Shown: in pieces, positions 1-59,551 of the stretch
How the letters are laid out: the number at the start of each line of letters is the position of its first letter
How positions within the stretch are numbered: position 1 is the first letter of the stretch
From: a virus
Virus record (IMG/VR): IMGVR_UViG_3300025789_000004
Span: 1 to 59,551 of that record
Reading direction: 5' to 3' (one strand)
DNA: 59,551 nt
Notes under the pieces: generated by a model
Databases searched by the model: none
What the model was told of the DNA's origin: nothing
What the model saw: the letters and a program-made list of their open reading frames with translations, nothing else
Position numbers and translations under genes: made by a program

Positions 1-127
1 CCCACACTGCATGCAGAACCTTCTCAGGATCTGGCATCAAGAACCCGTTTTCCCCAGCCGCTAAGGTTGACAGGCGCATCACCTCATCAAGATCGTCAGG
101 CGTGCCAATGCGGATTTCCAAACCATC
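1..127. repeat. Terminal direct repeat, left copy
   Basis: These 127 bases are identical to 59425-59551. The repeat lies inside the acetyltransferase coding sequence, and joining the ends restores that gene. A length of exactly 127 matches a common maximum assembly k-mer, so this is probably an assembly overlap of a circular or circularly permuted genome and not a physical terminal repeat. Confidence 0.93.
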
Positions 128-139
128 GGTGTCAATCAT
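1..139 (-). CDS. GNAT acetyltransferase, 5' end of gene spanning the join
   Basis: This is the start of the gene whose body is at 59066-59551. Reading leftward, ATG at 139-137 gives M-I-D-T-D-G-L-E-I-R, in frame with the copy at the right edge of the window. AAAGGA lies just upstream of the ATG and is a good ribosome binding site. The TTG seen near 59545 is therefore internal. The full product would be 165 residues. Confidence 0.9.
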   Translation of the reverse strand, partial: MIDTDGLEIRIGTPDDLDEVMRLSTLAAGENGFLMPDPEKVLHAVW

Positions 140-163
140 ATAAAATCCTTTTATTGTAACAAC

Positions 164-937
164 TTAGTCTTTTTTGGGTCCCGGTAGCTTACTAAGTGTT
201 TTTACTGTCTCTTTTCGCATGCGCTTGACAAACTCATCCAGTACACGATGCCCGGTTTCCAGATCGCCACCGCCTACGCCACGGACTTCTGCGGGAGAGA
301 TAACATATTCTCCGCCAGCCGCAACAATGGGCACGGTGGCAGCGCCGCCGGACGCCTTTCCGGGCATCTCGCTTTCATATGGTCCGCTAGGCTCGCCATA
401 TGGCTCAGCCTTGGGATTCTGTTCATATGGAGCGCCTGAGGTCGATCCATAGGGATCAGATTGCCCGCTGTATGCCGTTCCGCCAAAGATCCGACGCATG
501 TGCTTGAACCCAGCAATGGTGTTGCCTTCGCCCATTGCACTGATGATGTCTGCGGGAATGACGTACGAACCCGATGGGACATGCATGGGAAGATGGTCAG
601 TTCGGCCCGCCACTGCGCTGTGGATAGGGCCAGAGAACACTTTGTCATCAGTTGCGGCACCACCATCGGCAAATGCCCGACGTGGGCCATTCATGATTTG
701 ATTGATGACGGGCTGGACTGTGGCCGTCGCCGCCTTGACCTTGGAAAGGTTCTGGGGCGAGTTCTCGGAAAGCAGCTTGGCGACCACCATGGGGTTGATC
801 TGACCGCCCATTGCGTGACCCTTACGGGCCGCGTTCAGGGCTGCAGCGATGGCTTGATCCTTTGGGTGACCCGCGTCGATCATTTCGGCAATGTTAGACG
901 AAATAACGCCCCGGCTACTTCCTTTTCGTAGAGGCAT
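164..937 (-). CDS. Virion-module protein with paired YVI(P/S)-x-(D/E) repeats and GG motifs
   Basis: The protein has 257 residues when started at the internal ATG at 937, which follows an AAGGGA Shine-Dalgarno site; an upstream ATG at 961 would add eight residues inside the preceding endonuclease gene. Two related segments are visible, [12 protein letters not shown] in the middle and [14 protein letters not shown] near the C-terminus, each followed by a G/D-rich stretch. Short GG motifs (AFADGG, GKASGG) match those in other virion proteins here. The C-terminus is basic. It is the last gene before the GNAT gene in the leftward late operon. I know similar modules only as hypothetical phage structural proteins, so no function is assigned. 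Confidence 0.8.
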
Positions 938-1397
938 GACGCCATCCCTTCTGGTTCTCACTTAGATGCTCAATAGCATGACAGTTCGGGCAAAGCACTT
1001 TCAAATTTTCAAGTTCATTGTTTTGCCGGTCCCTGTCGATGTGGTGGACTACCAGTATTTCTGAGATAGAATCGTAACCGCAATCCTCGCACTTTTTTAT
1101 CATATTTCTTCGCTTCATCCACCTTCTAACAGATGGATAATCTTTAGAAACCGGCCTTGCCGTCCTATTGGCAACTCCACGGCATTTATAGCTGCAGGCG
1201 TTTATAGAATAGTTTGCCTCAGAAGGAGATCTATTGTATTCTTTATCGCATATGTCGCATTTTAGTTTTACACTTCCCCTACCTCTTAGGGAGATGGTGT
1301 AGCACTTCTTCGAGCAATATCTTGCTTTCTTTGCGTGGCACGGACGCGGCGTATATGGCTGGCTGCAGATGCAGCACGTTTTCTCTGCGCTTTCCAC
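915..1397 (-). CDS. Free-standing HNH homing endonuclease
   Basis: This 160-residue protein begins with two Cys-rich zinc knuckles (CCICSQPY and CDICDKEY, each followed by a second Cys pair). It ends in an HNH core with [19 protein letters not shown] and [10 protein letters not shown]. The family nicks DNA near its own insertion site and spreads by homing. It lies between two structural genes and overlaps the start of the next by about 23 bases. Its base composition is clearly more AT-rich than its neighbours, as expected for an invader. Its Cys-knuckle plus HNH design resembles the endonuclease nested in the second terminase intein (24346-25050). Confidence 0.9.
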
Positions 1398-1404
1398 AAG
1401 TAGT

Positions 1405-1746
1405 TTACGAGTAGCTAACCGTTATGACCTGCCCTGTGCCGGGGACAGCATAGATTCCATAGGATGCCGGAAGATTCACCGTATACAGCCCAACAGCCGT
1501 GGGGATCACGTAGATCGGCCTTGTCGCAGTTACTGTCGATGAATCGTAGATGGTGCCAGTGCTAGTTCCCAGAGTGGTGACAGACACTGAAGCTACTCGG
1601 CCCGCCGATGCTTTCACAACGGTTCCGGCTGAGATAGACGAAACATTGCTGGTGCCCTGTACGTTGGCGTAGGTCTGGGCAGCATTGCTGATGGCCGTAA
1701 CGCCATTCTTGAGTGTGGTCAGAACGTCTGAAAGAGATGCGCTCAT
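1405..1746 (-). CDS. Small virion-operon protein, function unknown
   Basis: The protein has 113 residues starting at the ATG that overlaps the upstream stop codon (TGATG). The N-terminal third (LSDVLTTLKNGVTAISNAAQ) looks helical; the rest is a Thr/Ser/Val-rich beta pattern ending PGTGQVITVSYS. Its tight coupling to the gp10-like gene suggests a co-assembled head or tail accessory protein. I recall similar proteins in short-tailed phages but know no assigned function. Confidence 0.75.
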   Translation of the reverse strand: MSASLSDVLTTLKNGVTAISNAAQTYANVQGTSNVSSISAGTVVKASAGRVASVSVTTLGTSTGTIYDSSTVTATRPIYVIPTAVGLYTVNLPASYGIYAVPGTGQVITVSYS

Positions 1747-3869
1747 CAAAACTTCCCATCTGGTGAATATCGGTACCGAATATTGCCCAGCCGCCAGAAG
1801 GATCCGATATCGCTACTGGTCAGCGTAACTGACACCAATCGGCCACGGAATCGGGGGCTGATATACTGCGTGTTCTGGGTCAGGGAGTATGGACCATACG
1901 CTACTGGCGTATCTCCGGGGTAATTGGCGACATTGAAAGTGAGATTGATAGTGGCTGTTTGCTGCGTGCTGCCATAGTCGCCCCACTTCATGTCTGGCCA
2001 GACCTGATCCACGTAGGTCAGGAGATCGCCTTCTGCAATAGACGAATAGCCAGTCGTGAACGTAGCAACTAGCGGTTGCCCATTGGCATCGTTCGAGGTT
2101 TCGTGCTGGTAGATCAGATAGGAACTGCCTGTGGGCGTGGCATCTGCCCCAATAGGAGCACCAAGCACGGACTGGTCGATCCACGCCGACCGGCCCATCG
2201 TCCCATAATCCCACACGTTTAGAGACGTGTTATACTTGACGTATGCGTTAACCTCTCCGCCATCGGACATTGTGGGATAAAACCACATGATCTCGCTGAA
2301 TCGTGAGTTTACGGCAACGCGGATCTTCTGTAGGTTGCTCTGATCAAGATCTTGGAAGATCACGTCCCACACAGGGCAAGCGATCGAAGATATGCCATTG
2401 CCCGACAATGCGTAAAACTGCGTAGGTCCCATCCAATATACGACGCCGTTCAAGGAACTTGCGGCCTTGCGGGCAATCAATCCGCAGCCGTAGCCAAGTT
2501 CATTGAATGAGTATACATATGGCGTGCCGATATATTGCATCGACCACAGGCCGACATCGGTCCAGATCAAGCCCTGCTGCGGACCTTGGATACAGCCAAC
2601 GATCTTGGAGCCACGAGGGATACGATACGATCCCGCCTGATTGGTGATCTGGCCGATCCATGTGTTGTAGTTGTTGACATCGCACCAACGGATCAGCAGC
2701 GGATCTTGAATGCCGGTGAATGTCGATCCCCATGCAATGATTTGACGCTGCGGCATTGCCACAAAGATGCCATCATTTACGGGCGGCGCATTCGGGATGA
2801 CTGTGGCCGTGGGACTGCCCGACAAAGGATCCCATGCGTAAATAGGCTGGTATGAAGGCGTTGATGCATTGATCGGGCACGCCAGCAGCACTTCACCCCA
2901 ATTGTCCAGAGTCCAATCAGTTGCCGAAATGGGCGTCCCCGTAGCTGGCGTTACAGCAGTCCCGGTCCCGTAGCCGCCGCCGCCATACGTACCAATGCCA
3001 TAACCCGTGCCAGAAGGGATCGAACCAACGCCAAAGTTATAGATATAATACGCATTTCCGCCATTCATGTAGCCGCTTGTCGCAGACGTCGGCGTAGTGG
3101 GAGCGGTGATGGTAAAGTTGTTTGCGTCAATTACAGATTGGACCAGATACTGTCCATAGAAGGTGACGCCACCAACGGTGGTGGATACCAGAACGGGGAA
3201 CGTACTTTCGACACTGTACCCATGATTGTTCAAGGTCACAGTTACCGTTGAGGCGCTAGTCCCCGTGGTTGTGGCAAACTTTGCAACAGAACCGCCATTC
3301 GCTACAGTCGATGTGGCAGGAAGCGGATTGCCAAGAATGTCAGTGACATAGAGCGTATACGTGCCGGATCCAAGGCTGCCATCGGGATCGCAGGCATATT
3401 GGCCAAACAGAACTATGCCGCCAACTGAGATCTGCGTAGCAATGTATACAGAGTCGTAGTCGGTTATGCCTACGACCGTGCCATCTGTGACCGTAACCTT
3501 GTTGCTACCGGACGTTGTGGATACTGATACAGCAACGCTATCGGACGTATTGCGCGGGGTAATGGCGGACTGGCCATTTACCGGAGGATATACGTTCAGC
3601 TGTGCTTGCGTCGTGCTGGGAGCGTTCTGCGTAGCATAGGCAAGGTGCGTCTGCGCGTTTGTATCTTCCCATGCCAGCAAGGCGCGTACGATAGCGGTAG
3701 TGGAAAGGCCCGAATATTGGACCCATCCGCCCAGCTTCTGCACCAACGCCCCCTGCGCCAAATCGTAGATAAACCGCACCAGATTGCCGCTGGCAAAGCC
3801 AGTCTCGTTCAACGCTGGCGTGGCGTTCTCGTTAAAGCCCGGAGTAAGTTTGATGCTTGAATGGGGCAC
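1746..3869 (-). CDS. Head-completion / packaged-DNA stabilisation-like protein (gp10-like)
   Basis: The protein has 707 residues. The N-terminus (IKLTPGFNENATPALNETGF, then LAQGALVQKLGGWVQY) matches a family I know from short-tailed phages, often annotated as phage stabilisation or tail-hub proteins analogous to P22 gp10. The remainder is beta-rich with many aromatic and Gly/Thr segments and ends in RLGNIRYRYSPDGKF. It follows an adaptor gene (3873-4649), the expected order for proteins that plug the portal and build the tail stub. The gp10 analogy is inferred from family feel and context, not from a clear motif. Confidence 0.6.
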   Translation of the reverse strand: MPHSSIKLTPGFNENATPALNETGFASGNLVRFIYDLAQGALVQKLGGWVQYSGLSTTAIVRALLAWEDTNAQTHLAYATQNAPSTTQAQLNVYPPVNGQSAITPRNTSDSVAVSVSTTSGSNKVTVTDGTVVGITDYDSVYIATQISVGGIVLFGQYACDPDGSLGSGTYTLYVTDILGNPLPATSTVANGGSVAKFATTTGTSASTVTVTLNNHGYSVESTFPVLVSTTVGGVTFYGQYLVQSVIDANNFTITAPTTPTSATSGYMNGGNAYYIYNFGVGSIPSGTGYGIGTYGGGGYGTGTAVTPATGTPISATDWTLDNWGEVLLACPINASTPSYQPIYAWDPLSGSPTATVIPNAPPVNDGIFVAMPQRQIIAWGSTFTGIQDPLLIRWCDVNNYNTWIGQITNQAGSYRIPRGSKIVGCIQGPQQGLIWTDVGLWSMQYIGTPYVYSFNELGYGCGLIARKAASSLNGVVYWMGPTQFYALSGNGISSIACPVWDVIFQDLDQSNLQKIRVAVNSRFSEIMWFYPTMSDGGEVNAYVKYNTSLNVWDYGTMGRSAWIDQSVLGAPIGADATPTGSSYLIYQHETSNDANGQPLVATFTTGYSSIAEGDLLTYVDQVWPDMKWGDYGSTQQTATINLTFNVANYPGDTPVAYGPYSLTQNTQYISPRFRGRLVSVTLTSSDIGSFWRLGNIRYRYSPDGKF

Positions 3870-3872
3870 TTA

Positions 3873-4649
3873 TTATCCCCTTGGCAGCGAGGCTGTAGGC
3901 GTCGGGGCATATGGCGACCAATCCGCTCCGGCAAAGCGCTTGCGAGATTCTTCCGTCAAAGCGCCCTTCAGCAGGTTTTCGTACTGAAGTTCGTACGTCG
4001 GCCCCATCGAGGGGTCGTTGCTTGCACTGCCAAAGTTGCGCTGGAACTGCGCGACGTAGATCATCGAAGCCTGAATGAGAAGATCCGGGTAGTACGTACT
4101 GATGAAAGTCGTCGCAGTAGACGCAAGAGACGACGTTGCATTGTCGTAAAGAGTAGGAAGGCGTACTGTGCCAGATACAGTAACAGTGTAACTCCCATCA
4201 GGATAAGGACCAAGAAGAATATTGTTATAAGTGTTGCCAAAAGTAGCAGCATCCCCGCCATACATCGCAAAATACTGAGGCATTGCCGAGCCAGACGATG
4301 ATCCATAGACATTTTGCAAGAACTCTTTGGTCGTAGGTAGCAGGGTAGTCGTAACGCCATTGCTGGTAATCGTCAGGGTCTGGACCGTCACAAAATCATT
4401 CACGCCAAGCTGCAGGATGTTGTTGCCAGATATGGTCGTGTAGGTGTTCGTAGTAACCGAAGGCAAAATATCCAAATCGCGCTGAATACGTAGTTCTGCG
4501 TAATTGAGCATCTGCGGGATCAGGGTGTTGAATGACGAGTCCACCCCAACCACTACGCCGTTAGAAGTCGTCGTCTGGACGACAGCCATGTTGGCGATTT
4601 GCTGTACGTACAAGTTATACGTGAGTGGCGTAGTTGCTGGCGTAGACAT
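3873..4649 (-). CDS. Head-to-tail adaptor-like protein
   Basis: The protein has 258 residues. The opening (YNLYVQQIANMAVV) and the segment LIPQMLNYAELRIQRDLDIL are typical of the helical core of short-tail adaptor proteins that sit under the portal (gp4/gp11 type). A beta-rich middle follows, then a helical end around YYPDLLIQASMIYVAQFQ and YELQYENLLKGALTEESR. It lies directly upstream of the gp10-like gene in transcription order. A second, larger adaptor-like gene is at 12077-13132. Confidence 0.65.
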   Translation of the reverse strand: MSTPATTPLTYNLYVQQIANMAVVQTTTSNGVVVGVDSSFNTLIPQMLNYAELRIQRDLDILPSVTTNTYTTISGNNILQLGVNDFVTVQTLTITSNGVTTTLLPTTKEFLQNVYGSSSGSAMPQYFAMYGGDAATFGNTYNNILLGPYPDGSYTVTVSGTVRLPTLYDNATSSLASTATTFISTYYPDLLIQASMIYVAQFQRNFGSASNDPSMGPTYELQYENLLKGALTEESRKRFAGADWSPYAPTPTASLPRG

Positions 4650-4671
4650 TGGGATGCGGCTCGCCTTCTAG

Positions 4672-5742
4672 CTATGCGCTCTGGGTCATGTCACTCTTAA
4701 TGAATTTCACGTTTTCTTGCAAACGCAAATCGTCAGGGCACAATTCCGCAGCCATCTCTGCATGGTGCAGGGCTTCTTCTTTGATTCCCATATTCCATGC
4801 GGACACGCTTGCATAGTCGTGGGGCATTGCTCCCCATACTTCCGGATCAACAGTATAGACCCATTCCCGGTTCTGGATGCGCAAGGCAGACTTGCACGCT
4901 CCATAGCACTCCGGCCATAGTCCCAGCCGGTATGTGATCTTTGCAATCTCCATCCACGGCTCACGGGTGTTCGGAGCCTCAATAACGCCTAGCCGAGCCA
5001 TCTTGAGAGCGTTGTCGTAGTCCCCTAGTTCAGAATAGCATCGGGACATGACGCGGTAGGCATAGCACCGTTCATTCGCCCAATTGGCACCGGGTAGCGC
5101 GAGATAGCGATTGCACTCGTCAATCGAGCGCTGCCAATGGCCGTGGAATGACAATTCTCTGGCATAGTAGAACGCATTCCGAGGATCATGCGGATCCTCC
5201 TTGACCGACATCTCTAGAAGGGGGAGGTACTGTCCACGGCTTTTGGTCGGATCAGGCTTGTGGATAACCATGAGCATGTCGGTTTCGGCATACTGCTCAT
5301 TGATCAGATATGGCACGGGGTATTCATGGCAAGGATGAACCCAGCGGTATCCATGCCGTGCGTGGATCTTCTCGTACTTGAAGATGATCCCAGCGCCCCA
5401 ATCGAAACCGTACCTTAGGCGAGTGGTTCCCGCAGTCCAGACACGCTCGATTTCTTCTCGCCATCCGGGTTGAAGAACTTCATCAAGGTCAAGGCTAACG
5501 CAAACATCAATTTCGCGAGGTAGTAGAGATAGAGCAGTGTTTCGAGCGTCATCAAAACGCCAAGGAGTAACAACAATATCATGGACGATTGCTCCATATT
5601 GCTCTGCCAGATCACGGGTTCGATCAGTGCTTCCAGTGTCTGCAATCACAATCATGTCGGCGTCTCTAGCGGCGCTGCAGAACCGCTCGGCAAACATTTC
5701 TTCATTTTTGCTAATGGCGTAGACGCAGATCTTCAATGTCAT
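4672..5742 (-). CDS. Family 2 glycosyltransferase with TPR-like C-terminus
   Basis: The protein has 356 residues. The N-terminal half is a GT-A fold: SKNEEMFAERF, then IADTGSTDRT for nucleotide-sugar binding, and DLDE at residues 85-88 as the metal-binding D-x-D. The C-terminal half has helical pairs of TPR type (ERCYAYRVMSRCYSELGDYD and similar). Such enzymes transfer sugar from a nucleotide sugar to glycans, DNA bases or proteins. Its place among fibre and adaptor genes suggests modification of a virion component or host surface glycan, but the substrate cannot be read from sequence. Confidence 0.85.
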   Translation of the reverse strand: MTLKICVYAISKNEEMFAERFCSAARDADMIVIADTGSTDRTRDLAEQYGAIVHDIVVTPWRFDDARNTALSLLPREIDVCVSLDLDEVLQPGWREEIERVWTAGTTRLRYGFDWGAGIIFKYEKIHARHGYRWVHPCHEYPVPYLINEQYAETDMLMVIHKPDPTKSRGQYLPLLEMSVKEDPHDPRNAFYYARELSFHGHWQRSIDECNRYLALPGANWANERCYAYRVMSRCYSELGDYDNALKMARLGVIEAPNTREPWMEIAKITYRLGLWPECYGACKSALRIQNREWVYTVDPEVWGAMPHDYASVSAWNMGIKEEALHHAEMAAELCPDDLRLQENVKFIKSDMTQSA

Positions 5743-5775
5743 TGAAAAACCAATATATTATGATGCTATAGCCAT

Positions 5776-6117
5776 TTATGTAGCAGGAGTAGTGCTCCAC
5801 GGCAAGGCTGGCGTCACAGCGGCAGGTGCAGCAAGCAGAGAAAGCTGGTTGTCAATAGCGCCCTGCCATTGAGCGATACCGTCTTCGCCAAGAGCATCAT
5901 GGACCCACCCAATGACCTGCTCCTCCGTCAGTTGGGCAAAGGGTACAAACGTGTCATTCGGATCAAGCGTGATTTGCGTGTTGGAATACGAACCAGCGCC
6001 GTTGGTGCCGTCAGTCCCCTCGATATGCCAATACACGGCAAACACTACATCCGTGTTCGATCCCTGTGTAGGGTAGCAATCCAAGCGGTCGATTGACCAT
6101 GTGTATGTGTTTGCCAT
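5776..6117 (-). CDS. Small tail-region protein, function unknown
   Basis: The protein has 113 residues and begins MANTYTWSIDRLDCYPTQ. The middle holds VVFAVYWHIEGTDGTNGAGS and the helical FAQLTEEQVIGWVHDALGED. The Pro-rich tail ends in LPWSTTPAT. I recognise this layout from many phage fibre regions, where it follows fibre genes and may be an assembly factor or fibre partner, but I know no proven role. Confidence 0.75.
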   Translation of the reverse strand: MANTYTWSIDRLDCYPTQGSNTDVVFAVYWHIEGTDGTNGAGSYSNTQITLDPNDTFVPFAQLTEEQVIGWVHDALGEDGIAQWQGAIDNQLSLLAAPAAVTPALPWSTTPAT

Positions 6118-6126
6118 GATTTTTCC

Positions 6127-6741
6127 TCAGAACATTAGGAAGAAGTTGGATTGGTTGGCTTTAAACGCAAACGAAAGAGCGCCGTTTACATCACTAGAAC
6201 TCAGCGTTGCAGTTCTGGCCGTAGATGTCCCTACAGATGCCTGACTTTCATCGACAACGAGCAGCGCAAAATTGCCGCCAAGGCCAGAGACGCCGGGTAC
6301 GTTCACGCGGCTTGTGGTGCTTCCGGGTGCTGTAAAAGTCGGACTACCGACAATGTTGGCACCGTAAACAGAAACAACCAAGTCGTTTGCTGCAGTGGTA
6401 GTCAGTGTATTAGTGGTAACGCTCGTGCCCGCAGTGGTGTTGTTCACTGGAGTTGAGGACGAATCGAACCCGCTTAGGCCCCTATAGCACAGCATGACTG
6501 TTTCATTGGTGGCAGAGCCACCAGTCATCGCTACAGAAGACTCACTTGCACTAGCTACTTTATAGTACGCGGTAGCCCAAGCATTGTTGGTCCCAATCAG
6601 GGTCCAACCAGTCGGGGTTGTCAGGGTCCCGCTGACTGATACGATAATCAGGATATCCCCAGATGCATAGCCCGATGGCACTGGCACCGTGGGGTTTAGG
6701 CCCATAATGGCCGACCCTGCTGCGATAAAAGACCAAGCCAT
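6127..6741 (-). CDS. Beta-rich putative tail/fibre-associated protein
   Basis: The protein has 204 residues and is rich in Ser, Thr, Gly and Ala with alternating hydrophobic strands. The opening MAWSFIAAGSAIMG and PSGYASGDILIIVSV resemble a jelly-roll style phage domain found downstream of fibres. It sits two bases from the collagen-like fibre gene in the same orientation. It may be a fibre tip, cap or receptor-binding accessory; this is contextual inference. Confidence 0.65.
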   Translation of the reverse strand: MAWSFIAAGSAIMGLNPTVPVPSGYASGDILIIVSVSGTLTTPTGWTLIGTNNAWATAYYKVASASESSVAMTGGSATNETVMLCYRGLSGFDSSSTPVNNTTAGTSVTTNTLTTTAANDLVVSVYGANIVGSPTFTAPGSTTSRVNVPGVSGLGGNFALLVVDESQASVGTSTARTATLSSSDVNGALSFAFKANQSNFFLMF

Positions 6742-6742
6742 C

Positions 6743-9700
6743 TTACTGCTGCGCCACCGCTACAACGTCCCAGAAGCTATCCTGCGAGTTGTATATACAT
6801 CCGACATACAAGACCTTGCTGATTACCGTGGTGGTGGGCAGCGCTACACCGACAGCGCGGTATGCACCTGATGTGGTAGTCCATGTAAGAGCCTGCGCTG
6901 TGCCGTTATCCTTGAAGCGGATTGTCAGACGCTGGCCATCAACCGGGGTGCCGGAAGGTGCGGCAATAGTAGCCGAGGCAGCAAGCGCCGTGACGTTATA
7001 TTGGTTGGTCGTCCCGGCAGTGGGCGTGATTGTGCTACCGCTGGTCGTCGCGATGGTCAGGGGCTGATACGAACCGTTGTGTACCAAAGCGCCGGGTGCG
7101 GCTGTTGAGCCGATGTTGATTGTAGTGGTGCTGCCCGATGCGCCGCCCGTACCGAGGTTGATTGTTTTTGTGTTGCCCGACGAAGTTGCGCCAGCCTGAA
7201 TATTTGTGGTCTGAGATACAAGAGACTGGCCAAATGTCAGGGTACCAGTGTGGTTAGTACCACCAATACTGATGGGGCCAGATGTGGTGGCGAGGCCGAT
7301 AGAAATGGTACCGACGGTTGAGCCGATCTGCAGGGTGGTACTGGTAAGTGATATTGAGAAGGAGCCTGCTGATGCGAGAAATGTCCCAGTAACATTTAGC
7401 GAGTCTGCTCCAACTGCGTATTTTTGCCCAGCAGTTACGTTTGTTCCCGCCAAGGGGGCCGTAAAGTACGTGCCGTAGAGGGTGTTGACCGTTACGCCGG
7501 TACTTGCCGCAGCGTAAGTCTGTGCCCCAAACGAGTTCATGTAGGCGGTATTGACTGTGCCAGATGTTCCAGTGCTAGTGTCTGTGAATGTGGCGGCGCT
7601 CTGGATCATATTGATCCCACTGGTATTCCATGCCGTGTAGCTGTTGGACGTCCCTGCCGCAATATTGATTGGACCGCCAACGGTCAGCTTGCGGGTCGCG
7701 GACGCAAACGTCAAGCTGCTACTTTCCGACATAACCGAGCCGGTATCAAACATGATCTGGCCCGCTGCGCCACCGCTGGTTGCGGTCGTGCCTACGGTGA
7801 GGGTGCCACCACCACCACCAGTCCCAAAGGGGCCAACAGTTGATCCATTGACCTGAGCATATACCCCCGCCGTCGTAGCCCAAATATCCCCGTTAACAGG
7901 GCTGGTGGGGGCAGTGCCGGGGGTTAGGTTGATGCTGGCAGCGGTTGTCGATGATGCCTGAAACGTGGTCTTTCCGGTCGTGGCAATGACAACCGCATCA
8001 GTTGTCCCGCTATTGACGACGAAGTGGATGGGGTTCGACGTGGCCGTGCCAAGCACCAGATCGCCACTGTTCGAGTACAGGTATACGGCGTTGGCAAGAT
8101 TCAGCGACCCGCTGCCGGTGAACCCGGAACTATTCATTCCGAAGTCGCCGTAGTAGGTCGTAGATGTCCCAAGGTTGTTCGACACAATGTGGTCAACGGA
8201 TGCTGCTGCGCCGTTGTTCGTGTTTTGCAAAATTGTCTGGACGTAGCTGTTGGTGGATAGCGTGTATGACGCAAAAATTCCCGTATCGCTATATCCTAGC
8301 GTGCCATAGCTATATGCACCGGCTGACAGCGCGGACAAGATCGAGCCGCTGGCGATGTAGAATGGGGATGACAGAGATGTCCCGCTGAAGGTAAAGTTTG
8401 AGGTGCTTGCGAGGGCGCTGGAGCCATTCCCATACGGGATGTAGCCAGATGCGAGAGACGTCAGGCCGGTCCCGCCATTTCCCACGGGTAGAGTGCCCGT
8501 GACGCCGGTCGAAAGGGGCAGGCCGGTCGCGTTGGTAAGGACAATGGCCGTCGGGGTGCCGAGGGCTGGAGTGACCAGCGTGGGGCTGTTGGACAGGACC
8601 ACGGAGCCCGTCCCGGTCGATGTCGTGACGCCAGTCCCTCCATTGGCTACAGCGAGAGTTCCGCCCAGCGTGAGGGTGCCCGAGGTGGTGATGGGGCCGC
8701 CAGTCAACGTCAGGCCCGTGGTCCCGCCAGAGCCACTGACACTAGTTACTGTGCCGGAGCCGGATACAGGAATCCACGACATGACACCGCCAGTGGTGGA
8801 CGACAGTACGTAGCCATTGCTGCTCGGAGCCGATGCAGGGAGCGTATAAGTCGTGGCCGCAGCACTCGCGCTGCCCTGCAGTGTCGTGGTCGTAGAGTTC
8901 GACGTGATGCCGATGGATGGGCTGGAAATGCTAGTTGGGGCTGTGACAACCCCATTCAGCGTAGTCGTGCTGGTGCCAGCCGCACTGCCAATGGCGATGG
9001 CTGTGGTGCTGCCCGATGTACCATTATTGCCGATGTTGACGGTTTTTGTATTTCCTGACGTTACAGCACCAGTGCTGATGTTTGTGGTGCTGTTGCCTGT
9101 GGAAATCCCGAGAGAGATGGCACCAGTGGTGCCAGATCCACCAATTGTGATCGTCTTGGTCGCCGCCCCGGAGAGCGCAAAGTTGCCTCCGAAGTTTACC
9201 GTCATAGCTCCCGAAACGGTACTGCCCAGATTGATGGTTCCGGTGGTCGCTGTGCCAAGAAGAAGGGCACCAGACGATGTCGAGCCTATCGTCATGTTGC
9301 CGATGCCGCACGAAATCGTGGTGTTGAATGACCCAGAGTTGGAGCTGAACACCCCGCCGTTCTGGATGAAAGTACCGTTGATTATCGCACTATCTGCACC
9401 GATTGCAGCCGGGTTGTTGACCGACACGAACGACCCAACGGCAGGTGCTTGGAAATAGGTTCCGTACAGGTAGCCGATCGAAACGGTACCTACACCGGTA
9501 GCATTTGCGGATGCGTATGTTTGCGTACCGAGCAGGTTCATGTACGCGGTTGTGATGTTCCCAGAAGCGGCAGTGGTTGTGTCTGTGAAAGTAGCCGGGG
9601 ACTGGATCAGGCTGATGCCGTTGGTGGACCAAGCTGGGGCAGAGGTAGCCGCGCCGCCAATGGTGACATTCCCCACTGCGGTGAGCTGCTTTGAGGTGTT

Positions 9701-11059
9701 GTTCCACGTCAGGGCGCTGCTTTCTTGCAGCACGGACCCCGAGTCGTACATGATCTGGCCCGCTGCGCCACCGCTCGTGGCTGTGGTGCCAACAATAAGT
9801 GTGCTTGGACCTGTTGCGCCAGTAGGCCCGGTCGGTCCGTTAGTTCCTGTAGGGCCGGTGGGGCCTGTCGGCCCATTAGTTCCTGCGGTTCCCGTAGGCC
9901 CGGTAGGCCCTGTGCTGCCTGCGGTTCCCGTAGGCCCGGTCGGCCCATTAGTTCCTGCGGTTCCCGTAGGCCCGGTAGGCCCTGTGCTGCCTGCAGTTCC
10001 CGTGGGGCCAGTAGGGCCGGTAGGTCCAGCAACGGTGGAGTTTGCACCCGTGGGACCAGTAGGTCCAGTAGGCCCCGTCGATCCGGTCGGACCAATGGGG
10101 CCAGAAAGATTGACGTTCCAGCTAGAAATCGTCCCAGTGCCAATAGTCGAAAAGACATTGACGTTCATAACGCCGCTGACGGCATTATAGCCCGTGACGA
10201 TGCCGAACATTTCGTATGAGGAACTGTATGCAATCGAGACAACCTGCCCGATTGTATAGGACAATCCGGTGCCTACGGTTAGCGTTTGCGACCCAGTTGC
10301 AATGGTCAGGCTGGTAGAACTAGTCGTAGCAAAAAGACTTCCCTGCGGACCCGTAGCGCCGGTTGGACCCGTAGGACCAACATTGCCAGTAGGTCCGGTG
10401 GGTCCCGCAATGCCAGTTGGGCCGGTAGGTCCATTGAAGCCGGTCGGTCCAGTGGGGCCATTTGCGCCAATAGGGCCAGTGGGTCCGGTAGGTCCAATAC
10501 CCGTAGGTCCAGTGGGTCCGGGCACACTCGATGCCGCGCCAGTGGGGCCAGTGGGTCCGATTGGGCCTACGGCACCATCAAGATTGATGGACCAAGATGC
10601 ATACGTACCAGATCCGCTGACCTCAAGGACGTTCACAACCATAACGCCAGTGGCGGAATTGTACGACACGATTGGGCCGGTCATCCAATTCGTTGCGCTG
10701 TTGGCGATGATTACCGACTGAGCAACCGTGTACGAAAGGCCGGTGCCGACCGTCAGGGTCTGTGTTCCGGTCGCAATTGTAAGCGTGCTGATACTGGTGG
10801 TCGGATACAGCGATCCCGAAGACCCCGTGGGTCCCGTCGGTCCAGTAGGGCCATTTGCGCCAGTTGGGCCGGTCATGCCAATAGGGCCAGTAGGGCCGGT
10901 GGGGCCAACGCTTCCAGTAGGTCCGGTCGGGCCAAGACCAAGAGCAGCAATCTGCGAAGTAGTAGCACGGGAAGACGTCCCGGCCTGCACGACTTCAATC
11001 AGTTCCGCCCCAGAGAGAGACGTTACAGCGGGAAGATTCGGAATCGTAGTATTAGACAT
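6743..11059 (-). CDS. Collagen-like tail fibre
   Basis: The protein has 1438 residues. It starts with a short anchor-like segment ([19 protein letters not shown]) that is repeated in the next small fibre gene. Three blocks of Gly-Pro-Thr triplets follow, separated by two related beta modules (SGSLYPTTS... and QGSLFATTS..., each ending in SW-x-V/I-NL). The distal half is Ser/Thr/Gly-rich with a second duplicated module beginning [13 protein letters not shown]. The last ~80 residues ([20 protein letters not shown] onward) resemble a trimeric tip. Collagen-type repeats form trimeric rods in phage fibres, so this is the likely main host-recognition fibre. Confidence 0.85.
9880..10010. repeat. 72-bp tandem repeat in the collagen-like region
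   Basis: A 72-base unit starting at 9880 restarts at 9952 and is identical for about 42 bases before diverging. It encodes 24 residues of Gly-x-x triplets. In-frame slippage here would lengthen or shorten the fibre rod without a frameshift. Confidence 0.75.
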
Positions 11060-11071
11060 TTATTCCCGCCC

Positions 11072-11341
11072 CTATGTAGAGCTGACAGTTTGCCATCCAG
11101 TGGGGGTGTATACACACATCTTGCCAAGAGTTGTATCGTAAACAACAGCCCCTACGCTAGTGATAATAGCGTTTTTCTGAGCGGTTGTGTATTGCGGAAG
11201 TAGGATAGGCACTGGAGACGGAACGGAGTTGATCTGGTTTACCGTCACGCGCACCGATGTGCCAGACTGGACTGCCTCAAGGTATTCTACACCCGTGAGG
11301 GACGTCACAACGGGAAGATTCGGAATAGTCGTATTGGCCAT
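11072..11341 (-). CDS. Short fibre-type protein sharing the fibre anchor segment
   Basis: The protein has 89 residues from the ATG at 11341, which follows a GGGGAT ribosome site. Its first ~25 residues ([19 protein letters not shown]) are nearly the same as the N-terminus of the 1438-residue fibre next to it. The rest contains TTAQKNAIITSVGAVVYDTT and ends VYTPTGWQTVSST, a common fibre-end motif. The two proteins may share one attachment site on the virion. Confidence 0.75.
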   Translation of the reverse strand: MANTTIPNLPVVTSLTGVEYLEAVQSGTSVRVTVNQINSVPSPVPILLPQYTTAQKNAIITSVGAVVYDTTLGKMCVYTPTGWQTVSST

Positions 11342-11342
11342 A

Positions 11343-12077
11343 TTATATCCCCGTCTGCGGAACCTGTACGTAATTATACGGCAAGCCGACATCTGCAGTT
11401 ACAATTCGGCTTGTCCCAGTCAGAAGGCTGCCAGCTGGGATAGCCACATTTGACATGTACGTAAATGCCGTTGCGGTCGTCACGGTCACACTAAACAAGC
11501 CATCTGCCTCTTTGTTGGTGAGTCCGGCGGCAGAAATCTGCGCATTGGTAACAAGGCCGTGCGGAGAGGAGCACGTAACTGTAACCGTCGTAGTCCCAAT
11601 CGAAGACACTGACAGCAGCGGCAGTGCTGCACCGTACTTTACTGTGCCATTCAGAGGCATGATAGCGTTCTGATCCACGTCATTGGGAACGCCCAATGGC
11701 TGCGTGGTCATGTTCTGCCCATCTTGCGTCAACAGCGTCGTAGTGGACGGAACGGGGATGCCAGTCACGGAGTCATAAACGGTCGGGGCACTGATCGTGC
11801 TATAGTCAGTCTCTGCGCCCGCAAAGTCCTGCGTTCTAGGCTGGACAATCGGCACTGGATCCGCTGGCACCACAATAGCCCGCAACTGCTCCTGCGGGGT
11901 GTCGAGGCATCGGTCGCATACCAAGATGCGGATGTTCTGCAGAGCAGCACCGCGCCAATCGTACTGCCAATGTAGATCTACGTGATTATACCTAAATCCG
12001 CACCTGTCGCAAATCGCATGAGCCTGCGGATTGCTCGAATCTGTTCTGGCCCGCCCAGACCGGGAAGCATAGGCCAT
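11343..12077 (-). CDS. Putative tail protein with N-terminal double zinc-knuckle
   Basis: The protein has 244 residues. CDRCGFRY at residues 23-30 and CDRCLDTP near residue 54 form a four-Cys zinc site. A Pro/Thr-rich middle and a beta domain (TVTVTCSSPHGLVTNAQISA) follow. It overlaps the upstream adaptor gene by one base. I have seen the Cys-knuckle opening in structural proteins of short-tailed phages but cannot assign a role. Confidence 0.7.
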   Translation of the reverse strand: MAYASRSGRARTDSSNPQAHAICDRCGFRYNHVDLHWQYDWRGAALQNIRILVCDRCLDTPQEQLRAIVVPADPVPIVQPRTQDFAGAETDYSTISAPTVYDSVTGIPVPSTTTLLTQDGQNMTTQPLGVPNDVDQNAIMPLNGTVKYGAALPLLSVSSIGTTTVTVTCSSPHGLVTNAQISAAGLTNKEADGLFSVTVTTATAFTYMSNVAIPAGSLLTGTSRIVTADVGLPYNYVQVPQTGI

Positions 12078-13132
12078 TACCTATAATACCCTGAAACCAT
12101 TGGGGAAATATAATACTGCGCCGTTTCCACGTTCTGCTGGACGGCAATTTGATATGCCTCATCCGCCAGAGGCTTGAGCAGCGCCATCTTATCGGGTGAC
12201 CAGATCGACGCCAGACGCTGCGCTAGTCCGTACGCAAATGCCTCAAGGAAGTATCCGGGCATATTGACCGTTTGGCCATTGGTAAAGTTGGCGTCGTCAA
12301 TCTGGCCCACTTGGTAGTAGCTGAACGACGATTGGGTGCCGTCAGGAACTGGCCACAGGGTAACGGTACCGTTAATCAGACGATCCTGCCAATAGGTCGT
12401 AGGAAAGCCCTGCTGGTCCTTATTGGGATACGAGGCATACTCCGTGCGGCTAATCGGCAGGATCAGACGGTCAATCGACTGAGCGGTTTCGCCAATCATC
12501 TGGGAAATGGCAACCGTTTGAGAATTGTTAAGGTTATAGCTAACTCCCGAGATTGCCTCAGAAGAAACTGTTATAGAATTATTCAGAACCCAATTGCCGC
12601 CGCTTGTTGAAACAATATATGTTCCGCTAGGAATGGAATTGCCAGTGATGGCCATTCCTACTGCCACCGAACCGCTGTTCGTGCTTGATACCGTCAGAAC
12701 ACCGGCGGTGATGGATCCAGTAAACGAAGCATTGTTTACGGAAGTAATCGTAGTACCATTGGTAATGGATTGACCAGATATTACTGTTCCAGATGAAAGA
12801 TAGACATTGTTTGTAACAGTCAGCGTCGTGCCATTGATATAGCCGGTGAACACTGTGCTGCCTGTGGTCACATAGGCATCAAGCATGACGATATTGTTGC
12901 TGGGAACAGAGTACGTGGATTGGCCTTGCACAAGCGGAATGCTCTGCAGAGTCACCATCCAAAGGTTTACACCTTCAGATGACCAACGCCCCAGCAGCAG
13001 GTTTGCGGCCATACGGGCCGATTCCATGTGCTGCTGGGTAATGGCAGTGTTTCGGATCCCGCACAGATTGAATGCGTACAGGACCAACTCGCCCAATGAC
13101 GGGTTGTAGTTATAGGTGCCACTCGCCGTCAT
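12077..13132 (-). CDS. Second adaptor-like protein with inserted beta domain
   Basis: The protein has 351 residues. The N-terminus (SLGELVLYAFNLCGIR, then ESARMAANLLLGRWSSEGVN) and C-terminus (PGYFLEAFAYGLAQRLASIW) are the helical parts of tail-tube/adaptor proteins. Between them sits a ~110-residue insert made of repeated beta units (FTGYINGTTLTVTN and FTGSITAGVLTVSS). The insert is probably surface exposed. The presence of two adaptor-type genes suggests stacked rings between portal and tail. Confidence 0.65.
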   Translation of the reverse strand: MTASGTYNYNPSLGELVLYAFNLCGIRNTAITQQHMESARMAANLLLGRWSSEGVNLWMVTLQSIPLVQGQSTYSVPSNNIVMLDAYVTTGSTVFTGYINGTTLTVTNNVYLSSGTVISGQSITNGTTITSVNNASFTGSITAGVLTVSSTNSGSVAVGMAITGNSIPSGTYIVSTSGGNWVLNNSITVSSEAISGVSYNLNNSQTVAISQMIGETAQSIDRLILPISRTEYASYPNKDQQGFPTTYWQDRLINGTVTLWPVPDGTQSSFSYYQVGQIDDANFTNGQTVNMPGYFLEAFAYGLAQRLASIWSPDKMALLKPLADEAYQIAVQQNVETAQYYISPMVSGYYR

Positions 13133-13142
13133 TGGCTATTCC

Positions 13143-13958
13143 TTACAGAGTGCCGTCGTTTTTGATCAAGTACCCGCCAATAAAACAACTCACGGAGCCG
13201 TTGATGCCGCCACTGTTGGTCTTTGCTTGCCACTGCAGGTCGCAGCCAGCCGAGTAAGGGATGGGGACGGTGAAGGGGATGTTGAAGAAGCCCGTGGAGA
13301 ACGGGGAAATCTGGGCCTGCTGCGTGTTCTGGTTATGCGGGATCGAGTACCCGTTCAGGACCAGAGTGGAGGGCAGGTTGTAGAATTCCTGCGTCTGGAA
13401 CAGAACCGCCTGATTGGCGAGCGTGCTATTAGCCTGAAGCAGGGTCTGGTAGAAGGTGTAACCGTTGGGAACAGTGTACACCGCCATCTGCGTCTGGCCA
13501 AAGCCGGGGTTGATCTGGCCATACACTGTCGTGCTGACTTTGGCCGTGATCGTGCCGACGTTGGAGAAGTTGGTGCAGTACAGGCCATTGACGCGGAGGT
13601 AGGAGTTTACCGACGTGACGGCGGTCGTGCCATTCAGTGTCAGCGTTTCCGACTGCAGGTTGAAGTTTGCGTCCAGACCAGAGATGAATACAACCCCGGT
13701 GTCTGACGTGCTCGAACTCGCGAGGGTAAGCTGCGATGCGGTAGACAAGTAGGTGTAGTTGTTCTGCGTGGCGTTGTTGGCCCCTTCCCAGACGGTCTGG
13801 GGAGTAGTGGTATTGCCAATTCCCGATGAATAACCGAAGATAGCAACCGGCTGATGAAACGTAATCTGGCCACGTCCGACTTGCAGATCAAATGGCTCAT
13901 TCCGGCCAGTGCGAGTGATCGACGGACTAACGGTCCCGGTGGTAACAAAAGCTGACAT
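13143..13958 (-). CDS. Virion structural protein, beta-rich
   Basis: The protein has 271 residues with no cysteine-rich or enzymatic motif. It has long strand-like stretches such as TSDTGVVFISGLDANF and GYTFYQTLLQANSTLANQAV, and a Pro-rich IPFTVPIPYSAGCDLQWQAK segment. It lies between the capsid-end terminator region and the adaptors. A neck, tail or head-decoration role is likely by position only. Confidence 0.7.
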   Translation of the reverse strand: MSAFVTTGTVSPSITRTGRNEPFDLQVGRGQITFHQPVAIFGYSSGIGNTTTPQTVWEGANNATQNNYTYLSTASQLTLASSSTSDTGVVFISGLDANFNLQSETLTLNGTTAVTSVNSYLRVNGLYCTNFSNVGTITAKVSTTVYGQINPGFGQTQMAVYTVPNGYTFYQTLLQANSTLANQAVLFQTQEFYNLPSTLVLNGYSIPHNQNTQQAQISPFSTGFFNIPFTVPIPYSAGCDLQWQAKTNSGGINGSVSCFIGGYLIKNDGTL

Positions 13959-13959
13959 A

Positions 13960-14133
13960 TTACTCGCCCTTCTTGTGGCCAGCGCGGGCCGCTGCTACGT
14001 TGTCTACTAGATTTGGGTAAGGCCGTCCAGCGGCTCTTGCTCGCGCCTTGGCATCTTGCACGCTTTTGCGGTTCAAATGCTTGTGCTCAGCATCGCTAGG
14101 CGCTTCCGTTTCCCAGAACGGCTTCTTCAGCAT
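13960..14133 (-). CDS. Small basic protein, function unknown
   Basis: The protein has 57 residues from the ATG at 14133, which overlaps the previous stop (ATGCTGA) and follows GGGA. It is rich in Lys, Arg and Ala, with DAKARARAAGRPYPNLVDNV in the middle and GHKKGE at the end. An upstream GTG at 14145 is possible but lies in the preceding gene. Confidence 0.6.
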   Translation of the reverse strand: MLKKPFWETEAPSDAEHKHLNRKSVQDAKARARAAGRPYPNLVDNVAAARAGHKKGE

Positions 14134-14396
14134 TTTACGTCCCACCGCTTCAGCGCCAGATTGATCCGGCTGTTCGGGTCATGCGCCGTTTTGGGCGATG
14201 CCAAGCTATGCTTGAGTCCGCACATCCGAGTCCTAAAATTCTCACGCCGTTGCGCAGCTTCTGGACTATGCTCAGCTTCAGATGCGGTCACAGGGCGCTT
14301 GATGTTGTGACCTTCCGCGCGCAGTGATGCGCGGCCCTTATCATTCAATCCACCAGCCGGGGATTGGCCTTCTTTGCGCTGCCAAGTGTCAGACAT
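14127..14396 (-). CDS. DUF6321-like small protein
   Basis: The protein has 89 residues from MSDTWQRK. The signature SPAGGLNDKGRASLRAEGHN, then a Pro-Val segment and RRENFRTRMCGLKH, matches a small phage family I recall as DUF6321. Function is unknown. It sits just downstream of a terminator that follows the capsid-proximal genes. Confidence 0.65.
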   Translation of the reverse strand: MSDTWQRKEGQSPAGGLNDKGRASLRAEGHNIKRPVTASEAEHSPEAAQRRENFRTRMCGLKHSLASPKTAHDPNSRINLALKRWDVKC

Positions 14397-14416
14397 TGCA
14401 ATCTCCATAGCAAAAC

Positions 14417-14434
14417 GGGGGCCGTTAAGCCCCC
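14417..14434 (-). terminator. Intrinsic terminator downstream of the capsid genes
   Basis: GGGGGC and GCCCCC pair around a six-base loop. Reading leftward the stem is followed by GTTTTG. It lies after the stop of the 131-residue basic protein (14463), so it would end or attenuate capsid-region transcription. Confidence 0.65.
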
Positions 14435-14462
14435 GCTCGCTTTTTAATGGACTAGATTGGCC

Positions 14463-14858
14463 TCAGAGGCCATCCATTTCCATGTCCAGCTTACGGCCCT
14501 TGGGGACTTCAGCCTTGGCAGCCGACGAGAACGGGTGCGATTCACACGAACCACCCGACTTGCGCGGCTTGCGGCCCATGTGATGCTCGGCCTTTTCACC
14601 ATGCATTTCTACATGCTTCTTGCCGACCATGCCGCCACGCTTGCGCTTTTCGCGCCCCATGGTCGATTCGTGCTCAGGACCCATGCCTTCTGCACACTTG
14701 CCGCCCGACTTCCGCTTGGCGCGGCCACCGCGCTTACGCTCTTCGGCCTCACGGTCGATTTCGCGCGCGTTGGTACGTGCTTCCGGGTGGTCGTGCAGGT
14801 CTTTTTCAGCTTCATTCACACCGCCAGTGTTACGGTGCTTGCGCATGTGGCTTTTCAT
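14463..14858 (-). CDS. Basic protein with repeated K-R/K-S-GG motifs
   Basis: The protein has 131 residues and is very rich in Lys, Arg, Gly and His. The motif recurs as ERKRGGRA, KRKSGGKC, KRKRGGMV and RKPRKSGGSC. It looks disordered and may bind DNA or an acidic protein surface. It follows the decoration-like gene and shares the motif with the proteins at 19310-20347 and 54214-58617, which suggests a common role in the virion. No enzymatic domain is visible. Confidence 0.75.
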   Translation of the reverse strand: MKSHMRKHRNTGGVNEAEKDLHDHPEARTNAREIDREAEERKRGGRAKRKSGGKCAEGMGPEHESTMGREKRKRGGMVGKKHVEMHGEKAEHHMGRKPRKSGGSCESHPFSSAAKAEVPKGRKLDMEMDGL

Positions 14859-14868
14859 TTAAGCCTCC

Positions 14869-15387
14869 TTAGTAGACGATGTTACCGTTGCCGGTGGTGT
14901 AGCTGTTGTAAGCCTGTGCGTACTTCACAACCAAGGTTGCAACGCCCGAGCCGGTATTCGTAGAAGTGACAACAATCTGAACGTCGGTCGGCCCGACGTT
15001 CAACCAGTTGGAAATCTGCGTAGCGCCGGTTCCGGGAGTCACAGTGACCTTGCCAAGGTTGGTGCCATCAACTGCACCAGCAGTGGTAAGTGCGGTAGCC
15101 GAAGCCGTGGTGCCGAAGCCCAAGGTCTTGGCGGTTCCCGTCCACCCAGTCGTCACAAACAGATCAATCGAGGTGATGAAGCTGTTTGCCGGAATCACCA
15201 GCGAGGTCGTGTAGACGCCTGCCGAACTTCCGTTAGTCGCCTGATAGATAACCTGCGCCTGAACCATATCGGTCCAACCAAGGTTCTGTTCACCGCTGCT
15301 GCCACCGACACCGGCAAGATTGCCGGTGCCATCGCTGTTAAGTACGTTCCCTGCGAACAGGGGACCAGTAAAGGCTGTAGCTGACAT
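14869..15387 (-). CDS. Putative capsid decoration-type protein
   Basis: The protein has 172 residues, mostly Thr/Gly/Val/Ala strands, ending VVKYAQAYNSYTTGNGNIVY. It lies 24 bases downstream of the major capsid gene. Small beta-rich proteins encoded directly after the capsid gene are often head decoration or cement proteins; the role here is inferred from that position. Confidence 0.6.
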   Translation of the reverse strand: MSATAFTGPLFAGNVLNSDGTGNLAGVGGSSGEQNLGWTDMVQAQVIYQATNGSSAGVYTTSLVIPANSFITSIDLFVTTGWTGTAKTLGFGTTASATALTTAGAVDGTNLGKVTVTPGTGATQISNWLNVGPTDVQIVVTSTNTGSGVATLVVKYAQAYNSYTTGNGNIVY

Positions 15388-15410
15388 ATTTAGTCTCCCT
15401 TACAGCACTA

Positions 15411-16325
15411 TTACGAGGTCGGGAACGAACCGTAGATCGAGCGCCAGTTGTAGTACCCAAACGAGTACCGCTCATAGCCCTTGACCAGCAGGTTGTCGGT
15501 CACAAAGTCCACCTGCATGTCGGTTTCGAACTTCACGCGTTCCATGTACGACAGACCGTCGATGTTGGTCAGCAGGAACCAAGCATACGACGAGGTCAGG
15601 AAGTCGTTGACCATGTAACCTTCAGGCAGGCCACCAGCAGTCGACAGGATCGCGTTCACGTCGTTGTCGGCAGTACCCGGACGCAGTTCCGTCTTCGTCA
15701 GACGAATTGCAACGGGTTCAAGCTGCGGCGGAACGATCAGCTTACGACCGCGAGCAAACACCTTCAGACCAGCCTGATCCTTGAAGTTCGTGCGGATTGC
15801 GATCATCGCATTCAGCAGCGTAGCTTCGTTCAGGTCAACCTGCGTCGAAGGAGTGTTAGCAACCGTACCACCGTCAATCGGGTGCGAAGCCGAGCACAGC
15901 GCAACGCCGTCAGCGCCGATAGCGGCGTTGTAGGTGGTGGCGGTGTTCAGAATGTTCGCGCCGTAGATTTCCTTGGTCTGCTGAAACGATTCAATCAGGC
16001 CGAGGTTCGACGGGTGGAACTGCGTCTTGTACAGGTTGTCGTCAATGGCCTTACGCGTGATGGCATAGCCCAGCGCAATTTCATTGTGCTCTTGGTTGTA
16101 GATGTAGCGTTCACCAGCACCATTGTCGAAGGAGGTCTGGCCGCCTTCAGTCTTAAGCTGGGCAAGACCGAGGTAACGCATTTCAGCGGTACGTTCGAGA
16201 GCCAGCTTCGAGTCGTGCTTCGTGAAGATCTTGTCGTACTGAGACGGAATCATCTCGTACTTGCCCTCAATCCCCCGGAGACCGGGGAGGAGAAGGTCTT
16301 TAATTGCTGAAAGATTAACAGCCAT
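15411..16325 (-). CDS. Major capsid protein
   Basis: The protein has 304 residues. It has the pattern of a HK97-fold capsid subunit without a long N-arm: LPGLRGIEGKYEMIPSQYDK at the start, an E-loop region around LKTEGGQTSFDNGAGERYIY, a spine helix (AIDDNLYKT and SFQQTKEIYGANILNTATTY), and the C-terminal NLLVKGYERYSFGYYNWRSI. AAGG precedes the ATG. It sits between a scaffold-type gene and decoration-like genes, the expected place. It also resembles Mu gpT-type head proteins. Confidence 0.8.
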   Translation of the reverse strand: MAVNLSAIKDLLLPGLRGIEGKYEMIPSQYDKIFTKHDSKLALERTAEMRYLGLAQLKTEGGQTSFDNGAGERYIYNQEHNEIALGYAITRKAIDDNLYKTQFHPSNLGLIESFQQTKEIYGANILNTATTYNAAIGADGVALCSASHPIDGGTVANTPSTQVDLNEATLLNAMIAIRTNFKDQAGLKVFARGRKLIVPPQLEPVAIRLTKTELRPGTADNDVNAILSTAGGLPEGYMVNDFLTSSYAWFLLTNIDGLSYMERVKFETDMQVDFVTDNLLVKGYERYSFGYYNWRSIYGSFPTS

Positions 16326-16338
16326 TGTGCCTTACTCC

Positions 16339-16956
16339 TTAGACGGCGGTCAGATTCTTGGTTTCGACGTTATTAAACGCCACAACCGCGTAGTTATATG
16401 CACCCGACGAAGTGCCGTTGGCACCCGGAGGGTTGGCGGGAAGCGACACAACACGGAACGGAAGCGTCGAAGTGGTCGCAGGAGTCACCGTGATGTCGAT
16501 GTAAGCGCCCGAGATACCCGTCGAGGTATTGCCGGTGCCGTAAGCGAACTGCACGTTCAGGCCGATCTGAGCAGCAGTCAGACCAGTCGAAGACGAACCG
16601 CTAACCTGCGCAAGGAACTGCGCATTCGGATCGTTGACGATGTAGGCTTCCGTAACGCCTTGGTTGGCGCTCGAAACGTCCGAACCCGGCCAATAGTTCG
16701 ACCAGACGGTGCGCTTCTGCGAAGTCGAGAGGTACTTGCAACCTTGGAAGATGCCAGCAATCGTGGTCGTGCCGGGGCCGGGGCCAGTGGTCACGCCAGC
16801 AATTGTGCCGTCCGAAAGACGAAACACTGGGTCGCCGTAGAAGATGTTCGCAGTATTGTAGTCAATTCCGCCAATCAGAGTAACCTGCTCATACGTAGGG
16901 GCCGAGCCGGTGCCACTGGACTGACGGAAACCGAAAGGGGCGTTGGTATTCGCCAT
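16339..16956 (-). CDS. Head protein of the MAN-x-NAPFGF type
   Basis: The protein has 205 residues and opens MANTNAPFGFRQSSGTGSAP, a start I associate with a head-decoration or structural family next to capsid genes. The middle (TTTIAGIFQGCKYLSTSQKR) is typical of it. AAGGA lies eight bases before the ATG. It is the first gene after the terminator at 17094-17114, so it and the capsid gene may form their own highly expressed transcript. Confidence 0.65.
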   Translation of the reverse strand: MANTNAPFGFRQSSGTGSAPTYEQVTLIGGIDYNTANIFYGDPVFRLSDGTIAGVTTGPGPGTTTIAGIFQGCKYLSTSQKRTVWSNYWPGSDVSSANQGVTEAYIVNDPNAQFLAQVSGSSSTGLTAAQIGLNVQFAYGTGNTSTGISGAYIDITVTPATTSTLPFRVVSLPANPPGANGTSSGAYNYAVVAFNNVETKNLTAV

Positions 16957-17093
16957 GTCGGGAATCCTTTTCAGGAAAGTCGTCGTCGCACACCGGGGCG
17001 ATTAAAGACTTGAAACTGGTTAAATCTCCACACCGAGGGAGATCGACTGTAACCCTGCTACTATTTAGGGCAGATTGTCAACTGCAAAATAAA

Positions 17094-17114
17094 GGGGCGG
17101 TAGTTAGCCGCCCC
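17094..17114 (-). terminator. Intrinsic terminator upstream of the capsid transcript
   Basis: GGGGCGG and CCGCCCC pair around a seven-base loop. In the leftward direction the stem is followed by TTTATTTT. It lies just after the stop of the 213-residue gene. About 140 bases of non-coding sequence separate it from the next start, room for a separate capsid promoter. A TTGACA on the minus strand at 17081-17076 may be its -35 element, but I see no convincing -10 at the right spacing. Confidence 0.85.
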
Positions 17115-17120
17115 TTATTG

Positions 17121-17762
17121 TTACTCTGGAATCGGAATTGATTCGTAAGAACGCTTAACCTTGACCAGCGACTGGTCCTTGTTGGTGCGCTCAAACTGAC
17201 CGCCTTCTGCCGAATTGAGTTGGGCTTCCTTCTGCCGGACCTGCCGACGGGCCTTGTTCAGTTCGATCAGACGCGCTTCATCACAAATTTCCTTGGGACG
17301 CTCCATAAGGATCATGCCCTTGCGCTCGATAACCGGATAGTTGCCTTCCAGAGGCATGTAGGCCGGGTGACGCGCAGTGGGGACGGCTTCCCAGCCTGCA
17401 CGAGCCAACTGCACCTGATAGGCCGGATCTTCTGCGCCAAGGAACGTCTTACGCTTCCATTCGTATTCCCAGCCTGCCGGGACGTCTTCCTTGTTGATGC
17501 GGAATTCATCAACGCCTTCGTCCATCTCGCCAAGGTGGTCACGCAGTTCAGCGGTACGACGAGCAGCGCGGGTGCGCGGATCTTCCTCACGCAGCGACGG
17601 GCGCAATTCCGGACGGACAATCGGAGTGGGAATAGGAGCCGGTTCAAAGGCTTCCTCCAAGACGTGCTGCATAGGCTCTTGCGCCGCTGCATTTGCCTTG
17701 ATTGACTGTTCAACTGCTTTTTTGACCTGCGGGGGACGCCCGCGCTTCGGTGGAATACCCAT
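17121..17762 (-). CDS. Head-operon protein, function unknown
   Basis: The protein has 213 residues. The N-terminus is basic (GIPPKRGRPPQVKKAVEQS), the centre has the conserved-looking INKEDVPAGWEYEWKRKTFL and PTARHPAYMPLEGNYPVIER, and the end is charged. This layout is familiar from phage head operons between scaffold and capsid genes, without a proven role. Confidence 0.7.
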   Translation of the reverse strand: MGIPPKRGRPPQVKKAVEQSIKANAAAQEPMQHVLEEAFEPAPIPTPIVRPELRPSLREEDPRTRAARRTAELRDHLGEMDEGVDEFRINKEDVPAGWEYEWKRKTFLGAEDPAYQVQLARAGWEAVPTARHPAYMPLEGNYPVIERKGMILMERPKEICDEARLIELNKARRQVRQKEAQLNSAEGGQFERTNKDQSLVKVKRSYESIPIPE

Positions 17763-17774
17763 AATCTAATCTCC

Positions 17775-18635
17775 TTAACGGTTCATTTTGCCTTCGCGGA
17801 TCAGCGCGAGTTTCTGTTTGCCATATTCCTGCTCAGTCATGCCCATCATGCTGGCAATCTCACGCTCTGCGCCCGTCAGGGTAACGCGGTTGGGCGACGT
17901 ACCCGGAACCGTGCTCATGCGTGAAACAGGTGCCGCAGGGGGCGAAGAACGACGCTGAACAGGCGCTTCCGGTTCCGGAGTGCGAATGCGGAGCGTGCTT
18001 TCGATAGAGTTGAAATACTCATCACTATCGGGAGCAATGCCATCAGCATCCGCCAGATTGTGCGCCGCAATCATCTTGCGATACAGGTTCTGGTCGGTCG
18101 CATACTCGGGGTGGCGACGGACCCAATCTGCCGAACGAGGCGACAACTGCGATGCCAATGCCTCCACAGGGTCTGCCACATAAGGAGCAGGCGCTTCCCG
18201 CTTGGGTGCCGTTTCCAGAGCCTGCCTGCCCTGTTCAAGCTGCATCAAGCGTGCAGCATTTGTGGCAATCTCAGTTTGGATGTCTGCGGCAGCAGCAAAA
18301 TCACCAGTTGCCATGGCGTTCTGGTAGTTGGACTTGAGAATGTCAGTCGTCTGCTTGACCGACTCAATGGCATTGGCAACCAGATGCTTGTTGCTATCCT
18401 GCGCCTCGGCCTGATACCGATATGCCTCTTGGGCTGCTTCATTGGCGCGGCGTTCTGCTTCTGCACGGGCCTGACGCTCGCGCTCAAACTTCTCGCGCAT
18501 TTCCTTGAGCGTATTGTCCACTGGATCAGGCTCAGGAGCCTTTTCCTCTGCCTTCTCAACGACGATTTCGGGTTCTTCAACCTTATGATCGTCATCAAGA
18601 ATCAGTTCAATCTGTTCTTCATTGCCATCCGACAT
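17775..18635 (-). CDS. Scaffold-like head assembly protein
   Basis: The protein has 286 residues when started at the ATG at 18635, six bases after GGAG; an ATG at 18647 overlaps the upstream stop. An acidic N-terminus is followed by a long Glu/Ala/Arg-rich coiled coil (EKFERERQARAEAERRANEA). The end is a Pro-rich linker and a basic tail (EQEYGKQKLALIREGKMNR). This acidic, helical, basic-tail architecture directly upstream of the capsid region is typical of internal scaffold proteins that are lost on DNA packaging. Confidence 0.75.
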   Translation of the reverse strand: MSDGNEEQIELILDDDHKVEEPEIVVEKAEEKAPEPDPVDNTLKEMREKFERERQARAEAERRANEAAQEAYRYQAEAQDSNKHLVANAIESVKQTTDILKSNYQNAMATGDFAAAADIQTEIATNAARLMQLEQGRQALETAPKREAPAPYVADPVEALASQLSPRSADWVRRHPEYATDQNLYRKMIAAHNLADADGIAPDSDEYFNSIESTLRIRTPEPEAPVQRRSSPPAAPVSRMSTVPGTSPNRVTLTGAEREIASMMGMTEQEYGKQKLALIREGKMNR

Positions 18636-18646
18636 AAGATTCTCCA

Positions 18647-19039
18647 TTACCAGACCTGATCGGGGTGCTGAATGCGGCCACGGACGTTGGTGTCATCCAG
18701 CATGCGGCACAGAACGCCGTTGACAGTGATGCTCCAGCCGTCGGAGGGGCGGAATACCACCCAATCGCCTTCTTCGACCTTGACGCCGTTGAACCAGTTG
18801 CCGTTTGGATCATCAAAGGCTTCCGGACCCATCTTCATGACAAGACCTACTTTGCCTTGGATCTTGTCCTCATCACGGTGAGCATCCGGAAGGTAGATGC
18901 CAGACTTGGTTTTTTCAGGGCGGATGTAAACCGCGACCAGAATCTTGTTGTTAAAGATTTCAATGTCATCAATGTTACCAATCTCATTAATGATGCCCTG
19001 CTTGGGGTCGGTATCGTGTGTCATAACCATATGTGGCAT
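18647..19039 (-). CDS. GroES-like co-chaperonin (Cpn10 family)
   Basis: The protein has 130 residues. After a ~30-residue N-terminal extension, NKILVAVYIRPEKTKSGIYL aligns with the GroES strand and mobile loop; residues 48-50 (I-Y-L) match the hydrophobic tripeptide that contacts GroEL. Then QGKVGLVMKMGPEAF, VKVEEGDWVVFRPSDGW and NGVLCRMLDD match the barrel. GroES proteins cap GroEL, and phage T4 gp31 shows such a cap can be needed to fold a capsid protein. Its place between portal and scaffold/capsid genes fits this role. GGAG precedes the ATG. Confidence 0.85.
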   Translation of the reverse strand: MPHMVMTHDTDPKQGIINEIGNIDDIEIFNNKILVAVYIRPEKTKSGIYLPDAHRDEDKIQGKVGLVMKMGPEAFDDPNGNWFNGVKVEEGDWVVFRPSDGWSITVNGVLCRMLDDTNVRGRIQHPDQVW

Positions 19040-19051
19040 TATAGTCTCCAG

Positions 19052-19249
19052 TTAGCGTTTCGACATAAAATGGTTCACTTCGTCGCATAGTTCATAGACT
19101 GAGCGAAGTGATGTAATTCTTCCAAGTTCGTACTTGTAGTCCTCATAGGACATTACTGCGGCTGGATGCGTGATCTTTTCTGCTATGTTAGCAACTTCAG
19201 CATCAATCAGTTTACGCAATTCGACCTCAAAGAGGCTATTGTAGTTCAT
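19052..19249 (-). CDS. Small head-operon protein, function unknown
   Basis: The protein has 65 residues from MNYNSLF. It is mostly helical, with YEDYKYELGRITSLRSVYEL and a short basic end. I recall this type, with a YK-x3-GRI-x-(G/S)LR core, as a small protein encoded between portal and capsid genes in many short-tailed phages; it has no known function. Confidence 0.7.
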   Translation of the reverse strand: MNYNSLFEVELRKLIDAEVANIAEKITHPAAVMSYEDYKYELGRITSLRSVYELCDEVNHFMSKR

Positions 19250-19272
19250 AATAGGATCCAATCAAATAATTG

Positions 19273-19302
19273 GGGCGGCACCCCTTCCAATGAGCGCCGC
19301 CC
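19273..19302 (-). terminator. Probable intrinsic terminator after the GG-motif gene
   Basis: GGGCGGC and GCCGCCC pair around a 16-base loop, and leftward they are followed by CAATTATTTGATT. It lies seven bases after the stop of the 345-residue gene. The loop is long and the U-tract broken, so it may be only partly efficient. Confidence 0.55.
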
Positions 19303-19309
19303 TAGTAGT

Positions 19310-20347
19310 TTACTTCTTACCGTACCAATCAATCTTTTCCAAGCGGCCTTTGCCACCGCCTGCACCGTCTTCCAACTTATATTCAGCGCGCCCACCGCGC
19401 TTGCGACCCATCGGCATAGGGCCAGCGGGAGGAGCGCCTGCGCCTGCGGGAACCGGGTAGGGCATCGGCATCGGAGCGCCAGCAGCTGGCCCCTGCGGCG
19501 GCATTGCAACAGGAACGCTACGTGGCGGCTGCGGCATACCCGGCTGTGGCTGCATTCCGCCCTGCGGCTGCTGCTCATGGCCACGTCCAATCGCGATCAC
19601 GATGTTGGTCTTGCCCTTGGTGCGGCCGCCGCTGGCACGGGCGGTGCGGCCACCAGTGGGGCGCGTGCCCTGCAGTTCGCCGTCGAGGGCTTCGCCGCCG
19701 CGCTTCAGCTTCAGCTTTTCATGCTTACCGCCATGTTCGGCATTTTCATGCTCGCGGAAAGCCTTCTTGATCAGTTTCTTTTCGCCTGCAACGGTGACAT
19801 TGCCGCCGCGCTTGTTGCCGCTACGAACGGGCATCGGGCCAGCGTCGTCAACTTCTTCGGTGGGAACGTAACGCGGCTGGGGCTTCGGCGCAGCTTTTGG
19901 AGCCTGCTTCTGGTCATCGTCCCAAGACGATCCCGTAACGCCAAAGTTTTTTCCGCCCATATCGGCATTCACACCAGCGCCGCCTGCGGCTTTCTTGGTG
20001 CGACCACCACGCTTGAACGCGCCGATATGCTTTTCGCCTTCGCGCTTTTCGTTGGCTTCCTTCACATCGCGGTTGATCAGGCTGTCGGCAGTCAGTGCCT
20101 TGCCGCCTTCAGCGCGACGGGGACGCTTACCGGCATGCTTGACAGCATCCTTGCCCGTAACAGCGACGACCTTACCGCCTTTTTTGAACGCACGACGCGA
20201 AATCGGACGTGCGCCAGTCTTTACGCCTTCGCTCAGAACTTCTTCTGGACCGTAGTCAGAAGCGTCAACCTTACCCTCAACACCCTTGGTCAAGCGGTGG
20301 ATCTTCGCACGCATAGAGCGGCGGGCCATCCGGGACATTTCCGACAT
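19310..20347 (-). CDS. Long basic protein with many K-x-GG motifs
   Basis: The protein has 345 residues and is dominated by Lys, Arg, Gly and Pro. The motif appears about ten times, for example AFKKGGKV, PRRAEGGKAL, GAFKRGGRTKKAAGG, GNKRGGNV, LKLKRGGEAL, ARASGGRTK and GRKRGGRAEY. A Pro/Met/Gln-rich stretch near residue 270 separates the last copy. It looks intrinsically disordered. It lies between the portal and GroES-like genes, so a role inside the head, with DNA or scaffold, is plausible. GGAG precedes the ATG. Confidence 0.75.
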   Translation of the reverse strand: MSEMSRMARRSMRAKIHRLTKGVEGKVDASDYGPEEVLSEGVKTGARPISRRAFKKGGKVVAVTGKDAVKHAGKRPRRAEGGKALTADSLINRDVKEANEKREGEKHIGAFKRGGRTKKAAGGAGVNADMGGKNFGVTGSSWDDDQKQAPKAAPKPQPRYVPTEEVDDAGPMPVRSGNKRGGNVTVAGEKKLIKKAFREHENAEHGGKHEKLKLKRGGEALDGELQGTRPTGGRTARASGGRTKGKTNIVIAIGRGHEQQPQGGMQPQPGMPQPPRSVPVAMPPQGPAAGAPMPMPYPVPAGAGAPPAGPMPMGRKRGGRAEYKLEDGAGGGKGRLEKIDWYGKK

Positions 20348-20423
20348 TACAGTCTCCTTCCATACCGCCGTAGCGGCGAATGTAGAAGCATTAGCGGGTT
20401 TTTACTTGACATGCAAGTAACGG

Positions 20424-22730
20424 TTACTGGCCCTTAAACTGATTTTCGGACGGGTTTACCAATGGTGCAATCTCTTGTTCGTCGCCGGGATGGAGCAGGA
20501 TGTCCTTGGCAAGTCCCAGCATCGCGATCCGTTCGCGGCTTTCGCGGTCCATGTCGCGGTTTTCGTCCTCAACCTGCCGTTCCTGATGCCGTAGACCCAT
20601 CTCATTGCGCTTGGTTTCGGCGTTCATCAGATCAGCCCGAGCCGACGTCATCTGCGCCTGTGCCGCCTGCGGATCCAGACCTTCAGACTTGCGATCAAAG
20701 TACCCAGACTGGATCTTGGCCTGCGTTTCGGCAACCTTTGCCTGCGCATCCATCGTCTTGGCTTGCGCAATAGCCTTCTCATTGGCCATTTTGGCCTGCA
20801 TCTGCATCATTTCAGGCGGCGGAGCCTGCTGCGACTGCGGCGGTGCCATAAACTGATCAGGATTCGACCAGCCCAATGCCGCCAATGCCGCCCGATCAAT
20901 GGCAATCGGATCGTACATGGTCGGGTTCTGCGCCTGCAACTGCTTCAGTGCAGCGATTTTCATCATCCGCTGGCCATGCGATGCCGTATTGGGGTCGGCC
21001 TGCGGCACCAAATCGTAGTTACGCAGTGCAGTCAGGAACATCTGCTCGTCCCACTTGACCGTAGGCTTGAAGTTGCGTTGCCAGAAACTTTCTGGATGCT
21101 CCTCAAAGCACTCGCAAAGCAGCCGGAATTCCTCAGCCTGCGATGCATGCAGCCGCTTATGCACCGAGTCCAGCACCTTCGTGGCCTGCTCGATCATCGC
21201 CAACGTCGTTCCAACAGGTGCGTCAGCCTTGCCTTCGCCAACCTGCATCTCGGACGTGCCACCAATACGCATACCCGTCTGCGCAATGTCCGAAACCAGC
21301 GCCATCAGGGCCTGATTTGGTGGCTGATACGGCAAAGGCATAATGGCTTGACTAATAGGCATCCCGCCGGTCTTCACCAACGCCGCACCGCCCGGTGGCA
21401 CGCGGAACATATTGGTGTTCTGCCGAGCGCCAGTGTCAGCCATCAGGAAGCCGGGGAAGTTTGAATACATCCCGGCATCCAGCAGTTCCCGCCAAGCTGC
21501 GGTAATAGCGTTCGTAGTGTTGCCAAGAATGTGCAGCAGACCAATGTCGTAGAATCCCATACCGGGCACAAAAGTATACTTGACAAAGTTGGACTTTGCG
21601 ATGGGCAGATCATTGGTGCTTTCGTCAAAATTCCGCACAATGGACAGAATTTCTTTGGACGAAACATCGATCGTTACGCGATACGGAATCTCCAGCCCGG
21701 AGATCTTGCCCTTGTGCTTGTGCTCAAAGCCACGGATGTCCAGTTCGCAGTAGCACTCGTAGATTTCGCGGTCGCGGTCTTTTGCCGAACTGCTGCTATC
21801 CGAAATGCCTTGCTGTTCTTTCTCAGCCCGCTGATACGAATCCAGTTCCCGCTGCTTTGCCGACCCCAAGTCGATGTCTCGGTACACGCCCAAGATCTGC
21901 ATACGCTTGACCGTAGACGGGCGCATGGTGATTCGGTGCGTAATCCGGCTTGCATTGGACAGATCGGTGGCCGAGTCATTGACGATCAGGTCGTCAGCAT
22001 CAACCGTCTCCGAGACGGGCCGGTTCCGCAAGGGGCAATAGTAGACCTTCTTGAACGACGTCCCGCCGAACCCCAGCATCAGAAGCATACGGTCCGTGTC
22101 AGGATAGTATTCCGTCGCCGTCGATGTCAGATAGTGATTGAGGTCAGTTTCCAGCGCGTCTGCAATCTGGTCTTCCTGCAGGGTCGCGTTGTTGTCATCA
22201 TTGCGGATCTTCACCGGCCCATCGGTCGGCAGCAGTTCAGAGCGCGCATTGGCTTGAAACCGCAGTACAGCCTCCAGCAGCAATGGATGTCGTACCCGCG
22301 ACATGCCTTCCACTGGCGCTCCATCCGTCGCGCCCTGCAAACCGGGGATTTCAATCTTCAGCCCCAGCAGTTTCACACCCATTGCACGGGCTTCAATCCA
22401 ATCCTTGCGGGACATGATGTCTTCTTCGATCCCGCTGATCAAATCACCGGAGATCCGCGACAGTTCATCTTGGGGGATTTCATCCACCAGATTGTCGAAC
22501 CACCCGCCGTGATCGGTGCGTTCAGCCTTGTCCAGCGGATTGCCATCAAGCGAAATGGTGATCGAGCCATCGTCATGCTCAATCGAAATCGTATCGCCAT
22601 TTCCATCCAGCACGGGCTTGTCGCCAGACTCGTCAGCGAAGTCGATATGAATCGGCTCATCATGGGCCACAGACTGCACTGGACCGGGCTGACGAATGTT
22701 CATGGGGGCAAGGCCCGGTGCAGTAGCCAT
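20424..22730 (-). CDS. Portal protein
   Basis: The protein has 768 residues, a size usual for portals of short-tailed phages. It shows the portal pattern: VRHPLLLEAVLRFQANARSE, then ATEYYPDTDRMLLMLGFGGT, then the stem region with LLHILGNTTNAITAAWRELL. The C-terminal part is a long Gln/Ala-rich helix typical of barrel-forming ends (MQMQAKMANEKAIAQAKTMD). Portals form the dodecameric ring for DNA entry and hold the adaptor. It follows the terminase genes in transcription order. Confidence 0.88.
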   Translation of the reverse strand: MATAPGLAPMNIRQPGPVQSVAHDEPIHIDFADESGDKPVLDGNGDTISIEHDDGSITISLDGNPLDKAERTDHGGWFDNLVDEIPQDELSRISGDLISGIEEDIMSRKDWIEARAMGVKLLGLKIEIPGLQGATDGAPVEGMSRVRHPLLLEAVLRFQANARSELLPTDGPVKIRNDDNNATLQEDQIADALETDLNHYLTSTATEYYPDTDRMLLMLGFGGTSFKKVYYCPLRNRPVSETVDADDLIVNDSATDLSNASRITHRITMRPSTVKRMQILGVYRDIDLGSAKQRELDSYQRAEKEQQGISDSSSSAKDRDREIYECYCELDIRGFEHKHKGKISGLEIPYRVTIDVSSKEILSIVRNFDESTNDLPIAKSNFVKYTFVPGMGFYDIGLLHILGNTTNAITAAWRELLDAGMYSNFPGFLMADTGARQNTNMFRVPPGGAALVKTGGMPISQAIMPLPYQPPNQALMALVSDIAQTGMRIGGTSEMQVGEGKADAPVGTTLAMIEQATKVLDSVHKRLHASQAEEFRLLCECFEEHPESFWQRNFKPTVKWDEQMFLTALRNYDLVPQADPNTASHGQRMMKIAALKQLQAQNPTMYDPIAIDRAALAALGWSNPDQFMAPPQSQQAPPPEMMQMQAKMANEKAIAQAKTMDAQAKVAETQAKIQSGYFDRKSEGLDPQAAQAQMTSARADLMNAETKRNEMGLRHQERQVEDENRDMDRESRERIAMLGLAKDILLHPGDEQEIAPLVNPSENQFKGQ

Positions 22731-22936
22731 TAGTCTTCCTTCATGTCGTACAGCGCTTCCATTTCTTCCATGAAAAGCTCCATACCTTTTTGGGCGGCGT
22801 TATCTTCTGACGTCGCTTTTACGGTATAAGTGCGCTCATGGTCAAATGGTTCCAGCCCGCCCCATACGCGGACTTCATACTGCATCCCGCCAAGATCATC
22901 AACGGTACAGGCTGTCAGGATTCGTGGGGTAAGCAT
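22730..22936 (-). CDS. Small protein between terminase and portal, unknown
   Basis: The protein has 68 residues from the ATG at 22936 (after AAGGAAG), overlapping the previous stop as TGATG. It has a strand-rich core (MQYEVRVWGGLEPFDHERTY) and an acidic helical end (GMELFMEEMEALYDMKED). No family is recognised. Confidence 0.7.
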   Translation of the reverse strand: MLTPRILTACTVDDLGGMQYEVRVWGGLEPFDHERTYTVKATSEDNAAQKGMELFMEEMEALYDMKED

Positions 22937-23244
22937 CACTTCCTTTCCGCGCTCAATTTTTCTCGCAGGACATATCCTTCCAGCTTCCAAAGCTGGCGGA
23001 TGGCATTTTCATAAGCAAACTTGTTGCCAAGATTGGCATCGTAGTTCGCTGCACTAGCCGGGGCACTCTCGCCCACTACATAAAAACCGTTTTCCATCTC
23101 AAGGACGCAGATTGTCAGCAGGTTGTGGCGGTAGTATGTTTCGCTGACGATCTTCGCCGTCATGCTTTCCAGCGTGACACGCGGTGCCGTCGCGTTGGCC
23201 GCGCTTTCTGCTTCAGAGATCATCAGGGAGTCGGTGCTGGTCAT
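22936..23244 (-). CDS. Gp49/66-family phage protein
   Basis: The protein has 102 residues. The C-terminal half, FYVVGESAPASAANYDANLG followed by YENAIRQLWKLEGYVLRE, matches the Pfam family Phage_gp49_66 as I remember it (GESACVDP-x-NF...G...A-x-ENA...LWPLEGYLL). Function is unknown. It has a strong AAGGAAA ribosome site and lies ten bases after the large terminase stop. Confidence 0.8.
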   Translation of the reverse strand: MTSTDSLMISEAESAANATAPRVTLESMTAKIVSETYYRHNLLTICVLEMENGFYVVGESAPASAANYDANLGNKFAYENAIRQLWKLEGYVLREKLSAERK

Positions 23245-23254
23245 CTTTTTTCCT

Positions 23255-26200
23255 TTACACAGGGTACAAGGGCGTTTCTTGCTTGTTGGGGTACGTCTTC
23301 ATGCCTTCAATTTCTTGGATGCGTTCGGCGGATCTGGTCAGCAGGCCAATATCTCGCAGGTGCCTGATCGACATAGACACAGTATCCACCAAGTCGTCAT
23401 GGCGGCCCTTTGGAAACTGACCGACTTGCGTGATCACTTCTTCGGTCCACTTCTTGTCCGGGGCGTAGATCATCCCTTCCGAGAACAAGTGCTGCACCGA
23501 ATACAGCCGCGCCATTTTGTCAAGACTTTTCGGATCCGACAACTGCACAGCAAACCCTTCATTGCCGTACAGCCTCCGCATTTCCTGCGCCACAGAGATC
23601 CCGCTGGCCTTGTTTTCAATCAGCAACTTGTCAACCTTCAGCGCCTTGCAGGTCTTGGCAACCTTCTCCACCAGATCATGGAACTCCAGCCGCTCGGTCC
23701 ATGCGTGCATCATCATGACCTTCGGCGCTGACTCATTGTACGCCCGGTCAATATACTGCGGTCGCCCATCCGCCCCAATCGTCCTGTGCGCCACGGCACT
23801 CGCATCTGTAGTGAATATGCCCCAGATTGTCATCGCAGATGGGTCATTGCTGGTTTTGGACGTATATGCCGTATCCAACGATGCCACAATGTAGTCCATC
23901 GGCGGAAAGGTCGAGTCCGGCCACAACTTCCACCAATCGCGCTTGATGATCCCACCGCCTGCAGGCTCAGGACGCTGCTGCAACTGTCCAGCCGCCATGA
24001 ACGGCCCCAATGCGCGCTCCAGCCGGGTTACTTCCTCATCGCCAAAACGATCAGGCCACAGCAAGTCACCCTCTTTCTCGCGTGGATCTTCCCAGCCAAT
24101 ACTGTTCTTGAACGCCCGATCAGCTTCATACCGCATTGGCAAACACAAGTGCGTCCAGCCAGCTGACTCTTTTTCCAGAATGTGCCCAGTCAAGTCATTC
24201 TCAGCCAATCTCTGCTGAATGACAATCATCGCCCCGGTCTTCTGATCGTTAAGACGGGTGGACATCGTGCCGTCCCACCACTCAATAGTCGATTCAATAG
24301 TTGCTTCAGAAAACGCTTCAGAGGCTGAGTTGGGGTCATCTACAATTATGCAGTTATGGGCAAGTACGCCATTAGCAAAGAAGTTGTGGCATTCTTCAAC
24401 TTGAATGTCATAGACTTTGTTCTTTGGACCGCTATATCGCTCAATTGAGCAGATGACATCATTTTGCCATGATGATGCAGGCGATGACACGATTCGCACA
24501 GCATTATCAAATTTTCCGGCACGTTGTTCCTGCTGTTCTCGTCTATGTGATGCGCGTGCAAAATTGATTTCTTTCGATTTCCGCGCTGCACCTTCTCGTC
24601 CACCAAACCACACGCCTGACAAGCGAACTCGTCCCGCTCCAAAACAATCACTCGCATATCCCGGAACTGGTTGGAATACCGGCCTAGTTTGGAAAAATTG
24701 GAATTGTGCGCACCCTTCATGCGATCCGAATGATCCGCATCCGCACAAGACGGACTGCAATAGATTGTCCAACCAGCAAATTGCGCTTTGCAACGCGGGC
24801 ATTCTTTTTTCTTGCGCTTGTCCCAACGTAATTTTTGATGGCACTCGTCCGAGCACACTTCGGAGTGCCTGTGCTTGCGCAGTTTTCCGCAAATTACACA
24901 CGCTTTTGTGTTTTTTGTGGAATGGTGTTGTGAGCAACATTTTTTTGAGCAGTATGCGTCCCGGCTTCCTTGTTTTAAGGCTTTGCGTGCCTCGTAAAGA
25001 TGCTTTTGCGTTTCTACCCCGCAGTTGTCGCATAGAAGGTTGACGATCATTTTCCGACCGTCTTTGAACAATAATCCCGTCTCCAATCCCCAATTCACAA
25101 GCTGGGACATATCCTGTCCCCTGCACGAAAATTGGATGGTCCCCAGTACACTCGACGGAAATTCCTGAAACCGTGCGTATTTCATAAAGGGTATCCGATT
25201 CAAGAAGGCGGGTTGCCAACACCCGTTTTTCTACCACCTTACCCCGTGAATGGTCAAACGATAATACTGTATCCCCTACAGAAACCTTGGAAATTGGTAC
25301 GTCTCCAAACGGCGTGGACACGTTAATCCATCCGGGAAAACATGATCCGCCTTCACCAGTCACTGCCGCACCAACTGAAGTAATCAGTCGTTCGCCACCT
25401 TGGTCATTACTAAAGCGTGACTTAGTATTCTGATCCGAATTGATCTTGAATCTTTCTCCCCACAACTTCTGGTACCATGGAGACTCAATCAATCGACGGC
25501 ATTTCACAGAGTCGCGCAACACCAACTGATTGGCATACGATGCGCAAAGAAACTGCACGCCCGGACCAGACGTCGGTGAGCGATGCTCTTGTGCCCATGT
25601 CCATGCGGGAAACGCCACAGATGTAATGGTTGAATTGTGCGTAGGGATGAGATTGCGGCCAATCAAATAAAGCCCATCTGGCGAATCTACTTGGATGCAA
25701 TGGCCAAAAAGCCCTTGCGGTTCAAGCGTCACGGACTTGAGGCCAATTGCTCGCTTAGGGGCAAATCGTTTAATTTGCTTGCGTGGAAGGGCAGTAGGAA
25801 TAGCCATTGTAGGCTGGAATGCTACTGTCCAGCATTCCTTTTTCCCTTGAATGCCTGACGTGCTCATCCGGGGCTGTGTGCTAGATACAACGGCGCGCCA
25901 CCCAAAGCTACGCACAAGCTCCGCAACGCCATCAATAATTTTCTTATTCGCATTGGAAAAATGGCACCTGTTATTCTTATCGACGCAGCCATCAGTGTCA
26001 ATCAAGCCAGCCAAAAGTTCAAGGCGTTGGCTTATGGTCCCCAAAAGATAGAGGTTTGGAATATGCTTGTCATTAAGCACGCCTGCCTCGCGCAAGCCGT
26101 TTTTGAGATTACTAGAAGCAAAGGACGTTGTGATTGCTCCAGTCCTTTTGTGTTCCCACGAGACACTGATGGAATACCCCAACGACACAATTTTGCTGAT

Positions 26201-26902
26201 GCACTCAGTATCTCGCGGGCTGTGGGTAATGCACGCCTTCCCCGACGATCCATCCCCTAGCCACGCGCCCAAGACGTAAGGATGGACAGGCAATTCAGCG
26301 CCCTTGTCAGGCATCTGCAAAGGCTCAACTAGCGGAAGTTGGTGCAACGCCCTACCCCCACTAGATGCAGCTTTGGGTTTCCCCTTTGTTTGCCCCCACC
26401 GGCCACGGCGGGGCTCCAAAAACTGCCGAGTCTCTACTGTTTCCCACAACCGGCTCATGCGATTGAACAGTGTCCATTCGTGATTTTCGTGGCAGTAGAA
26501 CACACTGCCATCAAAAAACTCAACGCGGACATTGGAAGGTGTCTTATCTGATACGGCAAGCACTTTGACTGGCTTACCAGATGGGTGAAACACAAAATCA
26601 CCTCGGGCCAAATCCCCGTGCGTTTTCCATCCTTCTGTAGTAAAAACTTCAGTGTTATCAGCTACTTGCTTGCCCATTCTGGGAGGAATGTTGATGATCA
26701 GCCGCCGTGTCTCTCCATCCACCACTGCCTGCAGATGTTCAGCCACTGCCTCAATTGGCCAACCATCTTTCCACGGGCTGGCGTCAATGTATTTCCAAGC
26801 ATTCACCAAGAAATAGTATAGGCTTTCTTCGCAGTCAGCACGATCAAGCGCTTCCAACTGCTTAATAGGATTAAGTAGTGATGGATCAAATTCTGTGTCC
26901 AT
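23255..26902 (-). CDS. terL: Terminase large subunit precursor with two inteins
   Basis: The open frame encodes 1215 residues, but only about 540 are terminase. Extein 1 (1-78) ends in IPPRMGK of Walker A. Intein 1 is residues 79-423; extein 2 (424-520) resumes with Ser and carries the ATPase core up to GEGGS. Intein 2 is 521-850; extein 3 (851-1215) starts CIIVDDP, the Walker B region, then the coupling motif IQQRLAENDL. The RNase H-type nuclease domain has ASLDTAY, LLIENKASG and RHDDLVDT. The spliced enzyme would cut concatemers and pump DNA through the portal. It starts at the ATG overlapping the terS stop (TAATG). Both inteins interrupt catalytic motifs, so activity should require splicing. 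Confidence 0.93.
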   Translation of the reverse strand: MDTEFDPSLLNPIKQLEALDRADCEESLYYFLVNAWKYIDASPWKDGWPIEAVAEHLQAVVDGETRRLIINIPPRMGKQVADNTEVFTTEGWKTHGDLARGDFVFHPSGKPVKVLAVSDKTPSNVRVEFFDGSVFYCHENHEWTLFNRMSRLWETVETRQFLEPRRGRWGQTKGKPKAASSGGRALHQLPLVEPLQMPDKGAELPVHPYVLGAWLGDGSSGKACITHSPRDTECISKIVSLGYSISVSWEHKRTGAITTSFASSNLKNGLREAGVLNDKHIPNLYLLGTISQRLELLAGLIDTDGCVDKNNRCHFSNANKKIIDGVAELVRSFGWRAVVSSTQPRMSTSGIQGKKECWTVAFQPTMAIPTALPRKQIKRFAPKRAIGLKSVTLEPQGLFGHCIQVDSPDGLYLIGRNLIPTHNSTITSVAFPAWTWAQEHRSPTSGPGVQFLCASYANQLVLRDSVKCRRLIESPWYQKLWGERFKINSDQNTKSRFSNDQGGERLITSVGAAVTGEGGSCFPGWINVSTPFGDVPISKVSVGDTVLSFDHSRGKVVEKRVLATRLLESDTLYEIRTVSGISVECTGDHPIFVQGTGYVPACELGIGDGIIVQRRSENDRQPSMRQLRGRNAKASLRGTQSLKTRKPGRILLKKMLLTTPFHKKHKSVCNLRKTAQAQALRSVLGRVPSKITLGQAQEKRMPALQSAICWLDNLLQSVLCGCGSFGSHEGCAQFQFFQTRPVFQPVPGYASDCFGAGRVRLSGVWFGGREGAARKSKEINFARASHRREQQEQRAGKFDNAVRIVSSPASSWQNDVICSIERYSGPKNKVYDIQVEECHNFFANGVLAHNCIIVDDPNSASEAFSEATIESTIEWWDGTMSTRLNDQKTGAMIVIQQRLAENDLTGHILEKESAGWTHLCLPMRYEADRAFKNSIGWEDPREKEGDLLWPDRFGDEEVTRLERALGPFMAAGQLQQRPEPAGGGIIKRDWWKLWPDSTFPPMDYIVASLDTAYTSKTSNDPSAMTIWGIFTTDASAVAHRTIGADGRPQYIDRAYNESAPKVMMMHAWTERLEFHDLVEKVAKTCKALKVDKLLIENKASGISVAQEMRRLYGNEGFAVQLSDPKSLDKMARLYSVQHLFSEGMIYAPDKKWTEEVITQVGQFPKGRHDDLVDTVSMSIRHLRDIGLLTRSAERIQEIEGMKTYPNKQETPLYPV
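24346..25050 (-). CDS. HNH endonuclease encoded out of frame inside intein 2
   Basis: The protein has 234 residues from the ATG at 25050 (M-I-V-N-L-L-C-D-N-C). Several Cys pairs follow (YCSKKCC, CVICGK, CPRCKAQF, YCSPSC), then an HNH core with CQACGLVDE, HAHHIDENSRNN and LCESCHRLHHHG. The last ~40 residues are read from DNA that also encodes the intein C-terminal block, and the frame stops seven bases past the intein. The frame differs from the terminase frame, which is open throughout. The ribosome site before the ATG is weak (CGGAAA). It may be translated independently or by frameshifting. The open frame extends upstream to 25203. Confidence 0.85.
   Translation of the reverse strand: MIVNLLCDNCGVETQKHLYEARKALKQGSRDAYCSKKCCSQHHSTKNTKACVICGKLRKHRHSEVCSDECHQKLRWDKRKKKECPRCKAQFAGWTIYCSPSCADADHSDRMKGAHNSNFSKLGRYSNQFRDMRVIVLERDEFACQACGLVDEKVQRGNRKKSILHAHHIDENSRNNVPENLIMLCESCHRLHHHGKMMSSAQLSDIAVQRTKSMTFKLKNATTSLLMAYLPITA
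24353..25342 (-). other. Intein 2 of TerL, inserted before Walker B
   Basis: Residues 521-850 of the precursor. It begins CFPGWINVSTPFGDVPI (block A), includes ECTGDHPIFVQGTGYV (block B, with the TxxH-type pair), and ends VYDIQVEECHNFFANGVLAH plus the terminal Asn before Cys (blocks F and G). The real splicing domain is about 97 + 40 residues, a normal mini-intein size. The 194 residues between (24470-25051) read as unrelated low-meaning sequence, because another frame there encodes an HNH endonuclease. Confidence 0.9.
25634..26668 (-). other. Intein 1 of TerL with LAGLIDADG endonuclease, inserted in Walker A
   Basis: Residues 79-423 of the precursor, splitting the P-loop between Lys and Ser. 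The N-terminal residue is Gln (QVADNTEVFTTEGW), a less common but known class of intein start. The homing endonuclease motifs are YVLGAWLGDG (near residue 210) and LLAGLIDTDG (near 296). The C-terminus LIPTHN followed by Ser is a standard block G. The single-frame layout with a dodecapeptide endonuclease is classical. Confidence 0.92.
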
Positions 26903-27552
26903 TAGTCTGGATCTACTTCTTTATACTCAGCTTCAATGGGTTCTGATTGCTGAGTTAGCTTTAGTGCGCTGTTCATGATTTCGCGCAGGGCGTCACGTTG
27001 TTCCACGGTGAGCATTTTGGGATCCACGGTCTGTGTGCGCTGGTCGATCTGCAGCGGTCTGCCGTCGGGACCGGACAGTTCAACTTTTTTGGCAGGGCGG
27101 TACAGTTCTCCGCCAAGATTGCTCAGAAGGTAGATACCGGCCTGCACTGTGCCTTTGTGCTTTGGGTCACGGGCAATGTTGTACAGATTGGTCTGGATGT
27201 CATTCATCATGACATGACGTGCGGCGAACAGTTCTTCCTCGTAATGGGCAACGAGCGTTTTTTCATTGATGCCCATGATGCGTGCAATGGCTGTGATAGG
27301 CAGCCCCAGACCATGTGCGTAGACCACGCCACGGCGTGTCTTTTCGGTGGGTACATGCTCATGGGGATTACGGCGTTTGCGGTCTGCCAGTAGCGCACGG
27401 AATGGTGACGTCGTGAACTCGGCTTCCGATACATCACCATCGGGCATGGGCAACTGCATTGACTCGGTAGTCACCAGATAACGGTCGTCGTTTTCTGGAT
27501 CTACGGGGTTATGTGCAGCGCGTTTAAATGGTGATGTGGGCTTTTTGGCCAT
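26902..27552 (-). CDS. terS: Terminase small subunit
   Basis: The protein has 216 residues from the ATG at 27552 (GGAAAAA upstream). A helix-turn-helix is visible at GLPITAIARIMGINEKTLVA. A central helical part (ARHVMMNDIQTNLYNIARDP, AGIYLLSNLGGELY) would oligomerise, and the C-terminus is polar and acidic. It precedes and overlaps terL by the TAATG junction. Small terminases recognise the packaging site, which in many phages lies in or near this gene; the G-rich non-coding stretch just upstream is a candidate. Confidence 0.85.
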   Translation of the reverse strand: MAKKPTSPFKRAAHNPVDPENDDRYLVTTESMQLPMPDGDVSEAEFTTSPFRALLADRKRRNPHEHVPTEKTRRGVVYAHGLGLPITAIARIMGINEKTLVAHYEEELFAARHVMMNDIQTNLYNIARDPKHKGTVQAGIYLLSNLGGELYRPAKKVELSGPDGRPLQIDQRTQTVDPKMLTVEQRDALREIMNSALKLTQQSEPIEAEYKEVDPD

Positions 27553-27795
27553 GAGTTTTTCCAATTGGTATTTTGGAATTGTTACCCCCCGGTCGTTGTT
27601 TCGTCAATAGGGGTACCCCCTTTGTGGGAGAATGGGTTTTGTTCTGTATTTTGATTGCTCGCCTTGTAACCCCCCTATGGTACCAACTCAAACAGAAAAG
27701 GGGTGGTGGGGGTGGGCGCGGGGCGCGAAAGGCCCTTGGCTGGCAGGACCGGGGCATGGGTTTGGGGCGCGCTGGGTTGCGCGCCCCGTGGGTCG
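27553..27795. other. G-rich non-coding region upstream of terS
   Basis: No credible gene is seen. It contains a GGGGTACCCC palindrome near 27610, a G-run cluster at 27700-27723 that fits a four-tract quadruplex pattern on the plus strand, and a strong hairpin at 27764-27787. It could hold the packaging start, the late promoter, or both. Confidence 0.6.
27764..27787 (-). terminator. Strong GC hairpin after the 62-residue gene
   Basis: GGGGCGCGC and GCGCGCCCC form a perfect nine-base stem with a six-base loop, nine bases after the stop of the leftward gene at 27796. No U-tract follows on either strand, so it may be a weak terminator, an mRNA stabiliser or part of a packaging site. Confidence 0.5.
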
Positions 27796-27984
27796 CTAGG
27801 CTAAGAGCTTGCGCTTTGCGTCGTCGATTGTCTCCGCGTAGAACCCAATGATTCCGGGCAATATGTCGCTTGTATCGTCAATGTCGTCAATGAGCATTGC
27901 GTGATACGCGCGCGCCGGCATATTTGCGCAAGTACGGCGGATTCCCCAACGGCGATTGGCCGCGTCTATAATGTAGTTTTGCAT
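27796..27984 (-). CDS. Small early-region protein, function unknown
   Basis: The protein has 62 residues from the ATG at 27984, placed seven to eight bases after GGGGA; an in-frame ATG at 28026 would extend it into the control region. It has an acidic middle (MLIDDIDDTSDILPGIIGFY) and a basic end (DDAKRKLLA). It is transcribed leftward from the divergent control region that holds the operator-like repeats, so it could be a regulator or first leftward early gene. No family is recognised. Confidence 0.55.
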   Translation of the reverse strand: MQNYIIDAANRRWGIRRTCANMPARAYHAMLIDDIDDTSDILPGIIGFYAETIDDAKRKLLA

Positions 27985-28037
27985 ATCGAATCCCCTGTCG
28001 TTCGCTATGAGCAACACATAGGACATATCGTCCTGCC

Positions 28038-28087
28038 TGTCTATACGTATCAATACCTATGTCCATGCGTGTTCATACGTATAGACA
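28038..28087. repeat. 13-bp perfect inverted repeat
   Basis: TGTCTATACGTAT at 28038-28050 pairs with ATACGTATAGACA at 28075-28087. Each arm contains the 8-bp palindrome ATACGTAT. The spacing of about 37 bases between arm centres suits binding of two protein dimers or a looped structure. Confidence 0.8.
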
Positions 28088-28133
28088 TGACATATTGTCC
28101 GGCATAAAAGGAGGCATCAAACGGGAAGCACAT

Positions 28134-28149
28134 TGTTCCACGTGGAACA
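28134..28149. promoter_or_regulatory. parS-like ParB loading site
   Basis: TGTTCCACGTGGAACA is a perfect 16-bp palindrome. It matches the bacterial chromosomal parS consensus (TGTTTCACGTGAAACA) with one symmetric change, and I recall this exact version as a natural parS in pseudomonads. No ParA or ParB gene is present in the window. It lies 27 bases before the first rightward gene, so it could also act as an operator. Confidence 0.75.
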
Positions 28150-28176
28150 TATGGGATAGTAACATGGACATGATGT

Positions 28177-28569
28177 ATGACAGATAAGATTCTGATTATT
28201 GACATTGACAATAGCGCGCACCACGTTTCGCGCTCCGGCAACCTTATCGCTTACGGAGGCGTTCCCTTTTCATTGCCGCCTAGTGTCTTTTCTGATGCCG
28301 CGAAGGTGCCAGACTATCGAAATGGACTTAAGCGGCCAGAATCGATCATGGCGCGCGTTAAGGATTGCGGGTTTTATTATGAAGTTCGTCCCGACTTCAC
28401 CAAAATTGGGCGCTATGGCCTTTGCGCCTATCGTGATGCGCAAGAGCGTCGCGTTGTTCTAGCCGCTTTTGACGGGATTACTAATTTGCGAAGGCACGCA
28501 ATCGAATCCGGTTGTAATGAAAGCGAAATGCCCAGCGCAAGCAAGCATTGCCAAGAGGAGTCACTTTAA
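28177..28569 (+). CDS. First rightward early gene, function unknown
   Basis: The protein has 130 residues. It opens TDKILIIDIDNSAHHVSRSG and has a mixed alpha/beta core (MARVKDCGFYYEVRPDFTKI, then YGLCAYRDAQERRVVLAAFD). The Asp-containing first strand is not enough to call an enzyme. It is the gene nearest the parS-like site, so it may be regulated by whatever binds there. Confidence 0.65.
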   Translation: MTDKILIIDIDNSAHHVSRSGNLIAYGGVPFSLPPSVFSDAAKVPDYRNGLKRPESIMARVKDCGFYYEVRPDFTKIGRYGLCAYRDAQERRVVLAAFDGITNLRRHAIESGCNESEMPSASKHCQEESL

Positions 28570-28619
28570 TGCCCTACGCGCTTTGGCTGATCAGATTGAA
28601 ACGCGCCAGATTGTTCTGA
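28569..28619 (+). CDS. Possible 16-residue microprotein
   Basis: The ATG overlaps the previous stop as TAATG, and the frame runs 16 codons (MPYALWLIRLKRARLF). It is hydrophobic then basic. It could be a leader-type peptide or simply chance; the coupling is the only support. Confidence 0.25.
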   Translation: MPYALWLIRLKRARLF

Positions 28620-28690
28620 TCCGGCCCTAGCTTATCCCTTGCGCCTGTCTTGTTGGGTGGGCGTATCGGTTAACTTAGGGGGTTTTACTT

Positions 28691-28927
28691 ATGGGATGGT
28701 CAACGGGTAAAGACAAGCACGCGCCCGGAAAGTTCGCCTATGAACTTTGGTTAGGTGATTATACTATCCATCGGGTCGGCGGGTTTTCCACAATGCGGGA
28801 GGCTGACAAGGCAGGGGCAAGGGCAAACACTAACTTGATCCTGTACGGCGAATTCGCTCCCTCGCCGCAATCTCTTGATGAGATATTGAGCGATGATGAG
28901 ATATTGGCGGAACTCTTGGGAGATTAG
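28691..28927 (+). CDS. Small early protein, function unknown
   Basis: The protein has 78 residues preceded by a GGGGG tract at good spacing. A compact N-terminal part (KFAYELWLGDYTIHRVGGFS) is followed by an acidic tail (DEILSDDEILAELLGD). No family is recognised. Confidence 0.65.
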   Translation: MGWSTGKDKHAPGKFAYELWLGDYTIHRVGGFSTMREADKAGARANTNLILYGEFAPSPQSLDEILSDDEILAELLGD

Positions 28928-29068
28928 CAATCCCCGCCAACCATTAGCAATCTGCGCCACATATCGGCCAAACATTCAAACAATCCCGCGCCAATCTTGC
29001 AAAATTTCCGATTGACATAACCACATTGCGGACATTATGTCCTGCACATCCAATCGAAAGGCAATTAT
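28928..29068. promoter_or_regulatory. Control region of the microgene operon
   Basis: The region has two copies of ATTAGCAATC followed by a CGCCA-type tail (near 28924 and 28944). A candidate promoter follows: TTGACA at 29012-29017 and TATGTC at 29036-29041 with an 18-base spacer. The -10 overlaps the operator-like palindrome at 29030-29042. Confidence 0.6.
29030..29042. promoter_or_regulatory. Operator-like palindrome GGACAT-T-ATGTCC
   Basis: Six-base arms pair perfectly around a single T. The site overlaps the predicted -10 and transcription start of the rightward microgene operon, the classic place for a repressor. The same arms recur at 40376-40388. Confidence 0.7.
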
Positions 29069-29314
29069 ATGACCACTGAATCATGCAACGGCTGGGCCAA
29101 TCGCGAAACATGGCTCGTCAACCTCTACTTTGGCGACACATGGGCGGAGATGGCCAGAGATAACTATGACATTACCCCCGAGTCATGCCGCGAGGATGTT
29201 GAGCAGCACCTTTATGACGTTCTAGGCAACGCAACGGGCTTCGTATGGGATATGATCCCGCTTAGTTCGGTGAACTGGCACGAGATTGCCGAAATCCATC
29301 ATGCAGCGAAATAG
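29069..29314 (+). CDS. DUF7249-like small protein
   Basis: The protein has 81 residues. The opening CNGWANRETWLVNLYFGDTW matches a widespread small phage family with NGW-x-NxETW-x-VNLW, recalled as DUF7249. The remainder is acidic and helical. Function is unknown. It is the first gene after the operator at 29030. Confidence 0.75.
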   Translation: MTTESCNGWANRETWLVNLYFGDTWAEMARDNYDITPESCREDVEQHLYDVLGNATGFVWDMIPLSSVNWHEIAEIHHAAK

Positions 29315-29322
29315 GCAATCCA

Positions 29323-29469
29323 ATGCAAACCATCCGCCTGTACCGCCTGAAAAAAGCCCGGTTTCACTATCTGGGCACCGCACAAGCCAAAACATGCACC
29401 GAGGCAAAGCTTGCCATGTGCAAAGCGCTTAAGATCCCATACAAAGATATGAAGGCATTCAAGGCATGA
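29323..29469 (+). CDS. 48-residue basic microprotein
   Basis: MQTIRLYRLKKARFHYLGTA and then a Lys/Ala-rich helix to KAFKA. Its stop overlaps the next start (ATGA), so it belongs to a translationally coupled chain. No family is known. Confidence 0.6.
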   Translation: MQTIRLYRLKKARFHYLGTAQAKTCTEAKLAMCKALKIPYKDMKAFKA

Positions 29470-29639
29470 CTCCCACCGCAAACCAATGGGCAAAAGAGAT
29501 CAGGGCACGCGAAGCTGCCATAGCCCTGTTAGAAGCTGCCAAGCTGGCATTCATGCACGGCGAGTTCCCTCACTTCGTTGCAATGGCATTGCAAGACGCA
29601 ATCCAGCAAGCGGAAGGCTCACCCAATGCGCGCCCATGA
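29466..29639 (+). CDS. 57-residue helical microprotein
   Basis: Starts in the ATGA overlap with the previous gene. It is Ala-rich and helical (EIRAREAAIALLEAAKLAFM) and contains EFPHFVAMALQDAIQ. It overlaps the next gene by 14 bases. Unknown function. Confidence 0.6.
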   Translation: MTPTANQWAKEIRAREAAIALLEAAKLAFMHGEFPHFVAMALQDAIQQAEGSPNARP

Positions 29640-29766
29640 ATATATCCCGGCAACCCTCCTGCTGATCGTTATCCTATGGTCAGCCCTTCATTGGATCTTT
29701 TCAGACATCGCCACCGATTGCAAAGGTGACTTTGTTTGCCAAGTTGCATTGGAAACACCGCAATGA
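29626..29766 (+). CDS. 46-residue single-pass membrane microprotein
   Basis: A short N-terminus is followed by a clear transmembrane segment (YIPATLLLIVILWSALHWIF) and a 20-residue tail with two Cys. Its stop overlaps the next start as ATGA. It could act on the host envelope early in infection; this is inferred from the membrane segment alone. Confidence 0.6.
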   Translation: MRAHEYIPATLLLIVILWSALHWIFSDIATDCKGDFVCQVALETPQ

Positions 29767-29984
29767 GGCCGGAACCATGGGATGAAGAGACAACCGCACG
29801 GGCAATCGGCATGAAGCGTGCGGGAATGTCTCATGCCCAAATCGCCCAAAAGCTAGGCCGATCGATGCCGGCGGTTGCTGCCAGAATGTCAAATCTAAAG
29901 ATCAAATCAAAGGTGAATCGCCGCAACCTATCAGGCCGCCTTACAAGTTCAGCCCTTCTAGACCTAAAGGATCAAAACAAATGA
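29763..29984 (+). CDS. Helix-turn-helix DNA-binding protein (GcrA/Myb-like)
   Basis: The protein has 73 residues from MRPEPWDEE. The pattern W-x3-TARAIGMKRAGMSHAQIAQKLGRS, then AVAARMSN, matches short phage and alphaproteobacterial regulators with a Trp-started helix-turn-helix. The basic C-terminus (KIKSKVNRRNLSGR) may add DNA contacts. The real start is the ATG in the overlap with the previous stop, not one further upstream. Confidence 0.7.
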   Translation: MRPEPWDEETTARAIGMKRAGMSHAQIAQKLGRSMPAVAARMSNLKIKSKVNRRNLSGRLTSSALLDLKDQNK

Positions 29985-30043
29985 CCCAAGCAGAACCCCA
30001 CCACCTTAGCCTAAACGATCTGATACAGGAAACCGGGCTATGA
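29981..30043 (+). CDS. 20-residue microprotein in the coupled chain
   Basis: The start overlaps the previous stop (ATGA) and its own stop overlaps the next start (ATGA). The double overlap is the evidence that it is translated; it reads MTQAEPHHLSLNDLIQETGL. Confidence 0.45.
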   Translation: MTQAEPHHLSLNDLIQETGL

Positions 30044-30279
30044 CCCCAGAACAAAGATCCCTCTCCCTCACCAGTGCCGCACGCAATGCTGCCACCACGA
30101 TCCGGGCCATCTACGAGTGGCTGGACATGATCGAACGCGAAGGCGGTTGCGTGACAATCCCCGGCATTGCCAAAACCCGTGCCATGATCAAGAACCTAAA
30201 CAGCACGCGATCAAAAATCGAAACCCTCATTCTAAAACCCATCGACGACGCAACAAACCAAAGGGACATCAAACCATGA
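30040..30279 (+). CDS. Small helical protein, function unknown
   Basis: The protein has 79 residues with ATGA overlaps at both ends. It is helical with NAATTIRAIYEWLDMIEREG and a basic central region (TRAMIKNLNSTRSKIETLIL). No family is recognised. Confidence 0.6.
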   Translation: MTPEQRSLSLTSAARNAATTIRAIYEWLDMIEREGGCVTIPGIAKTRAMIKNLNSTRSKIETLILKPIDDATNQRDIKP

Positions 30280-30536
30280 TCGATCAGCACGCTTTCGAAA
30301 TCATCATCAACCGCTATGATCTTTCAAGCTTCGACATCGCCATTCTGACCCTGTCAGACCGAATTGCTTTTTCCGTCTCCGCCGTGTGGACATCCAGCGA
30401 TTACACAAACCCGAACGGCCACAAGGTAATCGTCCAATATGGAGACACCCTTGAAATTGCCCTCAGAGCCGCACTGCAAGCCCTGAACGAAAAACTGGAC
30501 CATGACATGCACAAGCTAATGCAAATCGCTGCCTGA
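30276..30536 (+). CDS. Small protein, function unknown
   Basis: The protein has 86 residues starting in an ATGA overlap. It is a mixed alpha/beta sequence with FEIIINRYDLSSFDIAILTL and GHKVIVQYGDTLEIALRAAL. It is the last gene before the terminator at 30593-30633. Confidence 0.65.
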   Translation: MIDQHAFEIIINRYDLSSFDIAILTLSDRIAFSVSAVWTSSDYTNPNGHKVIVQYGDTLEIALRAALQALNEKLDHDMHKLMQIAA

Positions 30537-30592
30537 CCCTCGCAAGGGCAATCCAGCCCACGCCAAACCAACAGCCCAGCACCAAAACCCTC

Positions 30593-30633
30593 GGGCATCT
30601 CTCAGCACCAAGCTAGGGGATGCCCTTTTCTTT
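30593..30633 (+). terminator. Intrinsic terminator of the microgene operon
   Basis: GGGCATC (30593-30599) pairs with GATGCCC (30619-30625) and is followed by TTTTCTTT. It ends the chain of overlapping small genes that starts at 29069. Confidence 0.8.
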
Positions 30634-30643
30634 AGGCTAACCC

Positions 30644-31096
30644 ATGACATCCCATCCCATGACACCACAAGAACTTTGCGAACTGATGGACCGCCTCTCA
30701 CTTAGGGCGGTGGATGTGGCATGGATGAGCGGCTACGGAATGCGCCAGATCGGCAACTGGATGAGCGGACATTCTCCAGTCCCCCAAACCGTCCGCTTGC
30801 TTCTGACTGCCATGCGCCAAGGGCATCTGTCTCCGCATTGGTTCGTTCGCAATGTGGGATCACCAGTCCCATACAGCCGCGGCACCTACGTCGCCCAACG
30901 CCAGCACCCACCCACTGCCAAAACGCGCCTGCCCAAAAGAACCGGACCCAAACCCCCACGCAAGCGCTACAAGCCAGTCCCCAAAGCGCCCACCGAACCC
31001 AAACCACCCCGCAAGCGCCAAAAGCCATGGTCCGTTCACCTAAACCGCCGCAAGCGCAACCGCAGCACCAAAGACAGCCCGAACCAGACCCCATAA
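30644..31096 (+). CDS. Small helix-turn-helix protein with basic Pro-rich tail
   Basis: The protein has 150 residues. Residues 6-60 look like a helix-turn-helix: MTPQELCELMDRLSLRAVDV, then AWMSGYGMRQIGNWMSGHSP. From residue 90 it is a Pro/Lys/Arg-rich disordered tail (TGPKPPRKRYKPVPKAPTEP). Such a fusion suggests a DNA-binding protein with an extra basic arm. It ends about 100 bases before the iteron array, so a role at the origin is possible but not shown. Confidence 0.65.
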   Translation: MTSHPMTPQELCELMDRLSLRAVDVAWMSGYGMRQIGNWMSGHSPVPQTVRLLLTAMRQGHLSPHWFVRNVGSPVPYSRGTYVAQRQHPPTAKTRLPKRTGPKPPRKRYKPVPKAPTEPKPPRKRQKPWSVHLNRRKRNRSTKDSPNQTP

Positions 31097-31487
31097 CCCC
31101 CAAACAAGGCCGCCCACAGCCTCAAAAGGCTCAAAAACCACCCTAAAACACCCCAAAACCCAGCATTTCCAATGCCTTAGCACCCTAAAAAACTGGATAG
31201 TCTAGATAGTAACTGGATAGTCAAATTTTGCTATCCAGATCTCTTTGAAAAACAAAGATAAAAGACTAGATAGTCTAGATAGTTATATATATATATATAT
31301 TCTCTCTGTGGATAAGTCCCCAAACAGTGCATTAGACTATCAGTATATCTACCTATCCAGATGTCTATATATCTGTCTCTATCTAGAAAATCGTACTATC
31401 TAGACTATCTAGTTTTTTTCCCTTTGATTTCAACGACATCTGGATAGTAACTGGATAGTAAACCGTACTATCTAGACTATCTAGTTT
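31097..31487. other. Candidate replication origin: iterons, AT tract, DnaA box
   Basis: This 391-base gap lies between convergent genes. From 31193 it holds at least twelve copies of a 9-mer, CTAGATAGT or CTGGATAGT, in both orientations. Tandem pairs are at 31266-31283, 31395-31412 and 31467-31484; others are at 31193, 31202, 31213, 31440 and 31451. The centre is an alternating AT run (31283-31300) followed directly by a perfect DnaA box. A 25-base segment ending in ACTATCTAGTTTTT is duplicated near 31390 and 31463. This is the usual anatomy of an iteron origin with an unwinding element. Confidence 0.75.
31307..31315 (-). promoter_or_regulatory. DnaA box in the origin region
   Basis: TGTGGATAA is the complement of the consensus DnaA box TTATCCACA, with no mismatch. 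It lies seven bases after the AT run, a sensible spacing for helping strand opening. Confidence 0.75.
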
Positions 31488-33761
31488 TTACGCCTTGCGG
31501 ATGTGGGTGTACTGCTTGCCATTGCGGGGAATGGTGCGCTCAGTGCGTTCAATGCGGCCTGATTGGACCAGCGCGTCCAAGGCGGCGGCGATATCGTCCT
31601 TCTTGTACTTGCGCAGTTTGTTGGAAAGCACGCCAACGCTGATGCCATCATCGCTGCACAGGTTTTCGATCTTGGCTTGCAGCGCGCTCATGGGGGCGTC
31701 TTTCTGGTGATCGTTGGAGATGACCAGCCGCGCCTTTTCTTCGATGTCCCTGCGCACCAATGCAAACGCCCAGCGGACATGCTCAGCGGTGCGGATACCA
31801 CCGCTTAGGGCCAACACGAGGCTTGCCTTGCTCAAGGCTTCATATGCCCGCAGATAAAGCGCTTCGAGGCCGTGGCGCTCCTTCTGAAGATCCGCTTGTT
31901 CGTCAAACCAGTCTGCGGCCTTGGCAAGCATCTCCAATGCCTTTGGCTCTGTGGGGATCTTGCTCTTTTCGCCGTAGTATTCCACGCGGGTTGCCTGTGT
32001 GTCATAGGACCCGCCATAATACATGGCCTGCAAAGCGCTCTCGATCTCACGAGGCAGCGGGGGTGCCGCAAAGTTGCGCTTGCTCTTGGGGGCAGTGTCG
32101 CGTTCGTTGAACAACAGACTGCGGCCAATGAACCCATTGGTGGCGCTGGCATGATCCACCAGACCATCGAACGTCTCGGGCGTGGTGAAACCCAGCAGGC
32201 TAAGGAATGGACGCTCAAGACCCTTATCGAGATTGTTCAACTGCCCTTGCAGAGTGGTCCGGCGATGCTTCAGGCTATCGTTGTCGCCATCTTCATCTGC
32301 CTTGCGGTTAAGCTGGGCCATATCTTGTATGAGCGCTTTCTTAAGTTCCTCCTTGGCATCGCCTGTGACAAGCAACCAGCCATTCCCCTTGGAGTAAACC
32401 GACATCAAAGTAGCAATCACACCCTCCAGATAGATTGCTCCACCCTTCTGGGATGCTGATTTCAGCTTTTGCAGAAAGATCCCCACTTCGTCGATCACAT
32501 AGAACGCCGCTTGGTGCCGGGTCAGGTTGCGGAATATTTCGGAATCCGACTTGATGGCACCATGGGTTGCGCCAGAGATCCCGGCAGCGCGATGCAATGT
32601 GCCGACCGCTTGCTGAACGGCTTCCTTGCCGGTACCGGATCCAGCGATGCAAAAGCAAAACAGGTTTGCCGTCACACCGTCTTTGTCATCGGTGTATCGC
32701 AAACCAGCAATATTGCCGATTGCCGTAAGGGCAGCAGCGGTTGCAAGTGTGGCACGGGGACGGCGGCATTGGCTTTCGATCCAGCGGGCTACATCACCGA
32801 CAAAACCCGGTGGGGATTTGAGGTCGCATCCGGCGATGTCAAAAGGCAGGCCGTCAACTGGCGATTCAATCTCGGCAACAACCTCCACGCCCTCAGGAAC
32901 AAAGCTAACCGGCATCACCCAGCCGTGTTGCTCGGCATGATAGATCAGTGTGCCAATGGTGACAGGGTTTGCGGCGCGACCGAAGCTATGCCAGCGGTTC
33001 GCCATAAGGGTTGCATCATGCTTGCCAGATTGGGCGCTCCAATGGTCCCACAGATCGTAGCCGGTGCCGCCTGTCGCTTGATGGATTGCCATGCCGACCT
33101 TGACCCAATCATCATAGGGCAGATCGTCATTCGGGATATGCTGAAGCATCGTGGCAATTTCGGCCTGCGATACGTCCAGACTGATGCCGTTGTATTCCGT
33201 GCGGTGCCGTTCCGGCTTGCGCAGGATCGCCAGCAATGCATCTGGCGCAGGGGCGATGTCATTGGGCGCACCGTCCGCTGTCGAATAGCGGTTGCCAGAC
33301 AAATGCATGGAACCGGGGCCGACAACAAAACGGCTGCCCGATTGGAAATCGATGCCACGATATTCCGGGAGATGCGACAGCAAGGCCACATCATTTGGTG
33401 CGGTGAAATAGTAGTGGCGAGATCCCTTGCCGGAACCTGTATCGACGACCAGACCAGCTCCCGCAATCTCCGGGATGTCGATCAGCAGCTTTGACAGGCT
33501 TTCTACGCCACCATTGCGGGCATCGACATCGACAACCAGCAGGCCACGGCACAAGACGCCGTAACCAGTGTCAAAGAATTCCGCATCCTCCATGGTGTCC
33601 AACTGCTCGACATCCCAATGGGGCGTGTTCTGCCAGTTCGAGATGCGGGGGTGCTTGCCTTTCGCTTCGCAATCAGGCTTGCCGCATTCACAAGCATTCG
33701 GATTAAACCGCCACAACGGAAAAATCCGAAAGCCAGCATCATAGAAATCACGGTAAAGCAT
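31488..33761 (-). CDS. Primase-polymerase / helicase fusion (Prim-Pol, PriCT, DUF3987-type)
   Basis: The protein has 757 residues. The N-terminal Prim-Pol domain has FRIFPLW, a Cys cluster (CECGKPDC), the metal-binding VVDVDARNGG (Asp 78 and 80) and SRHYYF. A PriCT-2 type domain follows (near 200-280: MLQHIPNDDLPYDDWVKVGM). The C-terminal P-loop ATPase has GSGTGKE at 374-380 and FYVIDEVGIF as Walker B. Such proteins prime and unwind at the phage origin; the iteron array lies directly after its stop. With no phage DNA polymerase seen, elongation probably uses the host polymerase. Confidence 0.85.
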   Translation of the reverse strand: MLYRDFYDAGFRIFPLWRFNPNACECGKPDCEAKGKHPRISNWQNTPHWDVEQLDTMEDAEFFDTGYGVLCRGLLVVDVDARNGGVESLSKLLIDIPEIAGAGLVVDTGSGKGSRHYYFTAPNDVALLSHLPEYRGIDFQSGSRFVVGPGSMHLSGNRYSTADGAPNDIAPAPDALLAILRKPERHRTEYNGISLDVSQAEIATMLQHIPNDDLPYDDWVKVGMAIHQATGGTGYDLWDHWSAQSGKHDATLMANRWHSFGRAANPVTIGTLIYHAEQHGWVMPVSFVPEGVEVVAEIESPVDGLPFDIAGCDLKSPPGFVGDVARWIESQCRRPRATLATAAALTAIGNIAGLRYTDDKDGVTANLFCFCIAGSGTGKEAVQQAVGTLHRAAGISGATHGAIKSDSEIFRNLTRHQAAFYVIDEVGIFLQKLKSASQKGGAIYLEGVIATLMSVYSKGNGWLLVTGDAKEELKKALIQDMAQLNRKADEDGDNDSLKHRRTTLQGQLNNLDKGLERPFLSLLGFTTPETFDGLVDHASATNGFIGRSLLFNERDTAPKSKRNFAAPPLPREIESALQAMYYGGSYDTQATRVEYYGEKSKIPTEPKALEMLAKAADWFDEQADLQKERHGLEALYLRAYEALSKASLVLALSGGIRTAEHVRWAFALVRRDIEEKARLVISNDHQKDAPMSALQAKIENLCSDDGISVGVLSNKLRKYKKDDIAAALDALVQSGRIERTERTIPRNGKQYTHIRKA

Positions 33762-33773
33762 TAGATTTCCTAA

Positions 33774-33995
33774 TCAAAAAGGCATATCAGGCATTGGCAT
33801 CCAAAAGGTCGGGTTGTCGTCGTACGACTGGCAGCACCCGCATCCATGGGCGGACAAGGTGATGTAGTCCCACCAGCCCCCATCGCCGTGCCAATCGGCG
33901 GGATACCACCACCCCTCAACTATGCCTTGGTCTTCCACATAAAGCAGAATATGCGTTCCATCCTTGGGCGCAGTGTCAATTGTCTGCCATTTCAT
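33774..33995 (-). CDS. DUF551-like small protein
   Basis: The protein has 73 residues. It begins KWQTIDTAPKDGTHILLYVE and ends PTFWMPMPDMPF, the pattern of the DUF551-type phage family (W-x-D/E-x-x-P-K-DG ... W-x-P-L/M-P). It is 12 bases upstream of the primase gene. Function is unknown. Confidence 0.75.
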   Translation of the reverse strand: MKWQTIDTAPKDGTHILLYVEDQGIVEGWWYPADWHGDGGWWDYITLSAHGCGCCQSYDDNPTFWMPMPDMPF

Positions 33996-34007
33996 AAGTA
34001 ATATCCC

Positions 34008-34196
34008 CTATTCATAGTCATGGTCGATGCCGCTGAGAACCCAAGCGTAAATCGCTGCCTTGGCAATTTCGCGCAGTTCATCGTGCGTCAGTTCGCCCAC
34101 CCGTGCATCAGGATCTAGATACGGCCTGATCGCGTCTCGGATCTTGTCGGCAGTCGCGTCGATGCGGTCAGCCGTCCCGTAGCGAACGTGGGTCAT
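34008..34196 (-). CDS. Small acidic protein, function unknown
   Basis: The protein has 62 residues from MTHVRYGTADRIDATADK. The start lies in an overlap with the previous stop. It is helical and acidic, ending SGIDHDYE. The ADRIDA segment is encoded by an 18-base sequence (34156-34173) repeated at 34433-34450. Confidence 0.65.
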   Translation of the reverse strand: MTHVRYGTADRIDATADKIRDAIRPYLDPDARVGELTHDELREIAKAAIYAWVLSGIDHDYE

Positions 34197-34414
34197 AGCG
34201 GTAGCCCCCTCTTCTCTTTCCGCACCATAACATACGCCTTGGATAAGTCTGGCCAGCACGCCGAGCATACGTCCAAGAGTGTTCCATTATGCCGAATGCT
34301 GTAATCCGATAGGATCACTTCGGGAACACTCCCTGCGGCCACTTGTCTATCCAATTTGCGGACCTCGCACCCGCATAAGTCGCAAACATAGGTTTGTAGG
34401 ATATGAACGCTCAT
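34193..34414 (-). CDS. Small zinc-ribbon protein
   Basis: The protein has 73 residues with paired cysteines, CDLCGCEV near residue 11 and CSACWPDL near residue 50, which should bind one zinc. The spacing is that of small phage ribbons with no assigned function. It overlaps its neighbours on both sides. Confidence 0.7.
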   Translation of the reverse strand: MSVHILQTYVCDLCGCEVRKLDRQVAAGSVPEVILSDYSIRHNGTLLDVCSACWPDLSKAYVMVRKEKRGLPL

Positions 34415-34452
34415 TGCTCCGCCTCCTTCTTAGCGTCGATGCGGTCAGCCAT
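34411..34452 (-). CDS. Possible 13-residue microprotein
   Basis: It starts in the TGATG overlap with the previous stop and ends in an ATGA overlap with the next start, reading MADRIDAKKEAEQ. The first codons come from the 18-base repeat shared with 34156-34173. Overlap at both ends is the only support; it may be a relic of duplication that keeps ribosomes coupled. Confidence 0.3.
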   Translation of the reverse strand: MADRIDAKKEAEQ

Positions 34453-34664
34453 CAAAGCTTCTCCCAATAATTGGCCTGAGGTCCGCAAGTGCGTCCGAGG
34501 GTTAGAATATACCAAGCCCTGCTACGTTCATGGTGGCATTGACGCCATAAGGCTTCTTTTCTGAACACAACCCCGTCGCCATCAATTTCACGCAGGCACC
34601 ACTGCTTTGTGGTTACAATGCCGTTATGGAACCAACGGCAATTTTTACAGAACTTATCCGTCAT
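34452..34664 (-). CDS. Small Cys-rich protein, function unknown
   Basis: The protein has 70 residues from MTDKFCKNCRWFHNG. Four to five Cys (CKNC, QWCLRE, RQCHHE, GRTCGP) suggest a zinc or iron-sulfur fold seen in many small phage proteins. Its start lies within the end of the helix-turn-helix gene upstream. Confidence 0.7.
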   Translation of the reverse strand: MTDKFCKNCRWFHNGIVTTKQWCLREIDGDGVVFRKEALWRQCHHERSRAWYILTLGRTCGPQANYWEKL

Positions 34665-34833
34665 ACTTTCCCTCCATATAATCCGACAGCCGCTTGACCG
34701 TCTGGTATGACGGATTGGCCGTGGTCCCATTGCGGATGTCAATAATCGTTGATACCCGCACGCCAATTGCCTTGGCCACCACGGATGGACGGCGGTCATA
34801 TAAGGCCGTCCTCACCTGCTCTAGCGTCATCAT
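34654..34833 (-). CDS. Cro/repressor-like helix-turn-helix protein
   Basis: The protein has 59 residues from tandem ATGs at 34833/34830. It reads MTLEQVRTALYDRRPSVVAK, then AIGVRVSTIIDIRNG and YQTVKRLSDYMEG. This is a compact helix-turn-helix of the Cro type (AL-x-D-R ... VAKAIGV-x3-T-I ... I-R-N-G). It is the first gene of the leftward group and faces the replication operon across the control region at 34834-34945, so it may switch between the two transcripts. Confidence 0.8.
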   Translation of the reverse strand: MMTLEQVRTALYDRRPSVVAKAIGVRVSTIIDIRNGTTANPSYQTVKRLSDYMEGKYDG

Positions 34834-34945
34834 GCTACGCTGCTCCGTTAAAAAATTACGCTTGACAGGTACAATCCGCGCTGGCAGATGTCAAGCCGTA
34901 GCGTTGACAGCCCGTCGCTACCGGGCAAGCCCAATGAGGTATAAA
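34834..34945. promoter_or_regulatory. Divergent control region of the replication operon
   Basis: It contains TTGACA (34862-34867), its complement TGTCAA (34889-34894) and TTGACA again (34904-34909), an alternating pattern that may be -35 elements for both directions or operator half-sites. TACAAT at 34870-34875 could be a -10. No fully convincing promoter pair is seen. Confidence 0.5.
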
Positions 34946-35761
34946 ATGGGTATCCTTTCGACCATCTCGAAGCCGGAGAACCGCGCTCCGATTCTGACAT
35001 TGTGCGGTGACGCTGGTACAGGCAAGACCAGTCTGGCTGCAACCTTCCCCAAGCCCATTTTTATCCGCGCAGAAGATGGCATGACGTCCATCCCTGTGAA
35101 GCAGCGTCCCGATGCCTTCCCGGTCCTGCGCAATCCCGATGATCTGTGGGAGCAACTGATTGCCCTGCTGCAGGAAGATCACGACTACCAAACCGTGGTG
35201 ATCGACAGCGTTTCCGCACTGGAAACGATGTTCAGCAAGGCCGTTCTTGACATGGACGGACGCGCCAAGACGCTTGCACAGGCATTGGGCGGCTATGGTG
35301 CTGGCGTTTCTGCGGTTGCTGCAATGCACACCCGTGTTCGCAAGGCGGCTGGTCTGCTGAACGAGCGCAAGAACATGACCGTGATCTTTATCAGCCATGC
35401 CGATCTGGAAACCATGCGGTTGCCGGATACGGATGACTACATGCGCTACAGCCTGCGGCTTATGTCCAAGTCCCTGCCGCCGTATGTTGACGATGTGGAT
35501 ATGGTCGGGTTTGTCCGTCTGGTATCTGCCCTGCGTGGTGACGACGGCGACCGCAAGAAGGTCATTTCCAATGGCGACCGCCAGATCGTTTGCCATGCCA
35601 CGGCTGCCTCTGTGTCCAAGAACCGCTTTGGCATCACCGAGCCGCTGGACTGCCCACCGGGTGTAAATCCGCTGGCCGATATTCTTGGGTTTGCCAAAAC
35701 CAAGTCTCCCAAGCCGCCCAAGCACACTGATGACGTCGATTTTTCTGACTTTGCGGAGTAA
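34946..35761 (+). CDS. Sak4-like RecA-fold ATPase
   Basis: The protein has 271 residues from the ATG at 34946, which follows GAGG at seven bases. Walker A is GDAGTGKT at residues 21-28, and Walker B is YQTVVIDSVSAL. The core has the pattern of phage AAA_24/Sak4 single-strand annealing proteins (FPKPIFIRAEDGM early, then VIFISHADLE). Sak4 proteins act with an SSB partner in recombination and replication, and the next gene is SSB-like. The upstream in-frame extension is unlikely to be translated. Confidence 0.85.
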   Translation: MGILSTISKPENRAPILTLCGDAGTGKTSLAATFPKPIFIRAEDGMTSIPVKQRPDAFPVLRNPDDLWEQLIALLQEDHDYQTVVIDSVSALETMFSKAVLDMDGRAKTLAQALGGYGAGVSAVAAMHTRVRKAAGLLNERKNMTVIFISHADLETMRLPDTDDYMRYSLRLMSKSLPPYVDDVDMVGFVRLVSALRGDDGDRKKVISNGDRQIVCHATAASVSKNRFGITEPLDCPPGVNPLADILGFAKTKSPKPPKHTDDVDFSDFAE

Positions 35762-35766
35762 TTAAT

Positions 35767-36312
35767 ATGTCTTTCTGGAACCTCTCTGACAACTCGTCGG
35801 CCAAGACCCACGAAACCACTTTTGAATCCGCCAATGGTGACGGCTTTGCCCCGATCCCTGATGGCACTGTGCTGAATGCCGTGATTGACGAAGCCAAGTG
35901 GCAGACCCCTCGGGATCGTTCGGAGGAATTCATCTCCCTGCGCTGGACCGTGGTGGACCACCCTTCGTACAAGAACCGCAAGATCTTCCAGAAGCTGTGG
36001 GCCGGTGAAGACCTCGACCCTGCCGTGGATGACAAGGAAAAGGCCAAGAAGAAGCGCGACAAGGCACTGCGCATGCTGGGCGTTATCAATGCCAACTGCG
36101 GTGGCAAACTGCCTGATCGCCGTCCGTCGTCGGATGACCTGACCCTGTACCTCACCAACAAGAAGATGAGCATCAAACTGCAGGTCTGGGAAATTGGCGA
36201 CAACAGCGGCAACTGGATCAGCGCGGTGTCCGAAGCGACTAACGTGGTCGTCACCGCATCGCCCGCTCCGAAGAAGCGCCAGTCGGGCAGTGAAGATGAA
36301 GTGCCGTTCTGA
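35767..36312 (+). CDS. SSB-like protein (DUF669 type)
   Basis: The protein has 181 residues. It resembles DUF669 phage proteins: PIPDGTVLNAVIDEAKWQTP, EEFISLRWTVVDHPSYKNRK and the basic DDKEKAKKKRDKALRMLGVI. The acidic-hydrophobic tip SEDEVPF resembles the C-terminal tail by which bacterial SSBs recruit partners. It lies five bases after the Sak4-like gene and likely works with it on single-stranded DNA. Confidence 0.78.
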   Translation: MSFWNLSDNSSAKTHETTFESANGDGFAPIPDGTVLNAVIDEAKWQTPRDRSEEFISLRWTVVDHPSYKNRKIFQKLWAGEDLDPAVDDKEKAKKKRDKALRMLGVINANCGGKLPDRRPSSDDLTLYLTNKKMSIKLQVWEIGDNSGNWISAVSEATNVVVTASPAPKKRQSGSEDEVPF

Positions 36313-36524
36313 TGGAAACGGAAAACCAGATCCTGAACGACGCTGCGGAACTCATCAAGGTCCGTGAGGCGGCGGAAGCAACCTTGCGCAACATCGACAA
36401 TGAGCTGCGTGAGGTAATCAAGAAATACAGCACCCAAGCCCGCACTTGGGGCATGGATCGCCACAAACTGCGGATTGTCTGCGAGTATCGCGGCTATCTG
36501 CCAAGGCAAGGAGAAGCAGCATGA
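36312..36524 (+). CDS. Small coiled-coil protein, function unknown
   Basis: The protein has 70 residues. The first 45 are heptad-like (AAELIKVREAAEATLRNIDN), and the end contains WGMDRHKLRIVCEYRGYLP. It overlaps the SSB-like gene by one base and the next by four. Confidence 0.65.
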   Translation: METENQILNDAAELIKVREAAEATLRNIDNELREVIKKYSTQARTWGMDRHKLRIVCEYRGYLPRQGEAA

Positions 36525-36682
36525 ACGAAGAACCTAACAACCTCGAATGCCTGCGCGATCACTTCGCCGGTCAAGCTATTCCCGCATTGCTGGCCAACGA
36601 GCCGAACCCGTGGATTGTGGCCCGCCGCGCCTACGAGATCGCTGATGCAATGCTGGAGGTCCGTGGTGACGGAGAGCAATGA
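36521..36682 (+). CDS. 53-residue phage protein, function unknown
   Basis: It starts in an ATGA overlap. It contains LRDHFAGQAIPALLANEP and ARRAYEIADAMLEVRGDG, a combination I know from many small phage proteins of recombination operons. No function is known. Confidence 0.65.
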   Translation: MNEEPNNLECLRDHFAGQAIPALLANEPNPWIVARRAYEIADAMLEVRGDGEQ

Positions 36683-36914
36683 AGTTATAGCGGAGAGAGA
36701 CAGGAAAAGGGCGGAAGCAGCAGCCAAAAAGGCCCGTATTGAACGGGAAAAGGCGCGGCAGATGGCTACGCTTTGGGAATACTATGCAACGGGGGGTGGG
36801 GCTTTGGTCCCACCTCACCGGGTGGCGAATAACTGCGGCGTCTCTCTCGAAATAGCTATTTACAACTTGCACAGATATGGCCGCAAGGAATCCAATAATG
36901 ACCCAAATGATTGA
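36666..36914 (+). CDS. Small charged protein, function unknown
   Basis: The protein has 82 residues from a GTG at 36666, placed six bases after GGAGG inside the previous gene. A long Lys/Arg/Glu/Ala helix (ERDRKRAEAAAKKARIEREK) is followed by a compact C-terminal part (VPPHRVANNCGVSLEIAIYN) that may be a helix-turn-helix. Confidence 0.55.
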   Translation: MTESNEVIAERDRKRAEAAAKKARIEREKARQMATLWEYYATGGGALVPPHRVANNCGVSLEIAIYNLHRYGRKESNNDPND

Positions 36915-36929
36915 GCAGGAGTAAGCACG

Positions 36930-36980
36930 ATGTATACCATTAAAATTGTAGCAAAGGTAGCGGCATTTGATCATGGATAA
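36930..36980 (+). CDS. Possible 16-residue microprotein
   Basis: It has a good AGGAG site and reads MYTIKIVAKVAAFDHG. Its end overlaps the exonuclease start, which could couple translation. Short length keeps confidence low. Confidence 0.3.
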   Translation: MYTIKIVAKVAAFDHG

Positions 36981-37854
36981 TTCGCCAGAACAAAGAACAC
37001 CAGAATGGTTTGCGCAGCGCAAGGGTCGGGTTACCGGCTCGGCTGTTGGGGCTATCTTGGGTGTCAACACATATATGACACGCTGGGACGTCATGCGCCG
37101 TATGGTGCGTGAGGCTCTGGGTGCGCCTTCCGAGTTCGCAGGCAACGTGGCTACGGAATGGGGAACCAACAACGAAGCAGGGGCGCTGGTCGAGTTCCAG
37201 ATGGAATCCGGCCTATCCGTGACGCCGGCACCGTTCGTGATGTACGAGGATTGGCTTGGAGCCTCTCCAGACGGCTATGTGAGCGATGGCGGCCTAGTGG
37301 AGATCAAATGCCCCTATGGCATCCGCAAAGCCTCTCCTGTGCCCTTCAAGACGCCCCAGAGCCAACCAAGCTACATGGCGCAGATGTACGTGCAGATGTT
37401 CGTCACGAATACCGAGCATTGCCACTTCTTCCAGTGGACGCCCAACGGCACGCGGTACGACGTGATCCATCAGAACATGGACTGGATCGCTACCAACATC
37501 CCCCGGCTGAAGCAGTTCCATGCCGAATATCTGGATGAACTGAAGAATAACGCCAATGAGCATCTGGGTCCGAAGCAACCGGAGATCGACACTCCGCAGG
37601 CGCGGGCTGTCATGGAAGAATACCAAGCCGTCATTGCTGATATAGAAAGGGCGACTAACCGAAAGAAAGATCTTTTGGAACAACTTGTTAACATGACCAG
37701 TGGAAACAAGTCGGTCACGATTGCCGGTCACAAACTGACAAAAACTGAACGGCAGGGAGCAATCAGCTACGCCACGGCCATTAAAAAGCTGTTGCCCGGT
37801 GCTGACCTTGAGCCATATCGCGGCAAGGGCACTAGCTATTGGCAGGTGACATGA
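36973..37854 (+). CDS. YqaJ-type recombination exonuclease
   Basis: The protein has 293 residues from the ATG at 36973. It has the lambda-exonuclease/YqaJ signature: RTPEWFAQRKGRVTGSAVGA at the start, then DWLGASPDGYV and LVEIKCPYG, giving the D...E-x-K catalytic core. A C-terminal coiled segment ends the protein. It would resect double-stranded DNA ends for the Sak4-like annealase and SSB-like protein encoded just upstream. Confidence 0.88.
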   Translation: MDNSPEQRTPEWFAQRKGRVTGSAVGAILGVNTYMTRWDVMRRMVREALGAPSEFAGNVATEWGTNNEAGALVEFQMESGLSVTPAPFVMYEDWLGASPDGYVSDGGLVEIKCPYGIRKASPVPFKTPQSQPSYMAQMYVQMFVTNTEHCHFFQWTPNGTRYDVIHQNMDWIATNIPRLKQFHAEYLDELKNNANEHLGPKQPEIDTPQARAVMEEYQAVIADIERATNRKKDLLEQLVNMTSGNKSVTIAGHKLTKTERQGAISYATAIKKLLPGADLEPYRGKGTSYWQVT

Positions 37855-37937
37855 TCCCTCCTGCCCTACGCCAATGGCTGTGGGATAATTTCGGGTGGGA
37901 CATATACGATTGGAACGATGGGGATTTGAGGTTTTGA
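37851..37937 (+). CDS. Trp-rich microprotein, copy 1
   Basis: The protein has 28 residues and starts in an ATGA overlap with the exonuclease stop. The core is LRQWLWDNFGW, then a Tyr-Asp-Trp stretch and an acidic stretch ending DLRF. Five of 28 residues are Trp or in Trp pairs. Its last codons contain GAGG, which serves as the ribosome site for the helicase at 37939. A second copy at 43057-43140 keeps the protein sequence while changing many third codon positions, strong evidence that it is a real gene. No known family is recognised. Confidence 0.8.
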   Translation: MIPPALRQWLWDNFGWDIYDWNDGDLRF

Positions 37938-37938
37938 T

Positions 37939-39744
37939 ATGTCATTCCAATTGCGTCCATACCAGCACGGGGCGGTTGACGCCGCCCTAGACTGGATGCG
38001 GCGGAGCATTGAGCCATGCCTGATTGATGCCGCACCTGCAGCGGGCAAGTCCTTTATGATTGCCGCCATTGCCTCGGAACTTCACCGGATCAGTGGCGGC
38101 AAGAGGATCTTGTGCATTGCCCCCAGCGCAGAACTGGTCAAGCAGAACGCCGAAAAATACAAATTTACTGGCGAGAAGTGCAGCATCTTCAGCGCAAGCG
38201 CGGGTGCAAAATCCGTCAAAAATGTGGTCGTGTTCGGCACTCCTGTCACGGTCAAAAATTCCATTGAAAAGTTCAAGAGAGACTATGCGGCTATAATAAT
38301 CGATGAATGCCATGGGCTGACCCCAACCATCAGGGGCATCATTGATGAAATGCGATCAACCCAGCCGAACCTGCGCGTTTTGGGCTTGTCTGGCACACCC
38401 TACCGCATGGGAAGCGGGTACATCTTCCATATGTGGCCAGATGGCCGATCCAATGGTGACGACACCACGCGGGATCCGTACTTTGTGAAATGCGTCTACC
38501 GCGTGTCGGCACGGGAAATGCTGGATCAGGGGTTCATTACCCCTATGGAAATCGGCAAGCCCGGTTCCAGTGGATATGACACCAGTGGCATCGAACTGCT
38601 GCCAAATGGAACCTTGAACCACGAGACCGTCGAGCGGGCATTCATGGGCCATGGCAGGCTTACGGCACAGATCGTTGCGGATGTCATTAACCAATCGCGC
38701 AGCCGTCCGGGTGGCGTCATGTACTTTGCCGCGACCATTGCGCACGCCAAGGAGGTGCTTGCCAGCCTTCCTGCAGAGAACTCCGCATTGGTGACGGGCG
38801 ATATGCCGACCAAGGAGCGTGATGCTATCATTCAGCGCTATCGTAATCAGAAGATCCGGCATCTTGTGAATGTGGGTACGTTAACCACCGGCTTTGACGT
38901 TAGCCATACCGAGACAATTGCTTTGTTACGTTACACTGAATCCGCCTCTCTGCTTCAGCAGATCATGGGCAGAGCGTGGCGCTTGCATCCGGGTAAGGAT
39001 ACGTCCCTGCTGCTGGACTATGCGAATAACATAGAGGAGCATATGCCAGATGGGGATCTGTACAACCCTGAAATCCGCGCAGGCAAGGCCAGTAAGAGTG
39101 AGCGGATTGACGCGGAATGCCCGGATTGCGGCAATATCAATCAGTTTTCATTGAATGCGGATTACAAGCATTATCAATATGATAAGCATGGATATTGCAT
39201 AGATGAGTTTGGCCTTCCTTTGATCAGCGAACACGGACCTGTCGCGCGGCACTTTGGCAGGCGTTGCTTTGGCATGGTCCGAACTGGGGATAAGGGGGAA
39301 TACGACAGGTGTGGATACTACTGGACGCACAAGGAATGCCTGCAGTGCTCTGAGAAGAATGACGTCACAGCAAGGCATTGCAGGTCTTGTAAGGCTGAGT
39401 TGATCGACCCCAACAAGAAACTGGTGTCCTTCGCGGAATACAAGAAAAACCCCAAGGCCAAGCAATGCGATATTGTCCTGTCCATGAAGGTAAGGGATAG
39501 TACGTCAAACAGAGGCAATAAGACCAAGCGGGTTGATTTTGTCACACCGTATCGCAAGTTCAGCGTGTGGTTTCTACCAGATGCCAGATATGACAAGGGC
39601 ATCAAGGATTGGCAGAAGTTCTGCCATTACACTGATGGCGGATCGCACGCGCCTCATACGATCATGTATCAGAAGGACGAGTCCGGATACTTCAAGATCT
39701 TGGGCTACGACATTCCGCCAGATGACGAGGGGAATACCAAGTGA
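37939..39744 (+). CDS. Superfamily 2 DNA helicase with C-terminal zinc fingers
   Basis: The protein has 601 residues. Motif I is APAAGKSF (near 34), motif II IIIDECHGL (near 117), motif III LSGTPYRMG, and motif VI IMGRAWRLHPGKD. The C-terminal third has Cys pairs (CPDCGNIN; CLQCSEKN with CRSCKAEL) for zinc. It resembles SSL2/RecG-like phage helicases encoded beside YqaJ and VRR-NUC nucleases. Role: unwinding or branch processing in replication and recombination. Confidence 0.87.
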   Translation: MSFQLRPYQHGAVDAALDWMRRSIEPCLIDAAPAAGKSFMIAAIASELHRISGGKRILCIAPSAELVKQNAEKYKFTGEKCSIFSASAGAKSVKNVVVFGTPVTVKNSIEKFKRDYAAIIIDECHGLTPTIRGIIDEMRSTQPNLRVLGLSGTPYRMGSGYIFHMWPDGRSNGDDTTRDPYFVKCVYRVSAREMLDQGFITPMEIGKPGSSGYDTSGIELLPNGTLNHETVERAFMGHGRLTAQIVADVINQSRSRPGGVMYFAATIAHAKEVLASLPAENSALVTGDMPTKERDAIIQRYRNQKIRHLVNVGTLTTGFDVSHTETIALLRYTESASLLQQIMGRAWRLHPGKDTSLLLDYANNIEEHMPDGDLYNPEIRAGKASKSERIDAECPDCGNINQFSLNADYKHYQYDKHGYCIDEFGLPLISEHGPVARHFGRRCFGMVRTGDKGEYDRCGYYWTHKECLQCSEKNDVTARHCRSCKAELIDPNKKLVSFAEYKKNPKAKQCDIVLSMKVRDSTSNRGNKTKRVDFVTPYRKFSVWFLPDARYDKGIKDWQKFCHYTDGGSHAPHTIMYQKDESGYFKILGYDIPPDDEGNTK

Positions 39745-40154
39745 CTTTCAAGGATCTGCCCTTTCCGGTCTACGGGGATCTCGGCTTTCGGGGGAAGTGC
39801 CCGCTGGAGTCGCAGGAGCAGGTGTCGTTCTTCAACAAGCTGCGCCATGAGCATCCAAATACATGGGGCAAGATCGCTGTTCACGTAAAGAACGAAGGGT
39901 TGGTCCGGGGCAGTCAGTTTTCCGCCATGCAGAAACATAGGGCGATGGGTATGGTTCCGGGCGCGCCAGACATTTTCATACCCGGCGAACGCACTTTGCT
40001 GATCGAGATGAAGCGCAAGGATCACACTAAATCGAAGCTTTCCACGGAGCAGATTGAGTACCTGTCGATGGCACAAGACGCTGGCGCGTTCGTGTGCGTT
40101 GCTCTGGGCGCTGTTGCGGCATGGATGGCATTTGAGGATTGGCTGGATGGCTAG
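39741..40154 (+). CDS. VRR-NUC domain nuclease
   Basis: The protein has 137 residues. The core MGMVPGAPDIFIPG with LLIEMKRKDH gives the PD-(D/E)XK motif of VRR-NUC nucleases, a family that includes structure-specific and Holliday-type nucleases. The Q-E segment near residue 25 (LESQEQVSFFNKLRHEHPN) is also typical. It overlaps the helicase by four bases and probably processes branched intermediates. Confidence 0.87.
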   Translation: MTFKDLPFPVYGDLGFRGKCPLESQEQVSFFNKLRHEHPNTWGKIAVHVKNEGLVRGSQFSAMQKHRAMGMVPGAPDIFIPGERTLLIEMKRKDHTKSKLSTEQIEYLSMAQDAGAFVCVALGAVAAWMAFEDWLDG

Positions 40155-40383
40155 TGCAATCATGCGGGCAATGCTGGACGTTCTGGAGGGCATTGTTCCT
40201 TATGATGATGCCGCTCCAGCGATACAAAGCTGGGCTAGATACTTCTTCTACGAGGCTGCGGACGAGATCATCACACTTCCGACAATTGAAGATCGCCGTG
40301 CGGCACTAAGCAATATCCCTGATGGACTGCGGCCATACGTAGAAGCCGAAGTTAGGCGATTATGGGCATTTTATAGGACATAA
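40147..40383 (+). CDS. Small helical protein, function unknown
   Basis: The protein has 78 residues from the ATG at 40147, which overlaps the VRR-NUC stop by eight bases. It contains SWARYFFYEAADEIITLPTI and ends AEVRRLWAFYRT. Its last codons run into the operator-like palindrome at 40376. No family is recognised. Confidence 0.65.
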   Translation: MASAIMRAMLDVLEGIVPYDDAAPAIQSWARYFFYEAADEIITLPTIEDRRAALSNIPDGLRPYVEAEVRRLWAFYRT

Positions 40384-40388
40384 TGTCC
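40376..40388. promoter_or_regulatory. Operator-like palindrome GGACAT-A-ATGTCC
   Basis: The arms are identical to those at 29030-29042. It covers the stop region of the preceding gene and sits about 55 bases before the next start. A TTGACT follows directly at 40389, so it may control transcription of the DnaA-domain gene group. Confidence 0.65.
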
Positions 40389-40400
40389 TTGACTACTCCC

Positions 40401-40409
40401 TGTGGATAA
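40401..40409 (-). promoter_or_regulatory. DnaA box upstream of the DnaA-domain gene group
   Basis: TGTGGATAA, a perfect complement of TTATCCACA, lies 12 bases after the palindrome and 35 bases before the start at 40444. It may allow autoregulation by the phage DnaA-domain protein or by host DnaA. Confidence 0.65.
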
Positions 40410-40443
40410 TCCAAAAGGGGTGCATATTCTACGGAGCGATACG

Positions 40444-40722
40444 ATGAACGATGAATTGGAATTTGCAGAGAAGATCCTGTCTGGCCGCTGGAGGCTGAAT
40501 GACCGCGTGGCCAAGGAGAGGGAATGGAAAGATGCCGCGCAAGGAGCGGTTGATGGCGATGTTTCTGAACTTGACCGTCTTCTGGATCTCGACGCGCTTT
40601 TCGATTTCTACCTTGACGAACCCCAGAGCGGAGAATGGGACTACACATTCAAAGATTGGGTAGAGGAGCAGGGCGGCTTCAAGGTGGCTGCAGCCCGTTA
40701 TTTGGAGTGGCATTCAAAGTGA
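40444..40722 (+). CDS. Small acidic protein, function unknown
   Basis: The protein has 92 residues, acidic and helical: MNDELEFAEKILSGRWRLND, then a Leu/Asp-rich middle (LDRLLDLDALFDFYLDEP) and an aromatic end. It is translationally coupled (GTGA) to the DnaA-domain gene and could be its partner. No family is known. Confidence 0.65.
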   Translation: MNDELEFAEKILSGRWRLNDRVAKEREWKDAAQGAVDGDVSELDRLLDLDALFDFYLDEPQSGEWDYTFKDWVEEQGGFKVAAARYLEWHSK

Positions 40723-41192
40723 GATTGAGGGTTATTGACATCATTCGCCATGCGGTAAGGGTTACTCGCATTCCCCAAGAGGCTTTGATTGGCCAATCTC
40801 GCTTGATGGATTATGTGTGGGTTCGGAAAGCTATTGTAATGGTGGCGCGCGAACAAGGGTATTCCTATCCAGACATTGGTCGCCTCATGGGCAAAAGGCA
40901 TCATACTACAATCATGCATGCCGACCGTTGCGCCAAGAAAATGGTAAAGGACGATGATCGTTTCGCCCGCCTTGTGGAAGAACTTCGGCGGTCTGAGCCA
41001 GAGTTCACTACGGAGAAGCGGACCATAGCAATTCCCCGCGCGAAGGAGCCAATTAGCGATGATTTGGTTGTTGTACGTATTCGTCCTGACGCTGATCCAG
41101 AAGAAAACTTAGGTCGCGATACGGACGCCATGCAGCGCAAGATTGGAAGTGATAGGCTATTGAATGCCCTATTGGCAGCGAGGTCGGCATGA
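40719..41192 (+). CDS. DnaA domain IV-like DNA-binding protein
   Basis: The protein has 157 residues from a GTG overlapping the previous stop. Residues 30-75 match DnaA domain IV: VWVRKAIVMVAREQGYSYPD, then IGRLMGKRHHTTIMHADR, which holds the His-Thr-Thr that reads the DnaA box. It lacks the DnaA AAA+ domain. The C-terminal 70 residues are basic and unassigned. Two perfect DnaA boxes lie in this genome, one in the iteron region and one just upstream of this gene group. It could recruit or block the host initiator. Confidence 0.87.
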   Translation: MRLRVIDIIRHAVRVTRIPQEALIGQSRLMDYVWVRKAIVMVAREQGYSYPDIGRLMGKRHHTTIMHADRCAKKMVKDDDRFARLVEELRRSEPEFTTEKRTIAIPRAKEPISDDLVVVRIRPDADPEENLGRDTDAMQRKIGSDRLLNALLAARSA

Positions 41193-41371
41193 TAGATCCA
41201 CAGACAATGCAATTGGCTCGAAAGATGTGCGCGGAGAGCAAGAAATGGGGCCGTGTCCCAGAGAAAGCTATCTTGAGCGGCGCATGGGATACGGGCCATA
41301 TAGTGCTACAGTATGTGCCTGATGCAGAGATAGCACTTATCAAGATGCAGCAGGAAAAGAGCGAAGACTGA
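41189..41371 (+). CDS. Small protein, function unknown
   Basis: The protein has 60 residues coupled by an ATGA overlap to the DnaA-domain gene. It has a basic N-terminal half (LARKMCAESKKWGRVPEKAI) and an acidic C-terminus. No family is recognised. Confidence 0.6.
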   Translation: MIDPQTMQLARKMCAESKKWGRVPEKAILSGAWDTGHIVLQYVPDAEIALIKMQQEKSED

Positions 41372-41391
41372 TTTTATTGGAAGGATATTTT

Positions 41392-42660
41392 ATGAGCGAC
41401 CTGCATAAATTTCTGCAAGACTGGCTTGATGCCGCGACCGGCAAGATCGAGAAACCGGCATGGTACGACGACGCCAGAGGCCTGTGCGCCTGCGCGTATC
41501 ATTGGGATCATGCGCGGGTCGGTACGCGCGCGTACCCAGAGCTTAAGCATCGCATAGGGGAAGATTTCAGGGATGCCTACATATACCCGTTCGGCGGGGT
41601 GAATCGGTTCAACCGGGATATTCGTGACGGCACCATGCACCTGAACAAGGAGCGCCTCGAGTGGGTCCGGAAGGTGCTGGCCGAGACCGTGTGGGGTGCG
41701 GTGATTGATATTGAGGTGGTCCGCGAGCGGCCCGACTGGCTGAAGGCCAGCGACATCTGCGATATCAAGGATCGTGGCGTGTGGACAGGCGGGTGCGGCA
41801 GGTTCAAGGCGTCGGAATGGTTCTGGCACAAGGACGTCACGCAGATCAAACTGCTGGCCGACCACGCCTACTACTCCGTGCAGGACTATAACAAGGAGCA
41901 CGGCACGTCCTACACGTACTGGGGCGGGCAGGGCGACAAGCCTGCCGACTGGGACGGCAGCGACGTAGTGCTGCGTAATGGCAAAACGGTCCCCAGCCCG
42001 GTCAGCTGGAGCCACCCTTGGGGGGGACACGGAGACGAAGAATTCGACGTCATCGGCTACACGCGCAAGGCCGATGACCTCAAGGACTTCCTGACCGAGT
42101 GGCTCGAGTGTGCGACATCGGATCGGGAAGGGCCGTTGTGGTTCAGTCGCGCGTTTGGCCTTTGCTACTGCGCGGAAATGTGGGACGGCTCGAAGGGGCG
42201 TAATGCTCGTGAGCCGCTTAAGGGAAAGCTCAGGGCGGACTTTCCCAGATTCCACCTCTTTCCCTTTGGTGGCAACGACCGCTATCTTGATGATAAGCAT
42301 GACGAGGCAGCGCACCAGAACCCTGAGCGCCTCGCGTGGGTCCGCAAGACGCTGGGCCTGACGCCTCCGGCCGAGGATACCGTTGCCGCCGGGGATACTG
42401 TGGACGCATATGCCGCGCTGCGGGGCATCCTCGACGAGGCGTACAACCAGTCCGCCAAGGGCGCGCGTCAGCGCGGCGCCACGATCTATCGCAACACCAC
42501 GGTCACCGGCATCGGCTTCCCCACCGGGCAGGCGATCAAGAAGATCACCGAGGCCGTGGGTATGCTGGGCCGGGGCGAGGGTGACGCAGCCGCGCGTGAG
42601 CTGCTGGGCGCCATTGTCTACACGGCGGCGGCGGTCAAATTCATCAGAGAGGGGGAATAA
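41392..42660 (+). CDS. Internally duplicated protein with central insert, function unknown
   Basis: The protein has 422 residues from the ATG at 41392 (AAGGAT upstream). Residues ~3-96 and ~228-321 are copies of one domain: FL-x2-WL-x2-AT, W-(Y/F), GLC-x-CA, R, FR, PFGG, then ERL-x-WVRK. Between them is a ~115-residue domain rich in Trp, Gly and Asp (SEWFWHKDVTQIKLLADHAY; SYTYWGGQGDKP). The C-terminal ~90 residues form a separate Ala/Gly-rich helical domain (TGQAIKKITEAVGMLGRGEG). Base composition is higher in GC than the replication genes. I recognise no family. Confidence 0.75.
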   Translation: MSDLHKFLQDWLDAATGKIEKPAWYDDARGLCACAYHWDHARVGTRAYPELKHRIGEDFRDAYIYPFGGVNRFNRDIRDGTMHLNKERLEWVRKVLAETVWGAVIDIEVVRERPDWLKASDICDIKDRGVWTGGCGRFKASEWFWHKDVTQIKLLADHAYYSVQDYNKEHGTSYTYWGGQGDKPADWDGSDVVLRNGKTVPSPVSWSHPWGGHGDEEFDVIGYTRKADDLKDFLTEWLECATSDREGPLWFSRAFGLCYCAEMWDGSKGRNAREPLKGKLRADFPRFHLFPFGGNDRYLDDKHDEAAHQNPERLAWVRKTLGLTPPAEDTVAAGDTVDAYAALRGILDEAYNQSAKGARQRGATIYRNTTVTGIGFPTGQAIKKITEAVGMLGRGEGDAAARELLGAIVYTAAAVKFIREGE

Positions 42661-42661
42661 A

Positions 42662-43060
42662 GTGAAATATTGGTATTACTGGAAAGGCGATGAAGTGCCG
42701 TTCGAAAGCATCGTCGGCAAGACATTCAGCTCCATCACTCACGACCAATCTGACGATCGGGTCGTCTTTCTGTCCAGCGAGGGGGAGACGTACGTCATGG
42801 GCCACTCTGAAGAATGCTGTGAGCACGTCTACCTTGAGGACACCTCGGGAGACCTGATCGACCTCGTGGGGACTCCGATCCTTATGGCGGAGAAGGTGTC
42901 GAACAAGGAAAACCCCAAAGAGCCTGAAGACGCCGAATACGGAGATTTCGAGTGGACGTTCTACAAGCTCGCGACCGTCAAGGGCCACGTGACCCTGCGC
43001 TGGTACGGCACCAGCAATGGGTTTTACGGCGTCGGTGTCGACTTCGTGAAGATGAAGTGA
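42662..43060 (+). CDS. DUF7448-like protein
   Basis: The protein has 132 residues from a GTG just after the previous stop. It matches a family recalled as DUF7448: DDRVVFLSSEGETYVMGHSE, then ECCEHVYLEDTSGDLIDLVG, WTFYKLATVKGHVTLRWYG and SNGFYGVGVDF. The family is widespread in phages and small mobile elements and has no proven function. Its stop overlaps the start of the Trp-rich microprotein copy 2. Confidence 0.85.
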   Translation: MKYWYYWKGDEVPFESIVGKTFSSITHDQSDDRVVFLSSEGETYVMGHSEECCEHVYLEDTSGDLIDLVGTPILMAEKVSNKENPKEPEDAEYGDFEWTFYKLATVKGHVTLRWYGTSNGFYGVGVDFVKMK

Positions 43061-43140
43061 GCCCCGCCCTCCGGCAATGGTTGTGGGATAATTTCGGCTG
43101 GGACGTATACGACTGGGCCGATGAAGATCTGAGGTTTTGA
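43057..43140 (+). CDS. Trp-rich microprotein, copy 2
   Basis: The protein has 27 residues from a GTG in a GTGA overlap. The core LRQWLWDNFGWD is the same as in copy 1 (37851-37937), and the C-terminus DLRF is kept. Changes are Ile to Val, Asn to Ala and Gly to Glu, plus many synonymous third-position changes. The trailing bases GAGGTTTTGATATG are identical to those after copy 1 and provide the ribosome site and start of the next gene. Confidence 0.8.
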   Translation: MSPALRQWLWDNFGWDVYDWADEDLRF

Positions 43141-43141
43141 T

Positions 43142-43405
43142 ATGGAAGATGATGCAATCCCCCAGTGGGCGCTGGACGAGGCCGTGAAGCGGCTGAATGT
43201 TGGCCGAACCCTTCATTACAACTGCGATATGCACAGCACACAAGTACTCGCCCGCATGATCGCGAAGCATGAGAATCCGCCAGTCGATTCTGACGAGGAG
43301 GCGGTGAATCGGATACTCAGGGCGGCTTTTCCGCGCGGCGTGATTTATTCTGAAGATAAAGCCCGCGCCCTCGCCCAATACAAGAAGGAGATTGGCCGTG
43401 GTTGA
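43142..43405 (+). CDS. Small protein, function unknown
   Basis: The protein has 87 residues, reading EDDAIPQWALDEAVKRLNVG at the start, then a helical middle (STQVLARMIAKHENPPVDSD) and a basic end. Its ribosome site lies in the Trp-rich microgene. No family is recognised. Confidence 0.65.
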   Translation: MEDDAIPQWALDEAVKRLNVGRTLHYNCDMHSTQVLARMIAKHENPPVDSDEEAVNRILRAAFPRGVIYSEDKARALAQYKKEIGRG

Positions 43406-43631
43406 ATTGACAAGAAACGACATTGGCAAAATGTATCGGGTGCCGTGGTCCCCCAATCCCCACCAGTTGCAGGAAATCCACCCGCGTCATTGTTCGCTGC
43501 ATGGCGATTTTTTGTGGATGGAAGCCGGACTGCGCAAAGCGCGAAATTCAACCGTTCGCCCATGGGGGTCTCTTTCCATGGTCAAGGCGGATGATCCGCG
43601 TATCGAAGAATGGGAAGCGAAGCATGGTTGA
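43398..43631 (+). CDS. Small protein, function unknown
   Basis: The protein has 77 residues from a GTG at 43398, nine bases after AAGGAG and overlapping the previous stop. It contains DIGKMYRVPWSPNPHQLQEI and HCSLHGDFLWMEAGLRK. A small beta fold is possible. Unknown function. Confidence 0.55.
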   Translation: MVELTRNDIGKMYRVPWSPNPHQLQEIHPRHCSLHGDFLWMEAGLRKARNSTVRPWGSLSMVKADDPRIEEWEAKHG

Positions 43632-43887
43632 CCTTGAGAAGCACGCCAAGGCGATAGCCGCAGCGTACCTAATAGTGCCAACGCCCGAAAAACCCACGCC
43701 ATTCCTCGCCGCCTGTCGCGCGCTGTTTGATGCTGGGGCTGAGGCGATGCGGGAGGCGGCAGTGAATATCATCGAAAATATGAGTCCATACGCTGATGAT
43801 TGCTGCCACGACACCCGTGGGGATTGTGTGCAGGCCATCCATAATTGCGCCATCCAACCCGCCAGCGTGATCGAGGTGACGAAATGA
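43624..43887 (+). CDS. Small Cys-containing protein, function unknown
   Basis: The protein has 87 residues overlapping the previous gene by eight bases. An Ala-rich helix (FLAACRALFDAGAEAMREAA) precedes a Cys/His/Asp-rich part (YADDCCHDTRGDCVQAIHNC) that might bind metal. No family is recognised. Confidence 0.6.
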   Translation: MVDLEKHAKAIAAAYLIVPTPEKPTPFLAACRALFDAGAEAMREAAVNIIENMSPYADDCCHDTRGDCVQAIHNCAIQPASVIEVTK

Positions 43888-44393
43888 CCGAGCAACCGAC
43901 GCAGGATGATCGCAAGACTGTATACATTGACCCGCCCGGATTGGCCAAAGCGTGGAACGCATACAGGGCCAACATCATCGCCATGCCTTCGTCCTACAAG
44001 GCGTGCGAAGTTGGCTTTTCGGCAGGATACAGCGCCGCATGGAACACGCGGACCGACCCCAGCGCCGAAGTGCCGGACGCCGTGGAGCGGGTCGCGCGGG
44101 CGATATGCAGTGGCCACGGTAATGATCCAGACGAATTCCTGAAGGCGTTGGGTTTTCGCAGATGGGTTATGTATCAACCACACGCCCGCGCCGCCATTGC
44201 CGCAATGCCCGGAGGCGGCCCCGGCGCTTGGGTGCCAGCGGATCATCTGGCCGAGGCTAACCGTGAGATAGCGCGGCTGCGGGAGGCTCTGCAATTGGCA
44301 GATGCCGCCCTTAGCGGTGCCAACATGAATATGAATGTTGTTGAGCGCAAAGTGAAGGCAGCCCTGAAGGAGCACGCCGATGACCCTGCTTGA
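43884..44393 (+). CDS. Accessory protein with C-terminal coiled coil, unknown
   Basis: The protein has 169 residues starting in an ATGA overlap. It has an aromatic N-terminal part (AWNAYRANIIAMPSSYKACE), a middle with AVERVARAICSGHGNDPDEF, and a C-terminal heptad region (DHLAEANREIARLREALQLA). Such proteins occur as mosaic pieces in phage accessory regions and have no known role. Confidence 0.65.
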   Translation: MTEQPTQDDRKTVYIDPPGLAKAWNAYRANIIAMPSSYKACEVGFSAGYSAAWNTRTDPSAEVPDAVERVARAICSGHGNDPDEFLKALGFRRWVMYQPHARAAIAAMPGGGPGAWVPADHLAEANREIARLREALQLADAALSGANMNMNVVERKVKAALKEHADDPA

Positions 44394-44487
44394 AATGCTG
44401 AAGCGTGAGCAGCCGATGGCCGCAAGCTATTTTCATGATGGAACCGTAACCCACTGGCATCCCCTTCCGGAGGGCCCTGCGTCATGA
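44380..44487 (+). CDS. 35-residue microprotein
   Basis: It overlaps the previous gene by 14 bases and the next by four (ATGA). It reads MTLLEMLKREQPMAASYFHD then THWHPLPEGPAS. Coupling on both sides supports translation. Confidence 0.45.
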   Translation: MTLLEMLKREQPMAASYFHDGTVTHWHPLPEGPAS

Positions 44488-44651
44488 CCGTCACCGCATC
44501 ATGCGGCCACGCCGTGCAGTCCGCCGATGACCTTGTCCCGGTCGAGTATGCGGACGAAGTTTGCGACGCCGTGGAGGGGTTTCTGCCTGCCACGGTGTAC
44601 GCCGTCTTCTGCCCCGAATGCGCCAGCGCCCACAAGGAGCCGACAACATGA
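44484..44651 (+). CDS. Small zinc-ribbon-like protein
   Basis: The protein has 55 residues with SCGHAVQSADD near the start and CPECASAHKE near the end, a possible four-ligand zinc site. It has ATGA overlaps at both ends. Confidence 0.55.
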   Translation: MTVTASCGHAVQSADDLVPVEYADEVCDAVEGFLPATVYAVFCPECASAHKEPTT

Positions 44652-44860
44652 TTGAGATTACAGACGCTGATCGTCAGGCGGCGAACGAGTTTTGTGCGCG
44701 TCCGCGCCATGAGCAAATTTATCTTGCCGAAGCCTTCGCCGCCCACCGTGAGGCGGCGGTGCGCGACATGCGCGAGCGTGCGGCCAAGGAGGCTGATGAC
44801 TTTTGGGATTTGGACTCGGCAACGGACCGCATCCGGGCCCTGCCATTGGGGGGCAAGTGA
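44648..44860 (+). CDS. Small helical protein, function unknown
   Basis: The protein has 70 residues, reading EITDADRQAANEFCARPRHE then an Ala/Arg-rich helix and ending DRIRALPLGGK. It is of the small accessory type that encodes a DADR start and RIRAL-type end in many phages. Function unknown. Confidence 0.6.
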   Translation: MIEITDADRQAANEFCARPRHEQIYLAEAFAAHREAAVRDMRERAAKEADDFWDLDSATDRIRALPLGGK

Positions 44861-45072
44861 TGGCCAGACTATCACAGCCCTGCCCCCTTATCGGGGTCGC
44901 GTGCGAGTACGTGCCGCTGGCGCACAGTGCGGAGAGGGCGGCATCGGACGAGCGGGCACGCATCGTCCAGTGGCTGCGGTCCCGCGACCCGCATGATCCT
45001 GTGGTGAGAAACACACTGGACTATTACGGCGACGCCATCGAGTGCGGCGAGCATTGGGAAGACAAGGCGTGA
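44860..45072 (+). CDS. Small protein, function unknown
   Basis: The protein has 70 residues. The helical centre (ERAASDERARIVQWLRSRDP) resembles neighbouring accessory proteins. It starts at the ATG overlapping the previous stop (GATGG context). No family is known. Confidence 0.55.
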   Translation: MARLSQPCPLIGVACEYVPLAHSAERAASDERARIVQWLRSRDPHDPVVRNTLDYYGDAIECGEHWEDKA

Positions 45073-45110
45073 CCTATATGCTACACGGGGTGACTATCCC
45101 GGAGAACAGT

Positions 45111-45542
45111 ATGGCAAGGCCGCGGTACGAGACAGTCGAGGACCTCACCCGCGAGCAGCGGGTGGCAGTACGCATCGGTGAATTCCTTGGCCGGGACTTC
45201 GAGAAGATGGACGCCAATAGTGGCGGGGACTTCCTGTATACTGCCCCGGGCAAGCCCAGCGTCGTCGTGGAGATAAAGACGCGCACGAACGCCTGCGGCA
45301 AGTACCCGACCTATATGGTCAGCAAGAACAAGTATGACCGGCTGTGCAGCTGGCACGCCAAGGGCTACAAGGCCACCCTGTTCGTGCATTGGACCGACAT
45401 GGTCGGGTACGTCATGGTGCCCTGCGATGGGATCACGTTCGGGAAGGGCGGACGCACCGACCGCAACGACGCCCTCGACACCGGGACAATGGCGTACATC
45501 CCCACAAACAATTTCAAAAGTATCGGACCGAGCGTCTTGTGA
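45111..45542 (+). CDS. Putative PD-(D/E)XK-type nuclease
   Basis: The protein has 143 residues from the ATG at 45111, six bases after GGAG. The pattern GEFLGRDFEKMDANSGGDFL, then VVVEIKTRTN, gives an Asp followed by E-x-K as in small restriction-fold nucleases and resolvases. TNACGKYPTYMVSKNKYDRL and ATLFVHWTDMVGYVMV fit the fold. Its target cannot be read from sequence. The catalytic call rests on these residues alone. Confidence 0.6.
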   Translation: MARPRYETVEDLTREQRVAVRIGEFLGRDFEKMDANSGGDFLYTAPGKPSVVVEIKTRTNACGKYPTYMVSKNKYDRLCSWHAKGYKATLFVHWTDMVGYVMVPCDGITFGKGGRTDRNDALDTGTMAYIPTNNFKSIGPSVL

Positions 45543-45691
45543 GCATCAACCGCGCCATAGCCGTCCACCTCACCAAGGCGGTCGGGACGATGTGGTGCGT
45601 GTACGCCTTCACTGTACTCTCTTTGTTCCCCATCGCCGTCCCGGCGTCGACCGGGGCGATCCAGTACATCAGCAGCGGCTCCGGAGCCTAG
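45539..45691 (+). pseudogene. Truncated 5' copy of the membrane-protein gene
   Basis: A GTG in a GTGA overlap opens 50 codons. The product aligns with the N-terminal half of the protein at 46328-46642: SINRAIAVHLTKAVGTMWCV versus SINRKLSVVLTSCLGSMWCF, and QYIS versus LYLS. After that point the frame ends within four codons, where the HNH endonuclease gene begins. It looks like the stump of the original gene left after endonuclease insertion. Confidence 0.75.
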
Positions 45692-45692
45692 T

Positions 45693-46340
45693 GTGGACTA
45701 CACAAAGCACTACGAAAATTTGGTCAGTAGGGCTATTGGACGTACCTTGGTTGGGTATAGCGAGCGCCACCACATCCTGCCTAAGTGCATGGGGGGAGGG
45801 GACGAGGGCAGCAATCTAGTTAGCCTTACTCCGAGGGAGCACTTCTTCGCCCACCAGCTGCTCCTAAAAATGTACCCGAACGTCAGGGGTCTGGCATACG
45901 CCGCGATGCTGATGTCGGGAAAGTCCGCCTACAGCAAGGGGTCCAGAAGGTATGGCTGGCTGAGAGAAAGGTACCGAGAAACGGGAAGGTCAAAAGAGCA
46001 CTGCGAGAACATATCGAAAGCAAAGATGGGCAAGGTAACAGAGGCTATGCGCAGGCCAAAGTCGGAAGAGCATAAGGCTGCATTGCGGAGGCCAAAGAGC
46101 CCGGAACATATCGCCAAGATAAAAAAGCTTGCCTGCACTCCTGAGGGCAGGGCAGTTAGGTCAGCGAACTCGAGGGGGAGGACAATCAGTGCCGAGCAAA
46201 AAGCCAAGCAATCGAAGGCAATGAAGGGGAGGCCCGGGCCCAGAAAAGGTATCCCCATGTCTGAAGAGGCAAAAATAAAACTATCAAATTCACAAAAAGA
46301 AAGACTAGCTAAGAGAAAGAGAGAGCAATGTCCTCTATAA
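45693..46340 (+). CDS. HNH homing endonuclease with NUMOD repeats
   Basis: The protein has 215 residues from a GTG. The HNH core is ERHHILPKCMGGGDEGSNLV with EHFFAHQLL. The C-terminal half has at least four NUMOD3-type DNA-binding repeats (SKEHCENISKAKMGK, SEEHKAALRRPKSPEHIAKI, SAEQKAKQSKAMKGRPG, SEEAKIKLSNSQKER). It is more AT-rich than the flanking genes. It sits exactly between a truncated and an intact copy of one membrane-protein gene. Confidence 0.9.
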   Translation: MDYTKHYENLVSRAIGRTLVGYSERHHILPKCMGGGDEGSNLVSLTPREHFFAHQLLLKMYPNVRGLAYAAMLMSGKSAYSKGSRRYGWLRERYRETGRSKEHCENISKAKMGKVTEAMRRPKSEEHKAALRRPKSPEHIAKIKKLACTPEGRAVRSANSRGRTISAEQKAKQSKAMKGRPGPRKGIPMSEEAKIKLSNSQKERLAKRKREQCPL

Positions 46341-46642
46341 ACAGAAAGCTGTCTGTTGTTTTGACGTCTTGCCTCGGTAGCATGTGGTGCTTTTATGCAT
46401 TTGTACTTCTGGAAATGTCGCCTATAGCCTTCCCGAATAGCATGGACACAGTACTTTACTTGTCTAACTGCATACAACTAGCCTTTATGCCCGCCATCAT
46501 GGTGGGCAGTGCAATCCTCAACGAGGAGGCAGAAGACCGGGCGCGGCAGGACCACGAGATACTGATCCAAGAGCTGCAAATGCTCCGGGACATCCTTGAT
46601 GCCTTAAATCTGGCCACACAGGGCCACACAGAGGAGAAGTAG
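46328..46642 (+). CDS. Small two-pass membrane protein, intact copy
   Basis: The protein has 104 residues. Two transmembrane segments are visible (GSMWCFYAFVLLEMSPIAF and SNCIQLAFMPAIMVGSAIL), followed by an acidic coiled coil (EDRARQDHEILIQELQMLRD). The MWC-x-YAF and VG-x-A-IL pattern resembles a small membrane protein I recall from many phages, function unsettled. It overlaps the HNH gene by 13 bases and is homologous to the stump at 45539-45691. Confidence 0.75.
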   Translation: MSSINRKLSVVLTSCLGSMWCFYAFVLLEMSPIAFPNSMDTVLYLSNCIQLAFMPAIMVGSAILNEEAEDRARQDHEILIQELQMLRDILDALNLATQGHTEEK

Positions 46643-46645
46643 ACA

Positions 46646-46885
46646 ATGAGCATCATGACACGCCTGTTTCCCCACAAGGCCCTGAGAGAGGCTCTGAGCC
46701 GCATCAGGGACCACGAGGCAACAATCCTCAGCCAGCACCGGCGTCTGTGTGAAAGGGAGCGCCTCATCCGGGAGCAAGAGGCAACCATCGCCAGCAAGGA
46801 CTCGCGCATCCGCCTCCAGAAGGAGGAAATCATGCGATTGAACGACATTACCAAGGCGACAGATAATGGATCAAAATTTGATTAA
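46646..46885 (+). CDS. Small coiled-coil protein
   Basis: The protein has 79 residues, almost wholly a charged heptad pattern (SRIRDHEATILSQHRRLCER, then IREQEATIASKDSRIRLQKE). It overlaps the next gene by 20 bases. It might partner the coiled tail of the preceding membrane protein; this is a guess from position. Confidence 0.6.
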   Translation: MSIMTRLFPHKALREALSRIRDHEATILSQHRRLCERERLIREQEATIASKDSRIRLQKEEIMRLNDITKATDNGSKFD

Positions 46886-47069
46886 CCTGCTTTGGTACGG
46901 AAGCATGAACACCGAAGGCGAGGTGGCCATTCTGCTCCAATACGCCGCCATGCGCCTCACGCAGCTTAAGGAAGTGGCTGAGGAAGCCAGTCTATGGGAT
47001 AAGGGAAGTGGCGGACCCGGTGAAATGGCCCGCCGCATCCTTGGCGAAATGCGCCACAACAATCACTGA
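46866..47069 (+). CDS. Small protein, function unknown
   Basis: The protein has 67 residues: NLINLLWYGSMNTEGEVAIL then a helical middle (AMRLTQLKEVAEEASLWDKG). It converges on and overlaps the leftward repressor-type gene by seven bases. Confidence 0.6.
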   Translation: MDQNLINLLWYGSMNTEGEVAILLQYAAMRLTQLKEVAEEASLWDKGSGGPGEMARRILGEMRHNNH

Positions 47070-47251
47070 GGGGTATAGCCCGCCAGAATTGCTTCGATCG
47101 CTACTGATGTTGGCCCCGGAATGGCGCATTGACCGCTCTCGTAGCGGCGGATAGTACGGTCAGAATTGTCGCTCATGCGCAGGACCTTAGCCAATTCAGA
47201 TTGCGTAAGCCCCAGTTTCAGGCGGGCCTTGATAAATTTGTCTTTATGCAT
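47063..47251 (-). CDS. XRE-family helix-turn-helix repressor-like protein
   Basis: The protein has 62 residues from the ATG at 47251 (AGGA six bases before). It reads KARLKLGLTQSELAKVLRMS, then TIRRYESGQCAIPGPTS, a standard five-helix XRE fold (LTQ-x-ELA ... RYE-x-G). It is the only leftward gene in this rightward region and faces a gene across a short region holding the inverted repeat at 47277-47293, likely its own operator. Confidence 0.82.
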   Translation of the reverse strand: MHKDKFIKARLKLGLTQSELAKVLRMSDNSDRTIRRYESGQCAIPGPTSVAIEAILAGYTPQ

Positions 47252-47276
47252 TAGTGTTCCTTTCATGAAACTTATG

Positions 47277-47293
47277 TAGGGCGTTTCGTCCTA
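47277..47293. promoter_or_regulatory. Operator-like inverted repeat of the XRE gene
   Basis: TAGGGCGTTTCGTCCTA has seven-base arms with one mismatch around TTT. It lies between the divergent starts at 47251 and 47316, where a repressor of either gene would bind. Confidence 0.6.
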
Positions 47294-47315
47294 ATGTCAA
47301 CCATAGGCTTACAGT

Positions 47316-47543
47316 ATGCGATTCCAGATCACGATGAATATGCCTTCACGAAACGGGAATTCGGTCCATCAGATCATCGGTGACTATCCCGCCAACTCCC
47401 TTGAAGAACTTGTCAACATTATATCGCAGTCTGACTTCATTGTTGTGGATGAGATCTACAAAGATAACGATGGGCTATACAGCAACGGGAATATCGCAAT
47501 TAACCCGTTGTTCATTGGAAAGATCAAGGTGTTCAAGCAGTGA
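47316..47543 (+). CDS. Small protein, function unknown
   Basis: The protein has 75 residues: RFQITMNMPSRNGNSVHQII, then helix NSLEELVNIISQSDFIVVDE and a beta end. It resembles small phage proteins that precede DUF3310 genes. No function is known. Confidence 0.6.
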   Translation: MRFQITMNMPSRNGNSVHQIIGDYPANSLEELVNIISQSDFIVVDEIYKDNDGLYSNGNIAINPLFIGKIKVFKQ

Positions 47544-47785
47544 AAGCCAGCCATATGTACGGCATTGCCGTGGAAGAAGATCAGATCAATCACCCTGCGC
47601 ACTATACGTCTGGCGGGATCGAGACGATTGACTACATCCAATCGAAGATGACTGTCGAGCAGTTCCATGGCTACTGCCTTGGAAACGCTATGAAGTACAT
47701 CAGTCGCGCCGGTAAGAAGGACAACTTCCGGCAGGACATCGCTAAGGCCGCTTGGTACCTGAACCTCATCCTTACGGTAGGGTGA
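47540..47785 (+). CDS. DUF3310 protein
   Basis: The protein has 81 residues from a GTG overlapping the previous stop; an ATG six codons in is an alternative. The signature INHPAHYTSGGIETIDYIQS, then GYCLGNAMKYISRAGKK and KAAWYLN, is that of DUF3310, sometimes annotated as a nucleotide kinase without proof. It is the last rightward gene and converges on the lysis genes. Confidence 0.88.
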   Translation: MKASHMYGIAVEEDQINHPAHYTSGGIETIDYIQSKMTVEQFHGYCLGNAMKYISRAGKKDNFRQDIAKAAWYLNLILTVG

Positions 47786-48245
47786 TCGCCCAATTATGCG
47801 CCTGCAAGGCGTAGGTTACAGAGGTTGTGCAGGCTTGCACGTCGTCGGCGGATACCATGACGGAATCGGCGGGCATGCCTGCAGGAACGGCGGGATCCGG
47901 ACTTTGGGCGCTGGCAACGGCTGGGCCGCCTGAACCTGCAGGGGCTTTGAGGCGCACGCGGTCAGCGGCAATATACTTAGAAGCAGCGGCATCAGCCGCA
48001 GCCGATTGGGATTGATAATCATTTTGGACCTTTTCAGAAAGCTGTTTGTACCGGGCCTCCGCCTGATCGTGGGCCTGCTGGGCTTGCTGCTGTGCTACTA
48101 CTTGTGCAGCCTTATAGCTGCTTTCAACGCTAAGTAGTTGCGCATGCCACTTATGGCTCTCGTGGTAGAAGTATCCTGCCACGGCGATAAGCAGCAAGAA
48201 GGATGCCGGGACGGCACCCTTAAGCAAGCCCAGCGGACTGATCAC
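47772..48245 (-). CDS. Rz: Inner-membrane spanin (Rz-like)
   Basis: The protein has 157 residues from a GTG in a GTGA overlap with the upstream stop; longer starts are open to 48299. A single N-terminal transmembrane segment (PASFLLLIAVAGYF) is followed by a long Gln/Ala/Glu-rich coiled coil (KAAQVVAQQQAQQAHDQAEA). This is the layout of i-spanins, which fuse the membranes at the end of lysis with the lipoprotein encoded inside it. Confidence 0.82.
   Translation of the reverse strand: MISPLGLLKGAVPASFLLLIAVAGYFYHESHKWHAQLLSVESSYKAAQVVAQQQAQQAHDQAEARYKQLSEKVQNDYQSQSAAADAAASKYIAADRVRLKAPAGSGGPAVASAQSPDPAVPAGMPADSVMVSADDVQACTTSVTYALQAHNWAITLP
47816..48022 (-). CDS. Rz1: Outer-membrane spanin lipoprotein (Rz1-like), nested in Rz
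   Basis: The protein has 68 residues, read in a different frame wholly inside the Rz-like gene. MPLLLSILPLTAC is a signal peptide with a lipobox (L-T-A-C). The mature part is short and Pro-rich (PLPAPKVRIPPFLQACPPIP). Nested Rz1 genes of this kind are the classical o-spanins of phages that infect Gram-negative bacteria, which supports the host type. Confidence 0.85.
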   Translation of the reverse strand: MIINPNRLRLMPLLLSILPLTACASKPLQVQAAQPLPAPKVRIPPFLQACPPIPSWYPPTTCKPAQPL

Positions 48246-48376
48246 AGAATGTGGCCAATCAGCGCTGCCAAAATGATGACAGGCACCCAGTAGGGCCAAT
48301 CATGCCGGTAAGTGAGTAGGATATACTGCCATTCCGTGACAAGTTCGGTTTCGATCTCGGATTCGATGTCATCCAT
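48242..48376 (-). CDS. Small single-pass membrane protein of the lysis cassette
   Basis: The protein has 44 residues: an acidic start (MDDIESEIETELVTEW) and one C-terminal transmembrane segment (YWVPVIILAALIGHIL). It overlaps both neighbours by a few bases. It may be a holin partner, antiholin or pinholin. Confidence 0.6.
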   Translation of the reverse strand: MDDIESEIETELVTEWQYILLTYRHDWPYWVPVIILAALIGHIL

Positions 48377-48542
48377 TGTCAGTCTCCGTGCTTGTGGGAA
48401 CCAGTGTGCCGATCACGGCCACGACCATGGCAACATACGACCATGGGGCATTCAGTGCAGCAGCGCCTGTAGCACCTGCACCAATAGCAGCCCATGTCGA
48501 GCGCTCGTTCAGGCGTGCCTTGATATAACTGATAATGCGCAT
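48369..48542 (-). CDS. Putative holin
   Basis: The protein has 57 residues. A basic N-terminus (MRIISYIKARLNERSTW) is followed by hydrophobic stretches AAIGAGATGAAALNAP and YVAMVVAVIGTLVP. This resembles short holins that begin with an NERSTW-type motif next to lysozyme genes. It lies three bases after the endolysin stop. It would form the inner-membrane lesions that release the endolysin. Confidence 0.7.
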   Translation of the reverse strand: MRIISYIKARLNERSTWAAIGAGATGAAALNAPWSYVAMVVAVIGTLVPTSTETDNG

Positions 48543-48545
48543 GCG

Positions 48546-48989
48546 TTACTCCTTGGCGTACAGCATTGCCTCGGCACCACGGCGGCGCTCAAGGCCAGAC
48601 GAAACCCGGCCATTCATGTGGTCCCACTTGCAGAATTCTGCCCTAGCGCCAGCATAATCGCCAGCGTTATGGCGTTTCAGCAGGGTGGATCCAGACAGGT
48701 TACCGAGGCCCACGTTGTAGGCGAAGGATACCAGAGCCGCGAACTGGTTATCCGTGCATTTGGGAGCAAGGCGTGACACGCCGTCTTCAAACCTGTGAAG
48801 ATCTGCTTCAAGGTATTCATCTGCCTGATCGTGCGTAATAACGCTATCAGGATGCACCTCGGGGCCAGTGTGGCCATAGCCAATGGTCCACGGTGCGCCG
48901 CCAGTACCCGGATCGGGATAGGCGCGCAGGCGGCATCCTTCAAATTCTTGAATCAAATCAAGGCCAGCAGTGTTGATATTTCGCGTCAT
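48546..48989 (-). CDS. Endolysin, T4-type lysozyme (GH24)
   Basis: The protein has 147 residues. The catalytic triad is visible as Glu17 (EFEGCRLRAYPDP), Asp26 and Thr35 (WTIGYGHTG). The fold is confirmed by ALVSFAYNVGLGNLSGSTLL and the C-terminal GLERRRGAEAML. There is no signal or anchor segment, so it should need the holin to reach the murein. It cleaves the glycan backbone. Confidence 0.93.
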   Translation of the reverse strand: MTRNINTAGLDLIQEFEGCRLRAYPDPGTGGAPWTIGYGHTGPEVHPDSVITHDQADEYLEADLHRFEDGVSRLAPKCTDNQFAALVSFAYNVGLGNLSGSTLLKRHNAGDYAGARAEFCKWDHMNGRVSSGLERRRGAEAMLYAKE

Positions 48990-49282
48990 TCGTGAGTCGC
49001 TTTGATTTCCGCCCCATGGAATCCAAGATAGTTCTTGGCAGTTACGATGCTATCGCGGGCATCGCGGATTGCCGTCCTCATCTCTGGTGGCTCACCAACC
49101 ACCTCAAGGGCAGTCAATAGTTTATCAAAAGAGTTGACCATAAGTCCACAGATTTTGTCGCAACGCTCTGTGGATTGGGCGGACGACTTGCGTTTTCCCA
49201 ACCAATTGCCGCCGATAAGGCCGGTGATAAGCGTTCCAAGGCCGGTGACAATCGAGGACTGGACTTGCGGGTCAAGGTTCAT
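48986..49282 (-). CDS. Small membrane-associated protein upstream of endolysin
   Basis: The protein has 98 residues from MNLDPQVQ (an upstream ATG at 49324 is inside the previous gene). A hydrophobic segment (SSIVTGLGTLITGLIGGNWL) is followed by a basic turn and a soluble helical tail. Its stop overlaps the endolysin start as ATGA. It could be a second holin-type protein. Confidence 0.55.
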   Translation of the reverse strand: MNLDPQVQSSIVTGLGTLITGLIGGNWLGKRKSSAQSTERCDKICGLMVNSFDKLLTALEVVGEPPEMRTAIRDARDSIVTAKNYLGFHGAEIKATHE

Positions 49283-49295
49283 GGTAGGCTCCGGC

Positions 49296-49694
49296 TCAGG
49301 AGAAGTAGGCGGTGACGTTAGCACCTACTGTGGGGAAAGGGTTGGTAGGAGCATTCCACGTCCATGACGTAGTGCCGCCTGAGGCAAGAAACGAAGCAGA
49401 TGAGGAGGTGAAGACCTGACCGCCTACGGACAAACTGGTGAATGCAGATTGAGACTGGGTACCGTTTACGATAAAGTACAGTACCGTGCTGCCGGACCTG
49501 TCGTTGTAGTTCCAGTACAGGTCAAATATCTGCGAGTTAGTAAACGAGAAAGTGGTGGGGGTTATAGATCCGTACGTCGAGTAGAAGCCGTTAATGTAGC
49601 TTGTACTGGCATACGTGTATTGCCCCACGTTTACCACGTAGGCCGTGTTTCCGGTCTTGCCTCCGCCAAAAAGGGACAGCAGGATCCCAGACAT
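49296..49694 (-). CDS. Beta-rich structural protein
   Basis: The protein has 132 residues from MSGILLSLFGGGK, coupled to the previous gene by TAATG. It has Tyr/Ser/Thr-rich strands (YTYASTSYINGFYSTYGSIT) and an aromatic end (TTSWTWNAPTNPFPTVG). It is likely a tail or fibre accessory. Confidence 0.6.
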   Translation of the reverse strand: MSGILLSLFGGGKTGNTAYVVNVGQYTYASTSYINGFYSTYGSITPTTFSFTNSQIFDLYWNYNDRSGSTVLYFIVNGTQSQSAFTSLSVGGQVFTSSSASFLASGGTTSWTWNAPTNPFPTVGANVTAYFS

Positions 49695-51061
49695 TAGCTT
49701 GCGCCCTGACCGCTGACGTAGAAGGCATTGCTTCCAGTGCAAAGCACTACGGCCTGCCCATATGCAGAGACGGTGCGCAGGCTGATAAGGGTCTGGCTTC
49801 CGGTTCCTGCGCTAGTAGCTGTGATTGCAGTCCCACCCTGAGTTGCCGAAACTGTAACGGTGGTGTTCGATGTGTTGGACACCACGAAGTACGTGGTGTT
49901 CGTGCTGAATCCGGTGGGTAGGGTGCCGGTGGTCGAGAATTGGACAGGGGTCCCGACAGGGGGGAGATTCGATCCGGTGATGTTTGCCGAACCGTTGGTA
50001 AAGCCAGCAGCCAAGTTTTGTGCCGCCGCAGAAGTGCTTGCCGCAAGCTGCAGGGTGGTGGATGCGCCGGGTATCAAGTACAAGGGCGACGACCCGCTAT
50101 TGACCACAAGGAAGCAGTCTCCAACAGCGAATTTCGATCCGGTGATGGTGATGTTGCTGGCTGTATATACGTGCTCGCCATCAGTGGCACTGCTAACCGA
50201 CGTACTAGTCGTCTGGGGGACATTCAGATAGCCAACAGGAGTTGAAGTGGTCCCGGCGACGTAGCTGGCGTATTGGGCGGTGCCGTACAAGGTACCGCTG
50301 AACGTGGGCGAGGTAAGCGTGATGAACACGCCCGTGGCCGAAGCGCCTGTGATTGCCGTTGCGCCGTTGGTGACATTGATGTTGTAGGTGCCAGCGCCGC
50401 CGGTGCCTGTGCCGAAACTCACAACCGTAACGGGCGAGATCGTGAGTCCGCTAATCACGGTGCCGACAGTAATTGTGCCAGTGACCGACCCTGCAGTCAG
50501 AACTGACGAGTTAGCCGGAACCGATGCGGTGAAGCTGGAAGTAGTAGTGGTGTAAGTCAGAAAGGATGATGCGCCCAGACCGCCGCCATTGTTGAACTGA
50601 ACCTGCGTGTTCGAACCTGCAGCACTGACCGAGGTGACGTTGGTGCCGTCGCAAATGATCGGAACCGTGCTGCCCGCTGGGATATTGGCCGTAGTACCGC
50701 CACCTGCTGACGAGAACGTAAGCGTTCCACCGCCGGTTGCCGAGTTAGTAACATACCAAGTACCCCCAACCCCAGTGGGGAATTGGTAGTTCACCGTGGT
50801 GCTGGACGATGTGAACGCGCCAGCGACTTGGATGATCGGGTTAACGTACGTCCCAATTGAGGTCAGGTTCCCGCTTGCATCATACACCGGAGCAGTAAGT
50901 GCAACGACGCCAGACTGGCTGGTGACGCTCAGGCTGGTGTGGCCGCCCAAAGCTGCGTCAATGACGTTCCAGTCCGCATTGACTGGAGCCGCCCATGCAC
51001 CGTTCAAATCACCACTTGCGGGCGCTTGGAGTCGTTTGTTTGTGGTGTATGAGGTAGTCAT
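49694..51061 (-). CDS. Second tail fibre-type protein
   Basis: The protein has 455 residues. The N-terminus (LNGAWAAPVNADWNVIDAAL plus GG) is a known fibre/spike opening (W-x3-N-x-DW-x-x-ID-x-ALGG). The body is Thr/Ser/Gly-rich beta sequence with an FTASV...SVTGTITVG unit like the inserts in the adaptor at 12077-13132. It lies far from the collagen-like fibre, so the virion may have two fibre types. Confidence 0.7.
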   Translation of the reverse strand: MTTSYTTNKRLQAPASGDLNGAWAAPVNADWNVIDAALGGHTSLSVTSQSGVVALTAPVYDASGNLTSIGTYVNPIIQVAGAFTSSSTTVNYQFPTGVGGTWYVTNSATGGGTLTFSSAGGGTTANIPAGSTVPIICDGTNVTSVSAAGSNTQVQFNNGGGLGASSFLTYTTTTSSFTASVPANSSVLTAGSVTGTITVGTVISGLTISPVTVVSFGTGTGGAGTYNINVTNGATAITGASATGVFITLTSPTFSGTLYGTAQYASYVAGTTSTPVGYLNVPQTTSTSVSSATDGEHVYTASNITITGSKFAVGDCFLVVNSGSSPLYLIPGASTTLQLAASTSAAAQNLAAGFTNGSANITGSNLPPVGTPVQFSTTGTLPTGFSTNTTYFVVSNTSNTTVTVSATQGGTAITATSAGTGSQTLISLRTVSAYGQAVVLCTGSNAFYVSGQGAS

Positions 51062-51070
51062 GGCAATTCC

Positions 51071-54000
51071 TTAAATGGCCTTCTGGGCGACATCAAGCGC
51101 ACGTACTATAGCGGAATCATCACGATTGAGTAGTGGTTCCGTTACTTTGTTGGACTGAATTTTTGCAGACTTTGCCTTGCGCATAAGCGACTGCACCAGA
51201 GGCTCAATATCCCGCACGCTGACAGACCCGCCCGACTTGTAGCCTACTCGGCCACCGGCGAATCTCTCAATAGGCACCCCTTCATCATTTGGATTGGGCT
51301 GTTCATTTGGATCAATCGGGTGGCCCTCATCGTTCGCGGAAGGAACGGGCAGAGGATCTTCCTCTTTGGGGTTTTTGTATTGCGGAGAAGTCATTGCTGA
51401 CAGCCCAGCGATTCCCGCAGATTGACCAATCCCAAAATTGGGCCTTTGGGGAGTCGTGTCCATTTTCATAAGAGTCTCAGCTGTAACTGGATTTGTCATA
51501 GCGCCTTCGAGATTTGAAAGCGCATGGTCGCCAATGGATCGACCTGAAGAATCGCGCAAAAAGCGATCTTTCAGACTATCTGCAGCTGTGCGAAACGCTC
51601 CTGAATTTTTATTGACCAGACTCGCTTCCACAAGGGGCCTCATAGATCCAGAAGATCCCAAAAGGCTGGCCTCCACAGGGATCATTGCTGTTGATGCGAC
51701 CCTCTGCCCCAAATCAATGGCTCTATTTGCGCCCTTCCCAAATTGGTTTGAGAATTGAGTTCCAACATCTCCAGATGTAATCGCGCTAAGGTCAGGAGAA
51801 TTTAGCCCACCCTCCCCAGTTGGACTAGACATAAGTTTGGAGTTATTGTGCAATTGGTCCAAATACTCCAGATGTTCCGGATTTACGTACGGAATCATTT
51901 CATTTTTGTAGTTGTCAAAAAAAGTGTTCAGAGCATCAGGACCCGCTTTGTAAGATGCCGCAAAGCGGTTCTGTAGATCCTCAAGATTTGCTTCATGAGC
52001 GTTGGTCTGGCGTGCGGTAGCCATATCGTCATGAGACTGGGCTTTAGCAGCATTCACATTTGATTGACCTTGAGCATCAGCGCTAGCAATGCCTTCTTCG
52101 CCTTGTTTCGCGGCACTTCTGATGTTCGCAAGGCGCTCCTGCACAGCGGGAACTTGCGATACCACATCATGGGTTTTGCGGTTTTGCAGAACAAACTTAT
52201 CGACATCCGCAGTGCTTACATTGGGAGTTGCGCCGTTGTTTGTAAGTTCCCCAGCGTAGTGATCAGCAAGAGCGCTATCTATCACGCCATTATCTACGTG
52301 GGGACTCGCCCGCATCTGACCAAGGGTCTGCAGGCCAGATTGACCATTGATCAATTTGGGTATGGTTGTTTCTGGGTCGATCTTGGGGGTTCCGGTCGAG
52401 GTTCTTTTTGTTATGTCAGAGAGCGGACCCTCTCCAAAGATCTCGCGGTGCGCCCTAGTAGCGTCCATGGCCGTATTCCAAAGGTTTTCATTACCTTCGG
52501 TAAGGCCATTGAAGTTTTCGGGATTCGATAGGTGACCCTCCAAGAGTTTGGCCATATCGCTTCTCACGCGCCAGCCATTGTAATCGCCTCTGTCAAAAGC
52601 TTCACTGGCTGCCTGCGTAATATCGCTCCTCAATGCCTGCCAAGAGGTTACAGGCATCATTCTCCCGCCATATTGCATTCTGTATTTTTTAAGCATTTTG
52701 GAGACATCGCCAAGGCTCTCCGCCGCAGGTATATCCCCAGACGCGCGAAGGTCATTAATATAGCCCTCGGCATCTGATATGACTCTAGGTCCGTTAAGGC
52801 TTGCTCCGCTCTCCGCAAGATCGCCCCATGCGGCACTTTCTCGATTGCGCAAGCCTTGCTCAACATTAGTCAGATGCTCATGCACCCGCCTAGAGGCATC
52901 AGAAACCATGCCCGGCTTGGCCCCCGTCGCGTCCTCCATTGCCGAATTCTTACCGGACTCAGCCTGTTCGATGGCATCAGCGTGATCTGCCTTAGCCTTT
53001 TCTACAGAATCGACACCCTGCTGTGCCACGGCCGCTTTTCGGGCTTCACGCTGCTCGGCAGTTTCAGCTGTACGCTGAAAGACAGCAGGAACATGAGCAT
53101 CCCTGCCGGTCCCCATTGGGCCAGCATCTGGGCCATTCTCCTGAGCAGGTGCCCCACTATTCTGTCGCGTCGTATTCCGCTGATCCGGTATGCTGCGAGA
53201 ATTTGTTGCTTTTCTTACCGCGTTTTCAACGTCTTGAGCATCGCTCGTTCCAACAATTTGACCAAATGTTGGATTGAAATCTGGGTGAAGCGTAGGCCCA
53301 ACATTTTCATTGTAGTTATGCAATTCTTCAAGGGCGGAGTTTGGATCGACCAAGGTTTGTTGCAAAATGCGACCGGCGGTCCTCTTCCCCTCATTAGGGA
53401 TGGATGCACGGATAGTGGGTCGGTTAATGGCATACCCTGTTCCCACAGCGCCCGCCATATTTCCGGTAATATCCGCCAAGTCCATAAGGGTTTCTTTTAC
53501 AGGACCCTCTCCGGGGACAAGCTGGTTGACGCCCTCCCGCCCAATTGATCCAAAAAGACCGCCTGCGCCCTGCATCAACGCACGAGTTGCGAAAGTTGAT
53601 TCACCAGCTGGGAATACGGCCCCCGCCAAGGCGCTAGCAGTTCCAGCCGCTACGCGCCCATAGCTAGTCTGAGGCTGGTAGAAGGTATAGTCTTTGTTAT
53701 CATTGTTAACGGCTCTAGCCACGGGCGTGACAACATGCCTCTCCAATGCCTGAGTAATTTGGCTTGAAGTTGGCGCGCTTACCGGAGAGGTCATTGCAGC
53801 TATATAAGGATGGCTCTGCTTGAATTTTTTCTGCAGAGCTTGCCATTTTTGATCTGTCTCTTGTTCTTTCTTAGTCACGGCTTGGCCTGATTGCTGCCAG
53901 CTTTCCGGAGTACCCCGCGCTTGATTGTAGAGGTACCGAACCCCAGTGTTGTACTGGTGCAGGCCACCACGCACGAGCGAAGTTACTCCTGCATCAATAT

Positions 54001-54211
54001 CTCCGGGGAGGCCCACAGTTGAGCGAACCAACGCCCCCGGCACTGCGCCGAGTGCCGCCATAGTAGCGTCATACCACGAGCTTGTGGGGGCAGGCTTGGG
54101 ATTGCTTTGCGCCCTACGCTCACTAGGGAGGACATATGGCCTAGAGGCACCATTCGTTTTTGAAGTGGTCTTCGCCCTATCGCTAGGCAAAACGTAGTCA
54201 TTTTTTGCCAT
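51071..54211 (-). CDS. Large internal/ejection-type virion protein with TEPLL end
   Basis: The protein has 1046 residues. Two N-terminal repeats read YVLPSDRAK and YVLPSERRA. A hydrophobic, possibly membrane-active stretch (ALGAVPGALVRSTVGLPG) is followed by long helical regions. The C-terminus has FAGGRVGYKSGG and KVTEPLLNRDDSAIVRALDV, which I recall from internal proteins of short-tailed phages. Such proteins are packed in the head and leave with DNA to build a channel. The pairing with the next giant protein supports this. Confidence 0.7.
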   Translation of the reverse strand: MAKNDYVLPSDRAKTTSKTNGASRPYVLPSERRAQSNPKPAPTSSWYDATMAALGAVPGALVRSTVGLPGDIDAGVTSLVRGGLHQYNTGVRYLYNQARGTPESWQQSGQAVTKKEQETDQKWQALQKKFKQSHPYIAAMTSPVSAPTSSQITQALERHVVTPVARAVNNDNKDYTFYQPQTSYGRVAAGTASALAGAVFPAGESTFATRALMQGAGGLFGSIGREGVNQLVPGEGPVKETLMDLADITGNMAGAVGTGYAINRPTIRASIPNEGKRTAGRILQQTLVDPNSALEELHNYNENVGPTLHPDFNPTFGQIVGTSDAQDVENAVRKATNSRSIPDQRNTTRQNSGAPAQENGPDAGPMGTGRDAHVPAVFQRTAETAEQREARKAAVAQQGVDSVEKAKADHADAIEQAESGKNSAMEDATGAKPGMVSDASRRVHEHLTNVEQGLRNRESAAWGDLAESGASLNGPRVISDAEGYINDLRASGDIPAAESLGDVSKMLKKYRMQYGGRMMPVTSWQALRSDITQAASEAFDRGDYNGWRVRSDMAKLLEGHLSNPENFNGLTEGNENLWNTAMDATRAHREIFGEGPLSDITKRTSTGTPKIDPETTIPKLINGQSGLQTLGQMRASPHVDNGVIDSALADHYAGELTNNGATPNVSTADVDKFVLQNRKTHDVVSQVPAVQERLANIRSAAKQGEEGIASADAQGQSNVNAAKAQSHDDMATARQTNAHEANLEDLQNRFAASYKAGPDALNTFFDNYKNEMIPYVNPEHLEYLDQLHNNSKLMSSPTGEGGLNSPDLSAITSGDVGTQFSNQFGKGANRAIDLGQRVASTAMIPVEASLLGSSGSMRPLVEASLVNKNSGAFRTAADSLKDRFLRDSSGRSIGDHALSNLEGAMTNPVTAETLMKMDTTPQRPNFGIGQSAGIAGLSAMTSPQYKNPKEEDPLPVPSANDEGHPIDPNEQPNPNDEGVPIERFAGGRVGYKSGGSVSVRDIEPLVQSLMRKAKSAKIQSNKVTEPLLNRDDSAIVRALDVAQKAI

Positions 54212-54213
54212 GA

Positions 54214-57200
54214 TTACTTCCCAGTCAATGTGCGAATGAAGCCGTTACCGTAAATGGCATCATACTTTCGTCTAGCTGCTTCTACCGCCTTGGGGTTAGA
54301 AATGTGAGCAAAAAGATCCCTTGCATCTTCGTCACCGCCAGCGACAGCAGATCCCATCAGCTTTATAGCGGCTTGGAACCTAGCCTGCTTAAGATAGGCA
54401 TCTGCAGGATTTTTTCTATTAAAAGCATCCGTTACCCCATCCAGCGTATGGATTGGGTTATGAAGCGCATAGTTACTGGAGAATTCACTGTAGTGCTGAT
54501 TACGCATGGCCTCTTGCTTCAACGCCTCTGCAATCAATACCCCTGCCACAGGACTGTTTTCAAAGCCGGGTGTGGCAGTTGTCATTGACTTAAGGATAGA
54601 ACTACCAAAGCGACCGCTAAGGTGCTCTGCCAATTCAGCAGCCGTAGTGGTGTTTAGTTTGCCAAGTTCCTCTCCCGGCGCTGTATTAAATAAGGCGGGA
54701 AAACCAAAGGACTGAAGGGCGGCATTCACCCTTTTTCCAATCTCAAGACGACCCTGACCGCCTGCGCCCGGAGTCAAAAACCCTTTATTAGCAGGAGAAA
54801 GAATGTCGGCTGTCATTCTGTCAAGCTTAGGAATGACTGCTGCAGCGCCCGTTGCAGAGGCGCGATTGGCCTCCAACTCTTTTGGAACGGTTGACTGTCT
54901 ATCCAGAATTGCTTGCTTATCAATTGGGGAAAGCGCCCACTTGTTCACATGAAAAGAAGGGTCGGTAAAGAGTTCATCTCCAGCGCTTGTGTCTGGCTTC
55001 CAACGCCCTTGAGTGACCGGCTGCCCTGCCTGTCCAGTTTGAGGAACTTGACGAGCAGTTTTTCCAGCCGGAGTGGGTTGAGGGCCACCCTTAGTTTGCG
55101 CCCCTACAGTATTCGGGCTTGGAGAATAGGCAGGAACAGGCTTTTGATTGGTGGGAAGCGTACTTACGCCAACAGGAGTGGGTGATCCCTCGGTGCCAGC
55201 GGGCTGCGGGCCAAGAGCAATAACCTTTCCAGTAGCAGGGTGGATTGCATAATAACCGCCATTTGGATTATTGTAAGTAAGATACCCTTTAGCAACTTCG
55301 GCATTATATTCAGCAGGCAAGAGATATTGAACTCTTTTTGCTGCTACGTTATCAGCGAAAGCCTTATTAGCCAGACCCGCAATTTCATACGGCATTTTCT
55401 GTCCAAAGTAGTTTACATTCTGTTGTTCTGCCAATGCCTTTGCTTGGTTGGCAAGAGATTCACGCTGGGCAACATCAGACTCAACGGCGAAGTTGCGCTG
55501 ATTCTGATATGCTGCAGCGCCTTGCCCCAGACCGGCCAGCAATGCCGTACCAAAATTGCGCGTACGAGCCGTAGCAGCGCCAGCCAGACCCGTCAGAATA
55601 GGCAGAATGGCATTTGCACTTCCGTGCTTTACGCCCTGCACTAGACTACCCAAGTTTGAAGCGTCGGTAGTGCCATAAACTTGTTCGTAAGCCTGCTTGG
55701 GGCTAACATTGTTCTGCAGAAGATCTTGAAAACGCTCCGCTGGAGCGCGCTTTGCATTGCCCCGAGCGGCGTTTACAAAGTCAGTCGCAGAACTAATTGC
55801 GGCTTTGTTCAGTTCATCAGTATCGGCCCCATTATCCGCATTACTTGTTGGTTTGTCCGCTGGCGTCCCTGACGCCAATCCGGCAGGCATAGGCACAGCC
55901 GAAGCAGCGCCTTGAGCGGCACCGGCGGCTGCGTTCTGGGCACTGTCGTCTGCCGGAGGGGGAGTTGCGGCATTCAAGCCGACCTTTGGAGCCGATGCCT
56001 TATTGGTCAGATCGCTACTGTCAATTGCCGACAGAGCATCTGCCAGAGTGCGCTTACCCGGACCTTGTTCGATCTTGCTCTCAGGGACCAGATCTGCATC
56101 GGTTGGTGCGAGGCCAGTGGCGTCACCAGTGCCATCGTCAGACCCATCGTCCACAGTTCTACCAAGGGCATATCCCTTACGGCCAACCAGCCCGCCTGCG
56201 GCAAACTTGTTCTCGAACTGCGCCATACGGGCACGAGTGCCACGGATAGCATCACCAGTGGTATACTCGTTTACATCGCGGCCTTTGGTACCGCCGAAGA
56301 TCCGCCAGTTCTGGGAGATTTCGTCCGGCTTCAGGTACTTGCGCAGCGGCGTATTGGGGTCAGCAGTCAGAATGCTCGGTGCCACAGCCGGTACAGCATG
56401 AGCAAGATACATGCTGCCAGCATCAGGAGTGATGCCAGCCTTGGTCAGGCGATCGTAGTTTTCCTTAGTGTACGTATCGTACATCTTGCTCTGGGCATCA
56501 GTCAATTCAGCAGCATGCTGCTGGCGATAAGCAGTCAATTCGCTATTGCTCATCCCGGCAATCTTTTGCGCCAGTGCAGGATCGACCTTGGCGGCATAGC
56601 TACGGAACGTCTTGTTGACAAACTGCCCCTTGCCCATTGCGGAAGATCCGGGGATTGGATTCTTGCCAGTCCCTTCAGATGCCGCAATCATGCTGGCAAT
56701 TTTGCTGATGTTCGCAGGTGCCTTGGCTTCGGCAGCCTTGGCGGGAACAAGTCCGGTGGGAGCGGGCGCAGAATTGGCGGGAGTGGGGGCCGCAGCAAGG
56801 CCCACATCTTCGCTCTTGGGCGCTTCTTGCTCATTCCCAATATCGCTTGCGGGATCTTTGAGCAAGTCGGCATCATCGTCAGAAGCGGGCTTTTGTTTCA
56901 TAGCGTTCAGCATGATCTGACGCAGAGCCGGATCGCTGAACAAACTGCTGATCATGCCCAATTCGCCATATCCGGGCGTACCACCATCAGCATAGCCCTT
57001 AATAGCGCCGCCACGTTTGGCACCCGACATTGCGTACTGAATGCCGATCTTGGCGACGTCGCCCATAATGCTGTCTAGTATCCCGCCACTTGGCTTAGGT
57101 GCAGCAGCCAACGTAGGCAGGCTTGCGTTACTGGCACCAGCCGTGTCGAGGGACTCAAGGGCGTCATTGCCGCCACCGCCATAAGGCATTGCAGCATTGA

Positions 57201-58617
57201 CCTCAGCGCCAGTTACGCCACCTCCAGCAAGGCCAATACGGCCACCGCGTTTTTCGCCCATGTCTGAAAAGTCTGGCGCATTGCTGTCATCAGCCACGCT
57301 AGAGACATCATGACTTGCATCTGCTGGAGGTGCTTCAGCGCCTTGCGCAGGAGCAACCTGCGTGTCAGAATTGCTGCCAGCGTCAGGGGCGTGCTCCCCT
57401 TCATGGCTCATTGCTGAAACGTCAGGATTTACGCCAGTTGGGGCATTCGGCTTGACCCCGGTATCTGCAGGCGGCTTCGGCTTTTCAAGCATGCTTTTCA
57501 GCTTGCTATCGACTGCAGATGAGACGCCGCTCTCAAGGCCCTTCGTCAGTGCGCCGGGTTCTTGAGCCTTAGGTGCAGCAATGCTGGGGAGCGTATAGTG
57601 CTGTCCGCCGCCCGCAGTGGCCTGCGCCATCAGTCCGGTTCCGCCAATTCCGCCAACCGGAGCGCCGGGATGCTGGCCAGAAAGGATCGAGGCCCATGCG
57701 GAGGGATCGTATCCAGCCAGCCCGCCAACAGCAAAGCCTTCTCCGGCATGCTGAGGCAGAACATTGCCGCCTTCAGACAGGCCACCCCCATAAGCCTTAC
57801 CTGCACGGCCACCACGGGCAAGCATCGCACCCGGCTGATTCGTGGTCTGCGTCTGGCCAGACAGAGCGCCCGTACCCTCAGCAATGTTGGCAGCAAACTG
57901 CACCTGCTGGAACGGATAAGCCTGATGCTGCAAGAACTGATTATACAAGGCAGTATCTTGCGCCTGCTGAGTCTGCTGCTGAACCTGACCCGCTGCAATC
58001 TGCGCTTGTCCGCCCTGCAATGCCGCAGACTGTGCGCCAGCGCCCAATGCCGCCAACTGATTAGCGCCGGTCTGGTATGCGCCAACTTGCTGGGCTTGCT
58101 GCTGCTGAGCGGTCTGGAGGGCAGTGTTATATCCGGTGTTCAGCAGATTGCTGTAGATGTTAGCATTGGCAATCTGCTGCTGCTGGTTCAGGTTCGCAGC
58201 CGCAATACCAGCGCGGTCGCCACCAAAGGCCCCACTGCTAATGGCATTGCCCAATTGCCCAGCCATTGCCTGCTGGTTGTTCTGGTTGAGCAGGGCGGAC
58301 TCTGATCCCACCACATCGCCCAAATACGGACTCATATACTGATTGATCTGCTGGCCGGTAATCGGGCTTGCAGCACCAAGTGCCGCTCCAGCAACGCCAG
58401 TGGCAGCGCCATAATAGGGCTGTGCAGCATTGGCATTCTGAGAAATCTGATTGATGCCGCCCTGCTGGGTGGCGTTCACAGGAGAGACAAATTCACCGCC
58501 GTACGTCTGAAACGGCGTGCTCATCAACCCCTGTGCTTCATTATTGACGGCGTTGTAGCGGGCCAATACCTCTGGCGGTATGGTCACAGTCTGCTGCGTC
58601 GTAGAACTTCCGCCCAA
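54214..58617 (-). CDS. Giant virion protein with transglycosylase-like domain and GG motifs
   Basis: The protein has 1467 residues. The N-terminal ~270 are a Gln/Asn/Ala-rich helical repeat region (NNQQAMAGQLGNAISSGAFG). Motifs ARGGRAGKAYGGG, EKRGGRIGLAGGG, AKRGGAIKGYADGG and FAAGGLVGRKG are spread along it. Around residues 635-790 lies a lysozyme-like SLT domain: SMIAASEGTGKNPIPGSSAM with GKGQF, where the Glu after Ser would be catalytic. A helical C-terminus follows. It likely opens the peptidoglycan during DNA entry. No signal peptide is seen. Confidence 0.75.
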   Translation of the reverse strand: MGGSSTTQQTVTIPPEVLARYNAVNNEAQGLMSTPFQTYGGEFVSPVNATQQGGINQISQNANAAQPYYGAATGVAGAALGAASPITGQQINQYMSPYLGDVVGSESALLNQNNQQAMAGQLGNAISSGAFGGDRAGIAAANLNQQQQIANANIYSNLLNTGYNTALQTAQQQQAQQVGAYQTGANQLAALGAGAQSAALQGGQAQIAAGQVQQQTQQAQDTALYNQFLQHQAYPFQQVQFAANIAEGTGALSGQTQTTNQPGAMLARGGRAGKAYGGGLSEGGNVLPQHAGEGFAVGGLAGYDPSAWASILSGQHPGAPVGGIGGTGLMAQATAGGGQHYTLPSIAAPKAQEPGALTKGLESGVSSAVDSKLKSMLEKPKPPADTGVKPNAPTGVNPDVSAMSHEGEHAPDAGSNSDTQVAPAQGAEAPPADASHDVSSVADDSNAPDFSDMGEKRGGRIGLAGGGVTGAEVNAAMPYGGGGNDALESLDTAGASNASLPTLAAAPKPSGGILDSIMGDVAKIGIQYAMSGAKRGGAIKGYADGGTPGYGELGMISSLFSDPALRQIMLNAMKQKPASDDDADLLKDPASDIGNEQEAPKSEDVGLAAAPTPANSAPAPTGLVPAKAAEAKAPANISKIASMIAASEGTGKNPIPGSSAMGKGQFVNKTFRSYAAKVDPALAQKIAGMSNSELTAYRQQHAAELTDAQSKMYDTYTKENYDRLTKAGITPDAGSMYLAHAVPAVAPSILTADPNTPLRKYLKPDEISQNWRIFGGTKGRDVNEYTTGDAIRGTRARMAQFENKFAAGGLVGRKGYALGRTVDDGSDDGTGDATGLAPTDADLVPESKIEQGPGKRTLADALSAIDSSDLTNKASAPKVGLNAATPPPADDSAQNAAAGAAQGAASAVPMPAGLASGTPADKPTSNADNGADTDELNKAAISSATDFVNAARGNAKRAPAERFQDLLQNNVSPKQAYEQVYGTTDASNLGSLVQGVKHGSANAILPILTGLAGAATARTRNFGTALLAGLGQGAAAYQNQRNFAVESDVAQRESLANQAKALAEQQNVNYFGQKMPYEIAGLANKAFADNVAAKRVQYLLPAEYNAEVAKGYLTYNNPNGGYYAIHPATGKVIALGPQPAGTEGSPTPVGVSTLPTNQKPVPAYSPSPNTVGAQTKGGPQPTPAGKTARQVPQTGQAGQPVTQGRWKPDTSAGDELFTDPSFHVNKWALSPIDKQAILDRQSTVPKELEANRASATGAAAVIPKLDRMTADILSPANKGFLTPGAGGQGRLEIGKRVNAALQSFGFPALFNTAPGEELGKLNTTTAAELAEHLSGRFGSSILKSMTTATPGFENSPVAGVLIAEALKQEAMRNQHYSEFSSNYALHNPIHTLDGVTDAFNRKNPADAYLKQARFQAAIKLMGSAVAGGDEDARDLFAHISNPKAVEAARRKYDAIYGNGFIRTLTGK

Positions 58618-58618
58618 C

Positions 58619-59065
58619 TTACTTCTCCTTTACTTCAACAAAAGAAGTAATACTCTTTCTACGAGACCAATTTTCTTTGGCTTTTCTTGAAAGCAAGGCA
58701 ATAGTTTCTTCAGAGGCCACGCGGCCCTTCATGCGCTCACTATTCTGCCGCTTCCATTCTTCCGTATGCTTTCTGCCAGATGGCCCTTCTCCGCCATCGG
58801 TCAGGTTTGCCAGATCCGCGCCATCCGCGCGCCAAAAGGCAATGCGCTCACGCTCCAAGTCGAATGCTTGGCTCTCGGAAAGATCGGTCTCTACCAGACG
58901 GACTACGACGCATAGACCCGCTTTGGCCAGCTTTTGCTGAATGAACTTGTGAAAGCGATTGCGCTGACGCATGTCATTCGCCCGCTTGCTCTTACCTTTA
59001 CCTACGTAAAAGCATTCGTCCCTATCGGGCCTCCAATGCTCATACACGTAGAAAAGGTCGCCCAT
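58619..59065 (-). CDS. GIY-YIG homing endonuclease
   Basis: The protein has 148 residues. The GIY-YIG core appears as FYVYEHWRPD and CFYVGKGKSKRAN, with the conserved Arg and a Glu in LERERIAFWRADG. The C-terminus has a NUMOD3-type DNA-binding repeat (GRKHTEEWKRQNSERMKGR). It sits between the GNAT gene and the giant virion gene, with AT-richer composition than both, and probably arrived as a mobile endonuclease. Confidence 0.9.
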   Translation of the reverse strand: MGDLFYVYEHWRPDRDECFYVGKGKSKRANDMRQRNRFHKFIQQKLAKAGLCVVVRLVETDLSESQAFDLERERIAFWRADGADLANLTDGGEGPSGRKHTEEWKRQNSERMKGRVASEETIALLSRKAKENWSRRKSITSFVEVKEK

Positions 59066-59551
59066 TTACTGCTCCGTTCCAGCGAGTACGCCGGTCTTGG
59101 CATTGTGCAGGAAAAAGGCTCCTGCCGGTTTGCCCAATTGACGTTCGTACATACGAACCTTTGCTTCTGTTCTATTATTTGAAAGCACGCCAATAATCAA
59201 TGGCAAACCCAAAGTGTCTGCAACCCGCTTACTGAATTCGCATAGCTTGCGCGCTCGACCTCCCTTGGCGCTGCGGTAGTCAGGGTGAATGAAGATCACA
59301 CGTTCTTCGACCACGTTCTGACTGGAGTACCACATCCCGCCAATTGTTAGGACAACGCCGCCTTCAATCTGCCCACCGGGCTTTCCGATAATGCCAACAA
59401 TTCCGCCCTGCTGCGTCAAACCAGCCCACACTGCATGCAGAACCTTCTCAGGATCTGGCATCAAGAACCCGTTTTCCCCAGCCGCTAAGGTTGACAGGCG
59501 CATCACCTCATCAAGATCGTCAGGCGTGCCAATGCGGATTTCCAAACCATC
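59066..59551 (-). CDS. GNAT-family acetyltransferase, main part
   Basis: The gene continues across the join to the start at position 139. The acetyl-CoA site is visible as VIFIHPDYRSAKGGRARKL (motif A), followed by ADTLGLPLIIGVLSNNRTEA and a final strand AGAFFLHN. GNAT enzymes transfer acetyl from acetyl-CoA to amines. This subtype is common in the structural regions of short-tailed phages and its substrate is unknown. It is followed by the GIY-YIG gene one base away. Confidence 0.87.
   Translation of the reverse strand, partial: DGLEIRIGTPDDLDEVMRLSTLAAGENGFLMPDPEKVLHAVWAGLTQQGGIVGIIGKPGGQIEGGVVLTIGGMWYSSQNVVEERVIFIHPDYRSAKGGRARKLCEFSKRVADTLGLPLIIGVLSNNRTEAKVRMYERQLGKPAGAFFLHNAKTGVLAGTEQ
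59425..59551. repeat. Terminal direct repeat, right copy
   Basis: Identical to positions 1-127. Counting it once gives 59,424 unique bases. Confidence 0.93.

What the first reader, a model, noticed from the sequence alone, without database searches (positions are those of the whole stretch)
24346..25342. HNH endonuclease gene nested out of frame inside an intein that stays open
The second TerL intein has a normal mini-intein split into 97- and 40-residue halves. The 194 codons between them make no sense in the intein frame, but in another frame of the same strand they encode a full Cys-knuckle HNH endonuclease. The terminase frame nevertheless has no stop across this stretch; by chance alone that is roughly (61/64)^194, about 1 in 10,000, ignoring composition. 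This suggests selection to keep two frames open: the invader keeps its own gene while the host protein can still be translated and spliced. Known inteins carry the endonuclease fused in frame. The alternatives, programmed frameshifting or a pair of compensating indels, are also interesting.
Basis: partly seen in the sequence, partly recalled or inferred. Interest (0 to 1): 0.92.

Follow-up and report, generated by a model that had tools for sequence, protein, structure and literature searches.

The report
Nuclease gene hidden inside phage intein
A self-splicing insert in a phage DNA-packaging gene carries a second, complete DNA-cutting enzyme written in a shifted reading frame of the same DNA, and evolution has kept both frames readable in about 80 separate phage lineages.

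Summary
The second TerL intein (25342-24353, minus strand) has an intact splicing domain. Its middle makes no fold in the intein frame, but in the +1 frame it encodes an HNH nuclease. It overlaps splicing block B and ends within a few bases of the intein's 3' end.

Given that nuclease, a stop-free intein frame has probability about 1e-8. Searches found 78 lineages (95% nt clusters) with an HNH in this TerL intein site. All 78 have it in the +1 frame and none has an intein-frame stop across the HNH match. Two named isolates, Gordonia phage Clown and Synechococcus phage S-EIVl, share the layout and are annotated only as terminase. Free-standing HNH relatives have that frame closed. Substitution patterns show purifying selection on HNH through the middle and on both frames around block B. 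Sequencing error and chance are excluded.

Best explanation: a mobile intein whose homing endonuclease is a separate overlapping gene, translated by internal initiation. Initiation, splicing and cleavage are inferred. Closest prior art: the ShiLan out-of-frame HNH in a phage methylase, not an intein. A relevant 2025 preprint could not be read.

The parts
23255..26902 (-). terL, large terminase subunit, one open frame of 1215 aa with two inteins
   Evidence: Terminase_6C, Intein_splicing
24353..25342 (-). intein 2 (330 aa) at the TerL Walker B site, GEGGS|C...HN|C-IIVDDP
   Evidence: intein-free relatives read GEGGS|IIVVDDP
25058..25342 (-). N-terminal splicing half (Cys1, block B TGDH), pLDDT about 95
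   Evidence: C1, T66, H69 invariant in 23 inteins
24353..24475 (-). C-terminal splicing half (VYDIQV, HN), pLDDT about 95
   Evidence: V310, N330 invariant, Y311/D312 nearly so
24476..25057 (-). intein-frame linker of 194 codons, no stop, nearly all with pLDDT below 50, amino acids free to change
24346..25185 (-). HNH homing-endonuclease gene in the +1 frame, 279 aa plus stop TAA
   Evidence: (mean pLDDT 91.6)
25183..25185 (-). proposed ATG start of the HNH gene; ATG or GTG within 3 codons of it in 16 of 16 close lineages
25069..25071 (-). alternative TTG start with a better Shine-Dalgarno (GGAG) in the intein GD codons
25058..25185 (-). stretch coding both the splicing domain (block B) and the HNH N-terminus; both frames constrained in relatives
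24469..24621 (-). HNH catalytic domain (residues 189-239); H212, H213, N225, H234, H238 invariant in 28 relatives
24346..24348 (-). HNH stop codon TAA, lying in the first C-extein codons TGC ATA ATT

Best explanation
This is a mobile intein in the phage terminase gene whose homing endonuclease is a separate, overlapping gene. Read in the terL frame, the DNA gives a TerL precursor whose splicing domain is interrupted by a loop of about 190 disordered residues; the intein excises itself and leaves active TerL (catalytic residues shown, splicing inferred). Read in the +1 frame from a start codon inside the N-intein half, the same mRNA gives a free HNH nuclease with zinc knuckles (intact and under purifying selection: shown; translation by internal initiation: inferred). 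The nuclease cuts intein-free terL alleles near the Walker B codons in a mixed infection, and repair copies the whole element, including the +1 Cys codon (inferred from family knowledge and from patchy distribution). Host need for TerL keeps the intein frame free of stops; homing keeps the HNH frame intact.
For: Same architecture in 78 of 78 lineages (95% nt clusters), always +1, no intein-frame stop across the HNH match over 19,376 codons in all; 72 have both frames open; L270 and L290 add two. A query that ignored HNH (intein C-end plus C-extein) returned 80 loci: 68 with HNH in +1, 12 without, none in frame or +2. Exact chance 7.9e-9 to 1.8e-10 for this copy; 29 of 29 relatives open where 4-19 stops are expected; 15 of 15 free-standing relatives closed. 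Codon-phase profile: exteins vary at TerL third positions, the intein middle at HNH third positions, with a switch where the conserved start lies. Substitution rates (x1000): core intein-N/HNH-S 128 against intein-S/HNH-N 29; block B overlap 61 and 22; exteins 11-18 and 154-191. AlphaFold: HNH frame mean pLDDT 91.6 over all 279 residues; intein frame folded only at 1-95 and 290-330, with HINT matches in PDB. Intein-free alleles common in TerL relatives (72). HNH identity far above TerL identity in some pairs (62.6% against 35.7%). Decay breaks HNH, not the intein: L054 nonsense, L064/L066/L070 deletions.
Against: No protein evidence for either product. The Shine-Dalgarno at the ATG is weak (-3.3, against -5 to -9 for many genes of this phage) and a TTG at 25071 has a better one, so the true start is uncertain. 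In the S-EIVl group the start must be a TTG without a clear Shine-Dalgarno. Cleavage of intein-free terL is untested. L291 shows one indel that breaks both frames, and L251 is truncated. The HNH model has no PDB match below E 1e-3; best is the HNH domain of ScoMcrA/McrA at 0.007.
Confidence: 0.83

Rival explanations
1. Programmed +1 ribosomal frameshifting near the end of the N-intein half makes a TerL-N/intein-N/HNH fusion; the HNH has no start of its own.
For: HNH is always +1 of the intein, and its frame is open for some codons upstream of the ATG (15 codons in the window copy). In the S-EIVl group the start codon is not ATG and lacks a clear Shine-Dalgarno.
Against: In the window clade several relatives have HNH-frame stops only 8-9 codons before the conserved start. 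ATG or GTG occurs within a 3-codon window in 16 of 16 lineages, including a shift of the ATG by three codons in some lineages. No shared slippery sequence is visible. HNH-frame constraint starts at the start codon.
Confidence: 0.12
2. Chance overlap or sequencing indels: HNH and intein are really in one frame, or the open frame is luck.
For: None found.
Against: P about 1e-8 for this copy, 78 of 78 lineages, isolate genomes, two other assemblies 100% identical over 5.7-5.9 kb.
Confidence: 0.005
3. The HNH is real but serves packaging or regulation of the host phage rather than homing, as some phage HNH proteins assist terminase.
For: It is encoded inside terL, and HNH proteins are known partners of terminases (reference 24 of PMC12613952, cited there).
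Against: Most close TerL relatives lack the element (72 intein-free) and package without it; the HNH decays in some copies while TerL stays intact. It travels with the intein, with HNH identity above TerL identity in some pairs.
Confidence: 0.06
4. The insertion is not spliced and TerL keeps it as a loop, as proposed for the ShiLan methylase insertion.
For: A ShiLan-like out-of-frame HNH exists in methylases here too (L068, L072, L074, L078, L079).
Against: All splicing residues are invariant or nearly so in 23 inteins; Pfam Intein_splicing hits 35 of 41; HINT fold matches; the insert splits the essential Walker B segment.
Confidence: 0.03

Closest known systems
[quoted passage not shown]
   Same: HNH with zinc fingers in a shifted frame of an insertion that leaves the host frame open; patchy distribution; unannotated until looked for
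   Different: No splicing domain there and the authors propose it is retained. HNH reported in the third frame, GTG 18 bp into the insert; here +1, inside a canonical intein, overlapping its splicing block, with constraint measured in both frames
Canonical HEN-bearing inteins (LAGLIDADG or HNH nested in frame; PMC6801210 on the conserved HEN insertion site)
   Same: Mini-intein with the endonuclease placed at the usual site between N and C halves; mobile, sporadic
   Different: Endonuclease is a separate polypeptide in another frame, so it is not part of the excised intein
Split inteins with a free-standing endonuclease gene between the halves ('fractured genes', Dassa et al. 2009, from memory)
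   Same: Endonuclease encoded as its own gene inside the intein locus; found here at the same TerL site (L247, L254, L262, L266-268; GIY-YIG in L254)
   Different: There the host gene is broken and must trans-splice; here the host frame is continuous
Gosselin, Arsenault and Gogarten preprint 10.1101/2025.01.02.630785 on actinobacteriophage inteins with non-canonical architecture
   Same: May include the Gordonia phage Clown terminase intein
   Different: Not held in the library and not read; overlap with this finding unknown
phrog_1271 HNH endonucleases
   Same: Best family hit of the HNH frame, 1.4e-24 over residues 51-244
   Different: The N-terminal 50 residues, coded over splicing block B, lie outside the match

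Membership tests
Mobile intein (class 1) | Nucleophile Cys1, block B TxxH, C-terminal HN, Cys+1 | tested here: met
   C1, T66, H69, N330 invariant in 23 inteins; N|C at nearly all junctions, one N|S
Mobile intein (class 1) | HINT fold | tested here: met
   pLDDT about 95 at both halves; Foldseek matches to mini-inteins at 1e-6 to 1e-7
Mobile intein (class 1) | Precise insertion in a conserved host site, absent in relatives | tested here: met
   72 relatives with an empty site, typically GEGGS|IIVVDDP, closest 85% identical
Mobile intein (class 1) | Self-splicing activity | not testable with these tools
   needs expression
Canonical endonuclease-bearing intein | Endonuclease fused in the intein frame | tested here: not met
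   HNH +1 in 78 of 78 lineages, never in frame
HNH homing endonuclease | HNH catalytic residues and zinc knuckles conserved | tested here: met
   H212, H213, N225, H234, H238 and several zinc Cys invariant in 28 sequences; PF01844 above cut-off
HNH homing endonuclease | Cleaves the intein-free allele and promotes its own copying | not testable with these tools
   only indirect: patchy distribution and HNH/TerL identity discordance
Split intein / fractured gene | Host frame interrupted, two intein halves on separate ORFs | tested here: not met
   terL frame open 26902-23255
ShiLan-type insertion | No intein splicing motifs in the host frame | tested here: not met
   Intein_splicing 4.1e-17
Overlapping gene pair | Both frames under purifying selection in the overlap | tested here: met
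   S-EIVl group, block B overlap: rates 61 and 22 against 128-191 where the changed frame is free; in the linker only stop avoidance is seen in the intein frame

The most novel reading that the evidence does not exclude
A widespread, ancient class of dual-coded inteins: the homing endonuclease is an overlapping gene that starts inside the splicing domain, ends at the intein border, and is expressed independently of splicing, so protein splicing and homing are encoded on the same DNA in two frames and can be tuned and lost separately.
Probability: 0.65. Interest if true: 0.87.

Novelty: new variant of a known kind. Interest (0 to 1): 0.82.

Why it matters
Inteins are usually described as one polypeptide with a splicing domain and a nested endonuclease. 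Here two proteins share the DNA, and the endonuclease gene reaches into the splicing domain. That gives a natural test of how overlapping genes arise and persist, explains how a free endonuclease can live inside a gene that must stay readable, and sits beside split inteins at the very same TerL site as an alternative outcome. It also means standard annotation misses these nucleases: both isolate genomes that carry one list only a terminase.

Tried and rejected
Sequencing error or paired indels (rejected). Chance openness from composition (rejected; the other shifted frame of the same gene holds 11 stops). HNH confined to the 194-codon middle with ATG at 25050 (rejected in favour of 25185). Slippery-site frameshift (no shared motif by eye; in S-EIVl a CTT AGT after GGAG resembles prfB only superficially and is not conserved). 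GTG after AGGAGAT in S-EIVl as a general start: missing in most relatives. Claim that the C-extein codons are selected to hold the HNH stop: weak, 14 of 16 against 27 of 56, p 0.009, not corrected for relatedness. Bacterial genome collection: the first alignment found no relative and the broader alignment was too diverse to search with. First attempts at profile and junction scripts failed or undercounted and were redone.

Full report
Observation. The minus-strand ORF 26902-23255 is TerL with two inteins. Intein 2 is 25342-24353, 330 aa, Cys1 to Asn330 followed by Cys. Pfam Intein_splicing matches it at 4.1e-17 with the middle skipped. The +1 frame of the middle matches HNH (PF01844 above its cut-off; phrog_1271 at 1.4e-24). 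The terL frame has no stop throughout. 'HNH is +1' here means that HNH codons start one base after TerL codons.

Chance. With the HNH protein fixed and synonymous codons drawn from the phage's own usage, the exact probability that the intein frame has no stop is 7.9e-9 for the 196-codon core and 1.8e-10 for the 279-codon gene. Stops in the intein frame need a T in the third position before AAN, AGN or GAN codons. At 57 such places where T was possible it is never used, against 58 of 154 elsewhere. Across 29 relatives 4-19 stops were expected and none seen. Fifteen free-standing relatives of the HNH all have stops in the same frame.

Breadth. The phage collection holds two named isolates with the same layout, Gordonia phage Clown and Synechococcus phage S-EIVl, both annotated only as terminase (no others with three more queries). 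Searches of viral contigs gave 168 loci with an HNH match and a TerL-type intein end, which form 78 clusters at 95% nucleotide identity. HNH is +1 in all 78, and no intein-frame stop falls within the HNH match (19,376 codons in all); 72 have both frames open. L270 and L290 add two lineages. A search with the intein C-end plus C-extein, which does not see HNH, returned 80 loci: 68 with HNH in +1, 12 without, none in frame or +2. The frame is shared by descent, so 78 is not 78 independent choices of frame. The absence of stops, however, has had to be kept up in every lineage.

Boundaries of the nuclease gene. In the window clade variation sits at TerL third positions in the exteins, moves to HNH third positions inside the intein and returns near the end; the S-EIVl group shows the same (the window-clade table there is printed one base out of register, so its first column is the TerL third position). 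The switch falls at an ATG (window 25185) in the N-intein half, before block B. ATG or GTG is present within a 3-codon window there in 16 of 16 close lineages. The first HNH-frame stop lies between -60 and +12 nt of the intein's 3' end in 70 of 78, so the nuclease gene is all but confined to the mobile DNA. AlphaFold gives the 279-residue HNH frame mean pLDDT 91.6, including the part coded over block B. The intein frame is folded only at 1-95 and 290-330, which match known mini-inteins.

Selection in two frames. Eight independent pairs in the S-EIVl group give these rates per weighted opportunity (x1000). Exteins: changes silent in TerL 154-191, changes silent only in the +1 frame 11-18. HNH core: silent in HNH only 128, silent in the intein only 29. 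So through the core the HNH sequence is held while the intein-frame residues are free, apart from stops. Block B overlap: 61 and 22, below the free rates of either frame, so both are held. Catalytic residues of both proteins are conserved.

Life cycle. Seventy-two TerL relatives have an empty site, typically GEGGS|IIVVDDP, the closest 85% identical over the C-extein. In some pairs the HNH is far more similar than TerL (62.6% against 35.7%, L273/L295), as expected of transfer between divergent phages. Decay hits the HNH: a single nonsense change in L054 and internal deletions in L064, L066 and L070 leave the intein frame intact. Two exceptions were looked at: L291 has a mid-element shift that breaks both frames, and L251 is a truncated copy. 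At the same site other phages have mini-inteins of 135-146 aa, or split inteins with a separate ORF between the halves, GIY-YIG in L254.

Mechanism. Shown: intact splicing residues, intact nuclease residues, two constrained frames, patchy occurrence. Inferred: splicing with the long loop; internal initiation on terL mRNA; cleavage of the empty terL allele and repair copying. The weak point is initiation: the Shine-Dalgarno at the ATG is weak (-3.3) and a TTG at 25071 has a better one. A +1 frameshift cannot be excluded, but HNH-frame stops 8-9 codons before the start in several relatives, and the absence of a shared slippery site, make it unlikely.

Prior work. The ShiLan element in a mycobacteriophage methylase (PMC11855218) is the closest published case: an out-of-frame HNH in an open insertion, but without splicing motifs. 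Crystal-structure work states that endonuclease domains in inteins sit at one conserved nested site (PMC6801210). Full-text searches found no report of an out-of-frame endonuclease in an intein. The preprint 10.1101/2025.01.02.630785, cited by the ShiLan paper for overlapping frames in actinobacteriophages, is not held. It may describe part of this, so the novelty grade is kept at new variant of a known kind.

Noticed in passing
window 26668-25634 (-): Intein 1 of the same TerL, in the Walker A motif (GK|Q...THN|ST), begins with Gln instead of Cys/Ser and has a Trp in block B and a Cys in block F, as in class 3 inteins; LAGLIDADG endonuclease in frame.
   Followed up: partly
L068 4782-5291, L072 4845-5375, L074 4791-5186, L078 4878-5294, L079 4758-5264: DNA methylases (C5 methylase, PF00145, among these hosts) carrying a short out-of-frame (+1) HNH of another family (GRLED motif) with no intein motifs: ShiLan-like elements.
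   Followed up: partly
L247, L248, L254, L262, L266-L268: Split TerL inteins at the same Walker B site with a separate ORF between the halves; a GIY-YIG domain is confirmed in L254 only.
   Followed up: partly
L291 and L251: Two copies in which the intein frame is closed: one mid-element shift of both frames, one truncated element.
   Followed up: partly
MT771343 gene 5 and KJ410740 54080-56620: The hidden HNH genes of Gordonia phage Clown and Synechococcus phage S-EIVl are not annotated; only terminase is listed.
   Followed up: yes
window 24352-24341 (-) and relatives: In many intein-bearing alleles the HNH stop is formed by Ile ATA or Val GTA/GTG codons in the first C-extein codons; enrichment over empty alleles is weak (14/16 against 27/56).
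   Followed up: partly
L053 4530 and 20 relatives of the S-EIVl group: Proposed TTG start (AAA TTG ATT GGA GC) kept in 21 of 22 sequences although it lies in intein codons and lacks a clear Shine-Dalgarno.
   Followed up: partly

Follow-up and report, generated by a model that had tools for sequence, protein, structure and literature searches.

The large terminase subunit gene (terL) of a virus of bacteria contains two inteins, the second of which is, with a probability of about 0.8, a mobile intein with a homing endonuclease encoded by a gene of its own, which overlaps the intein in the +1 frame and is probably started internally. Inteins are usually described with an in-frame homing endonuclease domain or with none. 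The observations from which we argue are the two frames and their conservation, the avoidance of stop codons, the conservation of the HNH frame, the sporadic presence of the element and its mini-intein derivatives. A preliminary description of the window, which is the whole analysed stretch of 59,551 nucleotides, had noted both inteins and missed the second endonuclease as an overlapping +1 gene outside the intein polypeptide, which is the informative feature.

The product of the terL ORF is a terminase large subunit (phrog_38, E 2e-72; TIGR01630, E 2e-13). The gene is a single ORF of 1215 codons (Table 1), not a host gene broken into two ORFs as in a fractured gene with a split intein. Splicing out both inteins would leave 540 residues, the sum computed from the exteins, in line with the roughly 540-residue product expected previously. 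A group I intron was ruled out, as no Rfam match up to E 1 was found over 23255-26902.

Table 1. Features of terL and the overlapping HNH gene in the window
Feature	Position	Strand	Remarks
terL ORF, 1215 aa precursor with two inteins	23255..26902	-	single open frame
terL exteins	26902-26669, 25633-25343, 24352-23258	-	sum 540 aa
Intein 1, 345 aa, Gln start	25634..26668	-	class 3-like, in-frame LAGLIDADG domain
Intein 2, 330 aa, Cys start, HN/C end, before IIVDD	24353..25342	-	Hint parts residues 1-93 and ~290-330
HNH endonuclease ORF, +1 frame relative to terL, 254 aa from ATG 25110	24346..25110	-	
Two-frame test stretch, 229 HNH codons	24418..25104	-	host frame stop-free
Shine-Dalgarno-like AGGGG upstream of candidate start ATG 25110	25118..25122	-	inferred
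Shine-Dalgarno-like GGAG (25084-25081) and second candidate start TTG 25071	25069..25084	-	inferred

Intein 1 splits the P-loop as GK/S, between the Lys of PPRMGK and the Ser of STITS. Class 3 inteins have a triad of W in block B, C in block F and T in block G and no nucleophile at position 1. Intein 1 follows this pattern with Q1, HEW (block B), HCIQV (block F) and the end PTHN/S; it matches the class 3 DnaB intein 6bs8 (E 5.5e-12), and Hom_end and LAGLIDADG_3 domains were matched in its host frame, so that it resembles a class 3 intein that carries a LAGLIDADG domain in frame. Intein 2 lies between GEGGS and CIIVDD and has the class 1 features of Cys or Ser at position 1, TxxH in block B and a terminal HN followed by C, S or T. 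Its blocks A, B, F and G are C1, TGDH, VYDIQVEECHNFF and LAHN/C, and it matches the profiles PF14890 (E 2.9e-16) and intein_Cterm TIGR01443 (E 6.8e-10). Across 24-25 aligned inteins of this type C1, T66, H69 and N330 are invariant, with Cys following N330. The structural model of intein 2 shows a Hint fold with a pLDDT of ~96 in both splicing parts and 61 Foldseek matches to solved inteins at E<=0.001, and its linker (residues 98-286) has a pLDDT mostly below 58. In the host-frame translation of intein 2 the domain search matched no endonuclease family, and the intein therefore lacks the in-frame endonuclease of a bifunctional intein; the HNH lies in the +1 frame.

The preliminary description had placed a Gln-start LAGLIDADG intein between Lys and Ser of Walker A and a Cys-start intein before IIVDD in the Walker B region, and both boundaries lie where it put them; absence of blocks A, B, F and G, which it would have counted against inteins, does not apply to intein 2. 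Its two endonuclease classes hold as far as the LAGLIDADG and HNH families are concerned, but the HNH occurs only in the +1 frame, and no endonuclease is present in what the host frame of intein 2 encodes.

The stop codon of the HNH ORF ends at 24346, 7 nt inside the C-extein. The HNH domain was recognised by PF01844 above the cut-off (E 6.7e-6), Pfam HNH models match 18 of 22 members, and H187, H188, N200, H209 and H213 are invariant in 23 aligned sequences. The HNH model has a mean pLDDT of 86.5, and its Foldseek matches are weak (best E 7e-3). Shine-Dalgarno pairing is stronger at HNH-frame start codons, in a best-per-locus comparison that favours the frame with more start codons (287 vs 135) and that left out four of the 44 clusters, L036, L051, L069 and L066, in which block B was not located. 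No single start codon is conserved across loci, and L006, L062, L024 and L055 have no start with a 4-nt Shine-Dalgarno match. The tyrosine of VYD, a Met in the +1 frame, is encoded by TAT in 39 of the 43 full-length inteins counted (out of 56) versus 282 of 539 extein tyrosines, an excess that is suggestive, the loci being related.

The HNH might instead be reached by +1 ribosomal frameshifting within the intein, which would yield an N-intein-HNH fusion and not a free enzyme. That L006, L062 and L024 lack a good internal start, and that the +1 reading frame stays open for some distance before the candidate starts, would agree with such a shift; the host frame, however, has no stop codon for a classical release-factor-type +1 shift, and it is the HNH-frame start codons that pair better, so we regard frameshifting as unlikely compared with a separately started HNH gene.

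Under synonymous permutation 381.2 stops would be expected in the host frame across the 44 clusters and 0 were observed, while the third frame is not depleted (467 observed, 405.9 expected). The host-frame count is conditional on an open host frame, because the nested class among the HNH loci presupposes one; independent support comes from the site-centred search and the 11 remaining loci described below. HNH codons ending in a pyrimidine before AA, AG or GA end in C in 852 of 852 cases, versus 1605 C and 1643 T elsewhere, a result that is arithmetically tied to the absent stops and shows the means, not separate evidence. In the +1 offset a host stop can arise only where an HNH codon ends in T, and since T to C is always silent there, the host frame can be kept stop-free. 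The +1 offset would be favoured because any host stop is silently removable (NNT to NNC). Met followed by a codon starting with A occurs in 72 pairs in the 44 HNH genes, where the other offset would force TGA. HNH-frame identity exceeds host-linker identity in all 435 pairs, and changes are concentrated at third positions of the HNH frame in 431 of them.

The overlapped design recurs in distantly related viruses. Among the matches listed, the HNH is read in +1 within a TerL intein at 73 of 84 HNH loci, which form 44 clusters, and at none in +2 or in frame; in none of the remaining 11 is the HNH inside TerL, and 3 of these have TerL elsewhere on the contig. A site-centred search, blind to the endonuclease, found a +1 HNH in 56 of 56 full-length inteins among the matches listed, and the 17 other inteins were mini-inteins, eight of them with a +1 HNH remnant. 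The two viral scans covered the best 80 of 160 and the best 80 of 262 matches. Compensating frameshifts or assembly error were rejected because the offset is identical in 44 clusters. One locus, L140, looks like a single indel shifting both frames together. Gordonia phage Clown gp5 and Synechococcus phage S-EIVl TerL contain the same intein with a +1 HNH, and in both records only the terminase is annotated over the stretch, leaving the HNH unannotated. A preprint on non-canonical actinophage inteins (bioRxiv 2025.01.02.630785) may already cover Clown-type inteins. A search of 396 genomes of one phylum gave a match in 15 genomes, the starting genome included. In two of the 15 loci examined (L250 and L260 of L249-L263) another same-strand frame is open across the whole HNH match.

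Closely related TerLs that lack the inteins (58-85% identity in the C-extein) run through both sites without a break, and the interruptions are therefore not family insertions, as the alignment proposed earlier as a check now confirms. Among the 80 closest TerLs listed, the P-loop site is empty in 71, filled in four and without a call in five, and the Walker-B site is empty in 71, filled in six and without a call in three. Both inserts were seen there only in L004, from the window's own population; L207, L214 and L223 have the P-loop insert only, L195, L202, L208 and L209 the Walker-B insert only, and L168, of the same population as L004, has the Walker-B insert and no call at the P-loop site. 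These relatives with only one insert support the separate acquisition of the two inteins that had been proposed.

The HNH could alternatively be a packaging helper of the terminase with no role in homing. HNH proteins beside terminases are said, in the accessible parts of two papers, to aid packaging (PMC10448857, PMC11855218), and all 44 clusters lie in terL, with no other host gene found to carry a nested HNH. Most close relatives, however, do without the HNH, as the 71 empty sites attest, mini-inteins have lost it, and it sits inside an intein, making a helper role very unlikely.

The coexistence of empty and filled sites among close relatives points, indirectly, to the HNH acting in homing. 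Recent horizontal transfer was looked for, not detected and rejected. HNH identity and extein identity increase in step (r 0.73), which likewise counts against a mobile intein; the first entries of the transfer list are pairs with no BLAST match between their exteins. The lack of detected transfer, together with mini-inteins that retain HNH remnants, would suit an HNH ORF that is a decaying relic beside an intein that matters only for splicing, but the HNH-frame conservation over all pairs and an intact active site make decay highly improbable.

Both inteins interrupt ATPase motifs, and the precursor should therefore be inactive. Two splicing reactions as a timing control of packaging, raised in the preliminary description, have been suggested before for the cyanophage Mic1 TerL in the accessible text of PMC7156551. 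We found no supporting evidence: close relatives have neither intein, there is no sequence sign of conditional splicing, and the idea is scarcely credible for this gene.

For the mobile intein with an overlapping endonuclease gene, splicing, start site, cutting and homing are deduced from sequence, and the scheme would run as follows. Reading of frame 0 would give the TerL precursor, in which the N- and C-terminal parts of intein 2 would fold together around the unstructured linker of ~190 residues and splice out. Translation of the +1 frame, most likely begun at a start within the intein, would yield the HNH enzyme as a protein of its own; this enzyme would cleave terL copies that lack the intein at the site next to Walker B, whereupon repair would copy the intein in. 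Silent changes would keep the host frame free of stops, and deletion of the endonuclease would leave a mini-intein.

The nearest precedent is the ShiLan domain, an HNH that has zinc fingers and is read from a different frame of a host gene which itself stays uninterrupted. Its HNH is related to the present one (29% identical over 42%), and in Mycobacterium phage Tarkin the ShiLan-type HNH is also in +1, of a methylase. The accessible text reports that no splicing domain was found, so that the insertion stays in the protein, whereas the present HNH, likewise out of frame in an open host frame, lies inside a terL intein with all splicing blocks. Bifunctional inteins share the Hint blocks, an endonuclease between blocks B and F and mini-intein derivatives, but the endonuclease of intein 2 is outside the intein reading frame. 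Fractured genes, in which an endonuclease gene sits between the two parts of a split intein and which were reportedly described by Dassa in 2009, likewise have the endonuclease as its own gene within the intein; here, however, terL is one continuous frame and would splice in cis. Four IMG/VR TerLs show the fractured arrangement with a GIY-YIG-like ORF at a neighbouring position. TerL inteins are already known at both kinds of site, and a TerL with two inteins has been published: the accessible parts of the sources report mycobacteriophage inteins TerL1-a (P-loop) and TerL1-e (Walker B), class 3 among them (PMC5050341), and two inteins in the Mic1 TerL (PMC7156551), in the same ATPase regions. 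The difference is that no out-of-frame endonuclease is described in those parts of either paper.

A review lists, in its accessible part, three intein configurations, full-length, mini and split (PMC7765530). We think it fairly probable that the present arrangement is a widespread, old fourth configuration with contiguous cis-splicing and a homing endonuclease that is a separate +1-frame gene over the linker. A conserved class of this kind would alter the way such elements ought to be annotated; read in the host frame alone, the product resembles a mini-intein whose linker is junk. If the reading is true, the amount and timing of the enzyme would be uncoupled from the host protein, and a path would lead from endonuclease insertion via overlap to mini-inteins and possibly fractured genes. 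The arrangement would provide a natural example of two frames over ~230 codons, of which one is conserved while the other is just held free of stops, and would allow the origin of mini- and split inteins to be tested within a single gene, with Clown and S-EIVl as isolates in which the overlapped design could be tested.

Both segments that the preliminary description had taken for inteins in the terminase large subunit (TerL) are missing from close TerL homologues, and each site is empty in 71 of the 80 closest IMG/VR TerLs (best 80 of 227); they are therefore inteins. Ordinary family insertions are rejected on the same absence. Intein 2 carries blocks A, B, F and G in the host frame, that of TerL (PF14890). 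The presence of two inteins, each of known kind, is confirmed, and the proposed junctions hold: intein 1, starting with Gln, splits Lys from Ser of the P-loop, and intein 2, starting with Cys, lies just ahead of CIIVDD. The exteins total 540 residues, so that the predicted product of about 540 residues would agree in length. The TerL of L169 (L-numbers denote loci from database searches), 85% identical, has an empty Walker B site reading AVTGEGGS-IIVVDD; where it has Ile, intein 2 is directly followed by Cys, as splicing requires. Both inserts occur together only in L004, the window's own population (among the best 80 of 227).

Features of the terL region and other genes of the window
Feature	Position	Strand	Description
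terL precursor ORF	26902..23255	-	1215 residues, uninterrupted; phrog_38 (terminase large subunit), E 2e-72
Intein 1	26668..25634	-	345 aa, Gln at start, between PPRMGK and STITS
Intein 2	25342..24353	-	330 aa, Cys at start, between AVTGEGGS and CIIVDD
HNH endonuclease ORF	ATG 25110 to stop ending 24346	-	+1 frame relative to terL, 254 aa
Candidate HNH start 1	ATG 25110	-	with AGGGG
Candidate HNH start 2	TTG 25071	-	with GGAG
Second, separate HNH protein	915-1397	-	160 aa, PF01844
SU10-type portal protein	20424-22730	-	
Prim-Pol/PriCT-2 primase	31488-33761	-	DUF3987 match also present

Intein 1 and the two-intein TerL are the ordinary part of the case. By sequence, the nearest solved relatives of intein 1 are class 3 DnaB inteins for the splicing parts (6bs8, E 5.5e-12) and PI-SceI for the endonuclease part. 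Position 1 lacks a nucleophile and HEW, HCIQV and PTHN are all present, which is the class 3 pattern. Gordonia phage Verity, Bacteroides phage B124-14 and L207 have the same set, with small variations, in their P-loop inteins. Mycobacteriophage TerLs are known to carry inteins at the P-loop and at Walker B, class 3 ones among them (PMC5050341), and a two-intein TerL, together with the control hypothesis, is already described for cyanophage Mic1 (PMC7156551).

The predicted model of intein 2 has a confident Hint fold, at pLDDT about 96 over residues 1-93 and about 290-330, with pLDDT mostly below 58 over residues 98-286, and matches solved inteins in Foldseek (61 matches at E<=0.001). A search of its host frame for an endonuclease family found none. 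The +1 frame encodes an HNH endonuclease (PF01844) with a good predicted model (mean pLDDT 86.5), whose stop ends 7 nt inside the C-extein.

Matches to this HNH query comprised the TerLs of Gordonia phage Clown and Synechococcus phage S-EIVl, 80 IMG/VR loci (best 80 of 160) and one bacterial genome. Within this set, duplicates included, 73 of 84 loci have a long host ORF with the HNH in its +1 frame, and 0 of 84 have the HNH in +2 or in frame; such a host ORF is missing in 11. Clustering the 73 nested loci at 90% host identity gave 44 clusters, all with a TerL match and 40 with a PF14890 match. The distance from insertion to the Walker B DD is always short: four residues in 31 clusters, three in 8 (9 with the truncated L066), six in 3 and one in 1. 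In L062, L080, L065 and L024 this intein, +1 HNH included, is inserted 1 or 6 residues ahead of DD rather than 4; the insertion point therefore moves by whole codons. For L250 and L260, HNH matches in bacterial genomes, a second frame on the same strand likewise stays open over the whole match, and these may represent additional overlaps in other hosts.

Searching instead with the C-terminal splice block and extein, and ignoring the endonuclease, gave 80 loci (best 80 of 262). All 56 full-length inteins among them have the +1 HNH (the 55 that were compared form 46 clusters), and 8 of 17 mini-inteins (103-193 aa; L113 near a contig end) keep a +1 HNH remnant. The remaining seven are L120 and L145, truncated where their contigs begin, L140, whose TerL and nested HNH frames are both shifted by one indel, and four fractured TerLs (L106, L107, L109 and L110). 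These four have a GIY-YIG-like ORF, so labelled by eye rather than by family search, between intein halves 2-3 residues from the window's site; the N-intein ORF ends within its beginning, and the C-intein half is its own ORF with ATG codons upstream of the C-block.

Selection on the two frames was assessed by permuting synonymous codons with HNH protein and codon usage fixed. Over the 44 clusters, 0 host-frame stops were observed versus 381.2 expected, and 467 third-frame stops versus 405.9; for the window alone 12.2 host-frame stops were expected and 0 of 50,000 permutations were stop-free. Host-frame stops are avoided by silent changes in HNH codons: pyrimidine-ending codons before AA, AG or GA end in C in 852 of 852 cases; elsewhere, 1605 end in C and 1643 in T. 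Among 435 pairs from the 30 of 44 clusters whose HNH spans 600 nt or more, mean identity was 0.38 for the HNH frame, 0.21 for the host linker and 0.22 for the third frame. HNH-frame identity exceeded host-linker identity in all 435 pairs and HNH third positions changed most often in 431; therefore, selection keeps the HNH sequence in the linker. The host frame there is only held open.

Shine-Dalgarno pairing at start codons is better in the HNH frame than in the third frame (p 0.002) or the host frame (p 0.0003), and, relative to the His codon of block B, HNH-frame starts recur near -56 and +28 to +73 nt. L006, L062, L024 and L055 have no start with a 4-nt match; L079, its HNH broken, was set aside from this count. 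Production of the HNH by +1 frameshifting from the host frame is less favoured because that frame has no stop, and internal initiation is the probable route.

The intein 2 site is filled in some close relatives and empty in others (best 80 of 227 TerLs), and this sporadic presence, the mini-intein derivatives and the intact HH-N-H motif are consistent with a homing cycle. Against such a cycle, HNH identity tracks extein identity across 1388 pairs (r 0.73), a comparison that revealed no recent transfer. Four intein-free sites (L217, L220, L221 and L222, among the best 80 of 227) have Cys at +1 (GGA-CILVDD), possibly the scar of a lost intein.

The nearest published case is a phage methylase that carries an HNH in another reading frame (PMC11855218); its authors report no splicing elements, whereas intein 2 has its four blocks. 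A relative of that HNH in Mycobacterium phage Tarkin likewise lies in +1 of the methylase, and another such methylase is reported in phage Applejack (PMC12613952). The literature surveyed, as far as its texts were available, held no description of an intein with an out-of-frame endonuclease; a preprint on non-canonical actinobacteriophage inteins may describe one for actinophages. The widely conserved overlapping +1 HNH gene in a cis-splicing intein is well supported as an architecture, and its function we infer.

Follow-up and report, generated by a model that had tools for sequence, protein, structure and literature searches.

An iteron array beside a phage primase-helicase gene as a probable replication origin

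Introduction

Initiators that have their own iteron origin beside their gene are already known, and the origin of SaPIbov1 consists of two iteron sets flanking an AT-rich region. In the available excerpts of PMC7581432, SaPI Rep is a helicase initiator with a C-terminal DNA-binding domain, and its short-iteron origin lies directly downstream of its gene. ORF904 of pRN1 combines Prim-Pol, AAA+ helicase and C-terminal winged helix and has its essential origin just 3' of the gene, and P4 alpha unites primase, helicase and winged-helix binding of origin repeats in one protein, as described in the available excerpts of PMC4234260. The same excerpts give a stem-loop without iterons as the origin of pRN1 and of its proposed counterpart in phages BPP-1 and BIP-1; the stem-loop was proposed in BIP-1, a near-identical sister of BPP-1. 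In NrS-1 PrimPol, a Prim-Pol from a phage is joined to a hexameric helicase; the protein recognises a site of 8 nt, of which the genome has only two copies, and a winged helix is not reported in the available excerpts (PMC7102993, PMC8718748). Excerpts of PMC5862659, PMC7145576 and PMC10803314 provide further background to the mechanism proposed below. A family-wide iteron origin for phage proteins of the Prim-Pol/PriCT_2/DUF3987/winged-helix type was not found described in the open-licence literature.

The window analysed here, a virus record of 59,551 nt, is a complete phage genome whose first and last 127 bases are identical. It carries an iteron array next to a primase-helicase gene, and this array is probably the replication origin of the phage and the adjacent primase-helicase its initiator, a reading drawn from sequence comparison and based on the recurrence of arrays beside the primase-helicase gene across phages. 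As in SaPI Rep/ori and SCCmec Cch2, so far as the excerpts describe them, the iteron origin would lie directly beside the initiator gene, here 3 bp from the stop codon, and the counterpart of the C-terminal dsDNA-binding domain of SaPI Rep would be a predicted winged helix. The helicase of SaPI Rep and Cch2 belongs to DUF927 or D5/Primase_Cterm, whereas that of the window is DUF3987 by Pfam, with neither DUF927 nor D5/Primase_Cterm, and the window protein is therefore not classed as a SaPI Rep. Unlike SaPI, the window protein has a fused Prim-Pol and PriCT_2, the genome is that of a tailed phage and not of a satellite, the iterons vary widely within the lineage, and there is a large palindrome. 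The domain order of pRN1 ORF904 is matched by Prim-Pol, AAA+ helicase and predicted C-terminal winged helix, but the pRN1 origin is a stem-loop without iterons, whereas the palindrome of the window is built of iterons. P4 alpha likewise has primase, helicase and winged helix (predicted here) in one protein, although its primase, as excerpted, is of the Toprim type and that of the window is a Prim-Pol (AEP). NrS-1 PrimPol shares the fusion of Prim-Pol and helicase.

Results

The iteron array and its palindrome

All 11 exact copies of CTRGATAGT in the window lie inside 31193-31484, in both orientations, against a chance mean of 0.43, and 0 of 100 dinucleotide shuffles reach 11. Three more copies (31230, 31352 and 31378, all on the minus strand) differ in the last base, giving a total of 14, so that the count of at least twelve 9-mers CT(A/G)GATAGT in both orientations given by the first-pass annotation holds with mismatches and fails for exact copies. 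The exact tandem pairs and the alternation of A-type and G-type iterons in blocks that it described are both present: four pairs have exact 9-bp spacing (31193/31202, 31266/31275, 31395/31404 and 31467/31476), and the types follow one another as G,A,G / A,A / A,A / G,G / A,A. The unit duplicated on the right, previously given as 25 bases, extends over 41 nt at 88% (31384-31424 and 31456-31496), of which 26 nt are identical by eye, and the AT run, previously given as 18 bases, measures 17 nt. The perfect DnaA box is confirmed and reads TGTGGATAA. The array lies between two convergent gene ends (30644-31096, plus strand, and 31488-33761, minus strand) and hence not at a promoter (Table 1).

The exact word CTRGATAGTCTRGATAGT was searched in viral contigs and found in 25 stretches, 24 of which have one match; the only real array is in L032, where the stretch is 100% identical, and the other matches were taken for chance.

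The whole array is one near-palindrome, a feature absent from the first-pass annotation. Its arms are inverted copies of each other at about 79% with gaps, spacers included. As ssDNA, the array fragment has a folding energy of -55.9 kcal/mol, where shuffles give -22.3 (sd 3.1; z -11); the inverted iterons account for part of this strong folding, but the spacers match too.

Table 1. Features of the iteron array and of the adjoining gene, in window coordinates.
Feature	Position	Strand	Remark
Iteron array / proposed origin	31193..31484	.	11 exact CTRGATAGT + 3 one-mismatch
Left arm of large imperfect inverted repeat	31188..31283	.	partner 31395-31489
Left block: CTGGATAGT (31193), CTAGATAGT (31202), CTGGATAGT (31213)	31193..31221	+	
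One-mismatch iteron CTGGATAGC	31230..31238	-	
A-type iteron tandem pair adjoining TA run	31266..31283	+	
Alternating TA run, 17 nt, then TCTCTCT; proposed DNA unwinding element	31284..31300	.	
Perfect DnaA box TTATCCACA	31307..31315	-	not conserved in relatives
One-mismatch iteron CTGGATAGG	31352..31360	-	
One-mismatch iteron CTAGATAGA	31378..31386	-	
Right arm of large imperfect inverted repeat	31395..31489	.	partner 31188-31283
A-type iteron tandem pair, reversed	31395..31412	-	
G-type iterons x2 (31440, 31451)	31440..31459	+	
A-type iteron tandem pair, reversed; 3 bp from primase stop codon	31467..31484	-	
Primase-helicase, 757 aa, proposed initiator	31488..33761	-	Prim-Pol aa 7-174, PriCT_2 203-276, DUF3987 AAA+ match 515-670, winged helix
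C-terminal winged-helix domain aa 690-757, proposed iteron-binding domain	31491..31694	-	predicted structure

The primase-helicase and its predicted winged helix

The first-pass annotation saw no obvious Rep initiator, a statement that is not supported given the adjacent Prim-Pol/helicase with its predicted winged helix, a gene tied to arrays across phages. Of the two candidates it listed, the Prim-Pol is retained and the 30644-31096 protein is not: searches of 50,697 phage records, PHROGs and Pfam gave no match to this protein, which was therefore rejected as a conserved initiator and cannot explain a family-wide array.

The primase-helicase matches Pfam Prim-Pol (E 6e-24), PriCT_2 (4e-19) and DUF3987 (7e-8), and matches phrog_3022 (DNA primase) over its full length (E 6.1e-149, aa 5-750 against positions 7-780 of the 788 in the profile). 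In an AlphaFold2 model of mean pLDDT 87.6, the C-terminus comprises helices 690-701, 709-715 and 721-734, followed by a beta hairpin 737-756; modelled alone, this domain has a pLDDT of 83.3 and aligns with winged-helix folds at a best Z of 10.8 (rmsd 1.1 over 62 residues), and in Foldseek with winged helices at an E of 2.5e-3 at best. The P4 origin-binding domain (1KA8) is absent among the fold matches listed for the winged helix, and a profile search of A2 against PDB sequences gave no match at 0.1. For the model as a whole, the matches are the Prim-Pol of pRN1 and of NrS-1 and AAA+ rings of the MCM type, with a Foldseek match of the Prim-Pol domain to pRN1 1ro0 at E 1.1e-4. Judged by the fold of the model, the helicase would be MCM-like AAA+, and an SF3 assignment lacks support.

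Genes for Sak4, SSB, a RecE-like exonuclease and a DNA helicase lie on the other side of the primase gene, and no credible DNA polymerase match was obtained among the subset of ORFs scanned in the genome. Eight plasmid records match the primase-helicase, none over 80% of its length, and so no plasmid replicon of this type was found for comparison.

Arrays recur behind the primase gene in relatives

The comparison was preceded by an observation in Pseudoalteromonas phage H103, whose primase gene is followed by a GATAGT array. A set of relatives was assembled from the best 80 of 514 viral-contig matches, three genome-contig loci and six phage records; with the window's own protein it comprised 89 proteins, which formed 69 clusters at 90% identity, 66 of them with enough downstream sequence. 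Only L119-L121 were used of 80 genome-contig loci, most others matching the N-terminal part only, and L067, L070, L071, L090 and L055 were left out for having too little downstream sequence. The 400-bp tile immediately downstream of the stop codon received a score for any 8-mer recurring on either strand with no more than one mismatch; controls were tiles taken from other parts of the same loci.

In the window, the array tile scores 15.2 against 2.4 for the best of 169 other tiles in the genome and is the sole such cluster. Among the de-duplicated loci, a score of at least 4 is reached behind the primase gene in 16 of 66, against 21 of 3056 control tiles (Fisher p 2e-18), and this tile is the top of its locus in 20 of 66, where 1.7 are expected. 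The enrichment persists in AT-rich tiles only (GC below 0.46; 13/45 against 3/384) and without the hypothesis-forming loci, where 14 of the 57 remaining loci and 20 of 2398 control tiles carry a strong array (p 2.4e-15). Of the 66 tiles downstream of the primase gene, 20 have an alternating TA run of 8 nt or more, against 11 of 3056 controls (9 of 471 AT-rich controls); without the hypothesis-forming loci, an alternating TA run is present in 18/57 against 7/2398. Folding is strong (z below -4) for 12 of the 66 downstream tiles and for 3 of 90 AT-rich controls. The proposal of a candidate replication origin in the first-pass annotation is thus supported by comparative evidence.

The repeat words vary among phages and the layout persists. 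At least two sites on each strand are found in 20 of 23 arrays, and at least two tandem neighbours 7-11 bp apart in 17 of 23; three arrays (L073, L084 and L093), all without tandem pairs, are probably false. The iteron word is CAGAATAG in L043, L046 and L048, ACAAATAG in L054, CAGAAATA in L065, AGATAGTC in L049, GGACATAG in L044, GGATATNC in L102 and L106, CGATATAG in L099, GTAGATAG in L072, GTGTAAAC-like in L104 and L094, and GTAGTGGG in L118. Several arrays, along with that of the window, have forward copies near the gene, a pair at the TA tract and reversed copies beyond. Weighing against the origin reading, scores below 2 were obtained for 43 of 66 downstream tiles, 10 of these having a TA run only and the rest neither feature, and no clear array was found in MW202675, DDSR119, ZX7, P400 or BPP-1, the last scanned behind its primase gene.

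High-scoring control tiles in L041, L072, L095 and L075 proved to be codon-scale tandem repeats and not arrays. The high-scoring control tile of L121 coincides with the iteron array of that locus: this Candidatus Methylopumilus MAG contig has at 7800-8150 a dense GATAGT array, a TA tract and a perfect DnaA box, downstream of the primase gene and separated from it by one small ORF. The word TTTGAAATCA, seen by eye in several arrays, was considered as a second shared word and is not enriched; TGTTAGCG/CGCTAACA is a second shared word enriched behind the primase gene (8/66 tiles against 12/1539 controls).

Four of 7 more distant cultured phages carry a scoring array 5' of the primase gene: Vibrio 1.174 (9.8), E. 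coli Sa179lw (8.4, CTATTTGC), phiHSIC (5.9) and MAG7 (4.2), these scores being the best tiles of the locus and the weaker ones to be taken cautiously. VnaS-L3 has a weak array (2.4), and scans of the primase locus found none in P400 and ZX7. Given its place on the other flank in phiHSIC, Vibrio 1.174, Sa179lw and MAG7, the array appears to track the gene and not a 3' end, and its persistence beside the gene despite the change of flank speaks for array and gene being functionally paired.

Iteron words co-vary with the winged helix

Across 28 loci, a partly hand-picked set from which L073, L084, L074 and L093 were taken out and to which L057, L061 and L060 were added, iteron distance correlates with winged-helix distance once helicase and Prim-Pol are removed (partial r 0.27-0.30, p 0.0005), and the distance of helicase or Prim-Pol, given the winged helix, shows no correlation with it. 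A rerun without hand selection and with four other segments removed gave a winged-helix partial r of 0.17-0.19 (p 0.023-0.052), no other protein segment reaching 0.05, and control motifs from non-scoring tiles showed no correlation. This modest co-variation supports the winged helix as the putative iteron reader, and since the winged-helix codons adjoin the array, linked recombination could give the same co-variation.

GC skew, DnaA boxes and other features of the genome

GC skew, proposed earlier as a check, fails to point at the array. Cumulative GC skew is lowest near 36 kb, yet its course reflects gene direction, and in a GC3 skew model with a strand term 31.34 kb ranks 39th of 119 positions, the best lying near 9 or 39 kb. 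The DnaA box was rejected as a key feature, as it is not conserved in relatives: a perfect box is present in 2 of the 66 downstream tiles against 2 of 1539 controls, and a box with at most one mismatch in 6 of 66 against 113 of 1539, with no enrichment. The array holds one perfect box and not the cluster of a DnaA-dependent, oriC-type origin.

Elsewhere in the genome, 40635-41192 encodes a 185-aa phage protein with DnaA domain IV (Bac_DnaA_C, E 2.4e-12) and no AAA+ part; it carries an HTTIMHA motif, presumably the DnaA signature, and a perfect DnaA box (40401-40409) lies upstream of its gene. The terminase large subunit gene (23255-26902, 1215 aa) appears to hold an intein, since it matches terminase at its two ends and has Intein_splicing, Hint and homing-endonuclease domains in between, and three further HNH/homing-endonuclease-like ORFs are present at 918-1397, 45693-46340 and 58619-59065. 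Both copies of an 82-bp repeat of 85% identity (37860-37941 and 43063-43144) run up to the start codon of a plus-strand ORF; they might represent a common leader or promoter, or else the duplicated end of a gene. In the gene for the tail fibre, GGGCCTAC occurs seven times at 9822-10075, probably as codon-level repeats of a collagen-like stretch.

Discussion

The favoured mechanism is modelled on SaPI Rep, Cch2, P4 alpha and pRN1 ORF904, for which such a scheme is either established or a proposal. In it, the C-terminal winged helix would bind the 9-bp iterons, pairwise and on both sides, and AAA+ helicase rings would assemble on the oppositely oriented iteron sets, between which the TA/TCTCT tract would melt. 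The helicase would then travel outward, the Prim-Pol/PriCT_2 domains would prime, and a host polymerase, proposed because no DNA polymerase was recognised among the ORFs scanned, would extend the primers.

The array could instead be an origin whose iterons are read by another factor, be it host DnaA, the DnaA-domain-IV-like protein of 40635-41192 or an unrecognised phage protein, with the primase-helicase loading second. The perfect DnaA box within the array, the three such boxes in the genome where 0.29 are expected, the phage protein with its Bac_DnaA_C match (E 2.4e-12) and HTTIMHA, and a perfect box about 100 nt before the array of L121 are all consistent with this arrangement, which we nevertheless consider unlikely: one-mismatch boxes are not enriched in relatives, the DnaA-domain protein occurs in only 6 of 50,697 phage records, and no other gene is tied to the arrays among the neighbours tested. 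It is very improbable that the repeats are single-stranded template sites for Prim-Pol/PriCT_2 priming, like NrS-1 PrimPol on TTTGGTTA, and not double-stranded binding sites. The tandem and inverted copies are too many for the needs of a priming site and iteron change tracks the winged helix, not Prim-Pol or PriCT, even though NrS-1 and pRN1 Prim-Pol are structural matches and the 8-nt recognition site of NrS-1 is, in the excerpts available, maybe its origin (PMC7102993, PMC8718748).

If the repeats were operators of a transcription regulator, or terminated transcription in both directions between the convergent genes, this would account for the terminator-like stem that inverted iterons give at 31213-31238 and for the small basic HTH-like protein encoded next door. 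A promoter is, however, not expected between convergent ends, the two promoter-like matches are at chance level (mean 1.0), the HTH-like neighbour has no relatives found, and the family-wide TA tract would be left unexplained, all of which makes such a role highly doubtful. Packaging sites, partition centromeres and recombination sites can also be repeat arrays, and the end of the terminase gene is 4.3 kb away; but the H103 array adjoins the primase gene at about 2.3 kb from the terminase gene and partition genes are absent from the matches for the ORFs scanned, and a function of this kind is scarcely credible.

With the array read as an origin and the primase-helicase as its initiator, a tentative extension, which we hold to be possible but doubtful, is that winged helix and iteron word form a replication specificity unit and diversify together, and that the iteron arms of the palindrome link pRN1-type stem-loop and SaPI-type iteron origins as two states of one design. 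If this is true, phages infecting the same cell would leave each other's origins silent even where their primase-helicases are nearly identical. The proposed origin would also qualify the suggestion, made in the available excerpts of PMC4234260, that initiators built of Prim-Pol, helicase and winged helix work at stem-loops and not at iterons. The origins of most metagenome-only phages remain to be located, and a sequence rule is offered for them, to look beside the phrog_3022-type primase-helicase gene, with cultured phages listed for testing it. The family would provide winged helices that are naturally matched to a variety of 8-9 bp words, in which origin specificity is directly testable.

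Follow-up and report, generated by a model that had tools for sequence, protein, structure and literature searches.

The closest described counterpart of the peptides reported here is the C-terminal tip of the single-strand DNA-binding protein (SSB). Pockets that receive this tip make contact with the alpha-carboxyl group and side chain of the terminal Phe and with the side chains of the Asp residues, and in E. coli the exchange of the penultimate Pro for Ser makes binding about sevenfold weaker, with the KD for RecG going from 3.1 to 23 μM (PMC10164576). The SSB-tip site has already attracted study as a target for antibacterials (PMC3594151, PMC5872125). A second point of reference is given by the small phage proteins involved in host takeover (reviewed in PMC11323111).

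We analyzed a viral DNA stretch of 59,551 nt, referred to here as the window (positions 1 to 59,551 of IMG/VR record IMGVR_UViG_3300025789_000004), which contains two copies of a Trp-rich microprotein gene (Table 1). A sequence-only reading of this DNA had described two reading frames of 28 and 27 codons, 5.2 kb apart, that start in ATGA/GTGA overlaps and share an end carrying the ribosome site of the next gene, and all of this is borne out. Copy 1 (28 codons plus stop) starts in the ATGA at 37851-37854, overlapping the stop of a YqaJ exonuclease gene, and copy 2 (27 codons plus stop) starts in the GTGA at 43057-43060, overlapping the stop of a DUF7448 gene; they lie 5.2 kb apart and follow the common pattern LRQWLWDNFGWD-x-YDW…DLRF. 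The shared end, GAGGTTTTGATATG, stands at both copies, and the same 14-mer is found in locus L095 before a homologue of the gene downstream of copy 2. With up to three mismatches allowed, the WLWDNFGWD pattern has two sites in the window and none in 100 shuffles. Between the copies, seven aligned codons differ silently, so that the "at least eight" given earlier is reached only if the ATG/GTG start is counted; the claim that few residues change stood, with five replacement differences, N-terminal offset included (pS 0.63, pN 0.11).

Table 1. Coordinates of the two microprotein copies, their terminal elements, and neighboring genes in the window.
Feature	Position	Strand	Remarks
Sak4-like ssDNA-annealing ATPase	34946..35761	+	phrog_124 E 1.3e-37; AAA_24
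Phage single-strand DNA-binding protein, C-terminus SEDEVPF	35767..36312	+	phrog_9002 E 1.1e-43
YqaJ/RecE-like exonuclease, directly upstream of copy 1	36973..37854	+	PF09588 E 6e-21; phrog_434
Microprotein copy 1	37851..37937	+	MIPPALRQWLWDNFGWDIYDWNDGDLRF, 28 aa, ATG start
D-L-R-F-stop codons, copy 1 C-terminus (proposed docking motif)	37923..37937	+	Family-wide tail conservation
GAGGTTTTGATATG in last codons of copy 1	37928..37941	+	Ribosome-site-like; ends on helicase ATG
SF2 DNA helicase, directly downstream of copy 1	37939..39744	+	PF04851/PF00271; phrog_16
DUF7448 protein, directly upstream of copy 2	42662..43060	+	PF24240 E 4e-27
Microprotein copy 2	43057..43140	+	M(GTG)SPALRQWLWDNFGWDVYDWADEDLRF, 27 aa, GTG start
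D-L-R-F-stop codons, copy 2 C-terminus	43126..43140	+	Family-wide tail conservation
GAGGTTTTGATATG, 14-mer closing copy 2	43131..43144	+	Ends on ATG of next gene
87-aa protein directly downstream of copy 2	43142..43405	+	Homologue follows microprotein in L095

Both copies fit a family core, LRx[FW]Lxx[NQ]FG[WF][DE], and the existence of this family is virtually certain. In IMG/VR, the pattern FG[WF][DE]…W…[DE]xxF-stop occurs in at least 118 contigs, and a profile-derived search, of the type that the sequence-only reading had suggested, returned at least 204 related stretches. Nearly all listed matches of this anchored pattern are short ORFs of the form MTLRQFLxDNFGWDIYDWxxDEIRF. Among the matches listed, the microprotein set comprises 141 instances with 92 distinct peptides of 23 to 30 residues, a conserved length that supports the earlier suggestion of an undescribed family; in 128 of the 141 instances the start lies in an NTGA context, which permits overlap with the upstream stop. 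A DNA pattern built from the core only gave seven loci, among which L002, L003, and L004 are clearly divergent members, while the relaxed core W-L-W-(D/E)-x-F-G-W mostly returned chance matches on low-complexity Trp runs and was discarded. Profile A1 found a match in all 46 carrier records that were searched whole, four of which hold two copies, showing that the duplication seen in the window is not unique. Two microprotein copies, 0.8 to 1.3 kb apart, were also observed in L091 and in each of the records behind L057 and L094.

Bacterial genomes almost entirely lack the family. In bacterial genome collections the microprotein was found in only two MAG contigs, both short and labeled Alphaproteobacteria and Phenylobacterium, seven further matches being off-frame or due to chance, and a profile search of 385 alphaproteobacterial genomes matched only the Phenylobacterium contig. 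The libraries and papers searched contain no description of the family, which is compact and is common in the viral collection. Profile searches of Pfam, NCBIfam, and PADLOC gave no family match to the microprotein (for the SSB OB fold, PF00436, there was no Pfam match above threshold in these 27 to 28 aa), and neither a sequence search of the PDB nor a Foldseek search of the PDB with the predicted model returned a match. The only PHROG match, phrog_13581 (Streptococcus phage PH10 ORF21, 111 aa), was judged to be a spurious local coincidence: the likeness is confined to a short internal match, FGWDEYDW, without the C-terminal motif, in a protein with coiled-coil-like sequence and a hydrophobic stretch at its N-terminus. 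Literature searches, with many subscription papers (the main phage small-gene survey among them) outside their scope, yielded no account of the peptide or of a phage SSB-tip mimic, and no such protein is named in the parts of the review PMC11323111 covered by a term search. Despite strong purifying selection on each copy, the protein-family libraries searched have missed this family of genes of about 25 codons, which occurs in at least 200 phage stretches.

Given that the region overlaps the starts and ribosome sites of its neighbors, one could imagine a conserved nucleotide element that merely reads as an ORF and makes no protein, but the substitution pattern renders this scarcely credible. 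Over all pairs of 108 distinct microprotein DNA sequences, pS was 0.67 and pN 0.22 (pN/pS 0.32), internal stops were absent from 50 profile matches, and the reading frame is fixed in unrelated genomic contexts. Relatives with stops or frameshifts, named by the sequence-only reading as evidence against its claim of a real selected protein, were looked for and not seen among 124 instances from a search blind to the C-terminus, which adds to the strong support for this claim. From such selection and the absence of internal stops, we strongly infer that the microprotein is translated.

The end of the gene may serve a second purpose. The Arg codon at position -2 is AGG or AGA in 60 of 100 sequences, versus 8 of 103 for Arg at -22, a bias that fits the additional use of the last codons as a ribosome site where a gene follows. 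Ribosome-site-like sequence in the last codons and the usual translational coupling to the next gene, together with the very short, Trp-rich sequence and its fixed C-terminus, would also suit a role in cis, as a leader or ribosome-arrest peptide governing the gene that follows. We nevertheless consider this unlikely. A gene that could be so regulated follows in the window, but not in L038, L047, and L104, where the next genes are convergent and nothing is left to control in cis, and the stop in L047 is directly followed by an intrinsic terminator with a T-run; the terminator and the convergent genes disfavor a general leader role. Moreover, the following genes, whose comparison across phages had been proposed in the sequence-only reading, vary widely, falling into 40 clusters among 110. 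A recurrent protein of 60 to 75 aa (MTxGSKxFGRPxxY…ITRxR; cluster 2) lies directly downstream of the microprotein in 39 loci, its start often overlapping the last microprotein codons; neither Pfam nor PHROG gave a match for a representative.

The genetic neighborhood is dominated by DNA metabolism. Copy 1 lies in a cassette with the order Sak4-like ATPase, SSB, YqaJ, microprotein, SF2 helicase, VRR-NUC/Hjc-like nuclease, and DnaA-domain-IV-like protein. In other phages, where neighbors were named by sequence inspection without profile scans, the recurrent ones are Prim-Pol, DNA polymerase A, helicases, YqaJ, RecT, PD-(D/E)XK, VRR-NUC, and DnaA-C-like proteins. A PF00436 SSB was present in only 3 of 33 carrier records, other SSB types being known to exist. 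A 157-aa protein of the window (40719-41192, plus strand) consists of little more than DnaA domain IV (PF08299, E 1.4e-12), and DnaA-C-like proteins (cluster 6) occur near the microprotein in 20 other loci; a 422-aa protein (41392-42660, plus strand) is a tandem pair of phrog_2510 domains. The terminase large subunit ORF (1215 aa; 23255-26902, minus strand) contains two apparent inteins, the first at the P-loop with LAGLIDADG/Hom_end matches and the second before the Walker B motif with an Intein_splicing match at residues 543-850. Inside the region of the second intein, in another frame, lies an HNH endonuclease ORF (24346-25203, minus strand), possibly a nested homing endonuclease.

The exact end of the peptide is constant. 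In order to avoid circularity, a second scan was run blind to the C-terminus, and all 124 instances that it retrieved end in [DE][ILVF]xF-stop, 120 of them at one length and four a residue shorter in the linker. The same holds for a wider set, in which 99 of 99 distinct sequences end in [DE][ILVMFY]xF-stop, with a core-to-end distance of one length in 98 and a residue less in one; no fusion or C-terminal extension was seen in either set. In the wider set, position -4 is D/E in 99/99, position -3 is I/L/V in 96/99, and position -5 is D/E in 74/99, while the penultimate residue is Arg in 91/99 and Pro in 1/99. A dedicated scan for more members with Pro at -2 found only L042, ending in EIPF. As a background, of 1027 ORFs from the same loci with a length of 150 aa or more, 6 have tails of the [DE][ILVMFY]xF type, the SSB of the window included. 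The stricter [DE][DE][ILVM]xF tail occurs in 9 of 1832 neighboring ORFs: the SSB of the window, the canonical SSB of L052, six copies of phrog_18187, and one protein of L162. That the microprotein ends so precisely, with acidic residues and Phe conserved, suggests a partner that reads the terminal carboxylate, and we propose that the free C-terminus is probably a docking ligand. Two other known types of motif were rejected: a BAM/DegS-type C-terminal Phe signal, given the lack of a signal peptide, and the bacterial sliding-clamp motif (QLxLF), whose spacing differs and whose Gln has no conserved counterpart. Independently of the microprotein, the 98-aa phrog_18187 protein, which ends in DDVPF and adjoins a RecT-like gene in L028, L036, L116, L126, L135, and L138, is a candidate uncharacterized phage ssDNA-binding protein, and the 211-aa protein of L162 ends in NDLDDDIPF, a perfect SSB-type tip.

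The tails resemble those of host SSBs at most positions. Among 25 alphaproteobacterial SSB tails taken from genomes, 17 are DDEIPF, 6 are DDDIPF, and the rest are NDDIPF or DDDVPF (a 26th parsed tail belongs to a cyanophage SSB and has a different end). The 92 distinct microprotein tails, among the matches listed, include DDEIRF (13, the commonest) and DDDIRF (7), with DD[DE]IxF in 20. The contacts described for SSB-tip pockets (PMC10164576) correspond to the parts of the tail that are conserved in the microprotein. However, given that the change of Pro to Ser weakens SSB binding, a plain SSB mimic should keep the Pro.

An AlphaFold model was made with 51 homologues, copy 1 being read from an upstream TTG in order to reach 32 residues. 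In the model (mean pLDDT 82, pTM 0.45), residues of the LRQWLWDNF type form a single helix, accompanied by a loop and a short turn. The microprotein would accordingly be organized, in this prediction, as a short amphipathic helix (LRxWLWxNF), an aromatic loop (GWDxYDW), and an acidic tail with Phe as its free C-terminal residue. The tail may act as a docking ligand dependent on its terminal carboxylate and could enter the pocket for the SSB C-terminal tip (DDDIPF) on at least one DNA-metabolism protein of host or phage, with the aromatic helix and loop contacting the pocket-bearing protein or a second one. With the pocket occupied, the enzyme would either be denied to host SSB or be drawn to the phage, and the Arg that is conserved where SSB has its penultimate Pro might confer selectivity for a particular target.

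The most specific reading is that the tail, resembling the SSB tip and carried on a mini-helix, is offered to an enzyme of DNA metabolism; we put it forward tentatively, as a possibility short of an even chance. It draws on the fixed, SSB-like tail, the replication and recombination neighbors, and the predicted helix. The main objection to it is the effect of the Pro-to-Ser change; in addition, the N-terminal 20 residues are equally conserved, which the tip alone does not explain, the likeness extends over 4 to 6 residues, and few carrier records have a PF00436 SSB. Slightly less likely still is the broader version, in which the family would be a stand-alone mimic of the SSB tip, widespread among phages and about 25 residues long, that enters the tip pocket of a host replication or recombination enzyme and so rewires the host SSB hub in infection, with the Arg for Pro setting the target. 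If SSB-tip pockets are indeed entered, this would be a case of phages using a minimal ligand against the SSB interaction hub.

The whole aromatic surface may instead bind another host or phage protein, acting in replication, transcription, or defense, as expected of a host-takeover microprotein whose C-terminal Phe motif is specific to that partner and whose likeness to SSB is coincidental. The conservation of the whole peptide rather than of the tail alone, the Arg at -2 as a conserved difference from SSB, and a compact gene that overlaps its neighbors and usually lies in the early region all point this way, and we give this explanation nearly an even chance, even though by itself it leaves the match of the tail to host SSB tips at most positions unexplained. 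Overall, binding of another partner is at least as likely as docking in an SSB-tip pocket. The sequence-only reading had taken the aromatic surface to indicate a protein or membrane partner, of which the protein is favored here, via the free C-terminus (which that reading had not highlighted), and the membrane is not. A small membrane-active or lysis-related peptide might be suspected from the richness in Trp, Phe, and Tyr and from convergent lysis genes that adjoin the microprotein in a few phages. We regard it as very unlikely, as nearly all members have a net charge of -2 to -5 with charged residues throughout and no transmembrane stretch, and the neighbors mostly belong to replication and recombination. 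For a protein partner, the fixed C-terminal Phe motif provides a directly testable prediction of the host proteins touched.

Among described phage proteins, a clear family member is Pan3_32 of Pseudanabaena phage Pan3 (UXO93954.1, 29 aa, MTLPPHLRAFLWLNFGFDEHEWGPDEIVF), annotated only as a hypothetical protein; it differs in its divergent tail, EIVF, and in its cyanobacterial host, and a homologue is present, unannotated, in Pseudanabaena phage Pam1. With the host-takeover proteins of phages, the microprotein shares small size and a mostly early location, while none of the described ones was found to be related in sequence. The likeness to the SSB C-terminal tip, and to phage SSBs ending in -PF, goes further, as both consist of acidic residues, Ile, Leu, or Val, one further residue, and a final Phe whose carboxylate is free, and the microprotein also lies beside enzymes of SSB-interacting type. 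Measured against the tip motif, it has the C-terminal Phe, the acidic residues at -4 and -5, and the branched hydrophobic residue at -3, so that judged by sequence it falls outside the motif on one feature, the penultimate Pro. Unlike SSB, it stands alone at 23 to 30 aa, without an OB fold or long linker, and combines Arg at the penultimate position with a conserved aromatic N-terminal half.
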